Below, in pieces: positions 1 to 64,000 of a DNA stretch of 64,000 nucleotides. The position numbers and the translations under genes are program-made. Positions within the stretch are counted from its first letter, which is position 1, and each line of letters starts with the position of its first letter. The notes under the pieces are model-generated. The model was not told where the DNA came from. It saw only the letters and a list, made by a program, of their open reading frames with translations, and searched no databases. The stretch comes from Bartonella sp. DB5-6. Its GTDB lineage: Bacteria; Pseudomonadota; Alphaproteobacteria; Rhizobiales; Rhizobiaceae. The stretch spans positions 62,001 through 126,000 of the forward strand of contig NZ_JH725115.1 in assembly GCF_000278115.1 (NCBI RefSeq), read 5' to 3'.

Positions 1-1480
1 GCCCTAAAACAGAAACAACAGCATTATCCAAAATAGTCCCTATCGTTAAATTAGGAAAAATACCAACTGCCAAACAAATAAACACCAAAAGTTCCATAGG
101 TAAACGCATAAAACGCGGTGGTTCATGAGGAGTTTTCGGTAAACTAATAGGTTTGGGTCCTAAAAAGACACCATGAATAAAACGTATAGAGTAGGTCACA
201 CTAAACAGACTAGCCAGTGTTGCTACATAAGGTGCAATCCAATCAAGCCATGACTCCATATGCGTTTCAACCGCTTCAGCAAAAAACATCTCTTTCGATA
301 AAAAACCATTCAATAAAGGAACCCCCGCCATCGCTGCACTCGCGACTAAAGCAAGAGTTGCAGTAATAGGCATAGAGCGATAAAGACCTGTCAGCTTACG
401 CATATCACGTGTTCCCGTCTCATGATCAATAATGCCAGCGGCCATAAATAAAGAAGCTTTAAAAGTAGCATGATTGGCCATATGAAAAATCGCCGCAACA
501 CATGCAAGTGGGCTAGCAAGACTTAAAAGCGTGGTAATCAATCCAAGATGGCTAATCGTTGAGTAAGCAAGCAACCCTTTTAAATCTTGCTGAAACATGG
601 AAAAATAGGCTCCAAGCAAAAGTGTTGAGAGACCTGAAAAGCCAACCAGCCAAAACCAAGATTCTGTCCCAGAAAGCACCGGCCATAACCGAACAAGCAA
701 AAATAATCCTGCTTTAACCATTGTTGCCGAATGCAAATAAGACGATACAGGCGTTGGAGCAGCCATCGCATTAGGCAACCAAAAATGGAACGGAAACTGC
801 GCACTTTTTGTTAACCCTCCCAGTAAAATACAAATAAGAACAGGATTATAAAGAGGACTTGATCGGATCATATCGCCCGACTGCAATACCTTATCCAAAT
901 CAAAACTGCCAACGATATTGCCAATCAGTAAAACTCCAATAAAAAGGGCAAAACCACCAAAGCCTGTAATCGTTAAAGCCATACGAGCACCTTCACGTGC
1001 ACTCGCGTTATGATACCAATACCCGATCAACAAAAAGGAAAAAATACTAGTAAGTTCCCAAAAAACAACCAAAAAGATAAGATTGCCTGATAAGACTATT
1101 CCTGTCATCGACCCCATAAAGGCCAGAAAAAAAGAAAAAAACCGCGGTACAGAATCTGCTGGATCCATATAATAACGCGCATAAACAACAACAAGCAGTC
1201 CAATTCCTGTAATGAGCAAGCAAAAAAGCCACGATAGACCATCCATACGGAGAATCAAATCACTTCCCGATTCTGGAAGCCAAGAAATATCTAAACGCAC
1301 TACACGATTTCCGCGAACTGCAGAATAAAGCATTATTGTAAAAAGAAAACTGAAAAGCGCAATGGCTCCCGCAAACCACGCTTCATTATTTTTTGCTGTC
1401 GAACGAAAAAATCCAATAACAGCACTTCCACAAAAGGGAAGCAAAACGAGCAATATCAACATTGCTTCCCGTGTTGTCAT
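1..1480 (-). CDS. mrpA: Monovalent cation/H+ antiporter subunit A (MrpA/MnhA/PhaA type), N-terminal part, truncated by window edge
   Basis: The reading frame opens with MTTREAMLILLVLLPF at 1480 and runs open to the window edge (493 codons). It is a polytopic inner-membrane protein of the NADH-quinone oxidoreductase-like antiporter family. Visible family signatures are the membrane glutamate in VVFWELTSIFSF, the lysine region GGLTKSAQFPFHFWLP, and the MrpA-type segment PTPVSSYLHSATMVKAG. In this family subunit A is a core channel of a seven-subunit Na+(K+)/H+ antiporter for pH and salt homeostasis. A GGAG Shine-Dalgarno about 10 nt before the ATG supports the start. The expected partner genes lie beyond the window. 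MrpD is the main alternative, but the PTPVSSYLHSAT segment favours subunit A. The rhizobial name would be phaA. Confidence 0.88.
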   Translation of the reverse strand, partial: MTTREAMLILLVLLPFCGSAVIGFFRSTAKNNEAWFAGAIALFSFLFTIMLYSAVRGNRVVRLDISWLPESGSDLILRMDGLSWLFCLLITGIGLLVVVYARYYMDPADSVPRFFSFFLAFMGSMTGIVLSGNLIFLVVFWELTSIFSFLLIGYWYHNASAREGARMALTITGFGGFALFIGVLLIGNIVGSFDLDKVLQSGDMIRSSPLYNPVLICILLGGLTKSAQFPFHFWLPNAMAAPTPVSSYLHSATMVKAGLFLLVRLWPVLSGTESWFWLVGFSGLSTLLLGAYFSMFQQDLKGLLAYSTISHLGLITTLLSLASPLACVAAIFHMANHATFKASLFMAAGIIDHETGTRDMRKLTGLYRSMPITATLALVASAAMAGVPLLNGFLSKEMFFAEAVETHMESWLDWIAPYVATLASLFSVTYSIRFIHGVFLGPKPISLPKTPHEPPRFMRLPMELLVFICLAVGIFPNLTIGTILDNAVVSVLG

Positions 1481-1712
1481 TCTTTAAGCTCCATCCTGCC
1501 CTTAACATTTTGTCATCGACAAAATAAAATTTACATTATCCCCCATCCCACACTTAATGATAATAAGATTTAATAAAACTTAAAAGCATTTAAAATTTAA
1601 AAAAACTGCCGCCGCATGAAAAAAACAACACAGCGTAATTCCCCCTTTATTTTAAGAGCAGTAACGAACACGGCAAGATACTTATAACTATTTTTTTTAC
1701 ATTTAATAATTT

Positions 1713-2201
1713 TTATCCTTTAAAAAAGCGCGAAAGACACTGCTTACGAGGACCATGAAAAGGCTGATAGCTATTATCATCTTTATTGTAAGAACGATAA
1801 CGCGTACGACAAGATTCGATATGTTGTTTAAGCCACCCTAGCTCTTTTTTCTCTAAAAAAGAGATTAAAAACATCCTTTTCGCATCTGATGTAACCTTTA
1901 ATGGCGGCCATTTTGTGTTTAGCTGTGGTGCTGTAACAAAGGCTGCTTCAGGATACCACCAATTATCTCTATATTTAACATAACCACGTCGATAATTATG
2001 GTACCCCTTAAAACCATTAAGTTCTCTACGCCCTGTAAAAATTAAAGGCACCGAACTTTCTTGAATAAAAGTTTGAGGCACCACTTTGACTTTAGCATTA
2101 CTTTTATTTTGCAATAAATCAACGATATTGGTTGTTACAATGAAAAGACTTCCAACAAATACAAAAGCTAAAACATAATATAATTTTTTTGTCATACACA
2201 T
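1713..2201 (-). CDS. BA14K-like secreted or membrane-anchored small protein
   Basis: The product has 162 residues with an N-terminal hydrophobic stretch (residues about 6-26) that could be a signal peptide or anchor. The centre holds an aromatic/Tyr-Arg-rich block (GYHNYRRGYVKYRDNWWYPEAAF). The C-terminus, CRTRYRSYNKDDNSYQPF followed by GPRKQC, matches the BA14K motif known from the Brucella 14-kDa immunoreactive lectin-like protein and many Rhizobiales proteins. A downstream ATG at 2195 is an equally possible start. The gene stands alone, divergent from nspC. Its function is unknown; BA14K proteins are envelope-associated and often immunogenic. Confidence 0.72.
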   Translation of the reverse strand: MCMTKKLYYVLAFVFVGSLFIVTTNIVDLLQNKSNAKVKVVPQTFIQESSVPLIFTGRRELNGFKGYHNYRRGYVKYRDNWWYPEAAFVTAPQLNTKWPPLKVTSDAKRMFLISFLEKKELGWLKQHIESCRTRYRSYNKDDNSYQPFHGPRKQCLSRFFKG

Positions 2202-2296
2202 AACGCAAGTCTCAAAACAACAAAAACAAAACTCAGTTACAGAAAACCTCTCTATTGCTAGACAAAAACAGATTCTTTTTTTAAAACTGCTTTTTC

Positions 2297-2325
2297 TTGA
2301 GATATTCTGTTACTCTTTGTACTAA
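2297..2325 (+). promoter_or_regulatory. Candidate sigma-70-type promoter for the nspC operon
   Basis: TTGAGA (2297-2302) and TACTAA (2320-2325) are separated by 17 nt. They lie about 50 nt upstream of the nspC ATG in the 171-bp divergent spacer. This is a consensus-like match only, with no functional evidence. Confidence 0.4.
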
Positions 2326-2372
2326 ACGTTAATCCTAGCAATAAGATCCCTTCAAAAGAGAATGGATAAACA

Positions 2373-3470
2373 ATGATTAAAACTCCCTATTATCTTATAG
2401 ATAAATCTAAGCTCATAAAAAATATGGAAATTATCACTCGTTTACGCAAAATGTCTGGAGCAAAAATTTTGCTTGCTTTGAAATGTTTTGCCACATGGAG
2501 TGTTTTTGATTTAATGTCTGAGTTTATGGATGGAACCACATCATCCTCTCTTTATGAATTGCATTTAGGAAGAGAAAAATTTGGCAAAGAAACTCATGCC
2601 TATTCGGTCGCCTGGGCAGATGATGAAATTGATGAAGCCTGTAGCTACGCAGATAAAATCATCTTTAATTCAATCCAACAACTTCAACGTTTTGCCAACG
2701 CCACAAAAAACATTCAACGAGGCTTAAGGTTAAATCCAGGCATCAGCGCATCAAATTTTGATCTTGCCAATCCCTCTCGTCCTTTTAGTCGTTTGGGCGA
2801 AACGAACCAAAGCGCTATTAAAGAGGTCTTACCTCTCATCAATGGCTTGATGATCCACAACAACTGTGAAAATGCTGATTTTAATCTTTTCAACCAAATG
2901 CTGAGTCACATGGAAGAAAAATTTGCAGAACTCTTTACCGCGGCTGACTGGATAAGCCTAGGTGGTGGAATTCATTTTACAGCTGAAAATTACCCGTTGG
3001 AAGCTTTTGCAGAACGCTTAAAACGTTTTTCAAAAACCCACGATGTCACCATTTTTCTGGAACCAGGAGAGGCTGCTATTACCAAAAGCACCACATTAGA
3101 AGTTAGTGTTCTTGATACATTATATAATGAAAAGAATCTCGCTATCGTTGATAGCTCAATTGAAGCCCATATGCTTGATCTTCTTATTTACCGCGAAAAT
3201 GCAAAATTAGAACCTAATCAAGGACCTCACGAAATTATGGTATGCGGAAAATCCTGTCTCGCTGGTGATATTTTTGGAACATTTCGGTTCCCTGAACCTC
3301 TTAAAATAGGTGATAGATTGTCTTTTCAAGACGCTGCAGGTTATACAATGGTCAAGAAAAACTGGTTCAATGGCGTTGCAATGCCCGCAATTGTCATCAA
3401 AGAATTTGATGGAACGCTAACAATTCAACGCCAATTCAGCTATAGTGATTACCAAAAGAGCCTTTCGTAA
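2373..3470 (+). CDS. nspC: Carboxynorspermidine/carboxyspermidine decarboxylase
   Basis: 365 residues, the usual family length. It is a fold-III PLP enzyme (alanine racemase/ornithine decarboxylase-like) that decarboxylates carboxyspermidine or carboxynorspermidine in the aspartate-semialdehyde-dependent polyamine route. The PLP-binding lysine is expected at K37 in ILLALKCFATW. Other family segments seen are HNNCEN (about residue 168), SLGGGIHFT (about 204), FLEPGEA (about 238) and the C-terminal VCGKSCLAGD with the catalytic-type cysteine. It lies 59 bp upstream of the partner dehydrogenase gene and is almost certainly co-transcribed with it. In Alphaproteobacteria this pair usually makes spermidine from putrescine, which I infer rather than see. 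Confidence 0.93.
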   Translation: MIKTPYYLIDKSKLIKNMEIITRLRKMSGAKILLALKCFATWSVFDLMSEFMDGTTSSSLYELHLGREKFGKETHAYSVAWADDEIDEACSYADKIIFNSIQQLQRFANATKNIQRGLRLNPGISASNFDLANPSRPFSRLGETNQSAIKEVLPLINGLMIHNNCENADFNLFNQMLSHMEEKFAELFTAADWISLGGGIHFTAENYPLEAFAERLKRFSKTHDVTIFLEPGEAAITKSTTLEVSVLDTLYNEKNLAIVDSSIEAHMLDLLIYRENAKLEPNQGPHEIMVCGKSCLAGDIFGTFRFPEPLKIGDRLSFQDAAGYTMVKKNWFNGVAMPAIVIKEFDGTLTIQRQFSYSDYQKSLS

Positions 3471-3529
3471 CCGAATACCATATAACAAAACCATCATGCG
3501 ACAATATTAATTAAGGAGAAAAACCCAAA

Positions 3530-4768
3530 ATGAAGAAAAATGTCCTCATTATTGGTGCTGGAGGCGTTGCACAAGTAGTTGCGCATAAATGTGCCCAAAA
3601 CAACGATATTCTCGGCGATATACATATCGCTTCACGAACGTTCAAAAAATGTGAAGCCATCATTACTTCTATTAAAGAAAAAAACGCACTGAAAGAACAA
3701 GGCATTCTTATGGGCCACATGCTCAATGCAATGAATATAGAAGAAACTGTAAAACTCATAAAAAAAATCAAATGTGAAATTGTCATCAATGTTGGATCAG
3801 CCTTTCTTAATATGTCAGTTCTTTCAGCTTGCATCGAAACCAAATGCGCCTATATTGATACCGCAATTCACGAAGATCCCCTTAAAATTTGTGAAACACC
3901 TCCTTGGTATGGCAATTATGAATGGCCCCGTCGTCAAGAATGTGAAAAAGCTGGTATAACTGCTATTTTAGGAGCCGGCTTCGATCCAGGCGTTGTGAAT
4001 GCTTATGCAGCGCTAGCGCATAAATGTTATTTTGATAAAATCACAGATATCGATATTATTGATATTAATGCTGGAGATCATGGACGTTGGTTTGCCACAA
4101 ATTTTGATCCAGAAATTAATTTTCGAGAATTTACAGGGCAAGTATGGTCATGGCAAAATAAAAAATGGGTTTCCAATAAAATGTTTGAAGTCAGCCATGA
4201 ATGGAATCTTCCCATTGTTGGAAAACAAAAAGCTTACATGACTGGACATGATGAGATTCATTCATTATCCAAAAATCTCGATGTGGAAAATGTCCGTTTC
4301 TGGATGGGATTTGGTGAACGTTATATCACTGTTTTTACAGTTCTAAAAAATCTTGGACTTTTATCCGAACAACCTATTAAAACAGCGGAAGGTCAAGAAG
4401 TCGTCCCCTTAAAAGTCGTGAAAGCTGTCTTACCCGATCCCGCCTCTTTAGCACCGAATTACACAGGAAAAACCTGTATTGGAGATCTTATTAAAGGTGA
4501 AAAAGATGGAAAATCAAGAGAGATTTTCATCTATAATATAGCCGATCACAAACAAGCTTTTAACGAAACTGGTGCCCAAGGCATTTCTTACACAGCTGGT
4601 GTACCAGCCGCAGCCGCCGCTCTTCTTATTGCCACCGACGAATGGGATATTAAAACCATGGTCAATGTAGAAGAGTTACCACCACATCCCTTTCTCAAAC
4701 ATCTCGATCATATGGGGCTTTCCACTTGGATACGAGAACAACAAGAAGAAACAAAATTACAATTTTAA
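3530..4768 (+). CDS. Carboxynorspermidine/carboxyspermidine synthase (saccharopine dehydrogenase family)
   Basis: 412 residues. The N-terminal Rossmann motif VLIIGAGGVAQVVAHK (residues 5-20) and the overall saccharopine-dehydrogenase-like sequence fit carboxyspermidine dehydrogenase (CASDH). That enzyme condenses aspartate semialdehyde with a diamine, using NADPH. A strong Shine-Dalgarno AAGGAG sits 11 nt before the ATG. The gene directly follows nspC, which supplies the next step, so the pair forms a complete carboxyspermidine branch. Many databases label such proteins saccharopine dehydrogenase (lys1). The neighbour argues strongly against a lysine role. Confidence 0.9.
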   Translation: MKKNVLIIGAGGVAQVVAHKCAQNNDILGDIHIASRTFKKCEAIITSIKEKNALKEQGILMGHMLNAMNIEETVKLIKKIKCEIVINVGSAFLNMSVLSACIETKCAYIDTAIHEDPLKICETPPWYGNYEWPRRQECEKAGITAILGAGFDPGVVNAYAALAHKCYFDKITDIDIIDINAGDHGRWFATNFDPEINFREFTGQVWSWQNKKWVSNKMFEVSHEWNLPIVGKQKAYMTGHDEIHSLSKNLDVENVRFWMGFGERYITVFTVLKNLGLLSEQPIKTAEGQEVVPLKVVKAVLPDPASLAPNYTGKTCIGDLIKGEKDGKSREIFIYNIADHKQAFNETGAQGISYTAGVPAAAAALLIATDEWDIKTMVNVEELPPHPFLKHLDHMGLSTWIREQQEETKLQF

Positions 4769-4795
4769 GACTTTACATACCAATAATGAATACAG

Positions 4796-4826
4796 AAAAA
4801 CCGCCATTAAAAAGGGCGGTTTTTTT
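4796..4826. terminator. Bidirectional intrinsic terminator between the nspC operon and lpd
   Basis: A perfect 10-bp stem (AAAAACCGCC at 4796-4805 with GGCGGTTTTT at 4815-4824) has a 9-nt loop and is followed by a T run on the plus strand. The flanking A run gives a T run on the minus strand, so it can serve both convergent operons. Confidence 0.88.
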
Positions 4827-4896
4827 AATACACAATCCATTAAGCCGAAAAAATAAAAACTCTCCCTCTGCTTCTTCAAAAGCGTCATGGAGCTTA

Positions 4897-6303
4897 TTAG
4901 ATATGAAGTGGTTTAGCAAATGTCGCTAAAGCTGCTTCCCGCACTGCTTCCGATAAAGTAGGATGCGCATGACAACAACGCCCAAGATCTTCTGATGAAC
5001 CACCAAATTCCATTAAAATTGTAATTTCATGGATCATTTCACCAGCACCAAACCCAAGAATATGCCCACCCAAAACCCGATCTGTCTTTTTATCAGCAAG
5101 GATTTTAACAAACCCATCACTCTTTTGCATCGCACGTGCACGACCATTAGCCATAAAGGGAAATTTGCCAACATTATACTCAATACCGGCAGCTTTAAGT
5201 TCTTCTTCTGTTTTTCCTACACTGGCAATCTCTGGCTGTGTATAAACAACACTAGGAATGACATCAAAATTAACATGTCCCTTTTGACCTGCCAAAATTT
5301 CTGCAACAGCAACACCTTCTTCCTCAGCTTTATGCGCTAACATTGGTCCTTTAACGACATCACCAATCGCATAAATTCCTGGAATACTGGTCTGCCAATG
5401 CGCATCAATAGCAATAAAGCCGCGTTCATCCAACTGAACACCCGCCTCTCCCAAACCAAGACCTTCCGTATACGGAGAACGTCCAGTAGCAATGAGCACA
5501 ACATCAGCTTCTAAAGTTTCAGCTTCACCACCTTTGACAACTTCAAAGGTTACTTGAGCGGTTACACCAGATTGCGTAATAGCCGTTACTTTTGCACCAG
5601 TCTTATACTCAATACCCTGTTTTTCCATTAATTTTTGAAATTGTCGTGAAACCTCTCCATCCATTGATCCTAAAACTTTATTAAGATATTCAATAACGGT
5701 GACTTTAGCCCCTAAACGACTCCAAACCGAACCAAGTTCTGAACCAATAACACCTGCTCCAATAACAATCATGCGCGTTGGGACTTTTTCAAGAGAAAGC
5801 GCTCCCGTAGAAGATACAACGATCTTTTCATCAATTTCAACATTCACCCCTGGAATGCCTGAACTCACTGAACCGGTAGCTATAATAATATTCTTTGTTT
5901 CAATCGTTTGTTTGTTACCATCTTTAGCAACAACTTCAATTTGACCTGCACCTAAAATTTTAGCTGTACCCAAAAAAGTATCAACTTTATTTTTTTTCAT
6001 CAAAAAAGAGACGCCACTCGTATTGGCTGTTACAACAGCTTTTTTATGTGCCATCATCTGTTCAAGATTAAGCTTCGATTTTGCAATAGAAATACCAAGA
6101 GTTTCAAAACCATGCTGCGTTTCAGCAAACACTTCTGACGCATGCAACAACGCTTTAGAAGGAATACAGCCAACATTGAGACATGTACCTCCTAATGTCG
6201 TACGCTTTTCAACAATTGCTGTTTTAAGCCCCAGTTGCGCTGCCTTTATTGCTGCAACATAACCACCTGGTCCCGCTCCAATCACGACCACATCATAAGA
6301 CAT
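4897..6303 (-). CDS. lpdA: Dihydrolipoyl dehydrogenase, E3 of the 2-oxoglutarate dehydrogenase complex
   Basis: 468 residues. The FAD-binding motif VVVIGAGPGGYVAA lies at residues 5-18, the redox-active disulfide GGTCLNVGCIPSKAL uses C41 and C46, the NAD-binding motif VIGAGVIGSELGSVW is near residue 180, and the C-terminal HPTLSEAVREA contains the catalytic His-Glu pair near 447. The enzyme reoxidises dihydrolipoyl groups of E2 with NAD+. It is the last gene of the mdh-sucCDAB-lpd block, 32 bp after sucB. It is therefore most likely the E3 of the 2-oxoglutarate complex, although it may be shared with pyruvate dehydrogenase. Confidence 0.96.
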   Translation of the reverse strand: MSYDVVVIGAGPGGYVAAIKAAQLGLKTAIVEKRTTLGGTCLNVGCIPSKALLHASEVFAETQHGFETLGISIAKSKLNLEQMMAHKKAVVTANTSGVSFLMKKNKVDTFLGTAKILGAGQIEVVAKDGNKQTIETKNIIIATGSVSSGIPGVNVEIDEKIVVSSTGALSLEKVPTRMIVIGAGVIGSELGSVWSRLGAKVTVIEYLNKVLGSMDGEVSRQFQKLMEKQGIEYKTGAKVTAITQSGVTAQVTFEVVKGGEAETLEADVVLIATGRSPYTEGLGLGEAGVQLDERGFIAIDAHWQTSIPGIYAIGDVVKGPMLAHKAEEEGVAVAEILAGQKGHVNFDVIPSVVYTQPEIASVGKTEEELKAAGIEYNVGKFPFMANGRARAMQKSDGFVKILADKKTDRVLGGHILGFGAGEMIHEITILMEFGGSSEDLGRCCHAHPTLSEAVREAALATFAKPLHI

Positions 6304-6335
6304 CCGTTTTTCCTTTCATCCTGAAAACTGTACTT

Positions 6336-7559
6336 TTACAAATCAAGAACAAGGCGTTCCGGATCTTCTAAACTTTCCTTAATACGCACAAGGAAAGTTA
6401 CTGCTTCCTGCCCATCTACAATACGATGATCATAAGAAAGTGCCAAATACATCATGGGGCGAATCACAACTTGTCCCTCAACAACCATTGCTCGTTCTTT
6501 AATCGCATGCATTCCCAAAATACCAGATTGTGGTGCGTTTAAAATTGGCGTCGACATTAACGACCCATAAACCCCTCCATTGGTAATGGTGAAAGTTCCG
6601 CCTTGCATATCAGAAACTGCTAATTTTCCATCACGAGCAAGACGCCCTAAACGACCGATCTCTTTTTCAATCTCTGCAAGTGACATCTGATCCGCATCAC
6701 GAACCACCGGAACGACAAGCCCCTTATCCGTTCCAACAGCAATTCCCGCATTGACATAATTTTTGTAAATAATATCTGTTCCATCAATTTCTGCATTAAC
6801 AGCAGGAAGCTCTTTTAATGCATGGCAAACAGCCTTGGTAAAAAATCCCATAAAGCCAAGCTTAACACCATGTTTCTTTTCAAAAAGATCTTTATAACGC
6901 TTACGCAAATCCATCACTGCAGACATATCAACTTCATTAAATGTGGTTAACATTGCCGCTGTATTCTGTGCATCTTTAAGACGACGCGCAATTGTTTGAC
7001 GCAGTTTCGTCATACGAACCCGCTCTTCCAGCGCTTCTTGAACTGGAGCGATCGAAGATCTAGATTCAGAGCTAGCTGTAGAAACCGCAGAGCTAGATGC
7101 TTTTGTTCCTTGTGCCAACACATTAAGAACATCTTCTTTGAGAACTTGTCCACGTTTTCCAGAACCTGAAACATCACTTTTGGTGATATTATTTTCAGCC
7201 ATCAATTTTGCTGCTGAAGAAGCAGGAGGCATTGTATCATTTGAAAAAGACGGCTCCACCCCAGAGAGAACCTCCGCAACAGGTGTAGCAGAAGGCGAAG
7301 AAGATTGAGAAACACCAGCTACCCCAGCTTCAATTGCCCCTAAAAGCGCATTCACTTCAACAGTATCGCCTTCCTTTGCAATGATTTCAGATAATTTCCC
7401 CGAAACAGGCGAAGGAACCTCAACTGTTACCTTATCAGTTTCTAATTCAACCAAGGGTTCATCCATAACAACGGCTTCGCCAAGTTTTTTAAACCATTTA
7501 CCAATTGTTGCCTCGGTAACCGATTCGCCCAAAGTAGGAACACGGATTTCAGTAGTCAT
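6336..7559 (-). CDS. sucB: 2-oxoglutarate dehydrogenase E2, dihydrolipoyl succinyltransferase
   Basis: 407 residues in three domains. The N-terminal lipoyl domain carries the lipoylated lysine in [14 protein letters not shown] (K43). An Ala/Ser/Pro-rich linker leads to the E3/E1-binding domain ([29 protein letters not shown]). The C-terminal acyltransferase core ends with [16 protein letters not shown], holding the catalytic His and Asp. It transfers succinyl groups to CoA. The gene lies between sucA (32 bp upstream) and lpdA, so all three complex subunits are adjacent. Confidence 0.97.
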
Positions 7560-7591
7560 AATATTTTTCCATACATCAGAGTAGTAATAAA

Positions 7592-10591
7592 TTAAGAACC
7601 TAACGCGTCTTTAAGAAACGCGGCAAGCTGTTCAGCATGTTGTACCATCAATCCCGTAGCCGGCGATGCACTTGCAGAACGCCCTGCATAACGTGCACGT
7701 GAATATCGCGCATTAATATGCGTCAAAACCCATTCTAAATAAGGCTCAATAAATGACCACGCCCCCATGTTCTTCGGTTCTTCTTGGCACCAAATAACTT
7801 CTGCCTGCAAAAAGCGCGATAATACATCCACCAAAGCTTTGGCTGGGAAAGGATAAAGCTGTTCAACGCGAATCAAATAAATATCATCAATGCCCCTTTT
7901 TTCACGCTCTTCATAAAGGTCATAATAAACCTTACCGGTACAAAGAACAACACGGCGAATTTTACTGTCTTTCTGTAATTTAATAACAGAGGTTTTGAGA
8001 CATTCTGCATCATCAAGTAATAAACGATGGAAACTTGTTTCTGGTCCCATTTCATTGAGAAAAGAAACCGCTCGTTTATGGCGCAAAAGAGATTTTGGTG
8101 TCATCAAAATCAACGGCTTACGGAAATCGCGCTTAATTTGCCGACGTAAAATATGAAAATAGTTTGCAGGAGTCGTACAATTAGCAACCTGCATATTATC
8201 TTCTGCACAAAGCTGAAGAAAACGTTCTAAACGTGCTGAAGAATGCTCTGGCCCTTGCCCCTCAAAACCATGAGGCAACAAACACACAAGGCCAGACATA
8301 CGAAGCCACTTACGCTCTGCAGAAGAAATAAACTGATCAAAAATGACCTGTGCCCCATTAGAGAAATCACCAAATTGCGCCTCCCAAAGCGTCAATCCTC
8401 GTGGTTCAGCAAGAGAATACCCATATTCAAAACCAAGAACGGCCTCTTCAGAGAGCATAGAATTGACAACCTCATAAAATGCCTGTCCCTTTTGTAAATT
8501 ATTCAAAGGGATATAACGTGCTTCATTTTCCTGATCGTAAAGAACTGAATGACGTTGTGAAAAAGTTCCACGTTCAACATCCTCACCGGAAAGACGAACT
8601 GGCGCTCCTTCTAAACAGAGAGAACCAAAAGCTAAAGCTTCAGCTGTTGCCCAATCAACACCTTCACCACTTTCAAAAATTTTAGCGCGGTTGTTCAAAA
8701 AACGCTGTATAGTTTTATGCACATGGAAGTCTGCTGGAATCTCAACAAGTTTCTGACCAATTTCTTTTAAGATTTTTAACTCAACACCCGTCGTTCCATT
8801 ATACTGCTCCTCAGCATTATTGGAAGCTTTCAGTCCTGTCCAACTCCCATCAAGCCAATCAGCCTTGTTAGGCTTATAAGAAGCACTCGCTTCCAACTCA
8901 ACTTCAAGTTTATCACGCCATAGATTTTTTTGCTGTTCAATTTCTTCAGCAGCAATCACCCCTTCCGCGATCAACTGATCACCATAAAGTTGAAGGGTTG
9001 TTTTATGATTACGGATAGCCTTATACATAAGTGGTTGTGTAAAAGAAGGCTCATCACCTTCATTATGTCCATAACGGCGGTAACAGAACATATCAATCAC
9101 CACAGGCTTATGGAAAATTTGACGAAACTCTGTCGCTATTTTTGCAACAAAGACAACAGCTTCAGGATCATCACCATTCACATGGAAAATTGGTGCATCA
9201 ATCATTTTTGCTACATCTGATGGATAAGGCGAAGAACGTGAAAAGCGTGGATCAGTTGTAAATCCAATTTGATTATTAATAATGACGTGCAGGGAACCAG
9301 CAACGTTGTAACCTTTAAGACCTGAAAGACCAAAAGTTTCTTGGATAACACCTTGTCCTGCAAAAGCAGCATCACCATGAATAAGCAATGGCAAAACCTT
9401 TGAGCGCTCACTTAAGGAGAGTGCGTCAGTGTATGTAGGACCTACAAGTTGATTTTGTTTAGCACGTGCCTTTCCTATAACAACCGGATCAACAATTTCA
9501 AGGTGAGATGGATTGGCCACAAGCGATAAATGAACTTTTTTACCATCAAATTCAAGATCAGCCGAAGTTCCTAAATGATATTTTACATCACCAGAACCCT
9601 CTACATCATCGGGTTTGTAAGACCCTCCTTTAAATTCATGAAAAATAGCCCGATGTGGTTTCGCAAGAACTTGTGAAAGAACATTTAAACGACCACGGTG
9701 TGCCATTCCTAAAACAACTTCCTGCACCCCCAAAGCACTACCGCATTTAATAATCTGTTCAAGAGCAGGAATCAGAGATTCACCACCGTCAAGTCCAAAA
9801 CGCTTTGTTCCTTTATATTTTGTATCTAAAAACTGCTCGAACCCTTCCGCCTCAATAAGCTTGTTAAGTATAGCTTTCTTGCCTTTCTGTGTAAAAGCAA
9901 TACGCTTATCTGGTCCTTCAATACGTTCTTGAAGCCATGCTTTTTGAGCAGGATCAGAAATATGCATATATTCCACACCAATCGTTGAACAATAGGTACG
10001 ATTAAGGATCTCAAGCATTTGTGGAATAATTGCGTATTCTAACCCTAAAACATGATCAATAAAAATTGGACGCTCATAATCAGAAGGAGTAAAACCGTAA
10101 GCTTCTGGAGAAAGTTCCTTGTAATCCTCAATTTCTTCCGCCAACTGGAGAGGATCAAGCCGTGCACGAAGATGCCCACGTGCGCGAAAAGCACGAATCA
10201 TCATGAGCGCATGAACAGAATCACGCGTTGCTTGAATAATATCTTGTTCGCTAGAGGCTTTTCCTTTTTGCGCAGCACCAGTTGCTGCTTTTTCCTTTAA
10301 TTTATCGCCAATACGCTTTTCAAGAACAGACCAATCACCATCGAGAGCAGAAACTAACTCACCATTTGCTTTTAATGGCCAATGATCACGTTGCCAAGTT
10401 GCTCCTTCTGCATTTTTTAGAACATCTTCCTTATTATCTTGAAGTGTTTCAAAAAAAGCCCTCCACTGTGAATCTACATTAGTGGGATTTTTTTCATATT
10501 CAGCATAAAGCTGATCTATATAGTTCGCATTTCCACCATACAGAAACGACGTTTTTGCAAAAAGACCATTTATTTCGTCCTGCCTTGCCAT
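7592..10591 (-). CDS. sucA: 2-oxoglutarate dehydrogenase E1 component
   Basis: 999 residues, typical for alphaproteobacterial E1o. The N-terminus ([24 protein letters not shown] region) resembles the E2-binding segment of the family. The thiamine-diphosphate region contains [11 protein letters not shown] and the [10 protein letters not shown] and NNQIGFTT motifs. The enzyme decarboxylates 2-oxoglutarate and loads the succinyl group on the E2 lipoyl lysine. The start has a GGAG Shine-Dalgarno about 8 nt upstream. The 157-bp spacer to sucD holds two hairpins (listed separately), suggesting processing or attenuation inside the operon. Confidence 0.97.
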
Positions 10592-10635
10592 ACACTTCTC
10601 CGGAACATCTATTCCGTCTCCTTATATCTCTCTTC

Positions 10636-10740
10636 GACCTTACAAATGCTTACGAAGCAAACGAAGGTCAGAAAATTCAAAAAAGCCTTACTTTTATACT
10701 TAATTCTCATCTGAATAAAGATACACCTTTATTCAGATGA
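10636..10740 (-). other. Two hairpins in the sucD-sucA spacer
   Basis: The first structure (10636-10669) pairs GACCTT with AAGGTC around an inner TGCTT/AAGCA stem. The second (10707-10740) is a perfect 14-bp stem, TCATCTGAATAAAG with CTTTATTCAGATGA, around a 6-nt loop just after the sucD stop. Neither is followed by a U run on the minus-strand transcript. An mRNA-stabilising or processing role is therefore more likely than full termination. Confidence 0.5.
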
Positions 10741-10748
10741 AATTCTTT

Positions 10749-11651
10749 TTAGCCTTTCAAAACTGATAGCAAAGTTTTGCCTATCTGTGATGGAGAAGGA
10801 GAAACCCGTATTCCTGCTGACTCCATTGCAGAAATTTTATCTTCTGCCCCACCTTTGCCACCAGAAATAACAGCACCAGCATGCCCCATTGTGCGTCCCG
10901 GAGGCGCTGTACGACCCGCAATAAAACCAACCACCGGCTTTTTACGACCTTTTCTTGCTTCATCTCTGAGAAACTGTGCTGCTTCTTCCTCAGCAGAACC
11001 ACCAATCTCACCGATCATAACAATAGACTCGGTTTCATCATCCGCTAAAAACATTTCCAACACATCAATAAATTCTGTTCCCTTAACAGGATCACCACCA
11101 ATACCAATAGCTGTTGTCTGCCCAAGACCTTCAGAACTTGTTTGAAAAACGGCTTCATAAGTTAAAGTTCCCGACCGTGAGACAACCCCGACAGATCCTT
11201 TTCTAAAAATAGAACCAGGCATAATACCAATCTTACATTCATCTGGCGTAAGAATACCAGGACAATTAGGACCGATGAGACGTGATTTTGATTCTTCTAA
11301 TTTCGCCTTTACTCTAATCATATCCATAACAGGAATACCTTCCGTAATGCAGATAATCAAACGGATTTCTGCATCTATAGCTTCTATAATAGCCGCCGCT
11401 GCTCCCGAAGGCGGAACATAAATAACAGAAGCATCTGCACCTGTATTTTCTTTTGCCTCAGCAACACTAGCAAAAATAGGAAGAGTTTCACCTTTGGAGC
11501 CTTCCCATATTTCACCGCCCTTTTTAGGATTAACGCCTCCAACCATTTGCGTACCATGATAAGCAAGCGCTTGTTCTGTATGAAATGTTCCTGTTTTTCC
11601 TGTAAGCCCTTGAACCAAAACTTTTGTATTCTTATTCACAAGAATCGACAT
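10749..11651 (-). CDS. sucD: Succinyl-CoA synthetase alpha subunit
   Basis: 300 residues, the standard length. The CoA-binding Rossmann segment is [22 protein letters not shown]-like (residues 11-32). The phosphohistidine loop is seen in [18 protein letters not shown] near the C-terminus. It forms the alpha2beta2 or alpha-beta ligase with SucC and makes ATP/GTP from succinyl-CoA. It lies 3 bp after sucC, so translation is probably coupled. Confidence 0.97.
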
Positions 11652-11654
11652 CGC

Positions 11655-12851
11655 TTAAGCTCCCTTCACGGCTGCAACAATTTTTTGAGCAGCATCATCT
11701 AAATCGTCAGCAGGAATAACATTTAAACCACTATCACTGATAATCGCTTTACCCTGCTCAACATTCGTGCCTTCAAGACGAACAACTAAAGGAACCTTTA
11801 AACCAACTTCTCTAACAGCAGCAACCACACCTTCAGCAATAACATCACAACGCATAATCCCACCAAAAATATTGACCAAAATGCCTTTAACATTCGGATC
11901 AGCAGTAATAATTTTAAAAGCAGCAGTCACTTTCTCTTTTGAAGCACCACCACCAACATCAAGAAAATTTGCTGGCTCAGCTCCATAGAGCTTAATGATA
12001 TCCATTGTTGCCATAGCAAGACCTGCACCATTGACCATGCAACCAATTGTGCCCTCAAGAGCAACATAGGCAAGTTCATGCTTCGATGCCTCGATCTCTT
12101 TTGGATCTTCTTCTGAGATATCACGCAATTCCAAAATGTCTGGATGACGGAACAGAGCATTATTATCAAAAGAAACTTTTGCATCAAGAACGCGCAAATG
12201 ACCATCCTTCATTACAATAAGCGGATTAATTTCAAGAAGACTCATATCTTTTTCACAAAACACCTTATAGAGAATTGGAAAAAGCTTTTCACCATCTTCC
12301 CGAGCACTATCTTGCAATTTCAATGCATCACAAAGCCTTGCACAATCGGCAGATATAACCCCCTGCGTAGCATCAATGGGTAGAGTTAATATCTTTTCTG
12401 GTGTCTCTTCAGCAACAGTTTCAATATCCATTCCCCCTTCCGTTGAAACAACGAACGCAACCCGACCAACTGTACGATCAACCAATAATGAAAGATAAAG
12501 CTCCCGTTCGATATCAGCACCATCCTCAATATAAAGACGATTAACCTGCTTACCTTCTGGACCAGTTTGTTTGGTTACTAAAGTTTTACCAAGCATTTCT
12601 TGGACATTTGCAACAACCTCATCAACGGATTTTGCAAGTCGAACACCACCCTTTGCATCATGAGCAAGTTCTTTAAACTTGCCCTTACCACGACCACCAG
12701 CATGTATCTGACTTTTAACCACATAGAGTGGCCCAGGCAATTTTTTTGCCCACTTTTCAGCTTGCTCCACAGAATAAACAGCAACACCATTTGCAATTGG
12801 TGCACCATATTCATGAAGCAGACGTTTGGCCTGATATTCATGGATATTCAT
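11655..12851 (-). CDS. sucC: Succinyl-CoA synthetase beta subunit (ADP/GDP-forming)
   Basis: 398 residues from the ATG at 12851, starting [16 protein letters not shown], the classical SucC N-terminus. A longer in-frame start at 12896 is unlikely, because AAGGAC sits correctly before the chosen ATG. ATP-grasp fold: [14 protein letters not shown] is the nucleotide-binding segment and [12 protein letters not shown] and [15 protein letters not shown] are conserved. It is co-transcribed with sucD, and mdh lies 94 bp upstream on the same strand. Confidence 0.97.
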
Positions 12852-12945
12852 GCATTTGTCCTTTTCTTTTACAAATAACTTTATTATTAACCTCAAACCC
12901 TAATATTCTGAATACCCTGTTTTAATGAACAGAGTCTTGCTTAAT

Positions 12946-13953
<1,008 letters not shown>

Positions 13954-14188
13954 CTAGTATACTGAGTATTTTTTTGACCTTAGCCCTATTTTAATAGTGA
14001 TATAAAAAAGAATATGAAATCCTTCTCCTCATAAAAGCAAAAATTCTCCACATAAACGATTATTAAAAACTTACTATGATGTATCGATAAAATGAATTTA
14101 AAAAAAATACAACAGAATTATTACCTTGTATTTGAATTCAAAGAGTTATTGTTTTAACAGTTTACGTAAAGGTAAATTACTTGACTTT

Positions 14189-15364
14189 TTACTTCTTCAA
14201 AAGAAACCGTTCTGCCCAAAGTTTCAAATAATCCTGACTTTGCATTTCAAAAAGACGCGATTGTATTCTTTTAAACTCAAATGTTTCCGCAGTTTGCGCA
14301 CGCCCTTTATATAAATCCTCAAGTAGAGCTGCCGCTGACATAAATAATCTTATGTGGCGCTCATAGAGAGTATCAATAAGCAAAATAAACCGCTTTGTTT
14401 CATTACGACACGTATCGTCCATCACCGGTACATTATCGAGAAAAATCGTATGATAACGTTCTCCTAATGCTAAATATTCCGCTGCTGCCAAAGGTTTTGC
14501 ACACAAATCTTTATAATCAAAACGTGCACAACCCGCTCCAGTGCGTGGAATATAAACTATACGCCCTTTTAGAGAAAATTCATCAGACATTTCCTTCTGT
14601 CCTTGCAACACCAATACCCACGCTTGATCCATACATTCATTTGCTTGCACCCCTAACGGCGTTACATACACATGTTGTAGATTTGATTTTTCAAGACGAT
14701 AATCTGTTTTTGCATCAAGATTGATAACGCAAACATGTGCTTTCAAAACTTGAATAAAAGGCAAAAAAAGCTCTCTGTTTAAGCCGTTATAATAAAGATT
14801 ATCAGGAGCAACATTTGAAGTCGCAATAAAAAAAACTCCTTTATCAAATAAGGCAGAGACAAGACGTCCTAACACCATAGCATCAGCAATATCTGTTACA
14901 CTAAATTCATCAAAACAAAGCACTTTAGCTTCTCGTGCAAGATCTTCAGCAACAGCTAAAATAGGATTATCGTGTCTGGCTTTTGTGTGCGTTGATGCAC
15001 GACGATAAATATTAATGCGCTCATGCACATCAGCCATGAAATCATTAAAATGAGCACGTTTTTTATGCTCCTGTAGCAAACAAGAAAAGAACAAATCCAT
15101 CAGCATGGTTTTGCCTCGTCCTACTTCACCATAAATATACATCCCCTGATAAGAACCATCTTCATCACCTTGTTTTGCAACACGAGCAAAGGTTTGTTTT
15201 TTTCTTTTAAACAGAGACCCAAATATCCAAGACCGAGAAACGCTTTGCTCCGTAACTTTTTGTAATAAATGATCAAAACGCTCTGCTAAAGCCAATTGAG
15301 CAGGATCAAAACTGATTTCTCCTTTGTATACCAGCTCCTTATAGCGCGTTGAAACTAAAATCAT
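14189..15364 (-). CDS. zapE: ZapE/AFG1-like P-loop ATPase (cell division protein family)
   Basis: 391 residues from the ATG at 15364 (MILVSTRYKELV); the longer frame begins with GTG at 15415 and lacks a clear signal. Walker A is GEVGRGKTMLMDLFF, and the Walker B-like segment is KVLCFDEFSVTDIADAM. AFG1/ZapE ATPases associate with the division ring in bacteria and with membrane-protein quality control in mitochondria. Its placement next to mdh is common in Alphaproteobacteria. The exact role in this organism is not shown by the sequence. Confidence 0.88.
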   Translation of the reverse strand: MILVSTRYKELVYKGEISFDPAQLALAERFDHLLQKVTEQSVSRSWIFGSLFKRKKQTFARVAKQGDEDGSYQGMYIYGEVGRGKTMLMDLFFSCLLQEHKKRAHFNDFMADVHERINIYRRASTHTKARHDNPILAVAEDLAREAKVLCFDEFSVTDIADAMVLGRLVSALFDKGVFFIATSNVAPDNLYYNGLNRELFLPFIQVLKAHVCVINLDAKTDYRLEKSNLQHVYVTPLGVQANECMDQAWVLVLQGQKEMSDEFSLKGRIVYIPRTGAGCARFDYKDLCAKPLAAAEYLALGERYHTIFLDNVPVMDDTCRNETKRFILLIDTLYERHIRLFMSAAALLEDLYKGRAQTAETFEFKRIQSRLFEMQSQDYLKLWAERFLLKK

Positions 15365-15463
15365 CAAAATAACCTTTTTCAACCCGTTCTTGATGAAAAT
15401 ACAAGTTCTCTTCACAAAATTGTGCGCATATCTCTTATTTTTTCATAAATGGCCAAAAACAAT

Positions 15464-16009
15464 CTAGCGGCTTAAAACAACTGGATGATTATCAAGTGTG
15501 CGTCCTTCAAAACGATCAACATTGGAAGAATAAAGGGTAACGATAACACGTCCTGAATTATTATAAAAATATAATCTTTTTCCTTTAACAGCCCATGAAC
15601 TTACCTGAGAAACGATTCCTGGACAGTGTAAAGGGCCAGCGCGGTATCCTTGACCAAATTTTGTTTGTGGCGTTGCAATTCGGCAAACTTTACCACCCAT
15701 AGAAAGATTCCATACCCCAGCAATACTAGCCGGAAACAAATCAGTAGCATTGCTTGGCAATTCGAGACTAGCCATCCGTCCATCACTCTGGGAATCTCCT
15801 TTCTCATACATCGAAGAATCTGCTGCTTCAGATGCTAACGAACGAGAGAAAGATGGATCGGCCATCACTTCTGTCGGCATTTGTTGAAGTGGATAAAAAA
15901 CTTCTAATCCGTTGCCACTATCGTTACTACCAAACCGCGATGTTGAACACCCTCCTAAAAGCGTTACAGTTGATATTGCAACGAAAAACGAAATTTTTGA
16001 AAATGACAT
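15464..16009 (-). CDS. Omp19-like outer-membrane lipoprotein with AprI/Inh protease-inhibitor-type domain
   Basis: 181 residues from the ATG at 16009. The signal peptide MSFSKISFFVAISTVTLLGG ends in a lipobox with the lipidated cysteine at position 21 (LLGGC). The C-terminal domain (AGVWNLSMGGKVCRIATPQT, GPLHCPG, GRVIVTLYSSNVDRFEGRT) resembles the beta-barrel inhibitor domain found in Brucella Omp19 and bacterial metalloprotease inhibitors. The frame extends up to 16330, but GGAAAGAG before 16009 and the lipobox position favour the short form. Brucella Omp19 (177 aa) is of nearly equal length. In the host it may inhibit proteases, which is an inference from the family. Confidence 0.82.
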   Translation of the reverse strand: MSFSKISFFVAISTVTLLGGCSTSRFGSNDSGNGLEVFYPLQQMPTEVMADPSFSRSLASEAADSSMYEKGDSQSDGRMASLELPSNATDLFPASIAGVWNLSMGGKVCRIATPQTKFGQGYRAGPLHCPGIVSQVSSWAVKGKRLYFYNNSGRVIVTLYSSNVDRFEGRTLDNHPVVLSR

Positions 16010-16240
16010 ATCTATACTCTTTCCCATGATAATTAAAGAAGCTTCCTCAGAAATTAATGAACATTTGTTATATGGCATTTTACAAAGATAAATTAATAAA
16101 TTAAAAAAATAGGGTAAAAATTGCTTATTTCGAACGATAATAATTTTTGCACTAAGTTTTATATTCATTAAACACTGGAAATTTATAAGATTTTCAGTCA
16201 TATATCTCTTGTAGGCAATCACTATAAATAGAGAAATTTC

Positions 16241-17092
16241 ATGAAAACGCCATTCAGCAAAATGAACGGTCTTGGAAATCAAATCATTGTGGCTGATATG
16301 CGTGAAAGCACACATGCACTCACACAACAAGCAATTCTTGCTCTATCGGCAGATTCTCAAACACATTTCGATCAAATTATGGCTATTCACAAAACCACAA
16401 AAAATGAAGCTGATTTTCGCATCAAAATATGGAATGCTGACGGTTCAATGGCTAAAGCCTGTGGTAACGGTACGCGTTGTGTCATAGCATGGCTCACAGA
16501 CCATAATTTCGGTGAAACCTTTCGATTAGAAACACCAGCTGGAATTATAGAAGGCAAACGCCAAACCAACAATCTCATCTCTGTCGATATGGGATGCCCA
16601 AATTTCAATACAAAAGAGATGCCTGTTTCACGTGAAATAATTGATACCAATCACGTAGAAATTACAGCTGGTCCCTTAAAGGATGCTTGTCTTGTTTCTG
16701 TTGGCAATCTCCACGCCATTTTTTTTGTTGAGGGTGATATTCAAGATATTCCATTGGAAAAATATGGACCAGAACTTGAGTATAATCCCCTTTTCCCAGA
16801 ACGGTGCAATATTTCTATTGCTTGCGTCACGTCAAAGAAAAGCCTAAATTTACGCACATGGGAGCGAGGAGTAGGATTAACACAAGCATGTGGAAGTGCT
16901 GCTTGTGCAAGTGCAGTAGCTGCCTATCGGCGTGGGCTCACAAAACGCCATATCGATGTAAATTTACCAAAGGGAACACTGGATATTTTTTATCGAGAAG
17001 ATGATCACATTATCATGACTGGCCCATTCAAATATGAATTTAGTGGTTTTTTAAACCCTGTAACAGGGAGCTATAAAAAGGATTCCGTTTGA
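16241..17092 (+). CDS. dapF: Diaminopimelate epimerase
   Basis: 283 residues, starting MKTPFSKMNGLGNQIIV, the typical N-terminus. The two catalytic cysteines lie in MAKACGNGTRCV (C74) and TQACGSAACASAV (near residue 225). It converts LL- to meso-diaminopimelate for lysine and peptidoglycan synthesis. Its TGA overlaps the ATG of the next gene (TGATG), so the two are translationally coupled. It is divergent from the Omp19-like lipoprotein gene. Confidence 0.96.
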   Translation: MKTPFSKMNGLGNQIIVADMRESTHALTQQAILALSADSQTHFDQIMAIHKTTKNEADFRIKIWNADGSMAKACGNGTRCVIAWLTDHNFGETFRLETPAGIIEGKRQTNNLISVDMGCPNFNTKEMPVSREIIDTNHVEITAGPLKDACLVSVGNLHAIFFVEGDIQDIPLEKYGPELEYNPLFPERCNISIACVTSKKSLNLRTWERGVGLTQACGSAACASAVAAYRRGLTKRHIDVNLPKGTLDIFYREDDHIIMTGPFKYEFSGFLNPVTGSYKKDSV

Positions 17093-18375
17093 TGGCAATA
17101 GAAGTTGTAACATTTGGTTGTCGTCTGAACAGCTATGAATCGGAAATCATACGCAAAGAAAGCACTTCTTCAGGACTAGATCAACTAAAAGATGGTGCGA
17201 TCATCTTTAATACCTGTGCTGTCACTGCAGAAGCCGTGCGACAAGCAAAACAAGCTATCCGCAAAGCGAGACGTGAAAATCCTCATGCTCGCATTATCGT
17301 GACAGGGTGTGCCGCACAAACAGAAGCGCAAAATTTTGCTTCGATGACAGAAGTTGATCTCGTTTTAGGCAACGAAGACAAACTCCACGCTCATTCTTAT
17401 CGTCAATTTCCTGATTTTGGTATCAACCATTCCGAAAAGTTGCGTATCAATAATATCATGGAAGTACAAAAAATCGCCCCACATATGGTAGGTGCAATGG
17501 AAGAACGAACACGTGCCTTTGTACAAGTACAAAATGGATGTGATCATCGCTGTACATTTTGCATTATTCCTTACGGGCGCGGACCATCACGCTCAGTCCC
17601 AATGGGAGCTGTCATTGAACAAATTAAACAATTGACAGGCAATGGCATTCAAGAAGTGGTTCTTACAGGTGTCGATCTTACAAGTTATGGTCATGATCTC
17701 CCTGGAAAAGCCACTCTAGGAAAATTAACTTCAGCAATTTTGCATCACGTTCCTGACTTACCTCGTTTGCGACTGTCATCGATTGATTCTATCGAAGCAG
17801 ATGAAAAACTGATCAATCTTTTAGCCTATGAAAAGAGAATCATGCCTCATTTGCATTTATCCTTGCAAGCAGGCGATAATATGATTCTAAAAAGAATGAA
17901 ACGGCGGCATCTGCGCGAACATGCAATTCAATTTTGCCAAGATTTGCGTGCCAAACGTCCTACAATGGTTTATGGAGCCGATTTAATTGCTGGTTTCCCG
18001 ACTGAAACAGAAGAAATGTTTCAAAACAGTCTTGCTTTGATCAATGAGTGTAATTTAACACATCTCCACGTCTTTCCTTTTAGCCCAAGAGAAGGAACAC
18101 CAGCCGCACGTATGCCACAAATAAATCGTAAAATAGTTAAGATTCGTGCACAAAGATTGCGCGAAGCGGGTGAGGTGGCTTACCAAAAACATCTTGCTTC
18201 CTTACAAAATAGTCAACAAACAATTCTCGTTGAAAAAGATGAAATCGGACGAACAGAAGATTATACCCTTGTACAAATCAAAGGTGCAAAAGCTGGAACA
18301 ATTGTTCAAGCCCTTATCGTTGATCATGATGGCGATAAATTAATTGCTGTCCTCCCAAAATTGAACGCAGCTTGA
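17092..18375 (+). CDS. mtaB: tRNA t6A37 methylthiotransferase, MtaB-like radical SAM enzyme
   Basis: 427 residues from the ATG at 17092. The N-terminal UPF0004 domain provides cysteines in FGCRLNSYESE, NTCAVTAEA and TGCAAQTEA for one iron-sulfur cluster. The radical SAM motif is CDHRCTFCIIPYGRGPSRS. A C-terminal TRAM-like segment follows. Family members thiolate and methylate t6A37 in ANN-decoding tRNAs. MiaB is the close alternative, but the FGCRLN N-terminus is the MtaB pattern. It sits in an operon dapF-mtaB-ftsY-yciB. Confidence 0.9.
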   Translation: MAIEVVTFGCRLNSYESEIIRKESTSSGLDQLKDGAIIFNTCAVTAEAVRQAKQAIRKARRENPHARIIVTGCAAQTEAQNFASMTEVDLVLGNEDKLHAHSYRQFPDFGINHSEKLRINNIMEVQKIAPHMVGAMEERTRAFVQVQNGCDHRCTFCIIPYGRGPSRSVPMGAVIEQIKQLTGNGIQEVVLTGVDLTSYGHDLPGKATLGKLTSAILHHVPDLPRLRLSSIDSIEADEKLINLLAYEKRIMPHLHLSLQAGDNMILKRMKRRHLREHAIQFCQDLRAKRPTMVYGADLIAGFPTETEEMFQNSLALINECNLTHLHVFPFSPREGTPAARMPQINRKIVKIRAQRLREAGEVAYQKHLASLQNSQQTILVEKDEIGRTEDYTLVQIKGAKAGTIVQALIVDHDGDKLIAVLPKLNAA

Positions 18376-18389
18376 GCAGGAGAGCCTTT

Positions 18390-19622
18390 ATGACAAAATC
18401 TTTTATCAAAAAAATATTTTCTTTTAACAAATCTAAAGAGCAGGAAATAGGACAAGTTTCTACTCCTTATGAAGTCGATATAGGAGAAGAAAATGAATAC
18501 AAAAATGAAACCATAAAAAACGATCAATCCTCTCTAGAGAGAGAAAAACAAGAACAAGCAGAAAAACAAAATACCATATCTGTAAACTACGATGAGAAAA
18601 TTCCGTCTTTTGAACCACATTCTCGCAAAGTAATTGTCACAGATATAATCCGTGAAAAAAAAGTTGAAGAGTCTCCACCTATATCCTCTGTTGAACAGAA
18701 AAAAACAGCGTGGTTTGGACGCCTAAAAAAAGGATTGGCTCTTTCTTCACAACGTTTAAGTGAATCAATTGGTGACCTTTTTGTTAAAGGAAAACTTGAT
18801 GAAGAAACATTACAAGAGCTGGAAGATATTCTTATTCAAGCGGATCTTGGTGTAGAAACAGCTACACACATCACGGAGACTTTAGCTTCCAACCGTTATG
18901 AGAAAAATTTATCCCCTGATGACATTCACACTATTGTAGCTGATGAAATCAGAAAAGTATTGGAACCTGTTGCAGTTCCACTAGAACTTGATCTTAGTCA
19001 TAAGCCTCACGTTATTTTACTGGTAGGTGTAAATGGTACTGGAAAAACGACAACAATTGGAAAGCTTGCAGCCAAACTCACTGCTGGAGGACTGAAAGTT
19101 ATGCTAGCGGCTGGTGACACATTCCGCGCTGCCGCTATTGAACAACTACATATTTGGGGTGAACGCACAAGATCTCCTGTTATTTCCACAAAACTCGGTG
19201 CAGATGCTGCTAGCTTAGTATTTGATGCTTATGAAAAAGCTAAAAAAGCAAACAGTGACGTGTTGATCATTGATACAGCTGGACGCCTACAAAATAAAAC
19301 TGAATTAATGGACGAATTGGCAAAAATTATTCGTGTCTTAGGTAAACATTCGCCTCAAGCACCCCATACAATCCTTCAAACACTCGATGCAACCACTGGG
19401 CAAAATGCGCTCAACCAAGTGGATATTTTCCGCGATATTGCCGGTGTTAATGGTTTAGTCATGACAAAGCTCGATGGTAGCGCACGAGGAGGAATTCTTA
19501 TTGCCATCGCAGCAAAATACAAATTACCCGTTTATTTTATCGGTATAGGAGAGAATATTGAGGATCTTCAACCTTTTTCTGCTTCTGAATTTGCCGAAAC
19601 TATTGCAGGAAAACACACATGA
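18390..19622 (+). CDS. ftsY: Signal recognition particle receptor
   Basis: 410 residues from the ATG at 18390, preceded by AGGAGA. A TTG at 18372 would add six residues but is less likely. An acidic, Glu/Lys-rich A domain (residues about 15-100) precedes the NG GTPase: [19 protein letters not shown] is G1, DTAGRLQNK is G3 and [10 protein letters not shown] is G4. It docks SRP-ribosome complexes at the inner membrane. Its stop overlaps the start of yciB by ATGA. Confidence 0.96.
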
Positions 19623-20308
19623 AACAATCTCCTTTTAAACCTCGCTCATACAATAATTCCAATTCGGGAAATATGAATAATAACCAAAAAAAGCCCCTTT
19701 CACCAACACTTAAGTTTCTCTTGGAAATGGGACCTTTAGTTGTCTTTTTCCTTGCCAATTATAAAGGCGAATGGTTGATAAACAATATTGGATTTTTTAA
19801 AAATTTTAATAAACCTATTTTTCCTGCAACAGCTATTTTCATGGTAGCAATCATTATTGCACTAAGCTTATCATGGATTCTTGCACGAAAAATCCCTATA
19901 ATGCCTCTTATCTCGGGAATATTTGTTCTAGTCTTTGGATTTTTAACTCTTTGGCTTCACAATGATACTTTCATCAAAATGAAACCAACAATTATTAATA
20001 GCTTATTTGCCCTCATTCTTTTTGGTGGAATGTTTTTTAAGAAACCACTTTTGCGTTATGCCTTAGATTCTACTTTAAAACTCGATGACTTAGGTTGGCA
20101 AAAACTCACCTATCGTTGGGCATTCTTTTTTGTTTTTCTTGCTCTTTTGAATGAAATTATTTGGCGTAATTTTAGCGATAATTTTTGGACGAGTTTTAAA
20201 GTATTTGGTGTTATGCCCTTAACAGTCCTCTTCATGCTTACCCAAATGCCTCTTATCCTTAAACACTCACAAGGACTTTTTACAGAAGGAGACAAATCTG
20301 ATCCTTAA
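19619..20308 (+). CDS. yciB: Inner-membrane septation protein A (YciB/IspZ family)
   Basis: 229 residues with about five hydrophobic segments after a short polar N-terminus. [16 protein letters not shown] and the segment [22 protein letters not shown] are typical of the YciB/IspA septation family. The protein is thought to affect cell envelope synthesis and division. The start codon overlaps the ftsY stop (ATGA), indicating coupling. Confidence 0.9.
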
Positions 20309-20377
20309 ACACTGCAAATCTCTAACTACAAATTATTTTGTAAATTTATCGCTGCATACTGTTCATGGAGAAAAGAT

Positions 20378-21139
20378 ATGTTAATTGAACAGTTCATCTG
20401 TCGAAAAGATAATTTTGGTGTACTCATTCATGATGAAAAAAGCGGTTACACAGCCGCAATTGACGCGCCTGAAAGTGAAGCGATTCATAATGCCTTAAAA
20501 CGCCATAACTGGACACTTCAGACTATTCTTGTAACTCATCATCATCAGGACCATGTAGAAGCACTGGAAGAATTAAAACAAGTTTATAAGGCTGTCGTTA
20601 TTGGACCAGAAGCGGAGCAAGAAAAGATTAATCATCTTGACCAAACACTTCAACCTGATGAAAGTTTTTTCTTTGGTACATGCCCGCTTTTTGCTCTTTC
20701 AACACCGGGTCACACTTTAGGTGCATTATCCTACTACTTTCCTGAGGATAATTTACTCTTTGCTGGAGATACACTTTTTTCACTTGGCTGCGGGCGTATT
20801 TTCGAAGGAACACCTATACAAATGCTAAACTCTTTAAAAAAGCTTCGTCAGCTTCCCAATGAGACACTTCTTTATTGTGGTCATGAATACACTAAAAATA
20901 ATGCTCTTTTCGCATTAACAATTGATCCATATAATCAAGAACTTCATAAAAGGGTAGAAGATGTTTTTTTATTACACGCAAAAAACGCTATGACTTTACC
21001 TGTAACCTTAGGGCAAGAAAAAGCTACCAATCCCTTTCTCCGCTGGGATAGTAGCACTTTACGAAAAGAACTCGCGATGGAAAAGGAAACAGATGAAAAA
21101 GTCTTTGCTGAAATCCGGAGAAGAAAGGATAATTTCTAG
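20378..21139 (+). CDS. gloB: Hydroxyacylglutathione hydrolase (glyoxalase II)
   Basis: 253 residues, the family length. The metallo-beta-lactamase metal motif THHHQDH lies at residues 53-59. Further ligands are in STPGHTLGALSYYF, FAGDTLFSLGCGRIFEGT and CGHEYTKNN. It hydrolyses S-D-lactoylglutathione in methylglyoxal detoxification. A GGAG Shine-Dalgarno precedes the ATG by 9 nt. The preceding four genes may be one transcription unit with it, separated by 69 bp. Confidence 0.95.
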   Translation: MLIEQFICRKDNFGVLIHDEKSGYTAAIDAPESEAIHNALKRHNWTLQTILVTHHHQDHVEALEELKQVYKAVVIGPEAEQEKINHLDQTLQPDESFFFGTCPLFALSTPGHTLGALSYYFPEDNLLFAGDTLFSLGCGRIFEGTPIQMLNSLKKLRQLPNETLLYCGHEYTKNNALFALTIDPYNQELHKRVEDVFLLHAKNAMTLPVTLGQEKATNPFLRWDSSTLRKELAMEKETDEKVFAEIRRRKDNF

Positions 21140-21192
21140 CCATATTGAAGTTTGTTTTTCCTTTTTCTTTTTTAATATACACTCAACTAACA

Positions 21193-21583
21193 ATGGCAAA
21201 GGAAAAAAACAGTCAATAAATTTGATTTCCCGCATGTCATTGCAAACTACACCTTAACAGAAGATTTCCTTTTTAAAATGGAACAAATTGGAAAAGAATG
21301 TGAAAACTCATCACCAGAGTCAAAAGTATCCAATACTGAAATTGAATATGAAGATAATGTTGAAGGATTAGTAGCATCTATTTCTAACAAACAAAAATTA
21401 ATGAGTATTTAAAAAAATAATATCACACCTAAAGATTTCGTTATCGATTCCTTAGCTCTTAAAACAACATTAACAATGCTTTTAGCTTCTTTTGAAGATC
21501 TTAAAAAAGAAGGTGTTTCTTTTGATGAAAAAAACACTATATTTTCAGATAATTTGGAATTTGGCAAAAAAACATATGTATAG
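21193..21583 (+). pseudogene. Decayed gene for a small acidic protein (frameshift plus internal stop)
   Basis: An ATG at 21193 opens MAKEKNSQ and stops at 21219. Removing one A from the A7 run at 21203-21209 restores a frame reading MAKEKTVNKFDFPHVIANYT and onward for about 130 codons to TAG at 21581-21583. That frame is broken only by a TAA at 21410-21412. After the stop it continues with ITPKDFVIDSLALKTTLT and ends FGKKTYV. The pattern TPKDFV(I/V).S.AL resembles a small periplasmic protein family of Proteobacteria, but I cannot name it and no signal peptide remains. It lies between gloB and parB and most likely no longer gives a full product. Confidence 0.62.
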
Positions 21584-21639
21584 AATGTTTACTATTTTAA
21601 GAAAAAATAGTGAATAATTCGTATTATTTTAGACATTAA

Positions 21640-22545
21640 TTAGCTTTGTAAACGCCGACAAATATCATCTAATTGTTCTAATGAAGAATAGTGTATTTTT
21701 AAATCACCACCTTTTTTACCATGCCGAATGATAACTTTCATTCCGATGACATCTGCAAGTAATTTTTCTAAAGATTTTGTTTCTGTATCTTTTTGCACGG
21801 TAGTTCGTTTTTTGACTTTAGGATTTGCTTGTTCATATGCAAGTATTTCTGCTTGTCGTACTGAGAGACTTTCACGAATAATTTTTTCGGCCAAATCCTG
21901 TGGATTATCGACGGTAATAAGACAGCGTGCATGACCAGCAGAGAGTTGTCCATCAGTTAAAAATTGTTGTACCTTTGGTGGAAGTTTCAACAAACGGAGT
22001 GTATTTGCAACATGACTTCGACTTTTTCCTATAACTTGTGCTAAATCTGCTTGTGTATATCCATGCTCATTCAGCAAAATTTCATATCCCATTGCTTCTT
22101 CAATAGGATTGAGATCAGCACGTTGAACATTTTCAATAATTGCTAATTCCAAAGCCGTTTTATCATCTACATCGCGAACAATGACCGGTAATTGACTTAA
22201 ATTGGCGCGTTGTGCAGCACGCCACCGTCGTTCACCAGCAATTAATTCAAACCGATGAGGATGATCACGCGAAGTCCTTACAATAACAGGTTGAACTACT
22301 CCATGCTGACGAATTGATTGTGCTAAATTATCAAGTTCTGAATCAGTAAAATGACGCCGCGGATTGTGTGGATTACACGAGATAGATTCAAGAGGCACAA
22401 ATCGCTCATAAACAGGAGAAACTGTATTGGATTCTATCGATTTATCACCACTCGATGTACGTACAAGATCGTTATTTAAGTTGATATCCCCAATCAACGC
22501 TGCCAACCCACGTCCCAGTCTTTTTTTTGATTGATCATCATACAT
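21640..22545 (-). CDS. parB: Chromosome partitioning protein ParB (parS-binding CTPase)
   Basis: 301 residues from the ATG at 22545; an upstream TTG would add five. LGRGLAALIGD is the ParA-contacting N-terminus. The CTP-binding motif is seen in ELIAGERRWRAAQ. A helix-turn-helix (GYTQADLAQVIGKSRSHVANTLRLL) reads parS, and a C-terminal dimerisation domain follows. It loads at parS and spreads on the chromosome near the origin. Three parS-type sites lie 1.4-3.5 kb away in this cluster. It is 30 bp downstream of parA. Confidence 0.96.
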   Translation of the reverse strand: MYDDQSKKRLGRGLAALIGDINLNNDLVRTSSGDKSIESNTVSPVYERFVPLESISCNPHNPRRHFTDSELDNLAQSIRQHGVVQPVIVRTSRDHPHRFELIAGERRWRAAQRANLSQLPVIVRDVDDKTALELAIIENVQRADLNPIEEAMGYEILLNEHGYTQADLAQVIGKSRSHVANTLRLLKLPPKVQQFLTDGQLSAGHARCLITVDNPQDLAEKIIRESLSVRQAEILAYEQANPKVKKRTTVQKDTETKSLEKLLADVIGMKVIIRHGKKGGDLKIHYSSLEQLDDICRRLQS

Positions 22546-22590
22546 AGTCTTGCTCTTCAAATTTTCTTACAAAAATTATTTTTTACATTT

Positions 22591-23388
22591 TTAAGCAGCA
22601 GCACATGCTTGCTTTTCACGTTGGATCACTTCCGATGCTAGACGCAAATAAGCTTGGCTCCCAGCACATTTGAGATCATAAAGCAATACCGGCTTACCAA
22701 AAGAGGGAGCTTCCGATACCCGAACATTTCGCGGAATAACAGTACGATAGACTTTATCTCCCATAAAAGAGCGTACATCTTCCACAACTTGATTTGAAAG
22801 ATTATTACGCCCATCATACATTGTTAGAACAATACCTTGAATTTCTAAAGATGGATTAAGTGCGGATCTTACTTGTTTTACTGTTTCAAGCAGTTGGCTC
22901 AAACCTTCAAGTGCTAAAAATTCACATTGCATAGGAACTAAAACAGAATCTGCAGCTCCCATAGCATTGAGTGTTAAAAGATTAAGAGACGGAGGACAAT
23001 CAATTAAAATATAACTGAATTTCTTTTCCATTTTAGGATCATCATAGAGAGCTTTACGTAAACGTTGAATGCGATCTTTTGATGAAGAAATCTCCATTTC
23101 TACGCCTAAAAGATCAAGAGTAGAGGGAACAATATGAAGATTGGGTACAGCTGTTTTTAAAGCTGCTTTTGTGACTGAAATTCCTGAAACCAAAACATCA
23201 TAAGAGGATAAAGGGCGGCTATTACGATCAATTCCCAATCCTGTACTAGCATTACCTTGTGGATCAACATCCATAATAAGAACATTTTCCCCAATGGCTG
23301 CTAAAGCTGTTGCAAGATTAATTGCTGTGGTTGTTTTTCCGACCCCACCCTTTTGGTTTGCAATAGCGATAATCCGCGTTTCGCTCAT
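22591..23388 (-). CDS. parA: Chromosome partitioning ATPase ParA
   Basis: 265 residues. The deviant Walker A box ANQKGGVGKTTTAINLA lies at residues 10-26, with IMDVDPQGNASTGLG (A') and ILIDCPPSLNLLTLNA (B). It forms the ATP-dependent DNA-bound gradient that moves ParB-parS complexes. It follows rsmG by 6 bp and precedes parB. Confidence 0.97.
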   Translation of the reverse strand: MSETRIIAIANQKGGVGKTTTAINLATALAAIGENVLIMDVDPQGNASTGLGIDRNSRPLSSYDVLVSGISVTKAALKTAVPNLHIVPSTLDLLGVEMEISSSKDRIQRLRKALYDDPKMEKKFSYILIDCPPSLNLLTLNAMGAADSVLVPMQCEFLALEGLSQLLETVKQVRSALNPSLEIQGIVLTMYDGRNNLSNQVVEDVRSFMGDKVYRTVIPRNVRVSEAPSFGKPVLLYDLKCAGSQAYLRLASEVIQREKQACAAA

Positions 23389-23394
23389 TTTGCT

Positions 23395-24042
23395 TTACCC
23401 TCTACATGATCTAACATGAGAAATTTCTAAAATAATAGAACTTTCATCAATTTTACTCTTATGTTTTAGCAGATCAAACTGCCAATTGGCAGAGGCATTT
23501 TTTATTTCTGTAGCGTAATCCCGACCTTTTTGCAAAAGAGCTATTGTTTTTTGTGTTAATAAAGGAAAAATAAGTTGTAAAAGAGTATCAAGAGAAGCCA
23601 ATCCTCGCGCTGTTATAACTTCTGGTGTCTCTATTTTTTTGTACACATCCTCAATTCTACAATGGTAAACTTTTGCTGGAAGATTAAGTTGAGCAATAAC
23701 CATTCGTAAAAAAGCTACTTTTTTACCATTACTTTCAATGAGATCAATATGTCCTGCTTTTTTTTCTTTCAGAAAAATAGCAATAACAATTGCAGGAAAT
23801 CCGCCGCCTGATCCAAGATCACACCAGTGCAGGAAATTGCTGTGTAAAGGATATATTTGAGCTGAATCTAAAATATGGCGTGTCCAGAGAACTGGTATTG
23901 TTGTAGAAGAGATTAAATTAATATGTTTGTTCCATTGAATTATCAAAGTTTCAAATCGTATTAAATTCTCCATAGTTTCACGTGAAACAGAAGGAATAAT
24001 ATTTAAGAGTGCTTGATATTTTTGTTCTGTAGAAATATCCAT
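23395..24042 (-). CDS. rsmG: 16S rRNA m7G527 methyltransferase
   Basis: 215 residues. The SAM-binding motif is HWCDLGSGGGFPAIVIAI, and the conserved ITARGLASLDTLL segment follows. It methylates G527 of 16S rRNA. The ATG overlaps the mnmG stop by one base (TAATG). A parS palindrome lies inside the coding region at 23975-23988. Confidence 0.95.
   Translation of the reverse strand: MDISTEQKYQALLNIIPSVSRETMENLIRFETLIIQWNKHINLISSTTIPVLWTRHILDSAQIYPLHSNFLHWCDLGSGGGFPAIVIAIFLKEKKAGHIDLIESNGKKVAFLRMVIAQLNLPAKVYHCRIEDVYKKIETPEVITARGLASLDTLLQLIFPLLTQKTIALLQKGRDYATEIKNASANWQFDLLKHKSKIDESSIILEISHVRSCRG
23975..23988. other. parS site inside rsmG
   Basis: A perfect palindrome, GTTTCACGTGAAAC, is the 14-bp core of the bacterial parS consensus TGTTTCACGTGAAACA; the outer 5' base differs. 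It is within 1.5 kb of parB. Confidence 0.9.
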
Positions 24043-25910
24043 TAAACCAATTGAGCCTTTTCACGTCGTTGGCGTTGAATATACGTAATAATAAGAGATA
24101 ATGCCGCGGGTGTCATACCATCAATTTTTTGAGCATCTGCAATTGAACGTGGTGATATTTCTCTAATTTTTGTTTTTAACTCATTTGAAAGACCTGAAAT
24201 TGCCTGAATATCAAGAGAAGAAGGAATTTCTAAACGTTCATCTCGCTGAAGAGCAGCAATATCCTGTGCTTGCTTTTCTAGATAAACTGCATACTGCGCT
24301 TCAATTTCTAAAGATTCAACAGTTTTAGAATCTATTGATTGTAATTGTGGCCAAAGATGTGAAAGACGCTCTATAGTCATATGAGGATAAGCAAGCAGAT
24401 CATAAGCTGAACGCCGAATTCCATCGTGATTTACTTGTAATCCACGAGAAGAAGCTTCATTAGGCGTTAAAAAAAGTTCTTGGCATATTGATCGTGCATG
24501 ATCAAGACGTTGTTGTTTTTTCTGATAATAATCCCAACGTATTTGGCTCACAATACCCCATTGTTGTGCTAAAGGTGTTAAACGCGCATCAGCGTTATCA
24601 GACCGCAAAGACAAACGAAATTCAGCACGTGATGTAAACATTCGATAAGGCTCACAAACCCCACGTGAAATTAAATCATCTATCATAACACCAATATAGG
24701 CCGTAGAACGACTTATAAGAATTTCATCTAATCCAGAAACTTTCCGTGCAGCATTTAATCCAGCTAAAAGTCCTTGTGCTGCTGCTTCCTCATATCCTGT
24801 TGTACCATTAATTTGTCCAGCTAAAAACAATCCTGGTAAAGAACGCAATTCTAAAGTTTTAGTCAGTTGTTGTGGATTAACAAAGTCATATTCAATAGCA
24901 TAACCAGGTTGTAAAACTTTAACATTTTCTAACCCTTCAATTGTTTTCAATAAAGAAATTTGGACATCTTCAGGAAGAGAAGTAGAAAGACCATTTGGAT
25001 AAATAGTATCATCATTTAATCCTTCTGGTTCTAGAAATATCTGATGTCCATCACGTTCCCCAAATTTAATAATTTTATCTTCAACTGAAGGACAATAACG
25101 TGGTCCTAATCCCTCAATATTTCCAGAATATAAAGCAGACCGATGAATATTTTTACGAATAATTTGATGTGTTTGCACATTCGTACGTGTTATTGCACAT
25201 TCAATTTGTGGCTGTTCAATTTTTTCTGTTAAGAGAGAAAAGGGAACTGGATATTCATCAGCTTGTTGTTTGGGAAGACACTCCCAACAAATTGTTTTTT
25301 TACTAAGACGAGCTGGAGTTCCTGTTTTTAATCTTCCAAGATTTATATTATATTTTTTTAAGCGTTCAGCAAGTTTTACACTTGACTGTTCTCCCATCCG
25401 TCCAGCAGTCCACCTCTTATCACCAATATGAATAAGTCCGTTTAAAAATGTCCCTGTTGTTAAAACAACAGCACCAGAAAAAAGTGTTCCCTGTTTTTTT
25501 AAAATAACACCTGAAACATAATTATCTTTCACTATCAGATCTACTACTTCATCTTCAAGTAGAATGAGATTATCTTGTTCTTGTAAAATTTTTTGAATTG
25601 CTTCCTTATATAATTGTCTATCAGCTTGTGTACGCAGTCCTCTTACTGCTGGTCCTTTGCGTCGATTAAGTAGTCTAAATTGAATCCCAGCAGCATCTGC
25701 TGCTCTCCCCATGAGACCATCCAAAGCATCTATTTCACGAACCAGATGTCCTTTTCCAAGCCCACCGATAGCAGGATTACAAGACATTGTTCCTATTGCT
25801 GATATTTTATGTGTAACGAGTGCGGTCCGTGCTCCAACACGTGCCGAAGCTGAAGCAGCTTCACAGCCTGCATGACCACCTCCAACAACAACAACATCAT
25901 ATAATTGCAT
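24042..25910 (-). CDS. mnmG: tRNA uridine 5-carboxymethylaminomethyl modification enzyme, FAD subunit
   Basis: 622 residues. The FAD-binding motif [18 protein letters not shown] is at residues 6-23. The conserved [20 protein letters not shown] and [18 protein letters not shown] segments are present. With MnmE it modifies U34 of several tRNAs. The gene is 108 bp downstream of mnmE, and two parS-type sites occupy that spacer. Confidence 0.97.
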
Positions 25911-25941
25911 TTATTTCATTCCATAAAGAACCTATTCTCAA

Positions 25942-25955
25942 GTTTCACGTGAAAC
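25942..25955. other. parS site in the mnmE-mnmG spacer
   Basis: A second perfect GTTTCACGTGAAAC palindrome, followed by A as in the 16-bp consensus. It lies 32 bp upstream of the mnmG start. Confidence 0.92.
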
Positions 25956-26002
25956 AAGATGTAAAATACACTATCTTTTAAATCTGTCTATGAAATAATC
26001 AA

Positions 26003-26018
26003 TGTTTCACGTGAATCA
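26003..26018. other. parS-like site directly after mnmE
   Basis: TGTTTCACGTGAATCA matches the 16-bp parS consensus in all but one position (A to T in the right arm). It abuts the mnmE stop codon, 47 bp from the perfect site. Confidence 0.8.
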
Positions 26019-27353
26019 TTATTTACCAACGCAAAACTCTGAAAAAATAATATCAAGCAAATCTTCAACATCTATATCTCCCGTAATTTTTCCAAGAAAA
26101 TCACTTGCACGGCGAAGATGTTCTGCACGTAAACTTAAATCAAGAGTATGATTATTTATGGAAAATTCTATTTCTTTAACAGCCTCTTTTAATAACTGAA
26201 GTTGCCTTTTACGTGCTGGAACAAGATTTCCAATTTCGGAAGCACGACGTGAACAAAATAACTCAAGTTCTTTAATAAAAAAATCAAAATTTAAACCAGT
26301 TATTGCAGAAAACTGTATAAACCAATGGTTTTCATTTTTTTCATAAAGATCAAGCTTATTACCAACACGCCATATTTCAGCCGATGTTTTTGGTAATTCA
26401 ATCTCCTTTGGATTTAGCATATCATAAACTAAAATAACTAAATCAGCATCCTTAACATGCTGCTTTGCAATTTCTATTCCTAATTGCTCAATTTTGTTTT
26501 CTGTTTTCCTAAAACCAGCAGTATCCGTCACAAGGACCGGTAAACCACCAAAAACAAGTCTTATTTCCAAAGCATCACGAGTTGTTCCTTCTTCTTCTGT
26601 CACAATAGCAACAGATCTTCCAGCCAAACGATTCATAATACTTGATTTTCCAGAATTTGGAGCACCAGCAATGACAATTTTTAATCCATCACGTAAAATA
26701 CTAGCACGTTCCCCTTCATCAATATGTTTGAGAAGAGAAGTACAGAGTTTTTTCATATCTTTCCAAACTTTATCAGATATTGAATTTGGAACATCATCTT
26801 CATCAGAAAAATCAAGATCCGCTTCTATAAAAGCACGTGCTTTTATAAGCTTATGACGCCAATCACTATAAAGTGTAGTTAAACGTCCACTTGTACCCAT
26901 AACTGCTAAACGTCGCTGACTTTCCGTTTCTGCCTCTATTAAATCAACAAGACCTTCTGCTTGTACAAGATCTAATTTTCCCTCTATAAATGCACGACGT
27001 GAAAATTCACCTGCCTCTGCAATACGACATCCAGTAAATGTGGATAACTCATCGAGAAAACGATTAACAACTGCTTTTCCTCCATGTAAATGAAACTCTG
27101 CACAGTCCTCCCCCGTAAAGCTGTGAGGAGCAGGAAAAAAAACAGTTAAAGCAGAATCTAAAAAACTACCATCACGAGCAATAAGATTTCCATAATGCAT
27201 GAATCGCGCTTTTGGTAAGCAACCACAAAGCGTTTTAACTACATCTACAACATGGGGACCAGAAAGCCGAATGACCGCAACCCCTGAAGGCAACAATCCA
27301 CTCGAAACAGCAAAGATTGTATCCACAGGATGTATCCCAATCAAAAAATCCAA
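26019..27353 (-). CDS. mnmE: tRNA modification GTPase
   Basis: About 444 residues. The N-terminal folate-binding domain contains DTIFAVSSGLLPSGVAVIRLSG. The G domain has IAGAPNSGKSSIMNRL (P-loop) and DTAGFRKTENKIEQLG. The C-terminus ends in the essential FCVGK motif. The annotated start is a TTG overlapping the rho-mnmE junction. A GTG at 27326 (VDTIFAV) is a good alternative, since most family members start just before DTIFA. It works with MnmG, encoded downstream. Confidence 0.95.
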   Translation of the reverse strand: MDFLIGIHPVDTIFAVSSGLLPSGVAVIRLSGPHVVDVVKTLCGCLPKARFMHYGNLIARDGSFLDSALTVFFPAPHSFTGEDCAEFHLHGGKAVVNRFLDELSTFTGCRIAEAGEFSRRAFIEGKLDLVQAEGLVDLIEAETESQRRLAVMGTSGRLTTLYSDWRHKLIKARAFIEADLDFSDEDDVPNSISDKVWKDMKKLCTSLLKHIDEGERASILRDGLKIVIAGAPNSGKSSIMNRLAGRSVAIVTEEEGTTRDALEIRLVFGGLPVLVTDTAGFRKTENKIEQLGIEIAKQHVKDADLVILVYDMLNPKEIELPKTSAEIWRVGNKLDLYEKNENHWFIQFSAITGLNFDFFIKELELFCSRRASEIGNLVPARKRQLQLLKEAVKEIEFSINNHTLDLSLRAEHLRRASDFLGKITGDIDVEDLLDIIFSEFCVGK

Positions 27354-27358
27354 TACTT

Positions 27359-28624
27359 CTACGTATTCATTGAATCAAAAAATTCACTATTGTTTTTTGT
27401 CTGTTTTAATTTATCAATCAAGAACTCAATTGCATCTGTTACATTCATAGGCGCCAAAATACGACGTAGTACAAAAATTTTGTGTAAGTCTTGCCGTGCT
27501 ACTAAAAGTTCTTCTTTACGTGTTCCTGACTTTAATATATCCATAGCTGGGAAGATACGCTTATCAGCAACTTTACGATCAAGAACGATTTCCGAATTAC
27601 CTGTACCTTTAAATTCTTCAAAAATAACCTCATCCATACGACTACCAGTATCAATCAAAGCCGTTGCAATAATGGTTAAAGATCCACCTTCCTCAATGTT
27701 ACGTGCTGCACCAAAAAAACGTTTTGGACGCTGTAGCGCATTTGCATCTACACCACCTGTCAAAACCTTACCTGATGAAGGAACAACCGTATTATATGCA
27801 CGCCCAAGACGTGTAATAGAATCAAGAAGAATAACAACATCACGCCCATATTCAACGAGACGTTTTGCTTTTTCAATAACCATCTCAGCTACTTGTACAT
27901 GACGAATTGCCGGTTCATCAAAAGTAGAAGAAACGACCTCCCCTTGTACAGAACGCTGCATATCTGTAACTTCTTCTGGTCGTTCATCTATCAAAAGAAC
28001 GATAAGATAACATTCAGGATGATTAGTCGTAATAGAATGAGCAATATTTTGAAGTAAAACTGTTTTTCCTGTTCGAGGAGGTGCTACAATTAATCCTCTT
28101 TGCCCTTTTCCTAAAGGCGATATTAAGTCAATCACCCGTGATGACATATCCTTCTCTGTAGGATCTTGTATTTCCATTTGAAAACGTTCATTAGAATAAA
28201 GGGGAGTAAGATTATCAAAATGAATTTTATAGCGAATTTTTTCAGGATCTTCAAAATTTATTGTATTAATCTTAAGAAGAGCAAAATAACGTTCTCCTTC
28301 TTTTGGACTTCTTATAGGACCTTCAACGGTATCCCCTGTTTTTAAAGAGAAAGATTGAATTTGCGCTGGAGAAAGGTAAATATCATCAGGACCTGGAAGA
28401 TAATTAGCATCAGCAGATCGCAAAAATCCAAATCCGTCTTGTAAAACTTCAACAACTCCCTCACCAATAATTTCCACATCTTGTAAAGCAAGTTTTTTCA
28501 AGATAGCAAACATTAATTCTTGTTTACGCATTAAAGAAGCATTTTCAACTTCTAATGTTTCAGCAAAAGAGACAAGTTCAACGGGATTTTTACTTTTAAG
28601 TTCTTGTAGTTTCATTTCTTGCAT
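27359..28624 (-). CDS. rho: Transcription termination factor Rho
   Basis: 421 residues. The N-terminal helix bundle begins [18 protein letters not shown]. The cold-shock-like RNA-binding domain contains [20 protein letters not shown]. The hexameric ATPase core has the P-loop [14 protein letters not shown] and [11 protein letters not shown]. It is the first gene of the leftward rho-parB block and directly borders the putative origin. Confidence 0.98.
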
Positions 28625-29077
28625 GAAATATGCTCTTTAGAGTAACGGGAAATTATCCTTGAATTAATTTACGGAAAATAGAGAACGGAACATTCTTATA
28701 AGAAAAGACCATTATACACTCAATTTTTAAATATGCAAGAACCATTTATATGAATACAATTCATATAAAATAAGTTATTCTGTAATAAAAAACGCTTATA
28801 TAAATTAAAACACTCAAAAATGTGTCGTTTCATAAACTATTTTAATAGTATTTAAAGAAAATTATATAAAATAAATTATTTATAAGTCAGTAAAGTTATC
28901 TTATAATATTCTAAAAAAGTTGATGGATCTAACCTATATCATAAATAAATAAATAATTAAAATTATTTTTAATTATCCCATATTTTTTATATTAATAAAT
29001 TTTAAAAAGGAATTATTCTTATTATTTAAACCTGTGTTTAACGTGGAATACTATTTATTAGTTAGTTATACTCAATT

Positions 29078-29086
29078 TTATCCACA
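29078..29086 (+). other. DnaA box
   Basis: TTATCCACA, an exact match to the high-affinity DnaA box, within the putative origin. Confidence 0.8.
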
Positions 29087-29182
29087 AAGTAAGATGGAAA
29101 AAAAGAAGTAAAACATTATTTTAAAAGCATTATCCCCATTTTTCTCTCATAAGGGGATAAAAATTATCACAACTGTTTAATT

Positions 29183-29191
29183 TGTGCATAA
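29183..29191 (-). other. DnaA box
   Basis: TTATGCACA on the minus strand, an exact match to TTATNCACA, about 105 bp from the plus-strand box. Confidence 0.75.
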
Positions 29192-29252
29192 TAATGAATT
29201 TTTTTTCTAAATTTTAGCTTTATAAAAAGTCCCTAGGATATATGCACATTTG

Positions 29253-29267
29253 TTAACAAGGAGTTAA
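29253..29267 (+). promoter_or_regulatory. CtrA-type binding site overlapping the ppsR ribosome binding site
   Basis: TTAA-CAAGGAG-TTAA fits the CtrA consensus TTAA-N7-TTAA exactly. The seven spacer bases contain the AAGGAG Shine-Dalgarno of ppsR. CtrA is the cell-cycle master regulator of Alphaproteobacteria and blocks Caulobacter oriC. Binding here is an inference. Confidence 0.5.
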
Positions 29268-29274
29268 AATTTTT

Positions 29275-30099
29275 GTGACAAAAGAAAAAAAATCCTTTCA
29301 TTTGCATATGCTTTCTGATGCAACAGGAGAGACATTAATCTCTGTTGGTAGAGCTGTTGCATCACAATATACAATGAGCCAAGCAACAGAGCATATTTAT
29401 CCAATGATTCGTAATGAAACACAGTTGGAAAGAGCTCTTAATGAAATACAACAAGAGCCGGGTATTGTTCTTTACACAATCATTGATAAAAAAATTAAAC
29501 TCCTTCTTAGGAAAAAATGTGAAAAAATAAAAGTTCCCTATATTGACATATTGCATCCTGTTCTAGATGCTTTTCAGACATATCTTGGAATGCCGACAAA
29601 TTTACGTGCAAGTGCACAGCATGATCTTAATGCAGATTACTTTCGCCGTATTGAGGCACTGGATTTTACAATAGAGCATGATGATGGACAGTCTTCCAAT
29701 GATTTATCGGATGCGGACGTGATACTTGTAGGAATCTCAAGAACTTCTAAAACTCCTACGAGTATCTATTTAGCAAATCGTGGAATTAAAACAGCTAACG
29801 TTCCTCTTATTCCGAATATTGATTTACCAGAAGCCCTTTTGGAAGCAAAAAATGCTTTGATCATTGGTTTAATAGCTTCAGCTGAAAGAATATCACACAT
29901 TCGTCAAAATCGAGATTTAGGAGATAGTTTTGCCATTGAAAGTTATACAAACCGTATCAGTATAGCTGAAGAATTGACTTATGCAAAACGCATTTGCGAA
30001 CGTTTTGGTTGGCCTATTATTGATGTTACAAGACGTTCTATTGAAGAAACAGCTGCAGCTATATTTGAACTTTTATCGCGATTTCGTGAAGGAAAATAA
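29275..30099 (+). CDS. ppsR: Pyruvate, phosphate dikinase regulatory protein (bifunctional kinase/phosphorylase, DUF299)
   Basis: 274 residues with a GTG start, 11 nt after AAGGAG. The N-terminus HLHMLSDATGETLISVGRA and the P-loop-like VILVGISRTSKTPTSIYLA are diagnostic for DUF299 (PpsR/PDRP). Members switch PEP synthase or PPDK by ADP-dependent phosphorylation and Pi-dependent dephosphorylation of a threonine. It is the first gene to the right of the putative origin. No PPDK gene is in the window. Confidence 0.93.
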   Translation: MTKEKKSFHLHMLSDATGETLISVGRAVASQYTMSQATEHIYPMIRNETQLERALNEIQQEPGIVLYTIIDKKIKLLLRKKCEKIKVPYIDILHPVLDAFQTYLGMPTNLRASAQHDLNADYFRRIEALDFTIEHDDGQSSNDLSDADVILVGISRTSKTPTSIYLANRGIKTANVPLIPNIDLPEALLEAKNALIIGLIASAERISHIRQNRDLGDSFAIESYTNRISIAEELTYAKRICERFGWPIIDVTRRSIEETAAAIFELLSRFREGK

Positions 30100-30109
30100 A
30101 AAAACTTTT

Positions 30110-30706
30110 ATGGTAACAGACATGTTAATCTTAGCATCCCTTAGTTCTTATCGTGCGCAATTATTGAAAAAAGCAGGTTTAGATTTTTTCATTGAAGGAG
30201 TTTCTTTTGATGAAAGAGAAGTAGAAAAGACAGGAGAAACAAAGACTCCTAAAGAACTCAGTTGCTTTCTTGCAAGTGCAAAGGCAAAAAATGTTTCTGA
30301 TCGCTTTCCTCGTGCTTTGGTCATTGGTTGTGATCAAGTACTTGAGTTGAAAGGACAAGTTTTTCACAAAGTCACAAGTAGAAAGGAAGCGTATCAACGT
30401 TTATGTGATTTATCAGGAAAAACCCATTCTCTTCATAGTGCAGTAGCTTTATTTCAGAATGGCCAAGAAATTTGGGTAGAAGCTTTTAGTACATATATGT
30501 CGGTACGTCCTCTCTCATCAGAATTTATTGAACGTTATTTAGCCCGTGTGGGAACAGATGTTTTAAACAGCGTCGGAGTTTATCAAATTGAAGGAGAAGG
30601 AATCCATCTTTTTGAAAAAATTGAAGGAGATTTTTTCACTATCGTTGGTTTACCTTTGTTACCTTTATTAGCAAAACTACGTCATTTGGGAATTATTGAT
30701 GGTTAA
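30110..30706 (+). CDS. maf: Maf-family nucleoside triphosphate pyrophosphatase
   Basis: 198 residues from the ATG at 30110 ([19 protein letters not shown]). [11 protein letters not shown] is the N-terminal substrate-binding motif, and [11 protein letters not shown] carries the catalytic acidic residue. Maf proteins hydrolyse non-canonical or modified NTPs to the monophosphate. A second ATG at 30122 is possible. The coding region ends eight bases into the aroE start region, so the two are coupled. Confidence 0.91.
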
Positions 30707-31580
30707 TTTTACAATAAAACATGAAAAAATAATTTCTCCACGCGCTTTTGTTGTAGGTACTCCTATTTATCATTCAAAGTCGCCAAAAATTCACAATTTT
30801 TGGCTTAAACAATATAATTTACAAGGCGAATATTTAGCACAAGAAGTAACCTCTGAGAAATTTAGTGATTTTCTTGCATCTATACAAAAAAGAGGTTTTT
30901 GTGGGGGCAATGTTACTCTGCCACATAAACAGGAAGCTTTTCGTTTAGCTAATCATAAAGATAATGTAGCAACAATGATTGGTGCTGCTAATACACTATG
31001 GTATGAAAGAGATAAACTTTGTGCCACAAATACTGATGCTTATGGTTTCAGTGCTAATCTTGATGATTTTATTCCTAATTGGGTTGGAGAGACAGCCCTT
31101 GTTTTTGGTGCTGGTGGCGCTGCACGTGCAATCTTATATGCCTTAAAGGAGCGTGGATTTGAACGTATCTTCTTGCTGAATCGTACAAAAAAACGGGCAA
31201 ATGATTTAGCTGAACATTTTGGAAAACCTATTAAAGTCCACGATTGGTACTGTTCTAGCGAAATACTTTACCAAGCTGATTTAATTGTCAATACGACTTC
31301 TGTGGGAATGACAAATCCACACGAAAATGAAAGTAATTCCTTTTTTTGCGATTTTCATAAAACAAAAACAACAACGTTGGTAACAGATATCGTTTACACA
31401 CCATTGATAACACCTTTTTTACAACAAGCAAAAGCGCATGGTTTAAGGATAGTAGATGGACTTGGTATGCTTTTACATCAAGCTGTTCCTGGTTTTGAAC
31501 GATGGTTTGGAATAAGACCACAGGTTACAAAGGCGTTACGAGCAGCAATTTTAGAGGATATGGGTGAAAAAAAGGAATGA
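30699..31580 (+). CDS. aroE: Shikimate dehydrogenase
   Basis: 293 residues from the ATG at 30699. The substrate-binding motif is [17 protein letters not shown], the catalytic lysine lies in [11 protein letters not shown], and the NADP-binding motif is [16 protein letters not shown]. It reduces 3-dehydroshikimate. The start overlaps the maf end, and the stop overlaps the coaE start by ATGA. Confidence 0.95.
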
Positions 31581-32164
31581 AAATTATAGGGCTTACTGGA
31601 TCAATTGCTATGGGAAAATCAACAGTTGCTGATTTTTTCAAGCAAGCTGGTATTTCTGTTTTTAATGCTGATGAAGCGGTACATCAACTTTATGAGAGTG
31701 AACCAACTTTATCACTTATAGCACGTACATTCCCTAGTATTATTGAAAATGGTAAAGTTAATCGCCTAAAGCTTTCTGAAATTTTGATGAACAATGATAA
31801 AAAATTACAAACATTAGAAAAAATAATCCACCCTTTAGTCAAAAAAAAAGAAAAAGAGTTTATTAATATAGCACGCCAAAAGGGAGAAAAATTAGTTGTT
31901 CTTGATATTCCACTTCTTTTTGAAACAAACAGTGAAAAACGTGTAGACAGTGTAGTTGTTGTGTCTGCTCCACCAGAAATACAAAAAAGGCGTGCAATGA
32001 TTCGTCCAAATATGAATGAAAAAAAATTTACCTTTATCAACACTAAGCAAATGTCTGATGAAAAAAAGCGAGAACATGCTGATTTTATTATTGATACAGG
32101 AAAAGATTTAGAGAATACACGTCAACAAGTTTTTTGCCTGATAAAAAGTTTGCTAAAGAAGTAA
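31577..32164 (+). CDS. coaE: Dephospho-CoA kinase
   Basis: 195 residues. The P-loop GSIAMGKST is at residues 8-16, and the LID/CoA segment [12 protein letters not shown] is present. It performs the last step of CoA synthesis. It is coupled to aroE by a 4-nt overlap and followed after 4 bp by dnaQ. Confidence 0.95.
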
Positions 32165-32168
32165 AATA

Positions 32169-32876
32169 ATGCGTGAAATTATTTTTGATACGGAAACAAC
32201 AGGTTTAGATAAAGAGAAAGATCGCATAATCGAAATCGGTTGTGTAGAGATGGTTGATCATTATCTTACAGGGCGCCGATTCCATGTTTATTTGAATCCG
32301 CAAGGCGTTATTATTCCTGATGAAGTTGTAGCAATTCATGGATTAACCAATGAACGCTTAAAGAATGAAAAAAGTTTTAGTGATATTGCTGATGAGTTTT
32401 TGGAATTTATTAATGACGCAACAATGATTGCACATAATGCGAGTTTTGATATTGGTTTTCTTAATGCAGAATTAGAACGAGCAAATAAACCACTTATCAG
32501 TGTTGATAATATTCTTGATACATTGGCTATGGCGCGGCGTAAATTTCCCATGGGTCCTAATTCTCTTGATGTTTTGTGCAAACGCTTTGGAATTGATAAT
32601 AGCCATCGTGTTCTTCATGGTGCTTTGCTTGATGCGGAGATTCTTGCAGATGTTTATATTGAACTCATTGGTGGAAAGCAGGGCATATTGGGTTTTGATA
32701 ACAGGGGGAGTATTGATGAGGATACTCAAAATAACAAAGATGCTCTCTACGTAGTGAAACTACGCCCACAGCCTTTACCTTCAAGACTAAGTGCACAAGA
32801 AAGAAGTATGCATGCTGACTTTATCAACAAAATGGGTAAAAAAGCTCTGTGGAATGACTTTGAAGTTTCTGAATAG
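32169..32876 (+). CDS. dnaQ: DNA polymerase III epsilon subunit (proofreading exonuclease)
   Basis: 235 residues. DnaQ exonuclease motifs are present: I, FDTETTGLDKEKDRIIEIG; II, AHNASFDIGFLNAEL; III, HRVLHGALLDAEILADVY. The C-terminal part would bind the alpha subunit. It closes the maf-aroE-coaE-dnaQ row. In related genera secB commonly follows, but no secB is seen here. Confidence 0.95.
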   Translation: MREIIFDTETTGLDKEKDRIIEIGCVEMVDHYLTGRRFHVYLNPQGVIIPDEVVAIHGLTNERLKNEKSFSDIADEFLEFINDATMIAHNASFDIGFLNAELERANKPLISVDNILDTLAMARRKFPMGPNSLDVLCKRFGIDNSHRVLHGALLDAEILADVYIELIGGKQGILGFDNRGSIDEDTQNNKDALYVVKLRPQPLPSRLSAQERSMHADFINKMGKKALWNDFEVSE

Positions 32877-32949
32877 TTCAACCACCTTTTCCCTGAAAAA
32901 GTTATTTGAAAACCTAGGAAAAACAAAGCCTTTAGAAATGTGTTCCTCG

Positions 32950-33040
32950 AAAAAATACGGTCGTTGTGGGGAGGGGAACACCACAACGACCCTGTCGCTA
33001 CATAGTACCTCAGCTATCATAGGAGGAGCAAAATGAAAGC
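32950..33040 (-). ncRNA. Candidate small RNA with two anti-Shine-Dalgarno loops (cuckoo/CcsR-like)
   Basis: On the minus strand a -10-like TATAAT (33047-33042) precedes an RNA of about 87 nt. Hairpin 1 pairs GCTTTCAT (33040-33033) with ATGATAGC (33020-33013), one mismatch, and exposes TTTGCTCCTCCT in the loop. Hairpin 2 is a perfect 11-bp stem, GGTCGTTGTGG with CCACAACGACC (32991-32981 and 32969-32959), with CCCCTCC in the loop. It is followed by GTATTTTTT, an intrinsic-terminator layout. Twin hairpins displaying CUCC-type loops are the hallmark of alphaproteobacterial cuckoo RNAs. No good -35 is seen, and the promoter leaves part of the first stem ambiguous. Confidence 0.5.
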
Positions 33041-33074
33041 TATTATATCCTGTAACAGCAAAGAAAAGCTCTAG
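33033..33074 (+). CDS. Possible 13-residue leader ORF upstream of polA
   Basis: ATG at 33033 follows a near-perfect AGGAGGAGC Shine-Dalgarno and encodes MKAIISCNSKEKL before TAG. It is the only obvious translation signal in the 342-bp dnaQ-polA spacer on the plus strand. The same bases form the loop and stem of the candidate minus-strand sRNA, so the strong Shine-Dalgarno may simply be the complement of its anti-SD loop. Confidence 0.2.
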   Translation: MKAIISCNSKEKL

Positions 33075-33218
33075 GTACCAAATATAAAGTGCAACGACTT
33101 CATGCTTTATGAAAAAAGAAAATGGCTTTTTAGAGGCAGGTCGATAAATTTTAAAAATAAGAATGAAAAAAATATATAAAAAAGTGAATTGTTTTTTTAA
33201 TGGAGAAATAAAATTGTC

Positions 33219-36125
33219 ATGAAAGCAACAGATCATCTTTTTTTGGTTGATGGGTCGGGCTATATTTTTCGCGCTTACTACGCTTTGCCACCTTTAAAGC
33301 GCAAAAAGGATGGACTTCCTGTGGGAGCCGTAGCTGGCTTTTGTAATATGCTGTGGAAATTGCTCTGTGATGCACGCAATACAGCTACCGGTGTTGTTCC
33401 AACGCATTTTGCTGTTATTTTTGACTATTCATCCGATACATTTCGAAAAAAAATTTATCCACAATATAAAGCTAATCGGGAGGCACCTCCTGAAGATCTT
33501 ATTCCTCAATTTGCTCTAATACGCCAAGCAACAAGGGCTTTTAATTTGCCTTGTATCGAAAAGGAAGGATTTGAAGCAGATGATTTAATTGCTACTTATG
33601 CAACACAGGCAACAAAGATTGGAGCAAAAACAACGATTATCTCTTCTGATAAAGATCTGATGCAATTAGTAAATACACATGTATTTTTATATGATGGAAT
33701 GAAAGATAAGCATATCGGTATTTCTGAGGTTATAGAGAAATGGGGTGTTGTTCCTGAAAAAATGGTTGATTTGCAAGCTTTGATTGGAGATCAGACAGAT
33801 AATGTTCCAGGCATTCCGGGTATTGGCCCCAAAATTGCAGCCCAATTGCTGGATCAATTTGGTTCTCTCGATCTTTTATTGCAACGAGTAACAGAAGTTA
33901 AACAAACAAAACGGCGTGAAAATATTCAAATTTATAGTGAACAAGCAAAAATTTCTCGTGAACTCGTTCGGCTTAAAACAGATGTACCTGTAGATAATGA
34001 TTTAGATGATTTTGTTTTAGAATCACAAGATGGTCCACGCTTAATCGCCTTTCTTAAAGCGATGGAATTTACGACATTAACACGTCGTGTAGCAGCAACA
34101 ATGGAATGTGACGCAGCAGTTATTGATACACTCGATATAAACGTTGAGTGGGAAAAACCCGCCCACGAGCGTGATTCTGATGTCAAAAAAATTGAGAGAG
34201 CATCTTTTCATGATTTCTCTGAGAATTCTCCACAATGTTTAGCACAAAAACGTAAAGATCAAGCTCTTACCCAAAAAATTACAAGAGATGCCTATACAAC
34301 TATTCTTAATGAAGAAATTTTGAAAGAATGGTTATCAAAAATACAAGAACAAGGCTTCTTTTCTTTTGATACTGAAACGACTTCACTTGATCCACTACAA
34401 GCGAAGCTGGTTGGTTTTTCATTAGCATTACAGCCGGGAGAAGCTGCCTATGTGCCCCTTGAACACGTTGAAGGGGGAGATGATCTTTTAGGCGGTGGGC
34501 GTATTGTTGAGCAGATTGAAGTACAAAAGGCTTTGGCACTTTTAAAGCCGATATTAGAAGATCAATCGGTGTTAAAAATTGGTCAGAATATAAAGTATGA
34601 TTGGTTAGTCATGAAGCAATACGGCGTTGTGATGCGTTCTTTTGATGACACCATGCTTTTATCATATGTTTTAGATACAGGAACTCTAACACATAATATG
34701 GACGATTTATCTAAGCGTTGGCTTGGACATAAACCTATAGCTTACAAAGATCTAACATATAACGGAAAAAAGATTACTTCTTTTGCGCAAGTGGATTTAA
34801 AACAGGCGACCCTTTATGCGGCGGAGGATGCTGATGTAACGCTCCGTTTATGGCAAGTTTTAAAACCACAACTCGTGGCGCAAGGGATGACAAAAATTTA
34901 TGAACGTCTTGATCGACCACTGATAGAAGTTCTTGCAAGAATGGAAGAACGTGGAATTCTCGTTGATAGACAGATTTTATTGCGTCTTTCAGGAGAATTA
35001 GCGCAGGCTGCTTTTATTTTAGAAGAGGAAATTTATCAGCTTGCTGAGGAGAAATTTAATCTTGCCTCACCAAAGCAATTGGGTGATATACTTTTTGGCA
35101 AAATGGGGTTGCCTGGAGGTGCTAAAACGAAAGGTGGACAGTGGTCAACTTCTGCACAGACCTTAGAGGAGTTAGCTGCTGATGGTCATATTTTACCTCG
35201 TAAAATTATTGATTGGCGTCAACTTGCAAAACTAAAATCTACCTATGCAGATGCTCTACCTTCTTATATTTTTCCAAAAACAGGGCGTGTTCATACCAAT
35301 TATTCTTTAGCAATAACAACAACGGGACGGTTATCATCATCAGAACCTAACTTACAAAATATTCCAGTGCGGACTGCTGAAGGACGTAAAATACGCACGG
35401 CTTTCATTGCTCCAAAAGGACATGTACTACTATCGGCTGATTATAGCCAGATTGAATTGCGCATTCTTGCACATATTGCCGACATTACGGCGCTAAAGGA
35501 AGCTTTTGCCCAAGGTCAGGATATTCACGCTATAACGGCATCGCAAATGTTTGGGGTTTCGATAGAAGGAATGTCCTCAGATATACGACGACGTGCGAAA
35601 GCGATTAATTTTGGCATTATTTATGGCATTTCAGCTTTTGGATTAGCGAATCAATTGGGTCTGTCGCGACAGGAGGCTGGGCGTTATATTCAACTTTATT
35701 TTGAAAGATTTCCGGGAATTAAAGATTATATGGAGAAGACTAAAACATTTGTACGCCAAAATGGTTATGTAGAGACCATTTTTGGACGCCGTGTCCATTA
35801 TCCGGAAATAAAAGCGGCTAATCTACAAATTCGTTCTTTTAATGAACGTGCTGCTATTAATGCACCGATTCAAGGTTCAGCGGCGGATATTATTCGTCGT
35901 GCCATGATTCAAATGGAAGGTGCTTTGGAAAAAGAAAAACTATCGGCAAAGATGTTGCTACAAGTGCATGATGAACTCATTTTTGAAGTACCAGAAAATG
36001 AAAGTGAAAAAACCATGGCTGTCGTTAAAAAGGTTATGGAAAATGCTACAATGCCGGCTCTTTCTTTATCTGTACCACTTGAAGTGAAAGTAATGGTTGC
36101 TCAAAATTGGGATGAAGCACATTAG
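33219..36125 (+). CDS. polA: DNA polymerase I
   Basis: 968 residues. The N-terminal 5'-3' exonuclease has LFLVDGSGYIFRAYYALPP, IVDLQALIGDQTDNVPGIPG-type helix-hairpin-helix residues and acidic metal ligands. A 3'-5' exonuclease domain is present with FDTETTSLDPL and a YAAEDADVTLRL motif. The polymerase core carries LLSADYSQIELRILAHI (motif A), RRRAKAINFGIIYG (motif B) and LLQVHDELIFEV (motif C). Proofreading residues look intact. The stop codon overlaps that of the convergent downstream gene (shared TTAG). Confidence 0.97.
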   Translation: MKATDHLFLVDGSGYIFRAYYALPPLKRKKDGLPVGAVAGFCNMLWKLLCDARNTATGVVPTHFAVIFDYSSDTFRKKIYPQYKANREAPPEDLIPQFALIRQATRAFNLPCIEKEGFEADDLIATYATQATKIGAKTTIISSDKDLMQLVNTHVFLYDGMKDKHIGISEVIEKWGVVPEKMVDLQALIGDQTDNVPGIPGIGPKIAAQLLDQFGSLDLLLQRVTEVKQTKRRENIQIYSEQAKISRELVRLKTDVPVDNDLDDFVLESQDGPRLIAFLKAMEFTTLTRRVAATMECDAAVIDTLDINVEWEKPAHERDSDVKKIERASFHDFSENSPQCLAQKRKDQALTQKITRDAYTTILNEEILKEWLSKIQEQGFFSFDTETTSLDPLQAKLVGFSLALQPGEAAYVPLEHVEGGDDLLGGGRIVEQIEVQKALALLKPILEDQSVLKIGQNIKYDWLVMKQYGVVMRSFDDTMLLSYVLDTGTLTHNMDDLSKRWLGHKPIAYKDLTYNGKKITSFAQVDLKQATLYAAEDADVTLRLWQVLKPQLVAQGMTKIYERLDRPLIEVLARMEERGILVDRQILLRLSGELAQAAFILEEEIYQLAEEKFNLASPKQLGDILFGKMGLPGGAKTKGGQWSTSAQTLEELAADGHILPRKIIDWRQLAKLKSTYADALPSYIFPKTGRVHTNYSLAITTTGRLSSSEPNLQNIPVRTAEGRKIRTAFIAPKGHVLLSADYSQIELRILAHIADITALKEAFAQGQDIHAITASQMFGVSIEGMSSDIRRRAKAINFGIIYGISAFGLANQLGLSRQEAGRYIQLYFERFPGIKDYMEKTKTFVRQNGYVETIFGRRVHYPEIKAANLQIRSFNERAAINAPIQGSAADIIRRAMIQMEGALEKEKLSAKMLLQVHDELIFEVPENESEKTMAVVKKVMENATMPALSLSVPLEVKVMVAQNWDEAH

Positions 36126-37000
36126 CCTTTTTCACTTATTTTGTTCTTAATAATGGTCATTGCATTAGCAAGGTCAAGATAAGCTTTGATAGGCAAATGA
36201 TCTGAAGCAATACGTGCAAGTGGTGAATAATGATTTTCAATATTTGTCACCAATTGATGGGGAAAAGCAAGAATTCTATCAAGAGCCAAAAAAGGAAAAC
36301 GAGAAGGAAAGCTTGGTACAGTTCCAAGTGTGCTATCGAAATAGGGAGAAAAATGATTTAAAGAAGAGCCTTTACCCATCCGCCATTCATTAAAATCTCC
36401 AACGAGGAGTGTAGGCATAAGGGGGCGTTTTTGAAGAAGTGTAAAGAGCGTTTTTGTTTGTTGATTACGAGAATGGCGCAATAAGCCAAAATGAGCGGCA
36501 ATAATACGAATAAGTCCTACTTCCATTTCAAACTCTACAATTACAGCACCACGTGGTTCAATACCAGGAAGAGTGAGTTGTAAGATATCTCGTACATGCC
36601 CTTTTCGCAAAAAAAGAGCGTTACCATGCCAGCCATGCCCTTGAGGTGACATGGTATTCAGGGGTACAGGGATTAGACCTGTTTCGGCTTTTAACAATTG
36701 AAGATCAATCAAGCCAATTCGTTCACCAAAACGTTTGTCTGCTTCTTGAAGAGCAAGAATATCAACACTCAGTTCAGAAATAACACGTACAATACGCGTA
36801 GGATTAAAAATTTTATCAACACCTACGCATTTGTGAACATTATAGGAAGCAACAGTAAGATCATAGTTATTGTTTTGATTGATTATCTCTGATCGATGAC
36901 GAGAATGGCTGCGAATAGCATGTAAAAGGGAACTACGAAGCTTTTGCTGGATAAATGAGGTAAACTGAGAAAATTTTTGCTTGTAAAGTATCTTTATCAT
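36122..37000 (-). CDS. Endonuclease/exonuclease/phosphatase (EEP) family protein
   Basis: 292 residues. EEP-fold motifs are ASYNVHKCVGV, DILALQEADKRFG (metal-binding Glu), GNALFLRKG, LVGDFNEWRMGKG (Asp/Asn) and SDHLPIKAYLDL (catalytic His). Targets of such proteins range from abasic DNA to phospholipid head groups and cannot be predicted here. The N-terminal 40 residues are basic, without a clear signal peptide. It overlaps polA tail to tail by 4 bp. Confidence 0.85.
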   Translation of the reverse strand: MIKILYKQKFSQFTSFIQQKLRSSLLHAIRSHSRHRSEIINQNNNYDLTVASYNVHKCVGVDKIFNPTRIVRVISELSVDILALQEADKRFGERIGLIDLQLLKAETGLIPVPLNTMSPQGHGWHGNALFLRKGHVRDILQLTLPGIEPRGAVIVEFEMEVGLIRIIAAHFGLLRHSRNQQTKTLFTLLQKRPLMPTLLVGDFNEWRMGKGSSLNHFSPYFDSTLGTVPSFPSRFPFLALDRILAFPHQLVTNIENHYSPLARIASDHLPIKAYLDLANAMTIIKNKISEKG

Positions 37001-37051
37001 TTTGTGAAGTGGGTTGTGCGAGAAGGTAAAAGGTAAGCATTTGTGCTAAAA

Positions 37052-37086
37052 ACAAAAAAACCTTGTCTCTCAAAAGAAACAAGGTT
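37052..37086 (-). terminator. Intrinsic terminator of the BI-1/ybhL gene
   Basis: On the minus strand AACCTTGT (37086-37079) pairs with ACAAGGTT (37066-37059) and is followed by a seven-T run. It lies 33 bp after the BI-1 stop codon. Confidence 0.88.
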
Positions 37087-37118
37087 CTTTAATTGAACTA
37101 TAACTTTGACTTTCGCAA

Positions 37119-37892
37119 TCAATCACGGTTTGAGCCGAGAAATTGCAGCAAGAAAACAAACATATTAATGAAATCAAGATAAAGATTTAGTGCACCCATA
37201 ATAATCTTACGACCTTTCGTGTCACTTTCATCTCCTTCGTAATACATCAATTTAATGTTTTGTGTGTCGTAAGCTGTTAAACCAGCAAAAATCAACACAC
37301 CAATCACGGAGATAGCAAATTGCAAGGCACTTGATCCAAGAAAGATATTCACAATCATAGACAACAACAAACCAATCAGACCCATAAAAAGGAATGAACC
37401 AATCGCCGTGAGATCACGCTTTGTTGTGTAACCATAAAGTGAAAGAGAACCAAAAGCAGCAGCGGTAATGACAAACGTTTGCACAATACTTTCTGTTGTA
37501 TAGCGCAAAACGATCGAGGACAGTGAAAGTCCAACGAGAGCAGCATAACCAAAAAAGAGACTACGAGCTGCACTTGTACTCAATGTGTTGATTTTAAAAC
37601 TGAGGAATAATACCGCCACAAGTGGTGCAAACATAATAATATAAGAGAATGGCGAGGTATAAAATGTTACTCCAAACGGGGTTAAGTAAACACTGCTATT
37701 GATTTGAGCGGCTGCTTGGCTCATATCTGTTGTCGTTGCTAATGATGCAACTGCGTAAGCGGCAGCAGCTGTAATAAGCAAACCAATGGCCATTGTATTA
37801 TAGACGCCCAGCATATAGCTGCGCAATCCTTGATCTATTGATGCATCGGCACGAGAAACAGACGCCGAACGTAATTTTTTGAAATCAGCCAT
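37119..37892 (-). CDS. ybhL: Bax inhibitor-1/YccA/YbhL family inner-membrane protein
   Basis: 257 residues from the ATG at 37892 (MADFKKLRSASVSRADASID), with AAGGA about 9 nt upstream; the open frame extends further but into the structured leader. Seven hydrophobic segments and GALNLYLDFINMFVFLLQFLG at the C-terminus are characteristic of BI-1 proteins. Eukaryotic and bacterial relatives are pH-sensitive calcium-leak channels, so a role in ion homeostasis or stress is inferred. It is a monocistronic gene with its own promoter, leader and terminator. Confidence 0.93.
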   Translation of the reverse strand: MADFKKLRSASVSRADASIDQGLRSYMLGVYNTMAIGLLITAAAAYAVASLATTTDMSQAAAQINSSVYLTPFGVTFYTSPFSYIIMFAPLVAVLFLSFKINTLSTSAARSLFFGYAALVGLSLSSIVLRYTTESIVQTFVITAAAFGSLSLYGYTTKRDLTAIGSFLFMGLIGLLLSMIVNIFLGSSALQFAISVIGVLIFAGLTAYDTQNIKLMYYEGDESDTKGRKIIMGALNLYLDFINMFVFLLQFLGSNRD

Positions 37893-38036
37893 AATATAAA
37901 GTCCTTTAGCATATGTTCCGCCAGATGTTGGAGTTGAAAAGAATCTCTCTCGCCACGAAAGGAAGTCTTGTACAAACTTTATTATCTCAGCATATACAAC
38001 CAACTCCAGGTGCCGCTGGCGGAATCCAGCATACCT
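37893..38036 (-). ncRNA. ybhL leader, structured 5' UTR of the BI-1 gene
   Basis: The leader forms a long two-step hairpin: CTGGCGGAA (38016-38024) is complementary to TTCCGCCAG (37916-37924), and CAACTCCA (38001-38008) to TGGAGTTG (37929-37936), plus strand given. The base of the stem lies about 20 nt upstream of the start codon, near the Shine-Dalgarno. Position and host gene agree with the ybhL leader motif described for Alphaproteobacteria (Rfam ybhL). The effector, if any, is unknown. Confidence 0.75.
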
Positions 38037-38041
38037 CCCTT

Positions 38042-38070
38042 TATTATGGAGATTTATTTTAAAATTACAA
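38042..38070 (-). promoter_or_regulatory. Candidate promoter of the ybhL leader
   Basis: On the minus strand TTGTAA (38070-38065) is followed after 16-17 nt by CATAAT/ATAATA (38048-38042). The predicted start near 38035 coincides with the 5' end of the structured leader. Confidence 0.42.
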
Positions 38071-38179
38071 GAGACTTGTCTGGGGAAGAAACCTTACAAA
38101 TTAGTAAGGAAAAGTCTTTTTTGTAACAAAACCATTATACTGTATGAAATACAGCTATTCTAGATGGATAAATAGGCTC

Positions 38180-38683
38180 TTATTTGGAAAATGTATGATT
38201 GGAAGGACGTTTTGATTTTATCCAGATGTGCAATTCTTCAATAAGAATAGTAATGACACCGAGCGTGATAAAACTATCTGCAAGATTGAAAATAGCAAAA
38301 TAAAAAATATCATCAATATGAAAGAGTATATAATCAGTGACATGGTGAAAACGGATGCGGTCAATAAGATTGCCTATAGCTCCGCCAATAATAAGGGTAA
38401 GACCAAAGCGCGTTAAAGACTTTTTATATTCAACATTTTTCCAGAGCCATAAAAGAAAAGCAATAACAGCGAATGTAATGGCAATAAGTCCCCACTGCGA
38501 AAAAGAAGAAAAAAACGAAAATGCAATGCCAGAATTACGCACATGGTAGAGGGAAAGAAAAGGAAAAAGAGGGCTTTCTGTTCCTAAAGGCATATTGTGC
38601 ATAACCCAGTATTTTATTGCTTGATCAAACCCTACAGTAAGTATCAAGCCAAGGAGAAAAAGAGGGAGTGATTTACGCATCAT
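38180..38683 (-). CDS. lspA: Lipoprotein signal peptidase (signal peptidase II)
   Basis: 167 residues with four membrane segments. The two catalytic aspartates lie in GGAIGNLIDRI and FNLADSFITLG. It cleaves prolipoproteins before the lipidated cysteine and so would process the Omp19-like lipoprotein of this window. The start codon overlaps the end of the SpoU-type gene by 11 nt, indicating a coupled operon. Confidence 0.95.
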   Translation of the reverse strand: MMRKSLPLFLLGLILTVGFDQAIKYWVMHNMPLGTESPLFPFLSLYHVRNSGIAFSFFSSFSQWGLIAITFAVIAFLLWLWKNVEYKKSLTRFGLTLIIGGAIGNLIDRIRFHHVTDYILFHIDDIFYFAIFNLADSFITLGVITILIEELHIWIKSKRPSNHTFSK

Positions 38684-39527
38684 GTTCTGGCCTCACATGT
38701 TCCAGTGTTAAATAAGGGCGGCGAATTTCATAAAGCATAATAGCTGTTGCTATCGCCAAATTAAGCGAATCAGCGCGCCCACTTTGCGGAATACGTGCGA
38801 GTTGATCACAACGATTCGCAAGGTTATCTGGTAACCCCTGTTTTTCATTTCCCATTAAAAGTATAATAGGTCCGCCTTTGAAATCAATTGTACGATAATC
38901 GGTAGATCCTTTGAGATGCGTGCCAATGATCATGCCTTTAAAGTAAGCAGACCAGTTTAAAAAGGTGCTTTCATCAAAACGATAAAGTGGAATGGAAAAA
39001 ATTGATCCCATTGTTGCGCGGACTGTTTCGGGTGAGAAAGGGTCTGTTGTTTCGCCAATCAAAATAACGCCTTTAGCTCCTACGGCATCTGCAGTGCGAA
39101 TAATGGTGCCAAGATTTCCAGGATCACGCACCCGATCAAGCGCAACATAAACGTTACCGACTTGTTCTTTTATCATTTCAAGTGGTTGCCACTGTTGTTT
39201 GAAAATACCAATAACTGTTTGTGGGTTATCACGGCGAGTAATAGATTCCATCACCTTTTGTGAGGCTTTTATGACAAAACCACCATTGGCTACAGTGCGC
39301 GCAGCGGTGTTTTCAATAGCAGTGTTCTCTATTTTGCTTTTAGAAAAAATGAGTGTTTGTATTGTCCAGCCGAGATTGAGAGCATCAATCACTAATTTCA
39401 GTCCTTCTGCCATGAAAAGACCTTCTCGATTACGGTTTTTTTTCTGATTAAGTGCCCGAAGGTTTTTGATGATGGGATTGCTAAGAGAGGTGATTTCTTT
39501 AACCTTACCGATTTTTGGTATACACAT
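38673..39527 (-). CDS. SpoU/TrmH-family RNA 2'-O-methyltransferase
   Basis: 284 residues from the ATG at 39527; a TTG at 39542 inside the upstream gene is less likely. The N-terminal substrate-binding domain is followed by the SPOUT knot: ALDRVRDPGNLGTIIRTADA, ILLMGNEKQGLP and IPQSGRADSLNLAIATAIMLYE are the three SpoU motifs. It should methylate 2'-OH groups of rRNA or tRNA. RlmB/TsnR-like and TrmH-like roles cannot be separated by eye. Confidence 0.9.
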   Translation of the reverse strand: MCIPKIGKVKEITSLSNPIIKNLRALNQKKNRNREGLFMAEGLKLVIDALNLGWTIQTLIFSKSKIENTAIENTAARTVANGGFVIKASQKVMESITRRDNPQTVIGIFKQQWQPLEMIKEQVGNVYVALDRVRDPGNLGTIIRTADAVGAKGVILIGETTDPFSPETVRATMGSIFSIPLYRFDESTFLNWSAYFKGMIIGTHLKGSTDYRTIDFKGGPIILLMGNEKQGLPDNLANRCDQLARIPQSGRADSLNLAIATAIMLYEIRRPYLTLEHVRPEHDA

Positions 39528-39529
39528 AT

Positions 39530-40462
39530 TCAGGCAATCCAACGGCTAAAAAGAGAAGTAGAAAGGGCACGTCCCGCAGATTCTTCACGCAAGATTAGTT
39601 CTCCTGATTCAACCGTACCACCAAAGTTTATGAATTCATCACACATTAAAGTATGAAGTGCGTAGAAGGAAGCACGAATAGAATAAGCGGTAAGGACGAT
39701 AGAAAGAGGTTTATCGGAGAGCAGTTTACGACAGTTTGTGATCATCGCTGGTAAATGATCAAACAGTTGCCAAATTTCGCCATGGGGTCCACGTCCGTAG
39801 GCTGGGGGGTCGAGAAGAATCATATCATAGTTTTTTTTTCGACGCAGTTCGCGTTCGACAAATTTTATGGCATCATCACAGATCCAGCGAATAGAACGAT
39901 TTGATAATCCAGCTTTTTCTTGATTCGCTTTTGCCCAAGCGATAGCTTTTTTAGATGCATCAACATGCGTAACATTTGCGCCAGCACGTGCGCCAATCAG
40001 AGAGGCAATACCTGTGTAGCCAAAAAGATTGAGTAATTTGATTGGGCGTGTCGTTTTGACAATTTGTTCTTCCATAAAACGCCAATGGGCATTTTGTTCA
40101 GGAAAGACCCCTACATGACGAAAGGAAGTAAAACGACCTAGAAAAGACAGTCCATTCCAAGAAAGTGGCCAAGTTTCACCAAGCGGTTTCTTAGGAAAAT
40201 GCCAGCGACCAATGCTTTCTTCATCTCGATTGCCTGTGAAAATAGCATCAACATTAGCCCATTGCTCTTGTGATAAAACGGGTTTCCATAGTGCTTGACC
40301 TTCAGGACGAATAATGTGATAACCTCCATAACGCTCTAATTTTTGCCCATTACCAGAATCAATGAGAGCATAATCTGCACTCATACCTGTTTCTAAAATA
40401 AGAGGTAACTTTTCTTGCGGATATCTATTATTATGGTGAGGTTTAAAGTATTGTGCAGGCAT
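39530..40462 (-). CDS. Class I SAM-dependent methyltransferase (RlmI/RlmK-like)
   Basis: 310 residues from the ATG at 40462; a GTG at 40474 would add four. The SAM-binding motif is LLNLFGYTGIASLIGARAGA, followed by THVDASKKAIAWAK. The catalytic-type DMILLDPPAYGRGP resembles the D-P-P-(F/Y) motif of N- and C5-base methyltransferases acting on rRNA. It directly precedes the SpoU gene. The substrate is unknown. Confidence 0.85.
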   Translation of the reverse strand: MPAQYFKPHHNNRYPQEKLPLILETGMSADYALIDSGNGQKLERYGGYHIIRPEGQALWKPVLSQEQWANVDAIFTGNRDEESIGRWHFPKKPLGETWPLSWNGLSFLGRFTSFRHVGVFPEQNAHWRFMEEQIVKTTRPIKLLNLFGYTGIASLIGARAGANVTHVDASKKAIAWAKANQEKAGLSNRSIRWICDDAIKFVERELRRKKNYDMILLDPPAYGRGPHGEIWQLFDHLPAMITNCRKLLSDKPLSIVLTAYSIRASFYALHTLMCDEFINFGGTVESGELILREESAGRALSTSLFSRWIA

Positions 40463-40629
40463 ATTTTGTATCACGATACAGGTATTTTTAAAAATTCACG
40501 TTACAAACCTCTTGAATTTCAAGTAAGAGTGCAAAGAGGCTAAAATAAATTAAAACATGTATATAAAAAAAGAAAAAGGGTATTTTTATTCTTTATTGAA
40601 CACTATAAATAAAGAGTACTAAAATACTA

Positions 40630-40938
40630 TTATATCACATCTGTGATCGACCTTTTTAATTTTTCGAGCTCAGCTTTGCTTTTTTTGAGGTTTTTTTTGC
40701 ATTTATGGTATGCAAGCCAATTGGTTAAACTTCCTAATAAAATACCAAGACCGAAAAAAATAAAGAGCCATATAAAAAGTGGAGCGTGATAAGTAAAATT
40801 TCCAGAGCTTATCCGAAAAGGATCAAGAGTTAATGTAACTATTTGACGATTAGTTACGATAAAAGCAAGCAAAAATGCCGTGAGAATCACCAAAATAATT
40901 GCTAAAAAGAAACGTTTAATTGTCATAATTTTACTCAT
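40630..40938 (-). CDS. LapA-domain (DUF1049) inner-membrane protein
   Basis: 102 residues with two hydrophobic helices (residues about 9-29 and 48-72) and a basic, coiled-coil-like C-terminal tail rich in Lys. This is the layout of the LapA/DUF1049 family, whose E. coli members act with LapB in LPS assembly control. The ATG overlaps the ihfB stop (ATGA), an arrangement frequent in Rhizobiales. Confidence 0.82.
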
Positions 40939-41213
40939 TGATTAAGACGATCACGCAAATCCTTACCAGTTTTGAAAAAAGGAATCCATTTTTCTTCAAC
41001 AACAACAGCTTCACCTGTTCGAGGGTTACGACCTTTACGTCCTGAGCGGCCTTTGACGGAAAAAGCTCCAAATCCGCGAAGTTCAACACGATTGCCATTC
41101 GCGAGTGCTGTTGCAATTTCCTCAAAAATAGCATTCACAATATTTTCCACATCACGTTGAAAGAGATGCGGGTTCTGACGGGCAATAATTTGTACAAGCT
41201 CTGATTTAACCAA
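40935..41213 (-). CDS. ihfB: Integration host factor beta subunit
   Basis: 92 residues if started at the TTG at 41213 (reading [17 protein letters not shown]), the normal IHF-beta length, with GAGG 6 nt upstream. The alternative GTG at 41234 adds seven residues without a good ribosome binding site. The beta-arm with the DNA-intercalating proline lies in [13 protein letters not shown]. With IHF-alpha it bends DNA in replication, recombination and transcription. Confidence 0.93.
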
Positions 41214-41387
41214 AATAGCCTCGCTTTCACACAAAAAGGTTTTCTATAATTGCACATTACAATATATAAATGGATGAAAGCAAAATAAAACCAAGAAAAA
41301 ACAAATTGCAAGAAACAAAATTTTAAAATACATCTTATAAGTGGTATCAAATTGAAAAACACGGAACATTTAAAAGATTAGGATAGT

Positions 41388-42032
41388 ATGTCCGTACACA
41401 ATCATTATGAAGCTTTTTCACCGCAATCGTCTTTTGGTGATGTTTTTAAAAAAGCATCTCACCATTCGCGTCGTATTAGCATATTAAAATTTTTTTTACC
41501 TCTCTTAGCACTAATGGTAGCGTTCATTTTTTGCTGGTTTACATTTTCCTTTACTCCCGTTGCTTCTGATCCTGTGAGTTTGAATAGCAAAGAAGAGGGG
41601 GTAATGAAATTGACAATGCTCAATCCAAAATTAGAAGGTTACACGCGCTCTCGTGAACCTTATTGGCTTAAAGCAAAAGAGGCGTTTCAAGATCGTACAC
41701 GTTCTGGAGTAATTGGGTTACAAAGCATTACAGCTGAAGTGTTTGTGGGCAAACAAAAACGCGTTTTTCTCAATGCACAAGGGGGATTTTACGATAATAT
41801 TAATGGTTATTTACAGTTGGATAAGCCATTTACCATTACAACAAATGACGGAATGGTTGCACAGTTTATAGCAGCAAATATTAATTTGTCAGAGGGGCAA
41901 TTAAATACAAAACAACCTGTCAATATTCAGCGTGCAGGTTTACATCTTGTAGCAAATGCTTTGCAAGTTCGAGAAAAAGGACAAAACATATACTTTCATG
42001 GTGGTGTGCATTTAGTGTTTGACAAACAATGA
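41388..42032 (+). CDS. lptC: LPS export periplasmic bridge protein LptC
   Basis: 214 residues. One N-terminal membrane helix (about residues 32-55) anchors a periplasmic beta-jellyroll domain resembling LptC (KLTMLNPKLEGYTRSREPYWLKA). AGGATAGT precedes the ATG. It heads lptC-lptA-lptB, the machinery that moves LPS from the inner membrane to the LptD translocon. Confidence 0.88.
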   Translation: MSVHNHYEAFSPQSSFGDVFKKASHHSRRISILKFFLPLLALMVAFIFCWFTFSFTPVASDPVSLNSKEEGVMKLTMLNPKLEGYTRSREPYWLKAKEAFQDRTRSGVIGLQSITAEVFVGKQKRVFLNAQGGFYDNINGYLQLDKPFTITTNDGMVAQFIAANINLSEGQLNTKQPVNIQRAGLHLVANALQVREKGQNIYFHGGVHLVFDKQ

Positions 42033-42114
42033 GAGGGTATCAATACGAATTTAAATGATCTTTATGAGAGAAAAGTATGTGTATATATGAACAAAAGAAT
42101 ATGAGAGTAGTGAA

Positions 42115-42723
42115 ATGAAGCCGAAGGGATCATACAAAAAATGGATTGGTGTAAGTTTGGCTTTGAGTTTAGGAATATTAGGGGTTGGAACAGCTTTTGG
42201 ATATACTGAAAATGCCCATTTTGGGATAAATTTATCAAATGACAAAGAACCCCTAGAACTCTATGCAAATTCTTTAGAAATACTTGATAAAGAGGGAATA
42301 GCACTCTTTAATGGTGATGTTTCGGTTGTTCAAGGTGAGCGTCTTCTGCGAACAGCAAAATTAGTTGTTTACTACGATAAAGCGCATAAAGTTGCTGATA
42401 AGGGCCCAATAGATACGAAAGCATCTCCACCTGCTTGGTTTGGCTCGACAGGTATTAAGAAAATGGAAGCTTTAGGAAAAGTATATATAAAAATTGCCAC
42501 ACAAATCGCTACGGGTGATAAAGGCGTTTTTGACGGAAAGTCGAAAATAATGAGCTTAACAGGAAAGAATGTTGTTTTAACTGATGGTAATAATGTGGCA
42601 ACAGGGTGCAAACTAACGGCAGATATGAAAAGCGGGAAGGCTTTTCTAGAAGGATGTGATACTTCTGAGAAAAAGGGCCGTGTTTCTATTATTTTTAAAC
42701 AAAGTCAACAGAATGGCCATTAA
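42115..42723 (+). CDS. lptA: LPS export periplasmic protein LptA (OstA-like)
   Basis: 202 residues with a signal-peptide-like N-terminus (residues about 10-31, ending GVGTAFGY). The OstA-like domain includes ANSLEILDKEGIALFNGDVSVVQGERLLRTAKLVVYYD. LptA polymers bridge LptC and LptD. The gene is 82 bp after lptC and 6 bp before lptB. Confidence 0.9.
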   Translation: MKPKGSYKKWIGVSLALSLGILGVGTAFGYTENAHFGINLSNDKEPLELYANSLEILDKEGIALFNGDVSVVQGERLLRTAKLVVYYDKAHKVADKGPIDTKASPPAWFGSTGIKKMEALGKVYIKIATQIATGDKGVFDGKSKIMSLTGKNVVLTDGNNVATGCKLTADMKSGKAFLEGCDTSEKKGRVSIIFKQSQQNGH

Positions 42724-42729
42724 GATTTC

Positions 42730-43524
42730 ATGTTTGGAATCAAAAGAAAAAAACAGATGGACCAACATGATCTTACAGGTGAAGCTTTAAAAAAGCGCTT
42801 AAAGGGAACTTTAATTGCCAGTCATTTGATTAAAGTTTACCGCGGAAGACAGGTTGTTAATGGTGTGTCTTTTGGCATTCGTACTGGAGAGGCCGTTGGC
42901 ATTTTAGGTCCTAATGGTGCGGGAAAAACAACCTGTTTTTATATGGTTACCGGTCTCATTAAATCTGATGGAGGGTCCATTAAAATTGATGGCTTTGATA
43001 TCACGCATCTTCCGATGTATCGACGTGCTCGTTTAGGTATTGGATATCTTCCGCAGGAAGCTTCTATTTTTCGTGGTCTTTCAGTAGAAGATAACATTAA
43101 AGCTGTTTTAGAGGTCGTTGAAAAAGATCACCTTAAACGACGAGAAGAGTTAGAGAGTCTTTTGCATGAGTTTAAAATTGACCATTTACGTAAAATGTCT
43201 GCTCTTTCTTTATCAGGGGGAGAACGTCGGCGGCTTGAAATCGCGCGTGCTTTAGCTTCTCGCCCAAATTTTATGTTACTTGATGAACCATTTGCAGGAA
43301 TTGATCCTATCGCCATTTTTGATATTCAGCAGCTTATTCGTCATTTAACACGACGTGGAATTGGTGTTTTGATAACGGATCATAATGTGCGCGAAACATT
43401 GGGACTTGTCGACCGCGCTTATATTATTCATGCGGGACAAGTGTTAGTTCACGGTTGTCCTAATGATATTATTAACAATGTTGATGTACGTAGGATTTAT
43501 TTAGGAAATCAATTTTCTCTCTGA
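42730..43524 (+). CDS. lptB: LPS export ABC transporter ATPase
   Basis: 264 residues. The Walker A box is GPNGAGKTTCFYMVTG, the signature is LSGGERRRLEIARAL, Walker B is FMLLDEPFAGIDP, and the switch histidine is in LITDHNVRETL. It powers LptFG extraction of LPS. In related genera rpoN and hpf follow. Here only a decayed hpf is found before ptsN. Confidence 0.97.
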   Translation: MFGIKRKKQMDQHDLTGEALKKRLKGTLIASHLIKVYRGRQVVNGVSFGIRTGEAVGILGPNGAGKTTCFYMVTGLIKSDGGSIKIDGFDITHLPMYRRARLGIGYLPQEASIFRGLSVEDNIKAVLEVVEKDHLKRREELESLLHEFKIDHLRKMSALSLSGGERRRLEIARALASRPNFMLLDEPFAGIDPIAIFDIQQLIRHLTRRGIGVLITDHNVRETLGLVDRAYIIHAGQVLVHGCPNDIINNVDVRRIYLGNQFSL

Positions 43525-44236
43525 TTTTACAGTCTTTATGCGTTCTCATTTAAGCTTAGACGGATCAACGTGATAAGCACAAGAGCCATTTTCATATGTT
43601 TAAGTAATCAAAAATATTCCACAGGAGTGAATGAGACTTCATTTTAATTCTTAAATACAACTGTTGACCGATATGTGTTTTCATCACATAATTAAGAAAA
43701 ATAGTTGCTTATTTTGTCACAACACATTTATTTATAATGATAATTAAACATTTTGCTTGTTGAATGAAAAATCCAAATACAGTAAGAGTTCCTAGTCTCA
43801 AATCTTCATATGGTGAATCAATTAAAAGCCATTTAAAAAGGACTAAAATGCCTCTCAAGAACAGTTATCAATTTATTGGGAGCTAGCAATGAGTATGATG
43901 GTGCCGGTATATAGAAGCTGTGGTAATATTGTTAAAAGCTGTAAATAAAATAAGGTGATACAGTTGTTGGAAAATAGGTGTTTTTGTTTGATTACACAAT
44001 AAGACTTCCTCTAATGGTTGTATTTATCGCATTATTGCTAAGAAGTTCCTTATTTATGCCAAAACTTCTTTTATGACTATAATCTTAAACTGAATTTTTG
44101 CTGAGTTGTGAAAAAGGAACTCATCAAAGTACGGTGATTCTATTATTATTATCGGTTTAGTTTGCTTTTGATTGTACCGTGGAGAAAATATCCCTAGATT
44201 AACATAATAATGAATGATAAACGAGGCTATAAATAA
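43525..44236. other. Gene-free stretch between lptB and the hpf remnant
   Basis: About 710 bp without an intact coding frame. It is where rpoN lies in Brucella and rhizobia, but I could not recognise any RpoN motif in six frames by eye. It may be heavily decayed coding DNA. Confidence 0.5.
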
Positions 44237-44809
44237 ATGCGCGTGTTGTTGAAAGTTACATAGATACTAATAATGCTTTTCATTATTGAATTAAGCAATA
44301 TGTCGAGGATGCTGTTTTAGATATTTTGATGGTAACGCTATGTGTTATATATATTATGGTTACCGAATAGGATTTGTGGTATTTTGGTGGTTTGCGTTGT
44401 GCATTTAAAAACGGAAGCGCAATTGCGGATATCAGATAAAATCTGTAAATCTCTTTAAAATAACCATTGAACGATTTAAAGCCCTCAAATTGTTGTAGTC
44501 AGGCAGCACTAAAGCCCCACGCTATATTGTCGAAGTAAAGTACTATTTTGTCTCGATGTGCTTCTCATTTTATAGGAGCTAATTTAAAAAAGAAAGGAAA
44601 AGTTTGGTAAAGAATTGTACACCAACTTCTGTAGCGGAACGGTCATTAAATTTATGAATGATGGTCTTTACTCATGTTGTAGGGAAATTAATTTTATGGA
44701 TAACTTCATTTCTTTGTTTTCTCATGCTGTTAATGAGGATCTGAATGCTATTTATTGTTGCGCTGAGAGTGATATGAGATGAATTGAATTATCACCCATT
44801 ATAAATTGA
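44237..44809 (+). pseudogene. hpf: Remnant of the long ribosome hibernation-promoting factor gene
   Basis: Pieces of HPF appear in order in changing frames: IDTNNAFHY and KQYVEDAVLDI (about 44270-44325), FDGN, VVHLKTEAQLRISDK (44396-44440), IERFKALK (44466-44489), APRYIVEV (44514-44537) and the C-terminal HAVNEDLNAIYCCAESD (about 44722-44773). Between them are several frameshifts and stop codons. Both the N-terminal S30AE domain and the C-terminal dimerisation domain can be traced. The location between lptB and ptsN is the standard position of hpf in Rhizobiales, which supports the reading. Confidence 0.72.
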
Positions 44810-44917
44810 AAAGTAACGTCACATGTGATGATGCAAGAAAGTGAGAGAACTTTAGGTATCTGCACTTTTTACAGGTTTATTGGTGAGCATTTGAGCGTGT
44901 AAAAGGAAAATTAAAGT

Positions 44918-45382
44918 ATGAATTTGAGTGAGTTAATTGCACCGGAAGCAATTATTCCGGTTCTTAAGGCAAATTCGAAGAAACAAGTTCTGCAAATTTT
45001 AGCTGAAAAAGCTGCTGAACTAACAGGTCTTAGTGAACGTGTAATTTTTGATATTGTTTTGCAGCGTGAAAAATTAGGTTCAACGGGTCTGGGTGGCGGT
45101 ATTGCGATTCCTCATGGAAAATTGCTTGGTATTAACAAGATCATTGGTATCTTTGCACGCCTTGAAAGCCCCGTTGATTTTGAAGCTCTCGATGACGAGC
45201 CTATTGATCTTGTTTTTCTCCTTTTAGCACCTGAGAATGCAGGTGCAGATCACTTAAAAGCTTTGTCGCAGATTGCGCGTGTTTTGCGTCATGCTGATGT
45301 TGTTCAAAAATTGCGCAATACTCATGATGCCAGCGCACTTTATGCTTTATTGATTCAAAATTCAGAATCAAATGCCGCTTAA
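44918..45382 (+). CDS. ptsN: Nitrogen-type phosphotransferase EIIA(Ntr)
   Basis: 154 residues. The phosphoryl-accepting histidine is H66 in GLGGGIAIPHGKL. The usual EIIA-Man/Fru/Ntr fold signature LVFLLLAPENAGADHLKALSQIARVL follows. It is the end point of the PtsP-NPr-PtsN relay that senses nitrogen and potassium status. With rpoN not detectable and hpf ruined next to it, only its PTS-Ntr role can persist at this locus. Confidence 0.95.
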   Translation: MNLSELIAPEAIIPVLKANSKKQVLQILAEKAAELTGLSERVIFDIVLQREKLGSTGLGGGIAIPHGKLLGINKIIGIFARLESPVDFEALDDEPIDLVFLLLAPENAGADHLKALSQIARVLRHADVVQKLRNTHDASALYALLIQNSESNAA

Positions 45383-46488
45383 AAGACAGTGGGGTATATT
45401 GCGGATAGTTTATCACAAAGTGGGTTAGAAAATGGCATAATTTATGCTTAAAAAACTGAGGATTACTAATCATATTATGTAATTTTGAAGAAGTTGCTAT
45501 CAAGAAATTTTTCATATTAAAAATGGGAGAGGATAGAAAAAATCACAGACTTTCGCTATTTTTCATGTACACAGCCCTTAATTATCACGCTTTTAGGCCT
45601 ATTTAATAAGTTGGGTATTACAAATTGGTCTTTTTTCTTAATCAGTGTGATTTGAATATTTTTTGATAATGTTGGTATTTAGGTCTTAAAGTGAGATAAG
45701 GGTTATCATTTCTTTATGTAAGCTGACGAAGGAGGCCAACGGTCTAAGAGCAGGTTTGCTTTAAGTATCAGTTCTTGCATAGAACCCAATACTGAAAAAA
45801 CGATTTTGTACGGTAAGAATGAAAATGAGAGGTTTTAGATTGGGTAAGAGGATTTTTTTACGCATGTACAAGCTTGTTTAATCACGGTTTAATTAATTAG
45901 GAAGTTGTTAAAAAAAACTATAAGGTAGAAGGTTTAGGAACAGCTATGACAAGAAATACATCAAAACAATACGGTTAAACTAATGTAGATTGTTGAAATC
46001 TCTTCAGAAATTGGCAATTGAAAATGGGAAGACGTATAGTAAAGGTAAATGGCATCAAGGCAGGCAAAATTACGTAGAATAGTCAAGGTCGGAGCTATAC
46101 ATTCTATGTTGTATAGTAAATATGCTGATAACTTTTTGCGAAAAGGCTTTAAGGCCGTGAAAAGACGACATTGAATACATACTATGAACACACAATAACC
46201 AAGAAGAGGTGTTCGCGATTTTTATTAACCAAGTGCATTGAGTGTGTTAAGTTTATAAATAATATTTGAAAAGCTATATATTGTTTTTTAGTTTTTCTAT
46301 TGAATTAAAGAGTTCATGTTTTAATAACAACCAAAGGGTCATGATTGAATGTAAATAAATCTGCTCTTAAATTAGTGCAAAAATATTCTTTCATGAGGGG
46401 AGGATAAAAACTATACTAAGGCGTAGACGAGCTTTTGTTGAGCTTTTTCAATGAAGAAATTTTGTGAAAGACTAAAGAAGTGGGTTAA
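45383..46488. other. Long gene-free stretch after ptsN
   Basis: About 1.1 kb with no credible coding frame, no tRNA-like sequence and no recognisable gene remnant. Short frames on both strands are interrupted and lack ribosome binding sites. Decayed coding DNA is a possible explanation. Confidence 0.5.
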
Positions 46489-46998
46489 ATGAAGATGTTT
46501 GAAAAGACTTTTATTGCTGCATCTATAATGGTTTTAGTTACAGCAGGAGCAGCATGTGCACAAGTGCCAAGCCGTCTAAATCAATTTGAGGCTTGGGGAG
46601 CTTATTCTTATAAATCGCCCAAAAATACAATTTGCTACGTATTGTCAGTACCTTTGGAGGCACTTCCAACGACGGTTAATCATGGCGATAATTTCTTTTT
46701 GGTTACCAAGCGCTCGAATTCACCTGTTGTGTTTGAACCACAATTCATGGCTGGTTATACCCTTAAAGAAGGATCAAAAGTTATTGTTACTATTGGAGGG
46801 CAGGATTTTGATTTTTTCACAAAGGATTCTTCCGCTTGGTTGGCGTCACCAGAGTCAGAAAAACAACTTGTTTCTGCTATGCGTGCTGGAAGAAATATGA
46901 CGGTGAAGGCGACCTCAAAACGGGGAACCCATACGACTTACACTTATTCCTTAAAAGGAGTCACCGCTGCATTAAGTGCGGTCCAGAAATGCCATTAA
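46489..46998 (+). CDS. Invasion-associated locus B (IalB) family secreted protein
   Basis: 169 residues with a clear signal peptide (residues 1-24, ending GAACAQ). The mature domain has the IalB pattern: FEAWGAYSYKSPKNTICYVL, KVIVTIGGQDFDFFTKDSSAW and VSAMRAGRNMTVKATSKRG, followed by TYSLKGVTAALSAVQKC. Two cysteines (in NTICYV and at QKC) could form a disulfide. In Bartonella IalB itself aids erythrocyte invasion. This protein is a family relative and its own role is not known. It may be a second copy rather than the ialAB-locus gene. Confidence 0.85.
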   Translation: MKMFEKTFIAASIMVLVTAGAACAQVPSRLNQFEAWGAYSYKSPKNTICYVLSVPLEALPTTVNHGDNFFLVTKRSNSPVVFEPQFMAGYTLKEGSKVIVTIGGQDFDFFTKDSSAWLASPESEKQLVSAMRAGRNMTVKATSKRGTHTTYTYSLKGVTAALSAVQKCH

Positions 46999-47039
46999 GG
47001 TCTCTGTAACTCTAAAATAGTGGTATAAATTAGAAAACA

Positions 47040-48269
47040 ATGTCTGTTTCATATGATCTTAGACCGGTTGGTGAATGTCCAGCACGAGGCACAGATAACG
47101 TTGTCGTGAAAGAGAGGTCTAAGCTTTCCTTAATTGGCTTATCGCAAAATGAAATGATGCAAGCCTTAAAGACTATTGGTGTTCCAGAACGTCAAATACG
47201 TATGCGTGTACGCCAAATTTGGCATTGGCTTTATGTGCGTGGTGTTTCAAATTTTAATGAAATGCTGAATATTTCTAAACCAATGCAAGAAATGCTTAAA
47301 AGTCATTTTTCCATTGCACGTCCGGAAATTGTCTGGGAACAAATATCAAAAGATGGTACGCGTAAATGGCTCTTGCGCTTTCCAGCACGTGGGGCTGGAA
47401 GACCTGTTGAAATTGAGACAGTCTACATTCCTGAAGAAGGGCGTGGTACTTTATGTCTTTCATCTCAGGTAGGGTGTACGCTAACCTGTTCTTTTTGCCA
47501 TACGGGAACGCAAGTTCTAGTTCGTAATCTGACAGCGGAAGAAATTTTGGCGCAATTATTGGTTGCACGTGATTGTTTGGGGGATTTTCCTGATAGAAAT
47601 ACTCCTGATGGGGCAATTGTTCCAGTTGAAGGGCGCAAGATCACCAATATCGTTATGATGGGAATGGGGGAGCCACTTTATAATTTTGAAGCAGTTAAAA
47701 AAGCTTTATTAATTGCTTCCGATGGAGATGGGCTTTCTTTATCAAAACGCCGAATTACGCTTTCAACCAGCGGGGTCGTTCCAGGAATTATCCGAACCGG
47801 AGAGGAAATTGGTGTTATGTTGGCGATTTCACTTCACGCAGTACATGATACGCTAAGGGATATGCTTGTCCCGATCAATAAAAAATATCCACTTGCTTTG
47901 TTAATGAATGCTTGCCGTAATTATCCTGGTCTTTCTAATGCAAAGCGAATTACATTTGAATATGTTATGCTGAAAGACATAAATGATAGTTTGGATGATG
48001 CCAAACGGTTGGTCCAGTTACTTAAAGGTATTCCTGCTAAGATCAATTTGATACCTTTTAATCCATGGCCAGGGACGAATTATCAATGTTCTGATTGGGA
48101 ACAAATTGAGCGTTTTGCTGATGTGGTTAATCAAGCAGGTTATGCCTCACCTATTCGGGTGCCGCGCGGACGCGATATTTTAGCTGCATGTGGTCAGCTC
48201 AAATCTGCTTCAGAACGTTTACGTAAGTCTGAACGTGTGCAATTTGAAGATGCGGTTGCCAGTCAATGA
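47040..48269 (+). CDS. rlmN: Dual-specificity 23S rRNA A2503/tRNA A37 C2-methyltransferase
   Basis: 409 residues. The radical SAM cluster motif is [17 protein letters not shown], followed by [15 protein letters not shown] and [13 protein letters not shown]. The methyl-carrying and catalytic cysteines are present near the C-terminus (DILAACGQL). The N-terminus has an extra 25 residues that may not be translated, but no better-supported start was seen. Its stop is adjacent to the stop of the convergent LysE-type gene. Confidence 0.95.
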
Positions 48270-48270
48270 C

Positions 48271-48909
48271 TCAATTTTCAGCTATAAGGAGGTGAAGAGC
48301 AAAGCTGGTAAAAGTACCAGCAATAAGCCAGTTAAGAAAACGCATATAAAGAGGATTTTGTTTGAGGCTTTGCAAAAGTTTGTGCGCCATAAAAACCGCG
48401 GAAATTGTAATGGGGAGAGAAATAGGGATATAAGAAAGTCCTAAAATGAGTAATTTCTGTGTCGCCATAGGATCTTTAGCATTGATAAATTGCGGTAAAA
48501 AGGTCACATTAAAGAGAATGATCTTGGGATTTAAAAGATTAATTCCAATACCAGCGAAATAGTTGCGTTTAAAGCTTTGGTATTTAGATGGTGCTGGTTC
48601 AACAGAAAATGTTAAGTGTTTACGTAATGCTTGAATAGCAAACCATAAGAGATAAAAAGCACCAGCAATTTTAAGAAGAACAAAAGCGTGCGGTGAAGCA
48701 AAAATAAGAGCTGATAAACCAAGTGCTACGGCGGTAACTTGAATAGCAAAGCCTGTTGCACTCCCTAAAGCACACATGACTCCGGCTTTTTTGCTTTGTG
48801 TAATGGTCCGTCCTATAGAAAGCATCATATCAGGTCCTGGAATAAGTGCTAAAATCAAAGATGCCGCAGAAAACTGTATTAAAATAGACCATTCAGGAAG
48901 AAATGACAT
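48271..48909 (-). CDS. LysE/RhtB-family amino-acid exporter
   Basis: 212 residues with about six membrane helices. The family motif SLILALIPGPDMMLSIGRTITQSKKAG is at residues 17-43, with GINLLNPKIILF in the middle. Members export amino acids such as lysine, threonine or homoserine lactone-like compounds. The substrate is not predictable. Its leader has self-complementary repeats that sequester the Shine-Dalgarno (listed separately). Confidence 0.9.
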   Translation of the reverse strand: MSFLPEWSILIQFSAASLILALIPGPDMMLSIGRTITQSKKAGVMCALGSATGFAIQVTAVALGLSALIFASPHAFVLLKIAGAFYLLWFAIQALRKHLTFSVEPAPSKYQSFKRNYFAGIGINLLNPKIILFNVTFLPQFINAKDPMATQKLLILGLSYIPISLPITISAVFMAHKLLQSLKQNPLYMRFLNWLIAGTFTSFALHLLIAEN

Positions 48910-48912
48910 ATA

Positions 48913-48980
48913 AACCTCTTCATTATCGTGTAAAGAGGTTCAAATAACTTACACCTCTTACAAAAAATGCTTCTTTACAC
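48913..48980 (-). promoter_or_regulatory. Leader with mutually exclusive hairpins covering the LysE-type gene's ribosome binding site
   Basis: In the transcript AACCTCTT (48940-48933) can pair with AAGAGGTT (48920-48913), which contains the Shine-Dalgarno AAGAGG 5 nt before the ATG. The same segment can instead pair with AAGAGGT (48959-48953), and its neighbour CTTTACAC with GTGTAAAG (48980-48973). Such alternatives are the layout of a translational switch. Confidence 0.45.
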
Positions 48981-49083
48981 TTTTTTGTTTTTTTGCATCT
49001 TTTAAATGCTGCTCAAAAGGAATTTATTTTCATTTTTTGCATAATTCTAAGTTCAAAGAAAACAAACACAGTAGAATTTTAAA

Positions 49084-50214
49084 ATAAAAAAGTGGCAAAA
49101 TGTTAGAAAGCTTTTTTGGCTTATTCAGGAGGACTGGATACCTTAATTATTCTTAAATGGTTGCAAAACAAACTAGGTGCTGAAGTTGTAACTTTTGCAG
49201 CCGATTTGTGCAGGGGAGGAAGAGTTAGTACTTCATCGTAAAGCTGAAATGCTTGATGTTAAAGAAATCTATATCGAAGATTTGTGCGAAAAATTTGTGC
49301 GTGATTTTGTCTTTCCGATGTTTCGAGCTAATGCAGTTTATGAAGAGTCCTACCTTTTAGTAAGGTCAATGGCCCAAGGTAACAAAAAAAGGCAATGATC
49401 AAGTACGCTTTAAGCTTTCTGCTTATGCACTTAATCCTGATATCAAAATTATTGCTCCATGGCGTGATTGGTTTTTTAAAAGCAGGATGGATTTAATTGA
49501 CTTTGCGCATGCACAGCAAATTCCGGCAGAAAAGGATAAGCAAGGTGAGGTACCTTTTCCGGTTGATGCGAATCTATAGCATACCTCATCAGAGGAAAAA
49601 ATTTTAGAAGATTCGGCTCTTCTTGCTCCTGAATATGTGCATATGCGTACTATTTCGCCGGAAGCTGCTTCAGATCAAGCAACGAGAATCACTATTGGTT
49701 TTAAAGAAGGTGATGTAATCTCGATCAATGGGAAAAGTTTCTCTCCTGTAAAATTACTTTCTAAATTGAATGGTTATGGACGCGACAATGGTATTGGTCG
49801 GTTGGATTTAGTAGAAATCGTTTTGTCGGCATGAAATCGCGTGGCATTTATGAGACACTAGGAGGAACTATTCTTCTAGCTGTTCGTCGAGCGATGGAAT
49901 CTTTGACATTGGATCGGGGTGCGGTTCATTTGAAAGATGAATTAATGCCGTGTTATGCAGAACTTATTTATTACAGCTTTTGATTTTTCCCTGAACGCAA
50001 AATGTTGCAGGCAGCTATTAATTTATCCTAAGAAAATATTGAAAGTGAAGTTACATTAAAACTTTATAAGAGCGATGTGATCGTTGGAGGACGCGAAAGT
50101 AAAAAGTCGCTTTATTCCAATAAATTGGTGACCTTTGAGGATGATGAAGATACTTATGACTAAAAAGATGCTGCTGGCTTTATTAAATTAAATGCTCTAC
50201 GTCTGCGCACATGA
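49084..50214 (+). pseudogene. argG: Decayed argininosuccinate synthase gene
   Basis: ArgG can be followed almost end to end through frame changes. KKWQNVRK comes after an ATA at the expected start, then LAYSGGLDT (49116-), [32 protein letters not shown], a deletion of roughly 40 codons, [103 protein letters not shown] and GFIKLNALRLRT. Start-codon loss, several frameshifts and stops (for example after VDANL at about 49578) leave it non-functional. argG beside rlmN is normal in Rhizobiales. Confidence 0.93.
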
Positions 50215-50338
50215 GAAACACGCTCATCAACACATAGAAACATAACAGAAGTCATTTTGATAGTGTTAAGCGCAGAACATATTTTATATTAAAAGTTGAA
50301 GAAGGTAACTTCTTTAATTGATTTTGGTTACAGACAGA

Positions 50339-50461
50339 TTATTTATCAATTTTGAGTTCAATGCTAGAGGTTTTGCTTTCTTGCTGGTAAGTGTAATAAG
50401 AAAAACCTATAAGAAAAACGAGTAAAGCACCGATAATCAAAACAAGTAAATTGCGATTCAT
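50339..50461 (-). CDS. Small single-pass membrane protein of 40 residues
   Basis: ATG at 50461 opens MNRNLLVLIIGALLVFLIGF, a transmembrane helix, followed by a polar tail (SYYTYQQESKTSSIELKIDK) and TAA. The pattern of MNRN + helix + YxYQ + ...IEI.I(D/G) resembles a conserved rhizobial small membrane protein family. A clear Shine-Dalgarno is lacking. It has a clean start-to-stop frame in an otherwise degraded region. Function unknown. Confidence 0.6.
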   Translation of the reverse strand: MNRNLLVLIIGALLVFLIGFSYYTYQQESKTSSIELKIDK

Positions 50462-50628
50462 AATATTCACACTTTTGTTGACGTAAAATATAAACAGAAT
50501 AATAGGGCAGATGCTAATTATGGCAATAGTATGATAAGAGGTTATGTCTTTTCACTTGCTATTATTGACGAATAAATTCAAGAACCATACACCATATCAT
50601 GAAAGAGTTTAATTTTTAGGATAAAGAA

Positions 50629-52290
50629 ATGATGCGTGATCAGTGTGATGCCCTTGGCCTTACGCCAGAATTAAGAGATGCGGCTGTTCAATCGAGAGCT
50701 TGGCCATTTGAAGAAGCACGTAAAATTATAAAGCGGTATGAAAAAACAGGTTATCCAGAGAGTGTAATATTTGAAACTGGTTATGGACCTTCTGGTTTAC
50801 CGCATATTGGAACCTTTGGGGAGGTAGCACGTACAACCATGGTGCGTCATGCTTTCCATATTCTCACGGAGAATAAAGTTAAAACAAAACTGTTTTGTTT
50901 TTCTGATGATATGGATGGTTTGCGTAAAGTACCTGATAATGTACCTGATCGAGAAAAGATGGAAAGTTATCTTGGTCAACCGCTCAGCCGCGTACCGGAT
51001 CCTTTTGGCAATAGTTATCCTTCTTTTGGAGCAGCGAATAACGCACGTTTGCGCGCTTTTCTTGATCGTTTTAGTTTTGACTATGAATTTGCGAGTGCCA
51101 CGGACTATTATAGTTCTGGTCGTTTTGATGAAACACTTTTAAAAATACTTATCTGTTATGACAAGGTAATGGCAATTATCCTCCCAACATTGGGTGAAGA
51201 ACGGCGAGCTACCTATTCTCTCTTTTTACCTATTTCTCCTTTTTCTGGAAAAGTATTACAAGTGCCGATGGTTTCCCGTAATGTTGAAAAAGGAACAGTC
51301 ACCTATATTGAGCCTGAAACCGGAGAAGCCATTGAAACGGAGGTCACAGGTGGCAAGGTTAAATGCCAGTGGAAGGTGGACTGGGCAATGCGTTGGAAAG
51401 CGCTTGGGGTTGATTATGAAATGGCGGGTAAAGATCTTATTGATTCTACCAATCTTTCCTCTAAAATTTGCAAAGTGCTTGGTGGAAATCCACCAGAAGG
51501 ATTTAATTATGAGCTCTTTTTGGATGATAAGGGACAGAAAATTTCCAAATCCAAGGGAAATGGTTTAACCATTGATGAGTGGTTAACCTATGCACCAACA
51601 GAAAGTTTGGGGCTTTACATGTTTTCAAAGCCCAAAACAGCAAAACGACTTTATTTTGATGTTATTCCGAAAGCCGTTGATGAGTATTATGCACATCTTT
51701 CAGCCTATGGTCGTCAAAAATGGCAAGAGCGGCTTAATAACCCCGTATGGCATATCCATAGTGGTTGCCCTCCGCTGATTGATTTGCCTGTATCCTTTGC
51801 GATGCTCTTAAATTTAGTTAGTGCTTCAAATGCGGAGAATAAAGAGGTCCTTTGGGGTTTTATTTCTCGCTATGCTAAAGGAGCCAATGCACAAGTTTAT
51901 CCAGAACTTGACCAGTTAGTGCAATTTGCCATTAAATATTTTGATGTCTTTGTCAAACCAAACAAAAAGTTTCGAACACCAGATAAGGATGAACGCACAA
52001 CATTAGAGCAGATTGATGCAAAATTAGCTAGTTTACCACAAAATGCTGATGGCAACATTCTTCAAAATGCGCTTCTGGATGTTGCACGTTTAACAGAGCG
52101 TTATCAAGATCACAACAAAAAAAGCCCTGAAGGAGGCCCAGGTGTTTCAAATATCTTTTTTCAAATGCTCTATGAAATCCTTTTAGGGCAAGAACGAGGA
52201 CCGCGATTAGGATCATTTATTGCACTGTATGGGATTAATGAAATGCGCACACTGATTGCTGAAGCGCTTGCACGGCCTACGGGGGAATAA
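50629..52290 (+). CDS. lysK: Class I lysyl-tRNA synthetase
   Basis: 553 residues. The class I signatures are [11 protein letters not shown] (HIGH-type, near residue 60) and [10 protein letters not shown] (KMSKS-type, near 302). This archaeal-type enzyme replaces class II LysS in most Alphaproteobacteria. AGGA lies 8 nt before the ATG. Its stop overlaps the prfC start (TAATG). Confidence 0.95.
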
Positions 52291-53867
52291 TGGAACAGAG
52301 AGTGCAAGAGATAAAACGGCGGCGTACATTTGCGATTATTGCTCATCCTGATGCGGGCAAGACAACACTGACAGAAAAACTTTTATTGTTTGGTGGAGCG
52401 ATTCAACTTGCCGGTGAAGTAAAGGCGAAAAAAGATCGTATTCAAACCCGTTCCGATTGGATGAATATTGAACGTGATCGTGGTATTTCGGTTGTGACCT
52501 CAGTGATGACATTTGAATATCAAGACCATATATTTAATTTGTTAGATACTCCAGGTCATGAGGACTTTGCCGATGATACGTACCGTACTCTTACGGCAGT
52601 TGACAGTGCTATTATGGTGCTTGATGGTGCACGCGGAATTGAACCGAGAACACTGAAATTATTTGAAGTGTGTCGGATGCGGGATATACCTATTATTACT
52701 TTTGTCAATAAAATGGATCGTGAAGCGCGCGACCCTATAGAACTTTTAGATGAAATTGAAGAGAAACTTGCACTTGATACCGCACCAATAACGTGGCCCA
52801 TTGGTATAGGTAAAGATTTTGTTGGAACATTTGACCTTCATCATGACCGTTTTCGAAAAAAAGATGATGAGGTTACGCAACAGACGGTTTCGGGACCTAA
52901 CGAAGTTGCAAATTTGCTTCCTGAAAATCAACGCTTGTCTTTTATCGAAGGAGTAGACCTTGCTCGAAGTGCTTGCAAAAATTTTGATCTGCAAGCTTTC
53001 CGTGAAGGACATATGACACCGGTTTATTTTGGTTCGGCTTTAAGAAATTTTGGTGTTCGTGATTTGATCAATGCGTTCATTGATTTTGGTCCAAGTCCTC
53101 GTAATCAGTTAGCAGATCAACGCAATGTCATAGCGACAGAACCCAAAATGACAGGGTTTGTCTTTAAAATTCAGGCTAATATGGACCCTCATCATCGTGA
53201 TCGTATTGCATTTTTGCGGGTGTGTTCAGGGACACTTGAGCGTGGTATGAAGACAAAGTTGGTACGGACTGGAAAGCCAATGACACTGTCAGCACCTCAA
53301 TTTTTCTTTGCCCGCTCACGTCAAATTGCTGATAAAGCTTATGCCGGTGATATAGTTGGTCTTCCAAACCATGGAACGCTGCGGATTGGTGATACCTTGA
53401 CTGAAGGAGAAGAGATTCTTTTTAAAGGTGTACCCAATTTTGCACCGGAAATTTTACGTCGTGTTTGTTTGGGTGATCCGATGAAAGCAAAAAAGCTCAA
53501 AGAAGCTTTACAGCAAATGGCTGAAGAAGGTGTCGTGCAATTATTTATTCCTGATGATGGGTCACCTGCTCTTGTTGGGGTCATTGGTGCTTTGCAAATT
53601 GATGTTTTAACGGAACGACTTAAGGTAGAATATTCTTTACCGGTGAGCTTTGAATCAGCGCGTTTTAATGTATGTCGTTGGATTTCAGCAGAAACGAAAG
53701 ATGATCTGCAAAAATTTCTTACCAATCACCACCCTGCGATTGCGCATGATTTGGATGGTGATCCAGTTTTTTTGGCAGAAAATCATTTTTCATTGAATTA
53801 TGAAGCAGAACGGGCGCCAAAAATAAAATTTGCAACTTTTAAAGATTATCAAGTACGCTCTGAATAA
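52290..53867 (+). CDS. prfC: Peptide chain release factor 3
   Basis: 525 residues. The translational GTPase motifs are IIAHPDAGKTTLTEKLL (G1), RGISVVTS (G2), LLDTPGHEDF (G3) and FVNKMDREAR (G4). RF3 recycles RF1/RF2 from terminating ribosomes. It is coupled to lysK by a one-base overlap. Confidence 0.97.
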   Translation: MEQRVQEIKRRRTFAIIAHPDAGKTTLTEKLLLFGGAIQLAGEVKAKKDRIQTRSDWMNIERDRGISVVTSVMTFEYQDHIFNLLDTPGHEDFADDTYRTLTAVDSAIMVLDGARGIEPRTLKLFEVCRMRDIPIITFVNKMDREARDPIELLDEIEEKLALDTAPITWPIGIGKDFVGTFDLHHDRFRKKDDEVTQQTVSGPNEVANLLPENQRLSFIEGVDLARSACKNFDLQAFREGHMTPVYFGSALRNFGVRDLINAFIDFGPSPRNQLADQRNVIATEPKMTGFVFKIQANMDPHHRDRIAFLRVCSGTLERGMKTKLVRTGKPMTLSAPQFFFARSRQIADKAYAGDIVGLPNHGTLRIGDTLTEGEEILFKGVPNFAPEILRRVCLGDPMKAKKLKEALQQMAEEGVVQLFIPDDGSPALVGVIGALQIDVLTERLKVEYSLPVSFESARFNVCRWISAETKDDLQKFLTNHHPAIAHDLDGDPVFLAENHFSLNYEAERAPKIKFATFKDYQVRSE

Positions 53868-53896
53868 ACAAAAGCTTCTGTTATAAAAAGTAAACA

Positions 53897-53924
53897 CAAA
53901 GGAGAGGTAAAACTCTCTCCTTTG
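53897..53924. terminator. Hairpin terminator between prfC and trxA
   Basis: A perfect 10-bp stem, CAAAGGAGAG with CTCTCCTTTG, has an 8-nt loop. It is followed on the minus strand by a T-rich tract (TGTTTACTTTTTA), so it best serves trxA. Its value for prfC is weaker. Confidence 0.65.
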
Positions 53925-53947
53925 GAAAAAGGTTACTGTAAATGGGC

Positions 53948-54271
53948 TTAACGAAGACCATCTTTGATCCATTCAAAAACACGTCCTTTAGGAGCAGCGC
54001 CCACCATATTCGATGAGACATTTCCATTTTTGAACATCAATAGGGTAGGAATCGACCGTACTCCGTATTGGGTCGCCAATTCTGGGTTTTCATCAATATT
54101 TACTTTGGCAATTTTGATCTGATCTTGCATTTCTGTTGAAATTTCATCCAAAATCGGAGCAATCATTTTGCAAGGACCACACCATTCTGCCCAAAAATCA
54201 ACTACAACAGGGATAGAAGAGGTGAGGACTTCACTTTCAAAATTGCTCTTATCAATTTTTATACAGGTCAT
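53948..54271 (-). CDS. trxA: Thioredoxin
   Basis: 107 residues from the ATG at 54271 ([11 protein letters not shown]), preceded by AAGGAT; the longer open frame lacks this. The redox site WCGPC has cysteines 31 and 34, and the cis-proline lies in [13 protein letters not shown]. It is a general cytosolic disulfide reductase. It lies 93 bp after addA on the same strand, a typical alphaproteobacterial order. Confidence 0.96.
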
Positions 54272-54364
54272 TATTTTATCCTTTATATCCATTTTTATAC
54301 ATTGGTATGATGGCACTTCATATCAAGTTATTGCAAAGATAAATTATAAGAAAAGTTCCTTAGC

Positions 54365-57300
54365 TTATAAGGCAATTTCATCAAGAAGTTCATCGAGTTT
54401 TTCCGGAGGAAGTTTGAAAATTTTTGCTTCTTTACTGTAAACAAGGAAAGCTTGGATTTCTTTATCGGGATGAATAGCTTGCAGCAATTTTCGGTAAAGA
54501 GCCATTTGTAGTAAATAATGTGGGGCGATAGCAGCTTCGTTTTCTGGTGGGATTCCTGTTTTAAAATCAACAAAAATAATGCTATTTTTTGTGATACATA
54601 GGCGGTCAATTTGACCGGAAATTGCCTGTTCTTTTCCACGAATTTTGACAGTGCCCATTAAGGACACTTCAGCGTGTGAATTGTCAGAAAAGAGGGGCTT
54701 GAGATATGAATGATTTAAAATTTTCCACACATGACAAAGTGCTTTTTCTTTTTGGGATTCCTGCCAATGAGAGGCTTTGGTGTTGAGATAGTGTTGGGCA
54801 TAATCTCGACGTTTTTCGGGAGGGCAATTTGGCAAATATTGCAACAATCGGTGAACAATATTACCATATTCAATAAAAAAAACTCTGTTGGTATTTGCTT
54901 CCCCTAACACAGGCGAGATGGTAAGATATTTTGAATTGGCAGAAATCTCGGTATCAGCCTCAATGGAAAGACTAGCAACAGAGGGCCTCAACGGTTTTGG
55001 TAACGCCGGTTCTGCTGAGACTTTATAGGAGAAAAAATCCGGTAGGGGTGGAAGTACTTGGCACTCAACACAAGAGGTTTCTTGATTTATTGGGATAAAA
55101 GAAGAATCTGTTATGCAATAACGCCAAGCTGCAATATCTTCTGCGGGACCTTTGATGGGAACTGCATGTGGTTTAAGAGCCTTCTTTACCAATTGTAGCC
55201 ATGTATGAGGGGCGTTTCTCTTGCTGCTATATCCGCAAACAAACAATCGATCTTCAGCGCGTGTCATTCCTACATAGAGAAGACGCCTATATTCTTCTTC
55301 TGCACGCTCTTTTAAACGCGAAATTGCTTGTTTAGAGAGTGCTGTATCGAATTCTGCATTAGGACGCCAGACAAAAGCTTGTTTGTCACTCAAATGTGTA
55401 TTGTTCAAGGGAACTTTAAGCAAGTGAGGGGTATGTTGAGAATGCCAAATTGCACTACCGGGATCAACCAAAAACACAACGGCAGCTTCCAGTCCTTTCG
55501 CAGCATGAACAGTCATGATACGAATTTCTTCATGGTTTTGGTCAAACTCACGTTTAATTTCTGGTTCACTTACACTTAATATTTCCAAAAAAGCTTGTAA
55601 TCCTGGTAACCCCGTTTTTTGAATCGTGAGTGTGTAATCCATAAAAGCATCAAGCACGTCATTTGCTTCCGATCCTAAGCGCGCTAGAATCTTTTGTCGT
55701 CCCTTATCATTGTTTAAGATATGGCTATAGAATTCAAAAACTGGTATTTTGTCCACTAAAGTACGATATTTACTCAAGTTTTCAAAAATATCCTTAAAAG
55801 GGATATGCGATGATGCTTGTTCACAAAGGCTTTTCCAAAGAGAACCTGTACGGTAAGCGGCAAGTTGATAAAGTTCCTCTTCGCTAAGCGCAAAGAGTGG
55901 ACTTTTTAAAACACAAGCAAGAGACAAATCATCTTGTGGTTGTAAAACAAAACGTCCAAGTGCCATTAAATCACGCACACTCATATGTGTTGTAAGCTGT
56001 AAACGGTCAGCTCCAGCAACAGGAATATTGCGTTGTTTAAGGGCGCGAGAAAGCGCTAAGGCAAATTGATCACGCTTACGAACCAAGACCATAATATCAC
56101 TGGCACGCAACAAACGCCCTTTTGCTGGAAGCATTTCTCCATTGTGCAACCAGCCTGCAATTGTTTCAGCAACTTTCTCTGCTAAACGTACAGCAGGTGT
56201 GTCTAAATGATCAACAGTTATATGCCAATCATCAGGAAATTCGTTTGTTTCTTTAGAAATGGCATCCCATAAAATAACTTCACCTGGGCTATGAACACGA
56301 ATAGCTTCGTGTACCGTTTTTGTATTTTCTGCTGAAAGCCCTTTATAATTTTCTGGCGTTTCAAAGACAAGATCAACGCTTTTAAGAACATCGGCTGTGG
56401 AACGAAAAGAATAATTCAGTTGTACTTTTTCAAATTTCTGTTTTGCTTGTTCTGCTTTTTTTTGAATCATCCTTCCATTTGCAGCAAAATTTTCTGGAGC
56501 AGCGCCTTGAAAAGAATAAATGGATTGTTTTTCATCTCCAACAGCAAAAAGAGTACGTATATTCGTGCGTTGACTATAACCCGTGAAAAATTCTTGTGCC
56601 AAAAATTGAATAATTTGCCATTGTTCGGGATTGGTATCTTGTGCTTCATCAAGCAGAATATGATCAAGACCATTATCAAGTTTATAGTGGACCCATTGGC
56701 TTGCACCTTTACGCTGTAACAAATGGAGCGTGCGTTCAATGAGATCATCAAAATCTAAGAAACCATTGGCTTTTTTTAAATTCGCATAGATTTTGAGATA
56801 CATGGAACAAAGCTGAAAAGCAGCCATATTGAGTGTAACAATTTTTAAGCATTGATATTTTTCTAAAAGAACAGAAAGTTTGCTTTGTTTATCTTCAAGC
56901 ATTTGTTGAACAAAGGGCCAAATTTCATCTGATTTTTTACGAGATAAACGTGAAAAACTACGGGGATCATTTTTCGTTGTAAAATAGATATCGGAAATAA
57001 TGTTGATAATGGTTGTATCATCATGGGCTTCTGCTAATTGGGAAAATTTCGCGATCATATCCTTGATGTGTTGGTTGCCATAAGTTTGGCAATGTGTAAG
57101 AGCATAAAGAGGCAGGCAAGCAGTCTGTTGAATTTTTTTCAGCAACCATTTGTTTGTTTCATCGGGTGCTAAATTAAACAGTGCACGCAATTTTTCTTCT
57201 CCATTTTCAGACAGAAGAGAAGACAAAAAACCAGATAGTTTATGTTGCTTTTCAGTTGCTTCATACAGCAATTGGTTAAAAGTGTGTTCACTGATAACCG

Positions 57301-57841
57301 TAAGCAGCTGTTTCAAAGCGGGTTGTGCATCATTATGCTTTAAAAGTTGGCAGCGGGCTTCTTGTAGTAATTTTTTGCGGTTGACATCATCTATGAGTTC
57401 GAAATGTCCAGCAATATTGGCTTCCAGCATAAATTGATGCAAGAGAGATTCGCAAAACGCATGAATAGTTTGTATTTTCAAGCCACCAGGTGTTTCTAGG
57501 GCACGAGCAAAGAGTTGACGTGCATAGGTTATTTTTGTTGCATTGATAGGTTTGTTTTCAAGCTGCGATAAGATTTCTTTAAGCTGTACATCATCGCATT
57601 CATTCCAGCTGGAGAGTGTACGAAAAATCCGCGATTGCATAACAGCGGCGGCAGCTCTCGTATAAGTGAGGCATAAAATACGTGCTGGAGGAGTACCGTT
57701 TAAAAGCAAACGAATAACGCGCTCGGTTAGAACATGAGTTTTTCCAGAGCCTGCATTTGCAGAAACCCACACATTTGTTTTTGGGTGTGTTGCCGTTGCT
57801 TGTGCATCAAGGGCTGCCTCAGGAATAGAAAAAAGAGTCAT
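54365..57841 (-). CDS. addA: Double-strand break repair helicase-nuclease AddA
   Basis: 1158 residues from the ATG at 57841 (MTLFSIPEAALDAQ), which overlaps the addB stop (ATGA) and has AAGGGG upstream. UvrD-type helicase motifs are present: VSANAGSGKTHVLTERVIRLL (I), DHILLDEAQDTNPEQW (II) and RIMTVHAAKGLEAAVVFL (V), with GMTRAEDRLFVCG (VI). The C-terminal RecB-type nuclease has IFVDFKTGIPP and LLQMALYRKLL. With AddB it replaces RecBCD for recombinational repair. Confidence 0.95.
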   Translation of the reverse strand: MTLFSIPEAALDAQATATHPKTNVWVSANAGSGKTHVLTERVIRLLLNGTPPARILCLTYTRAAAAVMQSRIFRTLSSWNECDDVQLKEILSQLENKPINATKITYARQLFARALETPGGLKIQTIHAFCESLLHQFMLEANIAGHFELIDDVNRKKLLQEARCQLLKHNDAQPALKQLLTVISEHTFNQLLYEATEKQHKLSGFLSSLLSENGEEKLRALFNLAPDETNKWLLKKIQQTACLPLYALTHCQTYGNQHIKDMIAKFSQLAEAHDDTTIINIISDIYFTTKNDPRSFSRLSRKKSDEIWPFVQQMLEDKQSKLSVLLEKYQCLKIVTLNMAAFQLCSMYLKIYANLKKANGFLDFDDLIERTLHLLQRKGASQWVHYKLDNGLDHILLDEAQDTNPEQWQIIQFLAQEFFTGYSQRTNIRTLFAVGDEKQSIYSFQGAAPENFAANGRMIQKKAEQAKQKFEKVQLNYSFRSTADVLKSVDLVFETPENYKGLSAENTKTVHEAIRVHSPGEVILWDAISKETNEFPDDWHITVDHLDTPAVRLAEKVAETIAGWLHNGEMLPAKGRLLRASDIMVLVRKRDQFALALSRALKQRNIPVAGADRLQLTTHMSVRDLMALGRFVLQPQDDLSLACVLKSPLFALSEEELYQLAAYRTGSLWKSLCEQASSHIPFKDIFENLSKYRTLVDKIPVFEFYSHILNNDKGRQKILARLGSEANDVLDAFMDYTLTIQKTGLPGLQAFLEILSVSEPEIKREFDQNHEEIRIMTVHAAKGLEAAVVFLVDPGSAIWHSQHTPHLLKVPLNNTHLSDKQAFVWRPNAEFDTALSKQAISRLKERAEEEYRRLLYVGMTRAEDRLFVCGYSSKRNAPHTWLQLVKKALKPHAVPIKGPAEDIAAWRYCITDSSFIPINQETSCVECQVLPPLPDFFSYKVSAEPALPKPLRPSVASLSIEADTEISANSKYLTISPVLGEANTNRVFFIEYGNIVHRLLQYLPNCPPEKRRDYAQHYLNTKASHWQESQKEKALCHVWKILNHSYLKPLFSDNSHAEVSLMGTVKIRGKEQAISGQIDRLCITKNSIIFVDFKTGIPPENEAAIAPHYLLQMALYRKLLQAIHPDKEIQAFLVYSKEAKIFKLPPEKLDELLDEIAL

Positions 57842-60800
57842 GACTGATCCCCTTCGTGAAATCCATTTGACCATTCCCATAAGCGTGCCAGATGGTCATA
57901 GTCACTTTCATATTGTTTTATCATGGGGACTGCGTGCGAAAGATAGCCTTGTTGTGGATTTTTATAATACTCGATTAATGCGATAAGATGTTCCCATGCT
58001 TTTTCACCGAGACTAATGATACTTTGGTGCTCTTTTTCTCCTTTTTTTGAGAAAATTGATTTAGGTGTTATTTCACCTTTTCCATTGAGGGGGATGTAAA
58101 ATAGATTTGAGGGGGTAAGATTTTGAAAATCTGTAAAGGCTCCTTTCATTAACAAAGCTGTTTCCAGTGCTAATTGTGGAAATAATAAATCACGAACTTG
58201 TTTTGATGAGGGTGGTGTAGTGGTTTTAAAATCAATAATTTCAACCGTTTTGTTTGGCAATACATCAATACGATCAGCGCGTCCTGAAAGGGTTACGCCT
58301 GTTGTATCTATGGGTATTTTTTGCGATACCACTTCAGCATATCGTTCTCGAGGTTCCAAACTTCGTTCCCATTGGAGAATGAAAGGAGCAAGATTTTCAA
58401 AATTTGTCCACCAGATTGTTTCAACATCGGCAGGCAAATTAAGTTTATCAAATTCTTTACGTCCAAGAGTTAGGAGGACATCTAATGCATTTGCAGCTTT
58501 TGGATTTTTTATTTGTGTGCAAAAAGCAGCAAGAATAGCGTGATAAAGCGTTCCGCGTTCAGCTGCGCAAGGGTCATAGGTGAGTGCTTTAAGCGGTTTG
58601 AGATGCAAGATTTTTTTTGCATAAATGGCGTAAGGATCATAGCGCAACGTTGCTATTTCGGTAACAGAAAAATGACGTGGACGCATCTTAAGGGGTGGTA
58701 CAGGGCAAGGACGTGTCGCACAAGCAACCATGTTTGTATTGTCAAGCATTTTTGCCCAATGGAGCACCTTTTCACCCCGTGCACGGATTTGTTTCCAGAC
58801 TTGTTTTCCTATGACAGTTTCTAAGCGTTGTAGCCAGCGTGAAGGGAGTGAAGGAACATGATTAACCCGTAGTGCTCGGCTCATCACTACTTTATTCATT
58901 CCCATGGCCCATTGAAAATCATGTGCAGAAAGCCCAATATGCTGTTCTGGTGGTTCAAGAGTTAACATCATTTTCATTGGCCGCGATAAAAAAGCATCAT
59001 TATGGGTTGTTATAGGCCATGATCCTTCATTGAGACCACCGATGACCACTGTATCAACCGTTTGCAGACGTGATTCCAAAGTGCCCCAGATGAATAAGCG
59101 TGGATGTCCCCCAGGGGAAGGTGTGACCGAGCGGGTTGCTATAAGCGCTGAAAACATAGCGGGCCATTCGCAAAGATGAAATTTTAGTCCTGATTGATCA
59201 CTCACCAATTCACGCAAAAAAGTTGATAATGCTTGTCCCACTTCATGTTGATAAAGATGAGCAAGAGAATCGTTTTCATCACGCCCAAAATTTTCAAAAA
59301 CTTCAACAGTCGCTATTGCGGCTTCATTGATGCTGCATTCCTTCTCCTGTTCCATGAGAGATGCTAAAGGTTCAACGGCTTTAACCAAAAGCTGACAAAG
59401 CAGATGTGCTTCTTCACTCTTTTGTTGATCAAGAGTGCAGTCATCAGAAGTATTCTTGGAACATGTTTTTATCCATTTTTCAATAAATTGGTCACATTTG
59501 CGAAGATGAATACGTCCAGTACTGCCTCGAAGAACAAAGAGTTCAAAATTTTCTGCCATTTCGCGTAAGCGATGACGATTTTGTTTGAGTGTTATAAGTG
59601 GATGTTTGAGAAGAGAAAGAAAAGCAATTGGATCACTAGGCTGAAACACATTTTCTAAAATAAGCCGTAACAGAGTTGAAGGTAGCGTTTGTGCTAATGG
59701 TATTCCTCCTGAATCATTTGCTTCAATTCCAAATCGCTGTAATTCAACGGAGACACGACGTGCTAAATTACGATCATTTGTAATAAGAGCTGCGTTTTTT
59801 TGAGGTTCTTCAATGGCATTGCGTAAAGCAACAGCAATAGCAAGAGCTTCTTCTCGCTCGTTTATAGTTTCAATGAAGGACCAATTTGCACAAAGATTTT
59901 CATAATCATCGCGGACAATTTGTACCCATCGATCTGTTGTAGAGGCTGGTCGGAGGGCTTCTGATAAAAGAGCCATACGTTTTTTCGTTATTGCACTTTG
60001 TTGACCGATTTCGCGAACATGAATGCGATGACATTTCATGAGAGAGAGAAGTTTTTTTAAATGATATTGAGGATGGCTAAAAGCATTCGTTTCATAATCG
60101 GAAAAATCACAAGTTGTTTTTTCTTTATTGATTGTATCTAATGCTTCCCATTGTTCTTCATCCATATGAAAATCAAGCCCAGGAAGAACAACAGCACCTT
60201 TGGGAAGAGAGGCAATTACCCTTAAAAGATGAGAAACTGCAGGAATGGACCCTGAAACACCAGCTGCAAGTATAGGTTTATTAGGTTTTGTGTGGTGTAA
60301 AGTCTCGGCGTGCATTTTGAGTGCTTGATTACGCCATTCAGCTGGATTACTTCGTTGTCTCTCCTGTAAGATTTGCGGCCAGCTTTGTGTGACAATAGTA
60401 AGGAAATCGAGAGTTATTTGCCACCATTCGGCTACCATATCAGGAGCAATATCTTTAAGTTTTGACCAATCTGCTGATTCTGTTTCAATTTCATCCATCA
60501 AATGTGCTAAATCTTGAGCAAGCCAAATTGAATCAGCAGTATGAGCAGGAATAAGCACGTCTTCTGCCTCAAACATAGCACGCAAATGAGCAGGTAAATT
60601 TTCACGCCAAGGACGAATAAGGCGTGCTAAAAGCAGAAGGCGTTCACTTTCTCCAATCGGAAGATTTAGGGTACAGGTATAGTTTTCAACAAAAAAGAAA
60701 CTATCTCCATCTAGATCTCCTAGAGCGCGTATGGTAGGCAAGAAAGTTGATTGTGTAGCACTTCTTTCAACAAAGGCTGTACGTAAAGCGCGCGCAGCAC

Positions 60801-60960
60801 GGCGTGTCGGTACGTAAATAAGAGTATCAGCAAGAGCAGCCTGAATATCTCCATTTGGTGCAAAGTTATCAATAAGAACACCAGAGAGCAGGGCATCAAC
60901 AAAATGTGGTAAAAAAGCAGTTCCTGAAGAAATAGAAAAAACACGCGGTTTATAGGTCAT
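57838..60960 (-). CDS. addB: Double-strand break repair nuclease subunit AddB
   Basis: 1040 residues. The alphaproteobacterial AddB layout has an inactivated helicase-like N-terminal part (ALADTLIYVPTRRAARALRTAF) and a C-terminal PD-(D/E)XK nuclease with VEIIDFKTTTPPSSKQV and PQLALETALL. It pairs with AddA, with which it overlaps by 4 nt. It opens with MTYKPRVFSISSGTAFLPHF. Confidence 0.93.
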   Translation of the reverse strand: MTYKPRVFSISSGTAFLPHFVDALLSGVLIDNFAPNGDIQAALADTLIYVPTRRAARALRTAFVERSATQSTFLPTIRALGDLDGDSFFFVENYTCTLNLPIGESERLLLLARLIRPWRENLPAHLRAMFEAEDVLIPAHTADSIWLAQDLAHLMDEIETESADWSKLKDIAPDMVAEWWQITLDFLTIVTQSWPQILQERQRSNPAEWRNQALKMHAETLHHTKPNKPILAAGVSGSIPAVSHLLRVIASLPKGAVVLPGLDFHMDEEQWEALDTINKEKTTCDFSDYETNAFSHPQYHLKKLLSLMKCHRIHVREIGQQSAITKKRMALLSEALRPASTTDRWVQIVRDDYENLCANWSFIETINEREEALAIAVALRNAIEEPQKNAALITNDRNLARRVSVELQRFGIEANDSGGIPLAQTLPSTLLRLILENVFQPSDPIAFLSLLKHPLITLKQNRHRLREMAENFELFVLRGSTGRIHLRKCDQFIEKWIKTCSKNTSDDCTLDQQKSEEAHLLCQLLVKAVEPLASLMEQEKECSINEAAIATVEVFENFGRDENDSLAHLYQHEVGQALSTFLRELVSDQSGLKFHLCEWPAMFSALIATRSVTPSPGGHPRLFIWGTLESRLQTVDTVVIGGLNEGSWPITTHNDAFLSRPMKMMLTLEPPEQHIGLSAHDFQWAMGMNKVVMSRALRVNHVPSLPSRWLQRLETVIGKQVWKQIRARGEKVLHWAKMLDNTNMVACATRPCPVPPLKMRPRHFSVTEIATLRYDPYAIYAKKILHLKPLKALTYDPCAAERGTLYHAILAAFCTQIKNPKAANALDVLLTLGRKEFDKLNLPADVETIWWTNFENLAPFILQWERSLEPRERYAEVVSQKIPIDTTGVTLSGRADRIDVLPNKTVEIIDFKTTTPPSSKQVRDLLFPQLALETALLMKGAFTDFQNLTPSNLFYIPLNGKGEITPKSIFSKKGEKEHQSIISLGEKAWEHLIALIEYYKNPQQGYLSHAVPMIKQYESDYDHLARLWEWSNGFHEGDQS

Positions 60961-61239
60961 ATGGTCTCATTTTGGATAGTAAATATTCCATTTTATTGAT
61001 TTTTTGATTGTTCCCACTGTATACAATTTTTATGCAGGGAAAAACTAAAAAGCTACGCTTGTGCGGTAGATTTTTTAATTTAAATTAAGCAGCCAGTTAA
61101 GTAGATAATATCTGTTAATTCTCATCAAAGATTTGGAAAAAGAGAATAGTCGCGGGCATATACTTATCCCCACTTTCTTTAACAAAAGTAAATTGCTTGT
61201 ATGAAGAGTATTTTGAAAAAGTCAATGTGTGAAATTCTA

Positions 61240-62730
61240 TTATGCTTTTGAAATGAGCCCCATTTCTTGATAAAAACTTTGTAAAGGTGCAAGCATTGGG
61301 TGTGAGAGATTGCGGGCAAGATAATCCTGCAAATGGGGCAGGTGTTTAAGATAAGATGATTTTCCATCTCGTTGGTGGAGACGTACAAAAAGTCCTAAAA
61401 TTCTTGAAACTCGTTGAACGCCTGCAAAAACGTAAAGCTTACGTAATTCATCTTCATTAAAAGGTCGTGATGCTTGATGACGTGCATTACAATAGGCATC
61501 AAGAATTTTCGCTTCGAGTGTTGGTGGAATAAACAGGCGTGCGTCTTGTGCTAAAGAGACAAGATCATAGGCTGTTGAACCGATTAAACCATCTTGAAAA
61601 TCAATCAGACCAATACGGGAAAATCCCTCTTTATGTGCGCGCCAAAGAATATTAGGGGAATGATAATCACGCATGACAAAGGTGTTTTCTCCTTTAGTGA
61701 GACTAACGAGATAGGGCTGCCAACACGCAAAAAAGGCTTTACGCTGTTCTTGATTCAAGGTTTTTTGTGTTTGGAAGGGAAAATACCAGTCTAGCAATAA
61801 GGAGAGTTCTGTTTTTAGTGCTTGACAATCATAAGAGGGAATTTGAAGCGAAAATGTTGCAAATTGCTTTTCAGAAGGCCATGATTTTTGGTGAAAGGTA
61901 GCCAGTAATTCACTACAGGCGATATAACGTTCTTCCAAAGGATTGCCAGTTTGATCTAAAATCCTTGCACGCCCCAAATCTTCTAGAATCAAAAGCCCCT
62001 TTTCAAAATCTTCAACAAAGATATGGGGAGCAGAAAATCCATTGTCCAAAATTAGTTGATTAATTCCTATAAATTGACGGATATCTTTTGCAAGGCGTGT
62101 CATTGTTACGTAAGAGAGATCTGTATTTTGTTCCATTTGCATGATTGGCGCATTCATAAGAACTTCTTGATAGTTTCCATCATCCAAAAGTTCATAGGTG
62201 CGAGCAGAGGCATCTCCAGCTAAAAAACGGCGATGAATATGACTACGGTTATGGGCTTTTAAAAATGTGCGAATTGCAAAAGATCTCTGTAGACGCTCAA
62301 TAGAATGTTGTGCTGATTTAAGAATCACACGACGCCCACAGCCTTCATGCTGTAAAGTAATTGCAAAGGTAGCAGGCCCTAAAATATCAGCCCCTTTTTC
62401 TGGCCATTCAATGAGTAAAATTCTTTGTTCACGTTCTTCATGAAGTCCTAATTCATCAATTTCTTCTTCCATAGAAAGACGATAAAGATCAACATGAAGA
62501 ACATCAAATTGTGGAAGCTGATAGCTTTGAACAAGAGTGAAAGTAGGACTTGGAACATCTAGAGTATTGTCGTTGGCAAGTGTATAAATGATTTCTCGTG
62601 CGATGGTTGATTTTCCTGTTCCAAGATCACCTTGCAGCGTTACAATATCACCTAGCTTTAAAGCGAGGGCTAGATCTTGCGCGAAAAACTTGGTTGCTTC
62701 TTCATTTTCAAGAAAAAAATTAAAATGCAT
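61240..62730 (-). CDS. tsaE: TsaE-phosphotransferase fusion (t6A ATPase plus AmgK/APH-like kinase)
   Basis: 496 residues from the ATG at 62730; an ATG at 62742 would add four. Residues about 1-150 are TsaE, with Walker A VTLQGDLGTGKSTIAREI and VLHVDLYRL. TsaE is the ATPase needed for t6A37 formation in tRNA. Residues about 165-496 form an aminoglycoside-phosphotransferase-like kinase with VMRDYHSPNILWR (catalytic loop) and RIGLIDFQDGLIGSTAYDLVSL (metal-binding). The kinase half resembles AmgK, a sugar kinase of cell-wall recycling. This fusion is common in Rhizobiales. Usually a MurU-like nucleotidyltransferase gene follows; the 279-bp spacer to addB holds none. Confidence 0.9.
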   Translation of the reverse strand: MHFNFFLENEEATKFFAQDLALALKLGDIVTLQGDLGTGKSTIAREIIYTLANDNTLDVPSPTFTLVQSYQLPQFDVLHVDLYRLSMEEEIDELGLHEEREQRILLIEWPEKGADILGPATFAITLQHEGCGRRVILKSAQHSIERLQRSFAIRTFLKAHNRSHIHRRFLAGDASARTYELLDDGNYQEVLMNAPIMQMEQNTDLSYVTMTRLAKDIRQFIGINQLILDNGFSAPHIFVEDFEKGLLILEDLGRARILDQTGNPLEERYIACSELLATFHQKSWPSEKQFATFSLQIPSYDCQALKTELSLLLDWYFPFQTQKTLNQEQRKAFFACWQPYLVSLTKGENTFVMRDYHSPNILWRAHKEGFSRIGLIDFQDGLIGSTAYDLVSLAQDARLFIPPTLEAKILDAYCNARHQASRPFNEDELRKLYVFAGVQRVSRILGLFVRLHQRDGKSSYLKHLPHLQDYLARNLSHPMLAPLQSFYQEMGLISKA

Positions 62731-62783
62731 TGTGAGTTCCATAAAATGAACGAGAAAAAATTATGTAATGATAAAGAACGAGA

Positions 62784-64000
62784 TTAAAAAACTTTGTCTC
62801 CTTTAGGAATTGGAAAAAAACATTTAACCGTTGTTCCTTGTCCCGTTCCTGTGAGAATTTCAACGTGACCACCATGGAGTTCAACAAAGCTTTTGACAAG
62901 GGAAAGTCCAAGACCTGCTCCTGCACGTCCACCATGATGTGAATAAGAAGAAAAACGTTTGAAAATGCGATCAAGAATATCTTCAGGAATATCAGATCCC
63001 TCATTGTGGACACTAAAGACGACGTTATTATCTTGTTCATCAACACAAAATTCAATTGTGCTTGCTTCTGCTGCGAAATTAATCGCGTTACTCAGAACAT
63101 TAACAAAGATTTGATGCAAACGTGTGGCATCAGCAAAAATAAAATTTAAAGAGGGAGAAATTTGTTGTAGAAGTGTAATATGGCGTCCGTTAAGGCGCTC
63201 TTCTACACGTGCTACTGCGTGTATCATAGCATTGGCAATATTAACCGGCTGTATGTCCAACTCCATGATACCAGCATCAAGGGTTGCAAGATCAAGAATA
63301 TCATTAACAATATTCAAAAGAGTGCCTGATTCTGAATGAATGTGCCCAAGATATTCTTTTTGACGTTCATTGATAGAGCCAAAAATTTGATCACGTAAAA
63401 TATCGGAAAACCCTATAATATTGGTAAGAGGTGTGCGTAATTCATAGGAAACATGTTGGACAAATTCATTACGCAAACGATCAGCACTTTCTAAGGCTTC
63501 ATTTTTTTCTTGAAGAGCACGCGCAACATGGACGGTGTCCGTAACATTAACGAAAGTGAGCATCGTTTGCCCATTGGGGAGTGGGACCAATGTGTAGTCA
63601 ATAATCATTTCATTTTTGAGATCCATACGACCTGAATATGTGTCACGTTTTTCAGCAAAACCTGTAATAAATTTGGCAAATTGATCCCATTCTGACCCCG
63701 TGCATAGAGCTGAACAATGGCTTTGTAATTGTGTGATATGGGTACCTTCTACCGATAAATTATAGGGAAGAGACCATAATTTAGACAAAGCTGGATTCGA
63801 TAAACGCAGACGCCCATCAGTGCCAAAAACCACGACTCCTTCTGAAAGTTTATCAAGTGTTTCGCCTTGTATTTTAATGAGTGTGTTATAGCGTCGTTCA
63901 AGATCAATTTTTTCTGTGAGATTTTCGTAAAGCCAAGTGACGCCTCCTTGTGGATGAGGACTGGAAATAACACATACCGTGCGCCCGTCAGGAAGATTCC
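62784..64000 (-). CDS. PAS-domain sensor histidine kinase, C-terminal part, truncated by window edge
   Basis: About 405 codons are visible; the frame is open to the window edge. A PAS-type sensor segment (VVVFGTDGRLRLSNPALSKLW region) is followed by a second PAS-like part and a coiled linker (ARALQEKNEALESADRLRNEF). The HisKA domain has the phosphorylatable histidine in FVQHVSYELRTPLTNIIGFS. The HATPase has INVLSNAINFA (N box) and GAGLGLSLVKSFVELHGG (G boxes). Its partner regulator is unknown. In Rhizobiales such a kinase is regularly found next to tsaE. Confidence 0.9.
   Translation of the reverse strand, partial: NLPDGRTVCVISSPHPQGGVTWLYENLTEKIDLERRYNTLIKIQGETLDKLSEGVVVFGTDGRLRLSNPALSKLWSLPYNLSVEGTHITQLQSHCSALCTGSEWDQFAKFITGFAEKRDTYSGRMDLKNEMIIDYTLVPLPNGQTMLTFVNVTDTVHVARALQEKNEALESADRLRNEFVQHVSYELRTPLTNIIGFSDILRDQIFGSINERQKEYLGHIHSESGTLLNIVNDILDLATLDAGIMELDIQPVNIANAMIHAVARVEERLNGRHITLLQQISPSLNFIFADATRLHQIFVNVLSNAINFAAEASTIEFCVDEQDNNVVFSVHNEGSDIPEDILDRIFKRFSSYSHHGGRAGAGLGLSLVKSFVELHGGHVEILTGTGQGTTVKCFFPIPKGDKVF

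Follow-up and report, generated by a model that had tools for sequence, protein, structure and literature searches.

The 64,000-nucleotide stretch of Bartonella sp. DB5-6 DNA that we analysed (the window) carries, on the minus strand of the gap between a dnaQ-type gene and polA, what appears to be an sRNA gene that in this Bartonella branch has been refolded beyond recognition by a standard RNA search. The feature is very probably a vertically inherited descendant of ar7 (Rfam RF02342; SmelC023/sra03/Smr7C). Taken as a whole, the data are best explained by a stand-alone, trans-acting sRNA gene of this descent, with a promoter box and a terminator of its own, a reading to which we assign a probability of roughly 0.8. 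A preliminary description of the site was borne out in part as to what it had observed, and in part as to how it had interpreted it: a minus-strand non-coding RNA with an intrinsic terminator and an exposed anti-SD-like loop, conserved across Bartonella, is very probably right.

Both flanking genes lie on the plus strand, the dnaQ-type exonuclease gene (32169..32876; Pfam RNase_T, 1.1e-40) being convergent with the RNA and polA (33219..36125; Pfam DNA_pol_A, 1e-159) divergent from it. Given this arrangement, the only evident transcript that a leftward minus-strand terminator could end is one beginning within the gap. The predicted gene, about 150 nt, would occupy 32950..33100 of the minus strand, from about 7 nt past the putative -10 box to the T-run; its transcription and both its ends are predictions from sequence. 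The SmelC023 RNA of Sinorhizobium meliloti measures 147 nt by deep sequencing, according to the accessible text of PMC2873474. The much shorter transcript of about 87 nt that had been proposed found no support, and a promoter-like box stands some 65-90 bases upstream of the TATAAT from which it was meant to start.

The terminator hairpin (32959..32991, minus strand; arms 32991-32981 and 32969-32959) has an 11-bp perfect stem and the loop TGTTCCCCTCC, and is followed by GTATTTTTT ending at 32950, with the T-run TATTTTTT at 32950..32957. None of 200 shuffles was equally stable (z -4.07), and 99.8% of cells were paired in an alignment of relatives, so the role of terminator previously ascribed to this element holds. 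A simple terminator scan did not flag the hairpin because the loop is too long for that scan. The anti-SD-like loop UGUUCCCCUCC (32970..32980) contains CCCCTCCCC in 47/47 sequences, and the unpaired probability of UUCCCCU within it was 1.00 (seven positions tested).

The two loop sequences first reported, CTCCTCC (33028-33022) and CCCCTCC (32976-32970), are both present on the minus strand. Of the two hairpins drawn around them, however, only the second is far beyond chance; the first, taken by itself, is not (z -0.93, with 34 of 200 shuffles as stable), and is mostly a minor fold. The 90-nt stretch holding both gave z -3.29, a value matched by one shuffle in 200.

Given its position between dnaQ and polA, the element could be imagined as a mere terminator or 3' UTR of dnaQ, or as part of the polA leader, with no independent RNA. 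We regard this as highly improbable: the T-run follows the hairpin on the minus strand only, no minus-strand gene is apparent upstream in the gap, and conservation and covariation span the whole 150 nt and the promoter box, as against mean pairwise identities of 0.675 in the polA-side flank and 0.358 in the dnaQ-side flank (48 loci of the window's clade). Over the same loci, identity was 0.976 in the terminator, 0.909 in strands a to c (see below), 0.872 in the promoter stretch, and 0.778 and 0.785 in the P1/P2 stretches.

When a 161-base query was run by blastn, matches upstream of polA at E ≤ 2.0e-22 were obtained in 48 of 61 same-genus genomes. The other 13 were reached by way of polA; in ten of these polA loci the same query picked up the terminator part (E ≤ 0.007). 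Altogether, the gap upstream of polA holds such an RNA in 61/61 Bartonella genomes examined. The dnaQ-polA gap was measurable in 56 of the 61 loci; five of the 13 divergent loci showed no dnaQ within the sequence examined. We speak below of the window's clade (48 loci) and of a bee-associated/basal type (13 loci; examples are B. apis PEB0122 and B. choladocola BBC0122). The alignment of the clade (A1) has 47 rows, since L010 and L012 do not differ over the part aligned.

A coding reading was rejected. The 149-aa minus-strand ORF has no Pfam match, and neither of the two overlapping ORFs tested gave one; no reading frame runs uninterrupted through the RNA in 19 of 47 sequences, and the best single frame is open in at most 16 of 47.

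Upstream of the gene lies the conserved box GCCTCTAAAAAGCCA (33123..33137, minus strand), the counterpart of the CTTGAAAAGCCA-type boxes of rhizobial and bee-type genes. It includes the putative -35 element CTCTAA (33135-33130), and 17 bases further on TCATAA (33107..33112, minus strand) would, by position, be the -10 element, giving a predicted start near 33100. The form C[CT][CT]T[AG]AAAAG[CA]CATTTT occurs in 47/47 sequences and the stricter CTCT[AG]AAAAG[CA]CATTTT in 45/47; thus the box of the window's clade can be written GCCTCTRAAAAGCCAT (CTCT form in 45/47, or 47/47 allowing one more C/T). Bee/basal-type Bartonella have GCCCTTGAAAAGCCAT or a near variant upstream, and rhizobial RNAs CCCTTGAAAAGCCAC, GCCCTTGAATCGCCA or a near variant. 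These sequence features make 33135-33107 a likely promoter. A simple sigma-70 scan did not flag this box, its sole hit (33200-33171) being at chance level; a scan of the window for CTTGAA-type motifs gave two matches, also at chance level and neither at the sRNA locus.

For SmelC023 in S. meliloti, RpoD and RpoH1/2 promoters are assigned in a review table, as far as the accessible part of PMC7143759 goes. Such labels may not carry over to Bartonella, because the -35 element has changed. The groES upstream regions of four genomes are uninformative on RpoH use, since they carry CTTGACA together with what we presume to be CIRCE-type repeats.

The TATAAT named in the preliminary description does exist (33047-33042), but makes an unconvincing promoter: the scan found no sigma-70 pair there, and only 23 of 47 sequences keep the box intact, one frequent change among relatives being a one-base deletion. 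Moreover, because its last T (33042) is the first base of a hairpin arm, an RNA starting about 7 nt past it would miss most of that arm.

The consensus fold obtained by RNAalifold from 47 sequences consists of a long-range stem P1, a second stem P2, an inner helix a:c and the terminator, 37 pairs in all, with 99.1% of 1736 cells able to pair. Stem P1 joins the 5' arm GUCGUUGCA (33090..33098) to 33002-32994 (3' arm, 32994..33002) in nine pairs, five of them doubly changed, with 98.1% of cells paired; P2 joins GUACCU (33073..33078) to AGGUAC (33005..33010), with 97.5% paired. All these elements are on the minus strand, as are the three strands next described. Double changes affected 10 of the 37 pairs (five of the ten in P1), whereas shuffles gave 3.4 ± 1.2 and slid versions 2 to 8; these counts are to be read with the close relatedness of the sequences, and the derivation of the fold from the same alignment, in mind.

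Inside P2, strand c (UCCUAUGAUAGCUG, 33011..33024) can pair with either of two partners. In the favoured fold it pairs with strand a (GCUGUUACAGGA, 33048..33059) in 11 pairs, pairable in 100% of cells over 47 sequences. Strand b (UAGCUUUCAU, 33033..33042), which was the 5' arm of the first hairpin in the preliminary description and stands at the position of ar7 hairpin 2, competes with a for c; its helix has nine pairs, two of them doubly changed, with 98.8% of cells paired. When folds were forced, a:c was favoured over b:c by a median of 3.0 kcal/mol, and the mean probabilities were 0.82 and 0.03, respectively. The probability of a:c fell below 0.5 in five of 47 sequences (L031, L035, L037, L045 and L048), and in L035 alone does b:c lead (0.69 vs 0.23). 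The anti-SD-like CUCCUCC (33022..33028, minus strand), exact in 37 of 47 sequences, had a mean unpaired probability of 0.38 in the full transcript.

The highly conserved segment AGAGCUUUUCUUU (33060..33072, minus strand), roughly where ar7 has its hairpin 1, forms no pairs in the consensus fold. It is better conserved than the flanking P1/P2 stems, and mean pairwise identity over 33070-33055 was 0.961. It is possibly a protein or target site.

The competition for strand c suggests a refinement of the preferred reading, namely a conformational switch in which c pairs with a, partly burying the anti-SD CUCC, or with b, leaving the loop open. The b:c helix would form after cleavage upstream of 33042 or upon binding of a partner, and the active RNA would be a processed one of some 90 nt, not far from the transcript first proposed. 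Most of the clade retains both pairings, the median energy gap between them is only 3.0 kcal/mol, L035 prefers b:c, and for the S. meliloti relative the accessible text of PMC2573895 lists a doublet (about 140 and 90 nt). However, b:c is mostly a minor fold, it is weaker in the two B. bacilliformis-type sequences, which keep 5 and 7 of its 9 pairs, and in others that have a one-base deletion; besides, the retention of both pairings says little, because the sequences are close relatives. We therefore rate such a switch as unlikely. Slightly less likely still is its fullest form, a rebuilt long-range fold in which a new strand buries the central anti-SD loop until cleavage or a ligand frees it, turning a constitutive translation repressor into a conditional one.

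The preliminary description had assigned the site to the cuckoo/CcsR (ar14-type) anti-SD sRNAs, as an RNA of about 87 nt with the TATAAT as promoter. Indeed, the sequence allows two hairpins whose loops carry CTCCTCC and CCCCTCC, most relatives retain b:c, and as a pair the hairpins exceed shuffled sequences in stability. Yet, of the seven covariance-model matches at the locus up to E 10, none was to a cuckoo-type family (ar14/suhB), the loops read CUCCUCC and CCCCUCC rather than CCUCCUCCC, no DUF1127 gene is adjacent, the TATAAT is poorly kept and overlaps a hairpin arm, and an ar14-like match lies elsewhere in the genome. Membership in this family is accordingly very improbable. The accompanying remark that no such gene is annotated here fits Rfam as regards the window's clade; it does not fit rhizobia and bee/basal-type Bartonella, where the syntenic RNA is ar7.

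At gathering thresholds, Rfam gave no match in the window. At permissive thresholds, ar7 was the only bacterial sRNA match at the locus, with 13.5 bits (E 2.4) against a cut-off of 60, and it covered the terminator only. We ran the ar7 model on 36 of the 61 Bartonella genomes: all 13 bee/basal-type genomes scored above the cut-off, at 69.4-84.2 bits and in the polA gap, as opposed to none of the 23 window-clade genomes. Thirteen of the latter had one sub-threshold match (11.6-22.4 bits), the sole one per genome and in 13/13 cases at this locus and strand; the other ten had no match up to E 10. Weak matches also appeared in eight of 14 control genomes, so that the sub-threshold scores mean little as such and it is the place that carries weight. 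The match at E 2.4 would be worthless alone, and counts only because all 13 fall on the locus. In one bee/basal-type genome, a second ar7-like match lies away from polA (G012:C1:113696-113835; 32.7 bits, E 9.2e-5, sub-threshold).

Descent from ar7 rests on place and on the intermediate bee/basal type, not on direct similarity to rhizobia. With nhmmer, a profile of 47 window-clade sequences found 13/13 bee/basal-type loci nearly full length (E ≤ 6.6e-9), and a profile of the 13 bee/basal-type sequences found 48/48 window-clade loci (E 1.2e-11 to 2.2e-4), 36 of them nearly full length and 12 in the 3' part only; both profiles include the promoter box, and the E-values refer to the small locus sets searched. 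Against 30 rhizobial loci, the window-clade profile gave nothing significant (best E 0.22). Homology to accepted ar7 members along the gene is thus reached via the bee/basal type, and it is accompanied by divergent adjacency to polA and a 3' intrinsic terminator with a C-rich loop. The window's RNA has the long-range P1/P2 fold instead of consecutive hairpins with conserved C-rich loops.

To quantify this structural difference, we computed how many pairs the first 35 bases are expected to form with the pre-terminator spacer. The median was 16.1 (12.3-18.8) in 47 window-clade sequences, 1.5 (0.0-8.2) in 13 of the bee/basal type and 0.02 (0.0-0.5) in 30 rhizobial ones, the rhizobial spacer block having been placed at a fixed distance from the end. 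According to these folding models, in the window's clade a long-range closing stem has replaced the hairpin row of ar7; the stem is not predicted in rhizobia. The fold of the window's RNA is the derived one, because the outgroup has the hairpin row. In L049, L051 and some other bee/basal-type loci, the 5' hairpin loop CACUGC could pair with a spacer GCAGU. This pairing, absent in L058-L060, is perhaps a precursor of stem P1.

In 121 genomes of the wider family, the ar7 model matched 103 at E ≤ 1 and 79 above the cut-off. Among the best 30 loci, the polA start was adjacent and divergent in 28. Two rhizobial-family loci, L071 and L076, showed no polA in the 3 kb examined, so synteny is sometimes broken. 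In the accessible portions of the literature, sra03/SmelC023 of S. meliloti is located between polA and SMc02851 (PMC2245857, PMC2573895), with a size of about 120 nt in the former paper, and all but one of the members of the SmelC023 family model adjoin DNA polymerase I (PMC3927594, section 2.3). The orientation row for sra03 (< < >) in PMC2245857 apparently gives the same direction as polA; the accessible text of PMC2573895 and 28 loci here disagree, the RNA being divergent from polA.

A family survey lists 29 SmelC023 relatives in Rhizobiaceae, Brucellaceae and Phyllobacteriaceae, and also names Bartonellaceae for a model group including SmelC023, although the accessible part of the paper is not fully clear on this point (PMC3927594). 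Our literature search found no paper on Bartonella with ar7, and its sole match for Smr7C concerns Mesorhizobium huakuii. Nor did the literature, so far as its accessible text goes, yield a report on expression of the polA-gap RNA in Bartonella.

As to function, the exposed CCCCUCC, and CUCCUCC when freed, would pair with the purine-rich Shine-Dalgarno regions of several mRNAs, and such pairing would block ribosome binding. By analogy, we give slightly better than even odds to this anti-SD mechanism, with the C-rich loops acting as antisense to ribosome binding sites. For NfeR1, an alphaproteobacterial ar14 sRNA, anti-SD action is supported by motif mutants (PMC10746234, accessible text). In the window's own genome, GGAGGGGA precedes an ATG at 11 places, little above the eight found for the reversed control; three of the 11 places precede ORFs of at least 100 aa (133 to 249 aa).

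Irrespective of mechanism, descent from ar7 would account for the apparent absence of a known sRNA from most Bartonella: the gene is kept in every genome examined, and it is the fold that appears to have been rebuilt in the window's clade. The case would thus be a well-sampled one of a bacterial regulator whose structure was rewired while its terminator loop, the place of its promoter and its position in the genome were retained. It also offers a concrete candidate RNA to look for in Bartonella transcriptomes.

Compared with cuckoo, ar14 (NfeR1) and CcsR RNAs, the window's RNA shares C-rich loops complementary to Shine-Dalgarno sequences, and may work alike in principle. However, it differs in loop motif, locus, neighbourhood and the lack of a family match: the cuckoo-type loop motif is CCUCCUCCC (PMC10746234, PMC3927594), and a DUF1127 gene is associated with CcsR/CIN1-type RNA (PMC10253847), as the accessible parts of these papers have it. 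The sole DUF1127 match of the window's genome lies about 89 kb from the sRNA locus (G000:C2:6115). A cuckoo-type family probably does exist in Bartonella, away from the polA gap. The ar14 model gave matches at E ≤ 10 in nine of 11 genomes, two of them (G021 and G003, both bee/basal-type) above the cut-off, and sub-cut-off matches in nine of 14 control genomes. In the window's genome, outside the window, the ar14-like candidate is G000:C2:194281-194398 (L195; 31.8 bits, E 3.3e-4, cut-off 58.8).

BbsR14 of Bartonella bacilliformis is likewise a Bartonella sRNA with two anti-SD loops (PMC7717549, accessible text). As a candidate for the window's RNA it was rejected, its described loops occurring elsewhere: by our identification, the TTCCTCCTAA loops fit G050:C1:1360594 (L188) rather than the polA gap, at about 5 kb on the same contig. 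In that B. bacilliformis-type genome, a sub-cut-off ar14-like match of 26.5 bits (G050:C1:1360532-1360652, L188) has two TTCCTCCTAA loops, which, taken with the published description as far as it is accessible, suggests that BbsR14 is the Bartonella ar14/NfeR1-type RNA.

The ar7 RNAs of bee/basal Bartonella occupy the same gap as the window's RNA and resemble it in profile over the whole length, with a box-to-loop distance of about 158-165 nt in both types; they differ in keeping the canonical hairpins, in passing the Rfam cut-off and in their terminator loops CCCCTCTCC, which read CCUCUCC and not CCUCC. In comparison with ar7 of S. meliloti itself (SmelC023 = sra03 = smrC7/Smr7C), the window's clade lacks the 5' hairpin and hairpin 1, its 5' end pairing instead with the pre-terminator spacer; the loop GUCCCCC seems to have turned into UUUUCUUU, the -35 CTTGAA has become CTCTRAA, and the Rfam score lies far under the cut-off. 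On the other hand, the two RNAs have the same polA-divergent place, similar lengths (about 150 nt predicted vs 147 nt), related promoter boxes, a potential for pairing where hairpin 2 stands, and a terminator loop with CCUCC, as seen by eye in 30/30 rhizobial-family sequences.
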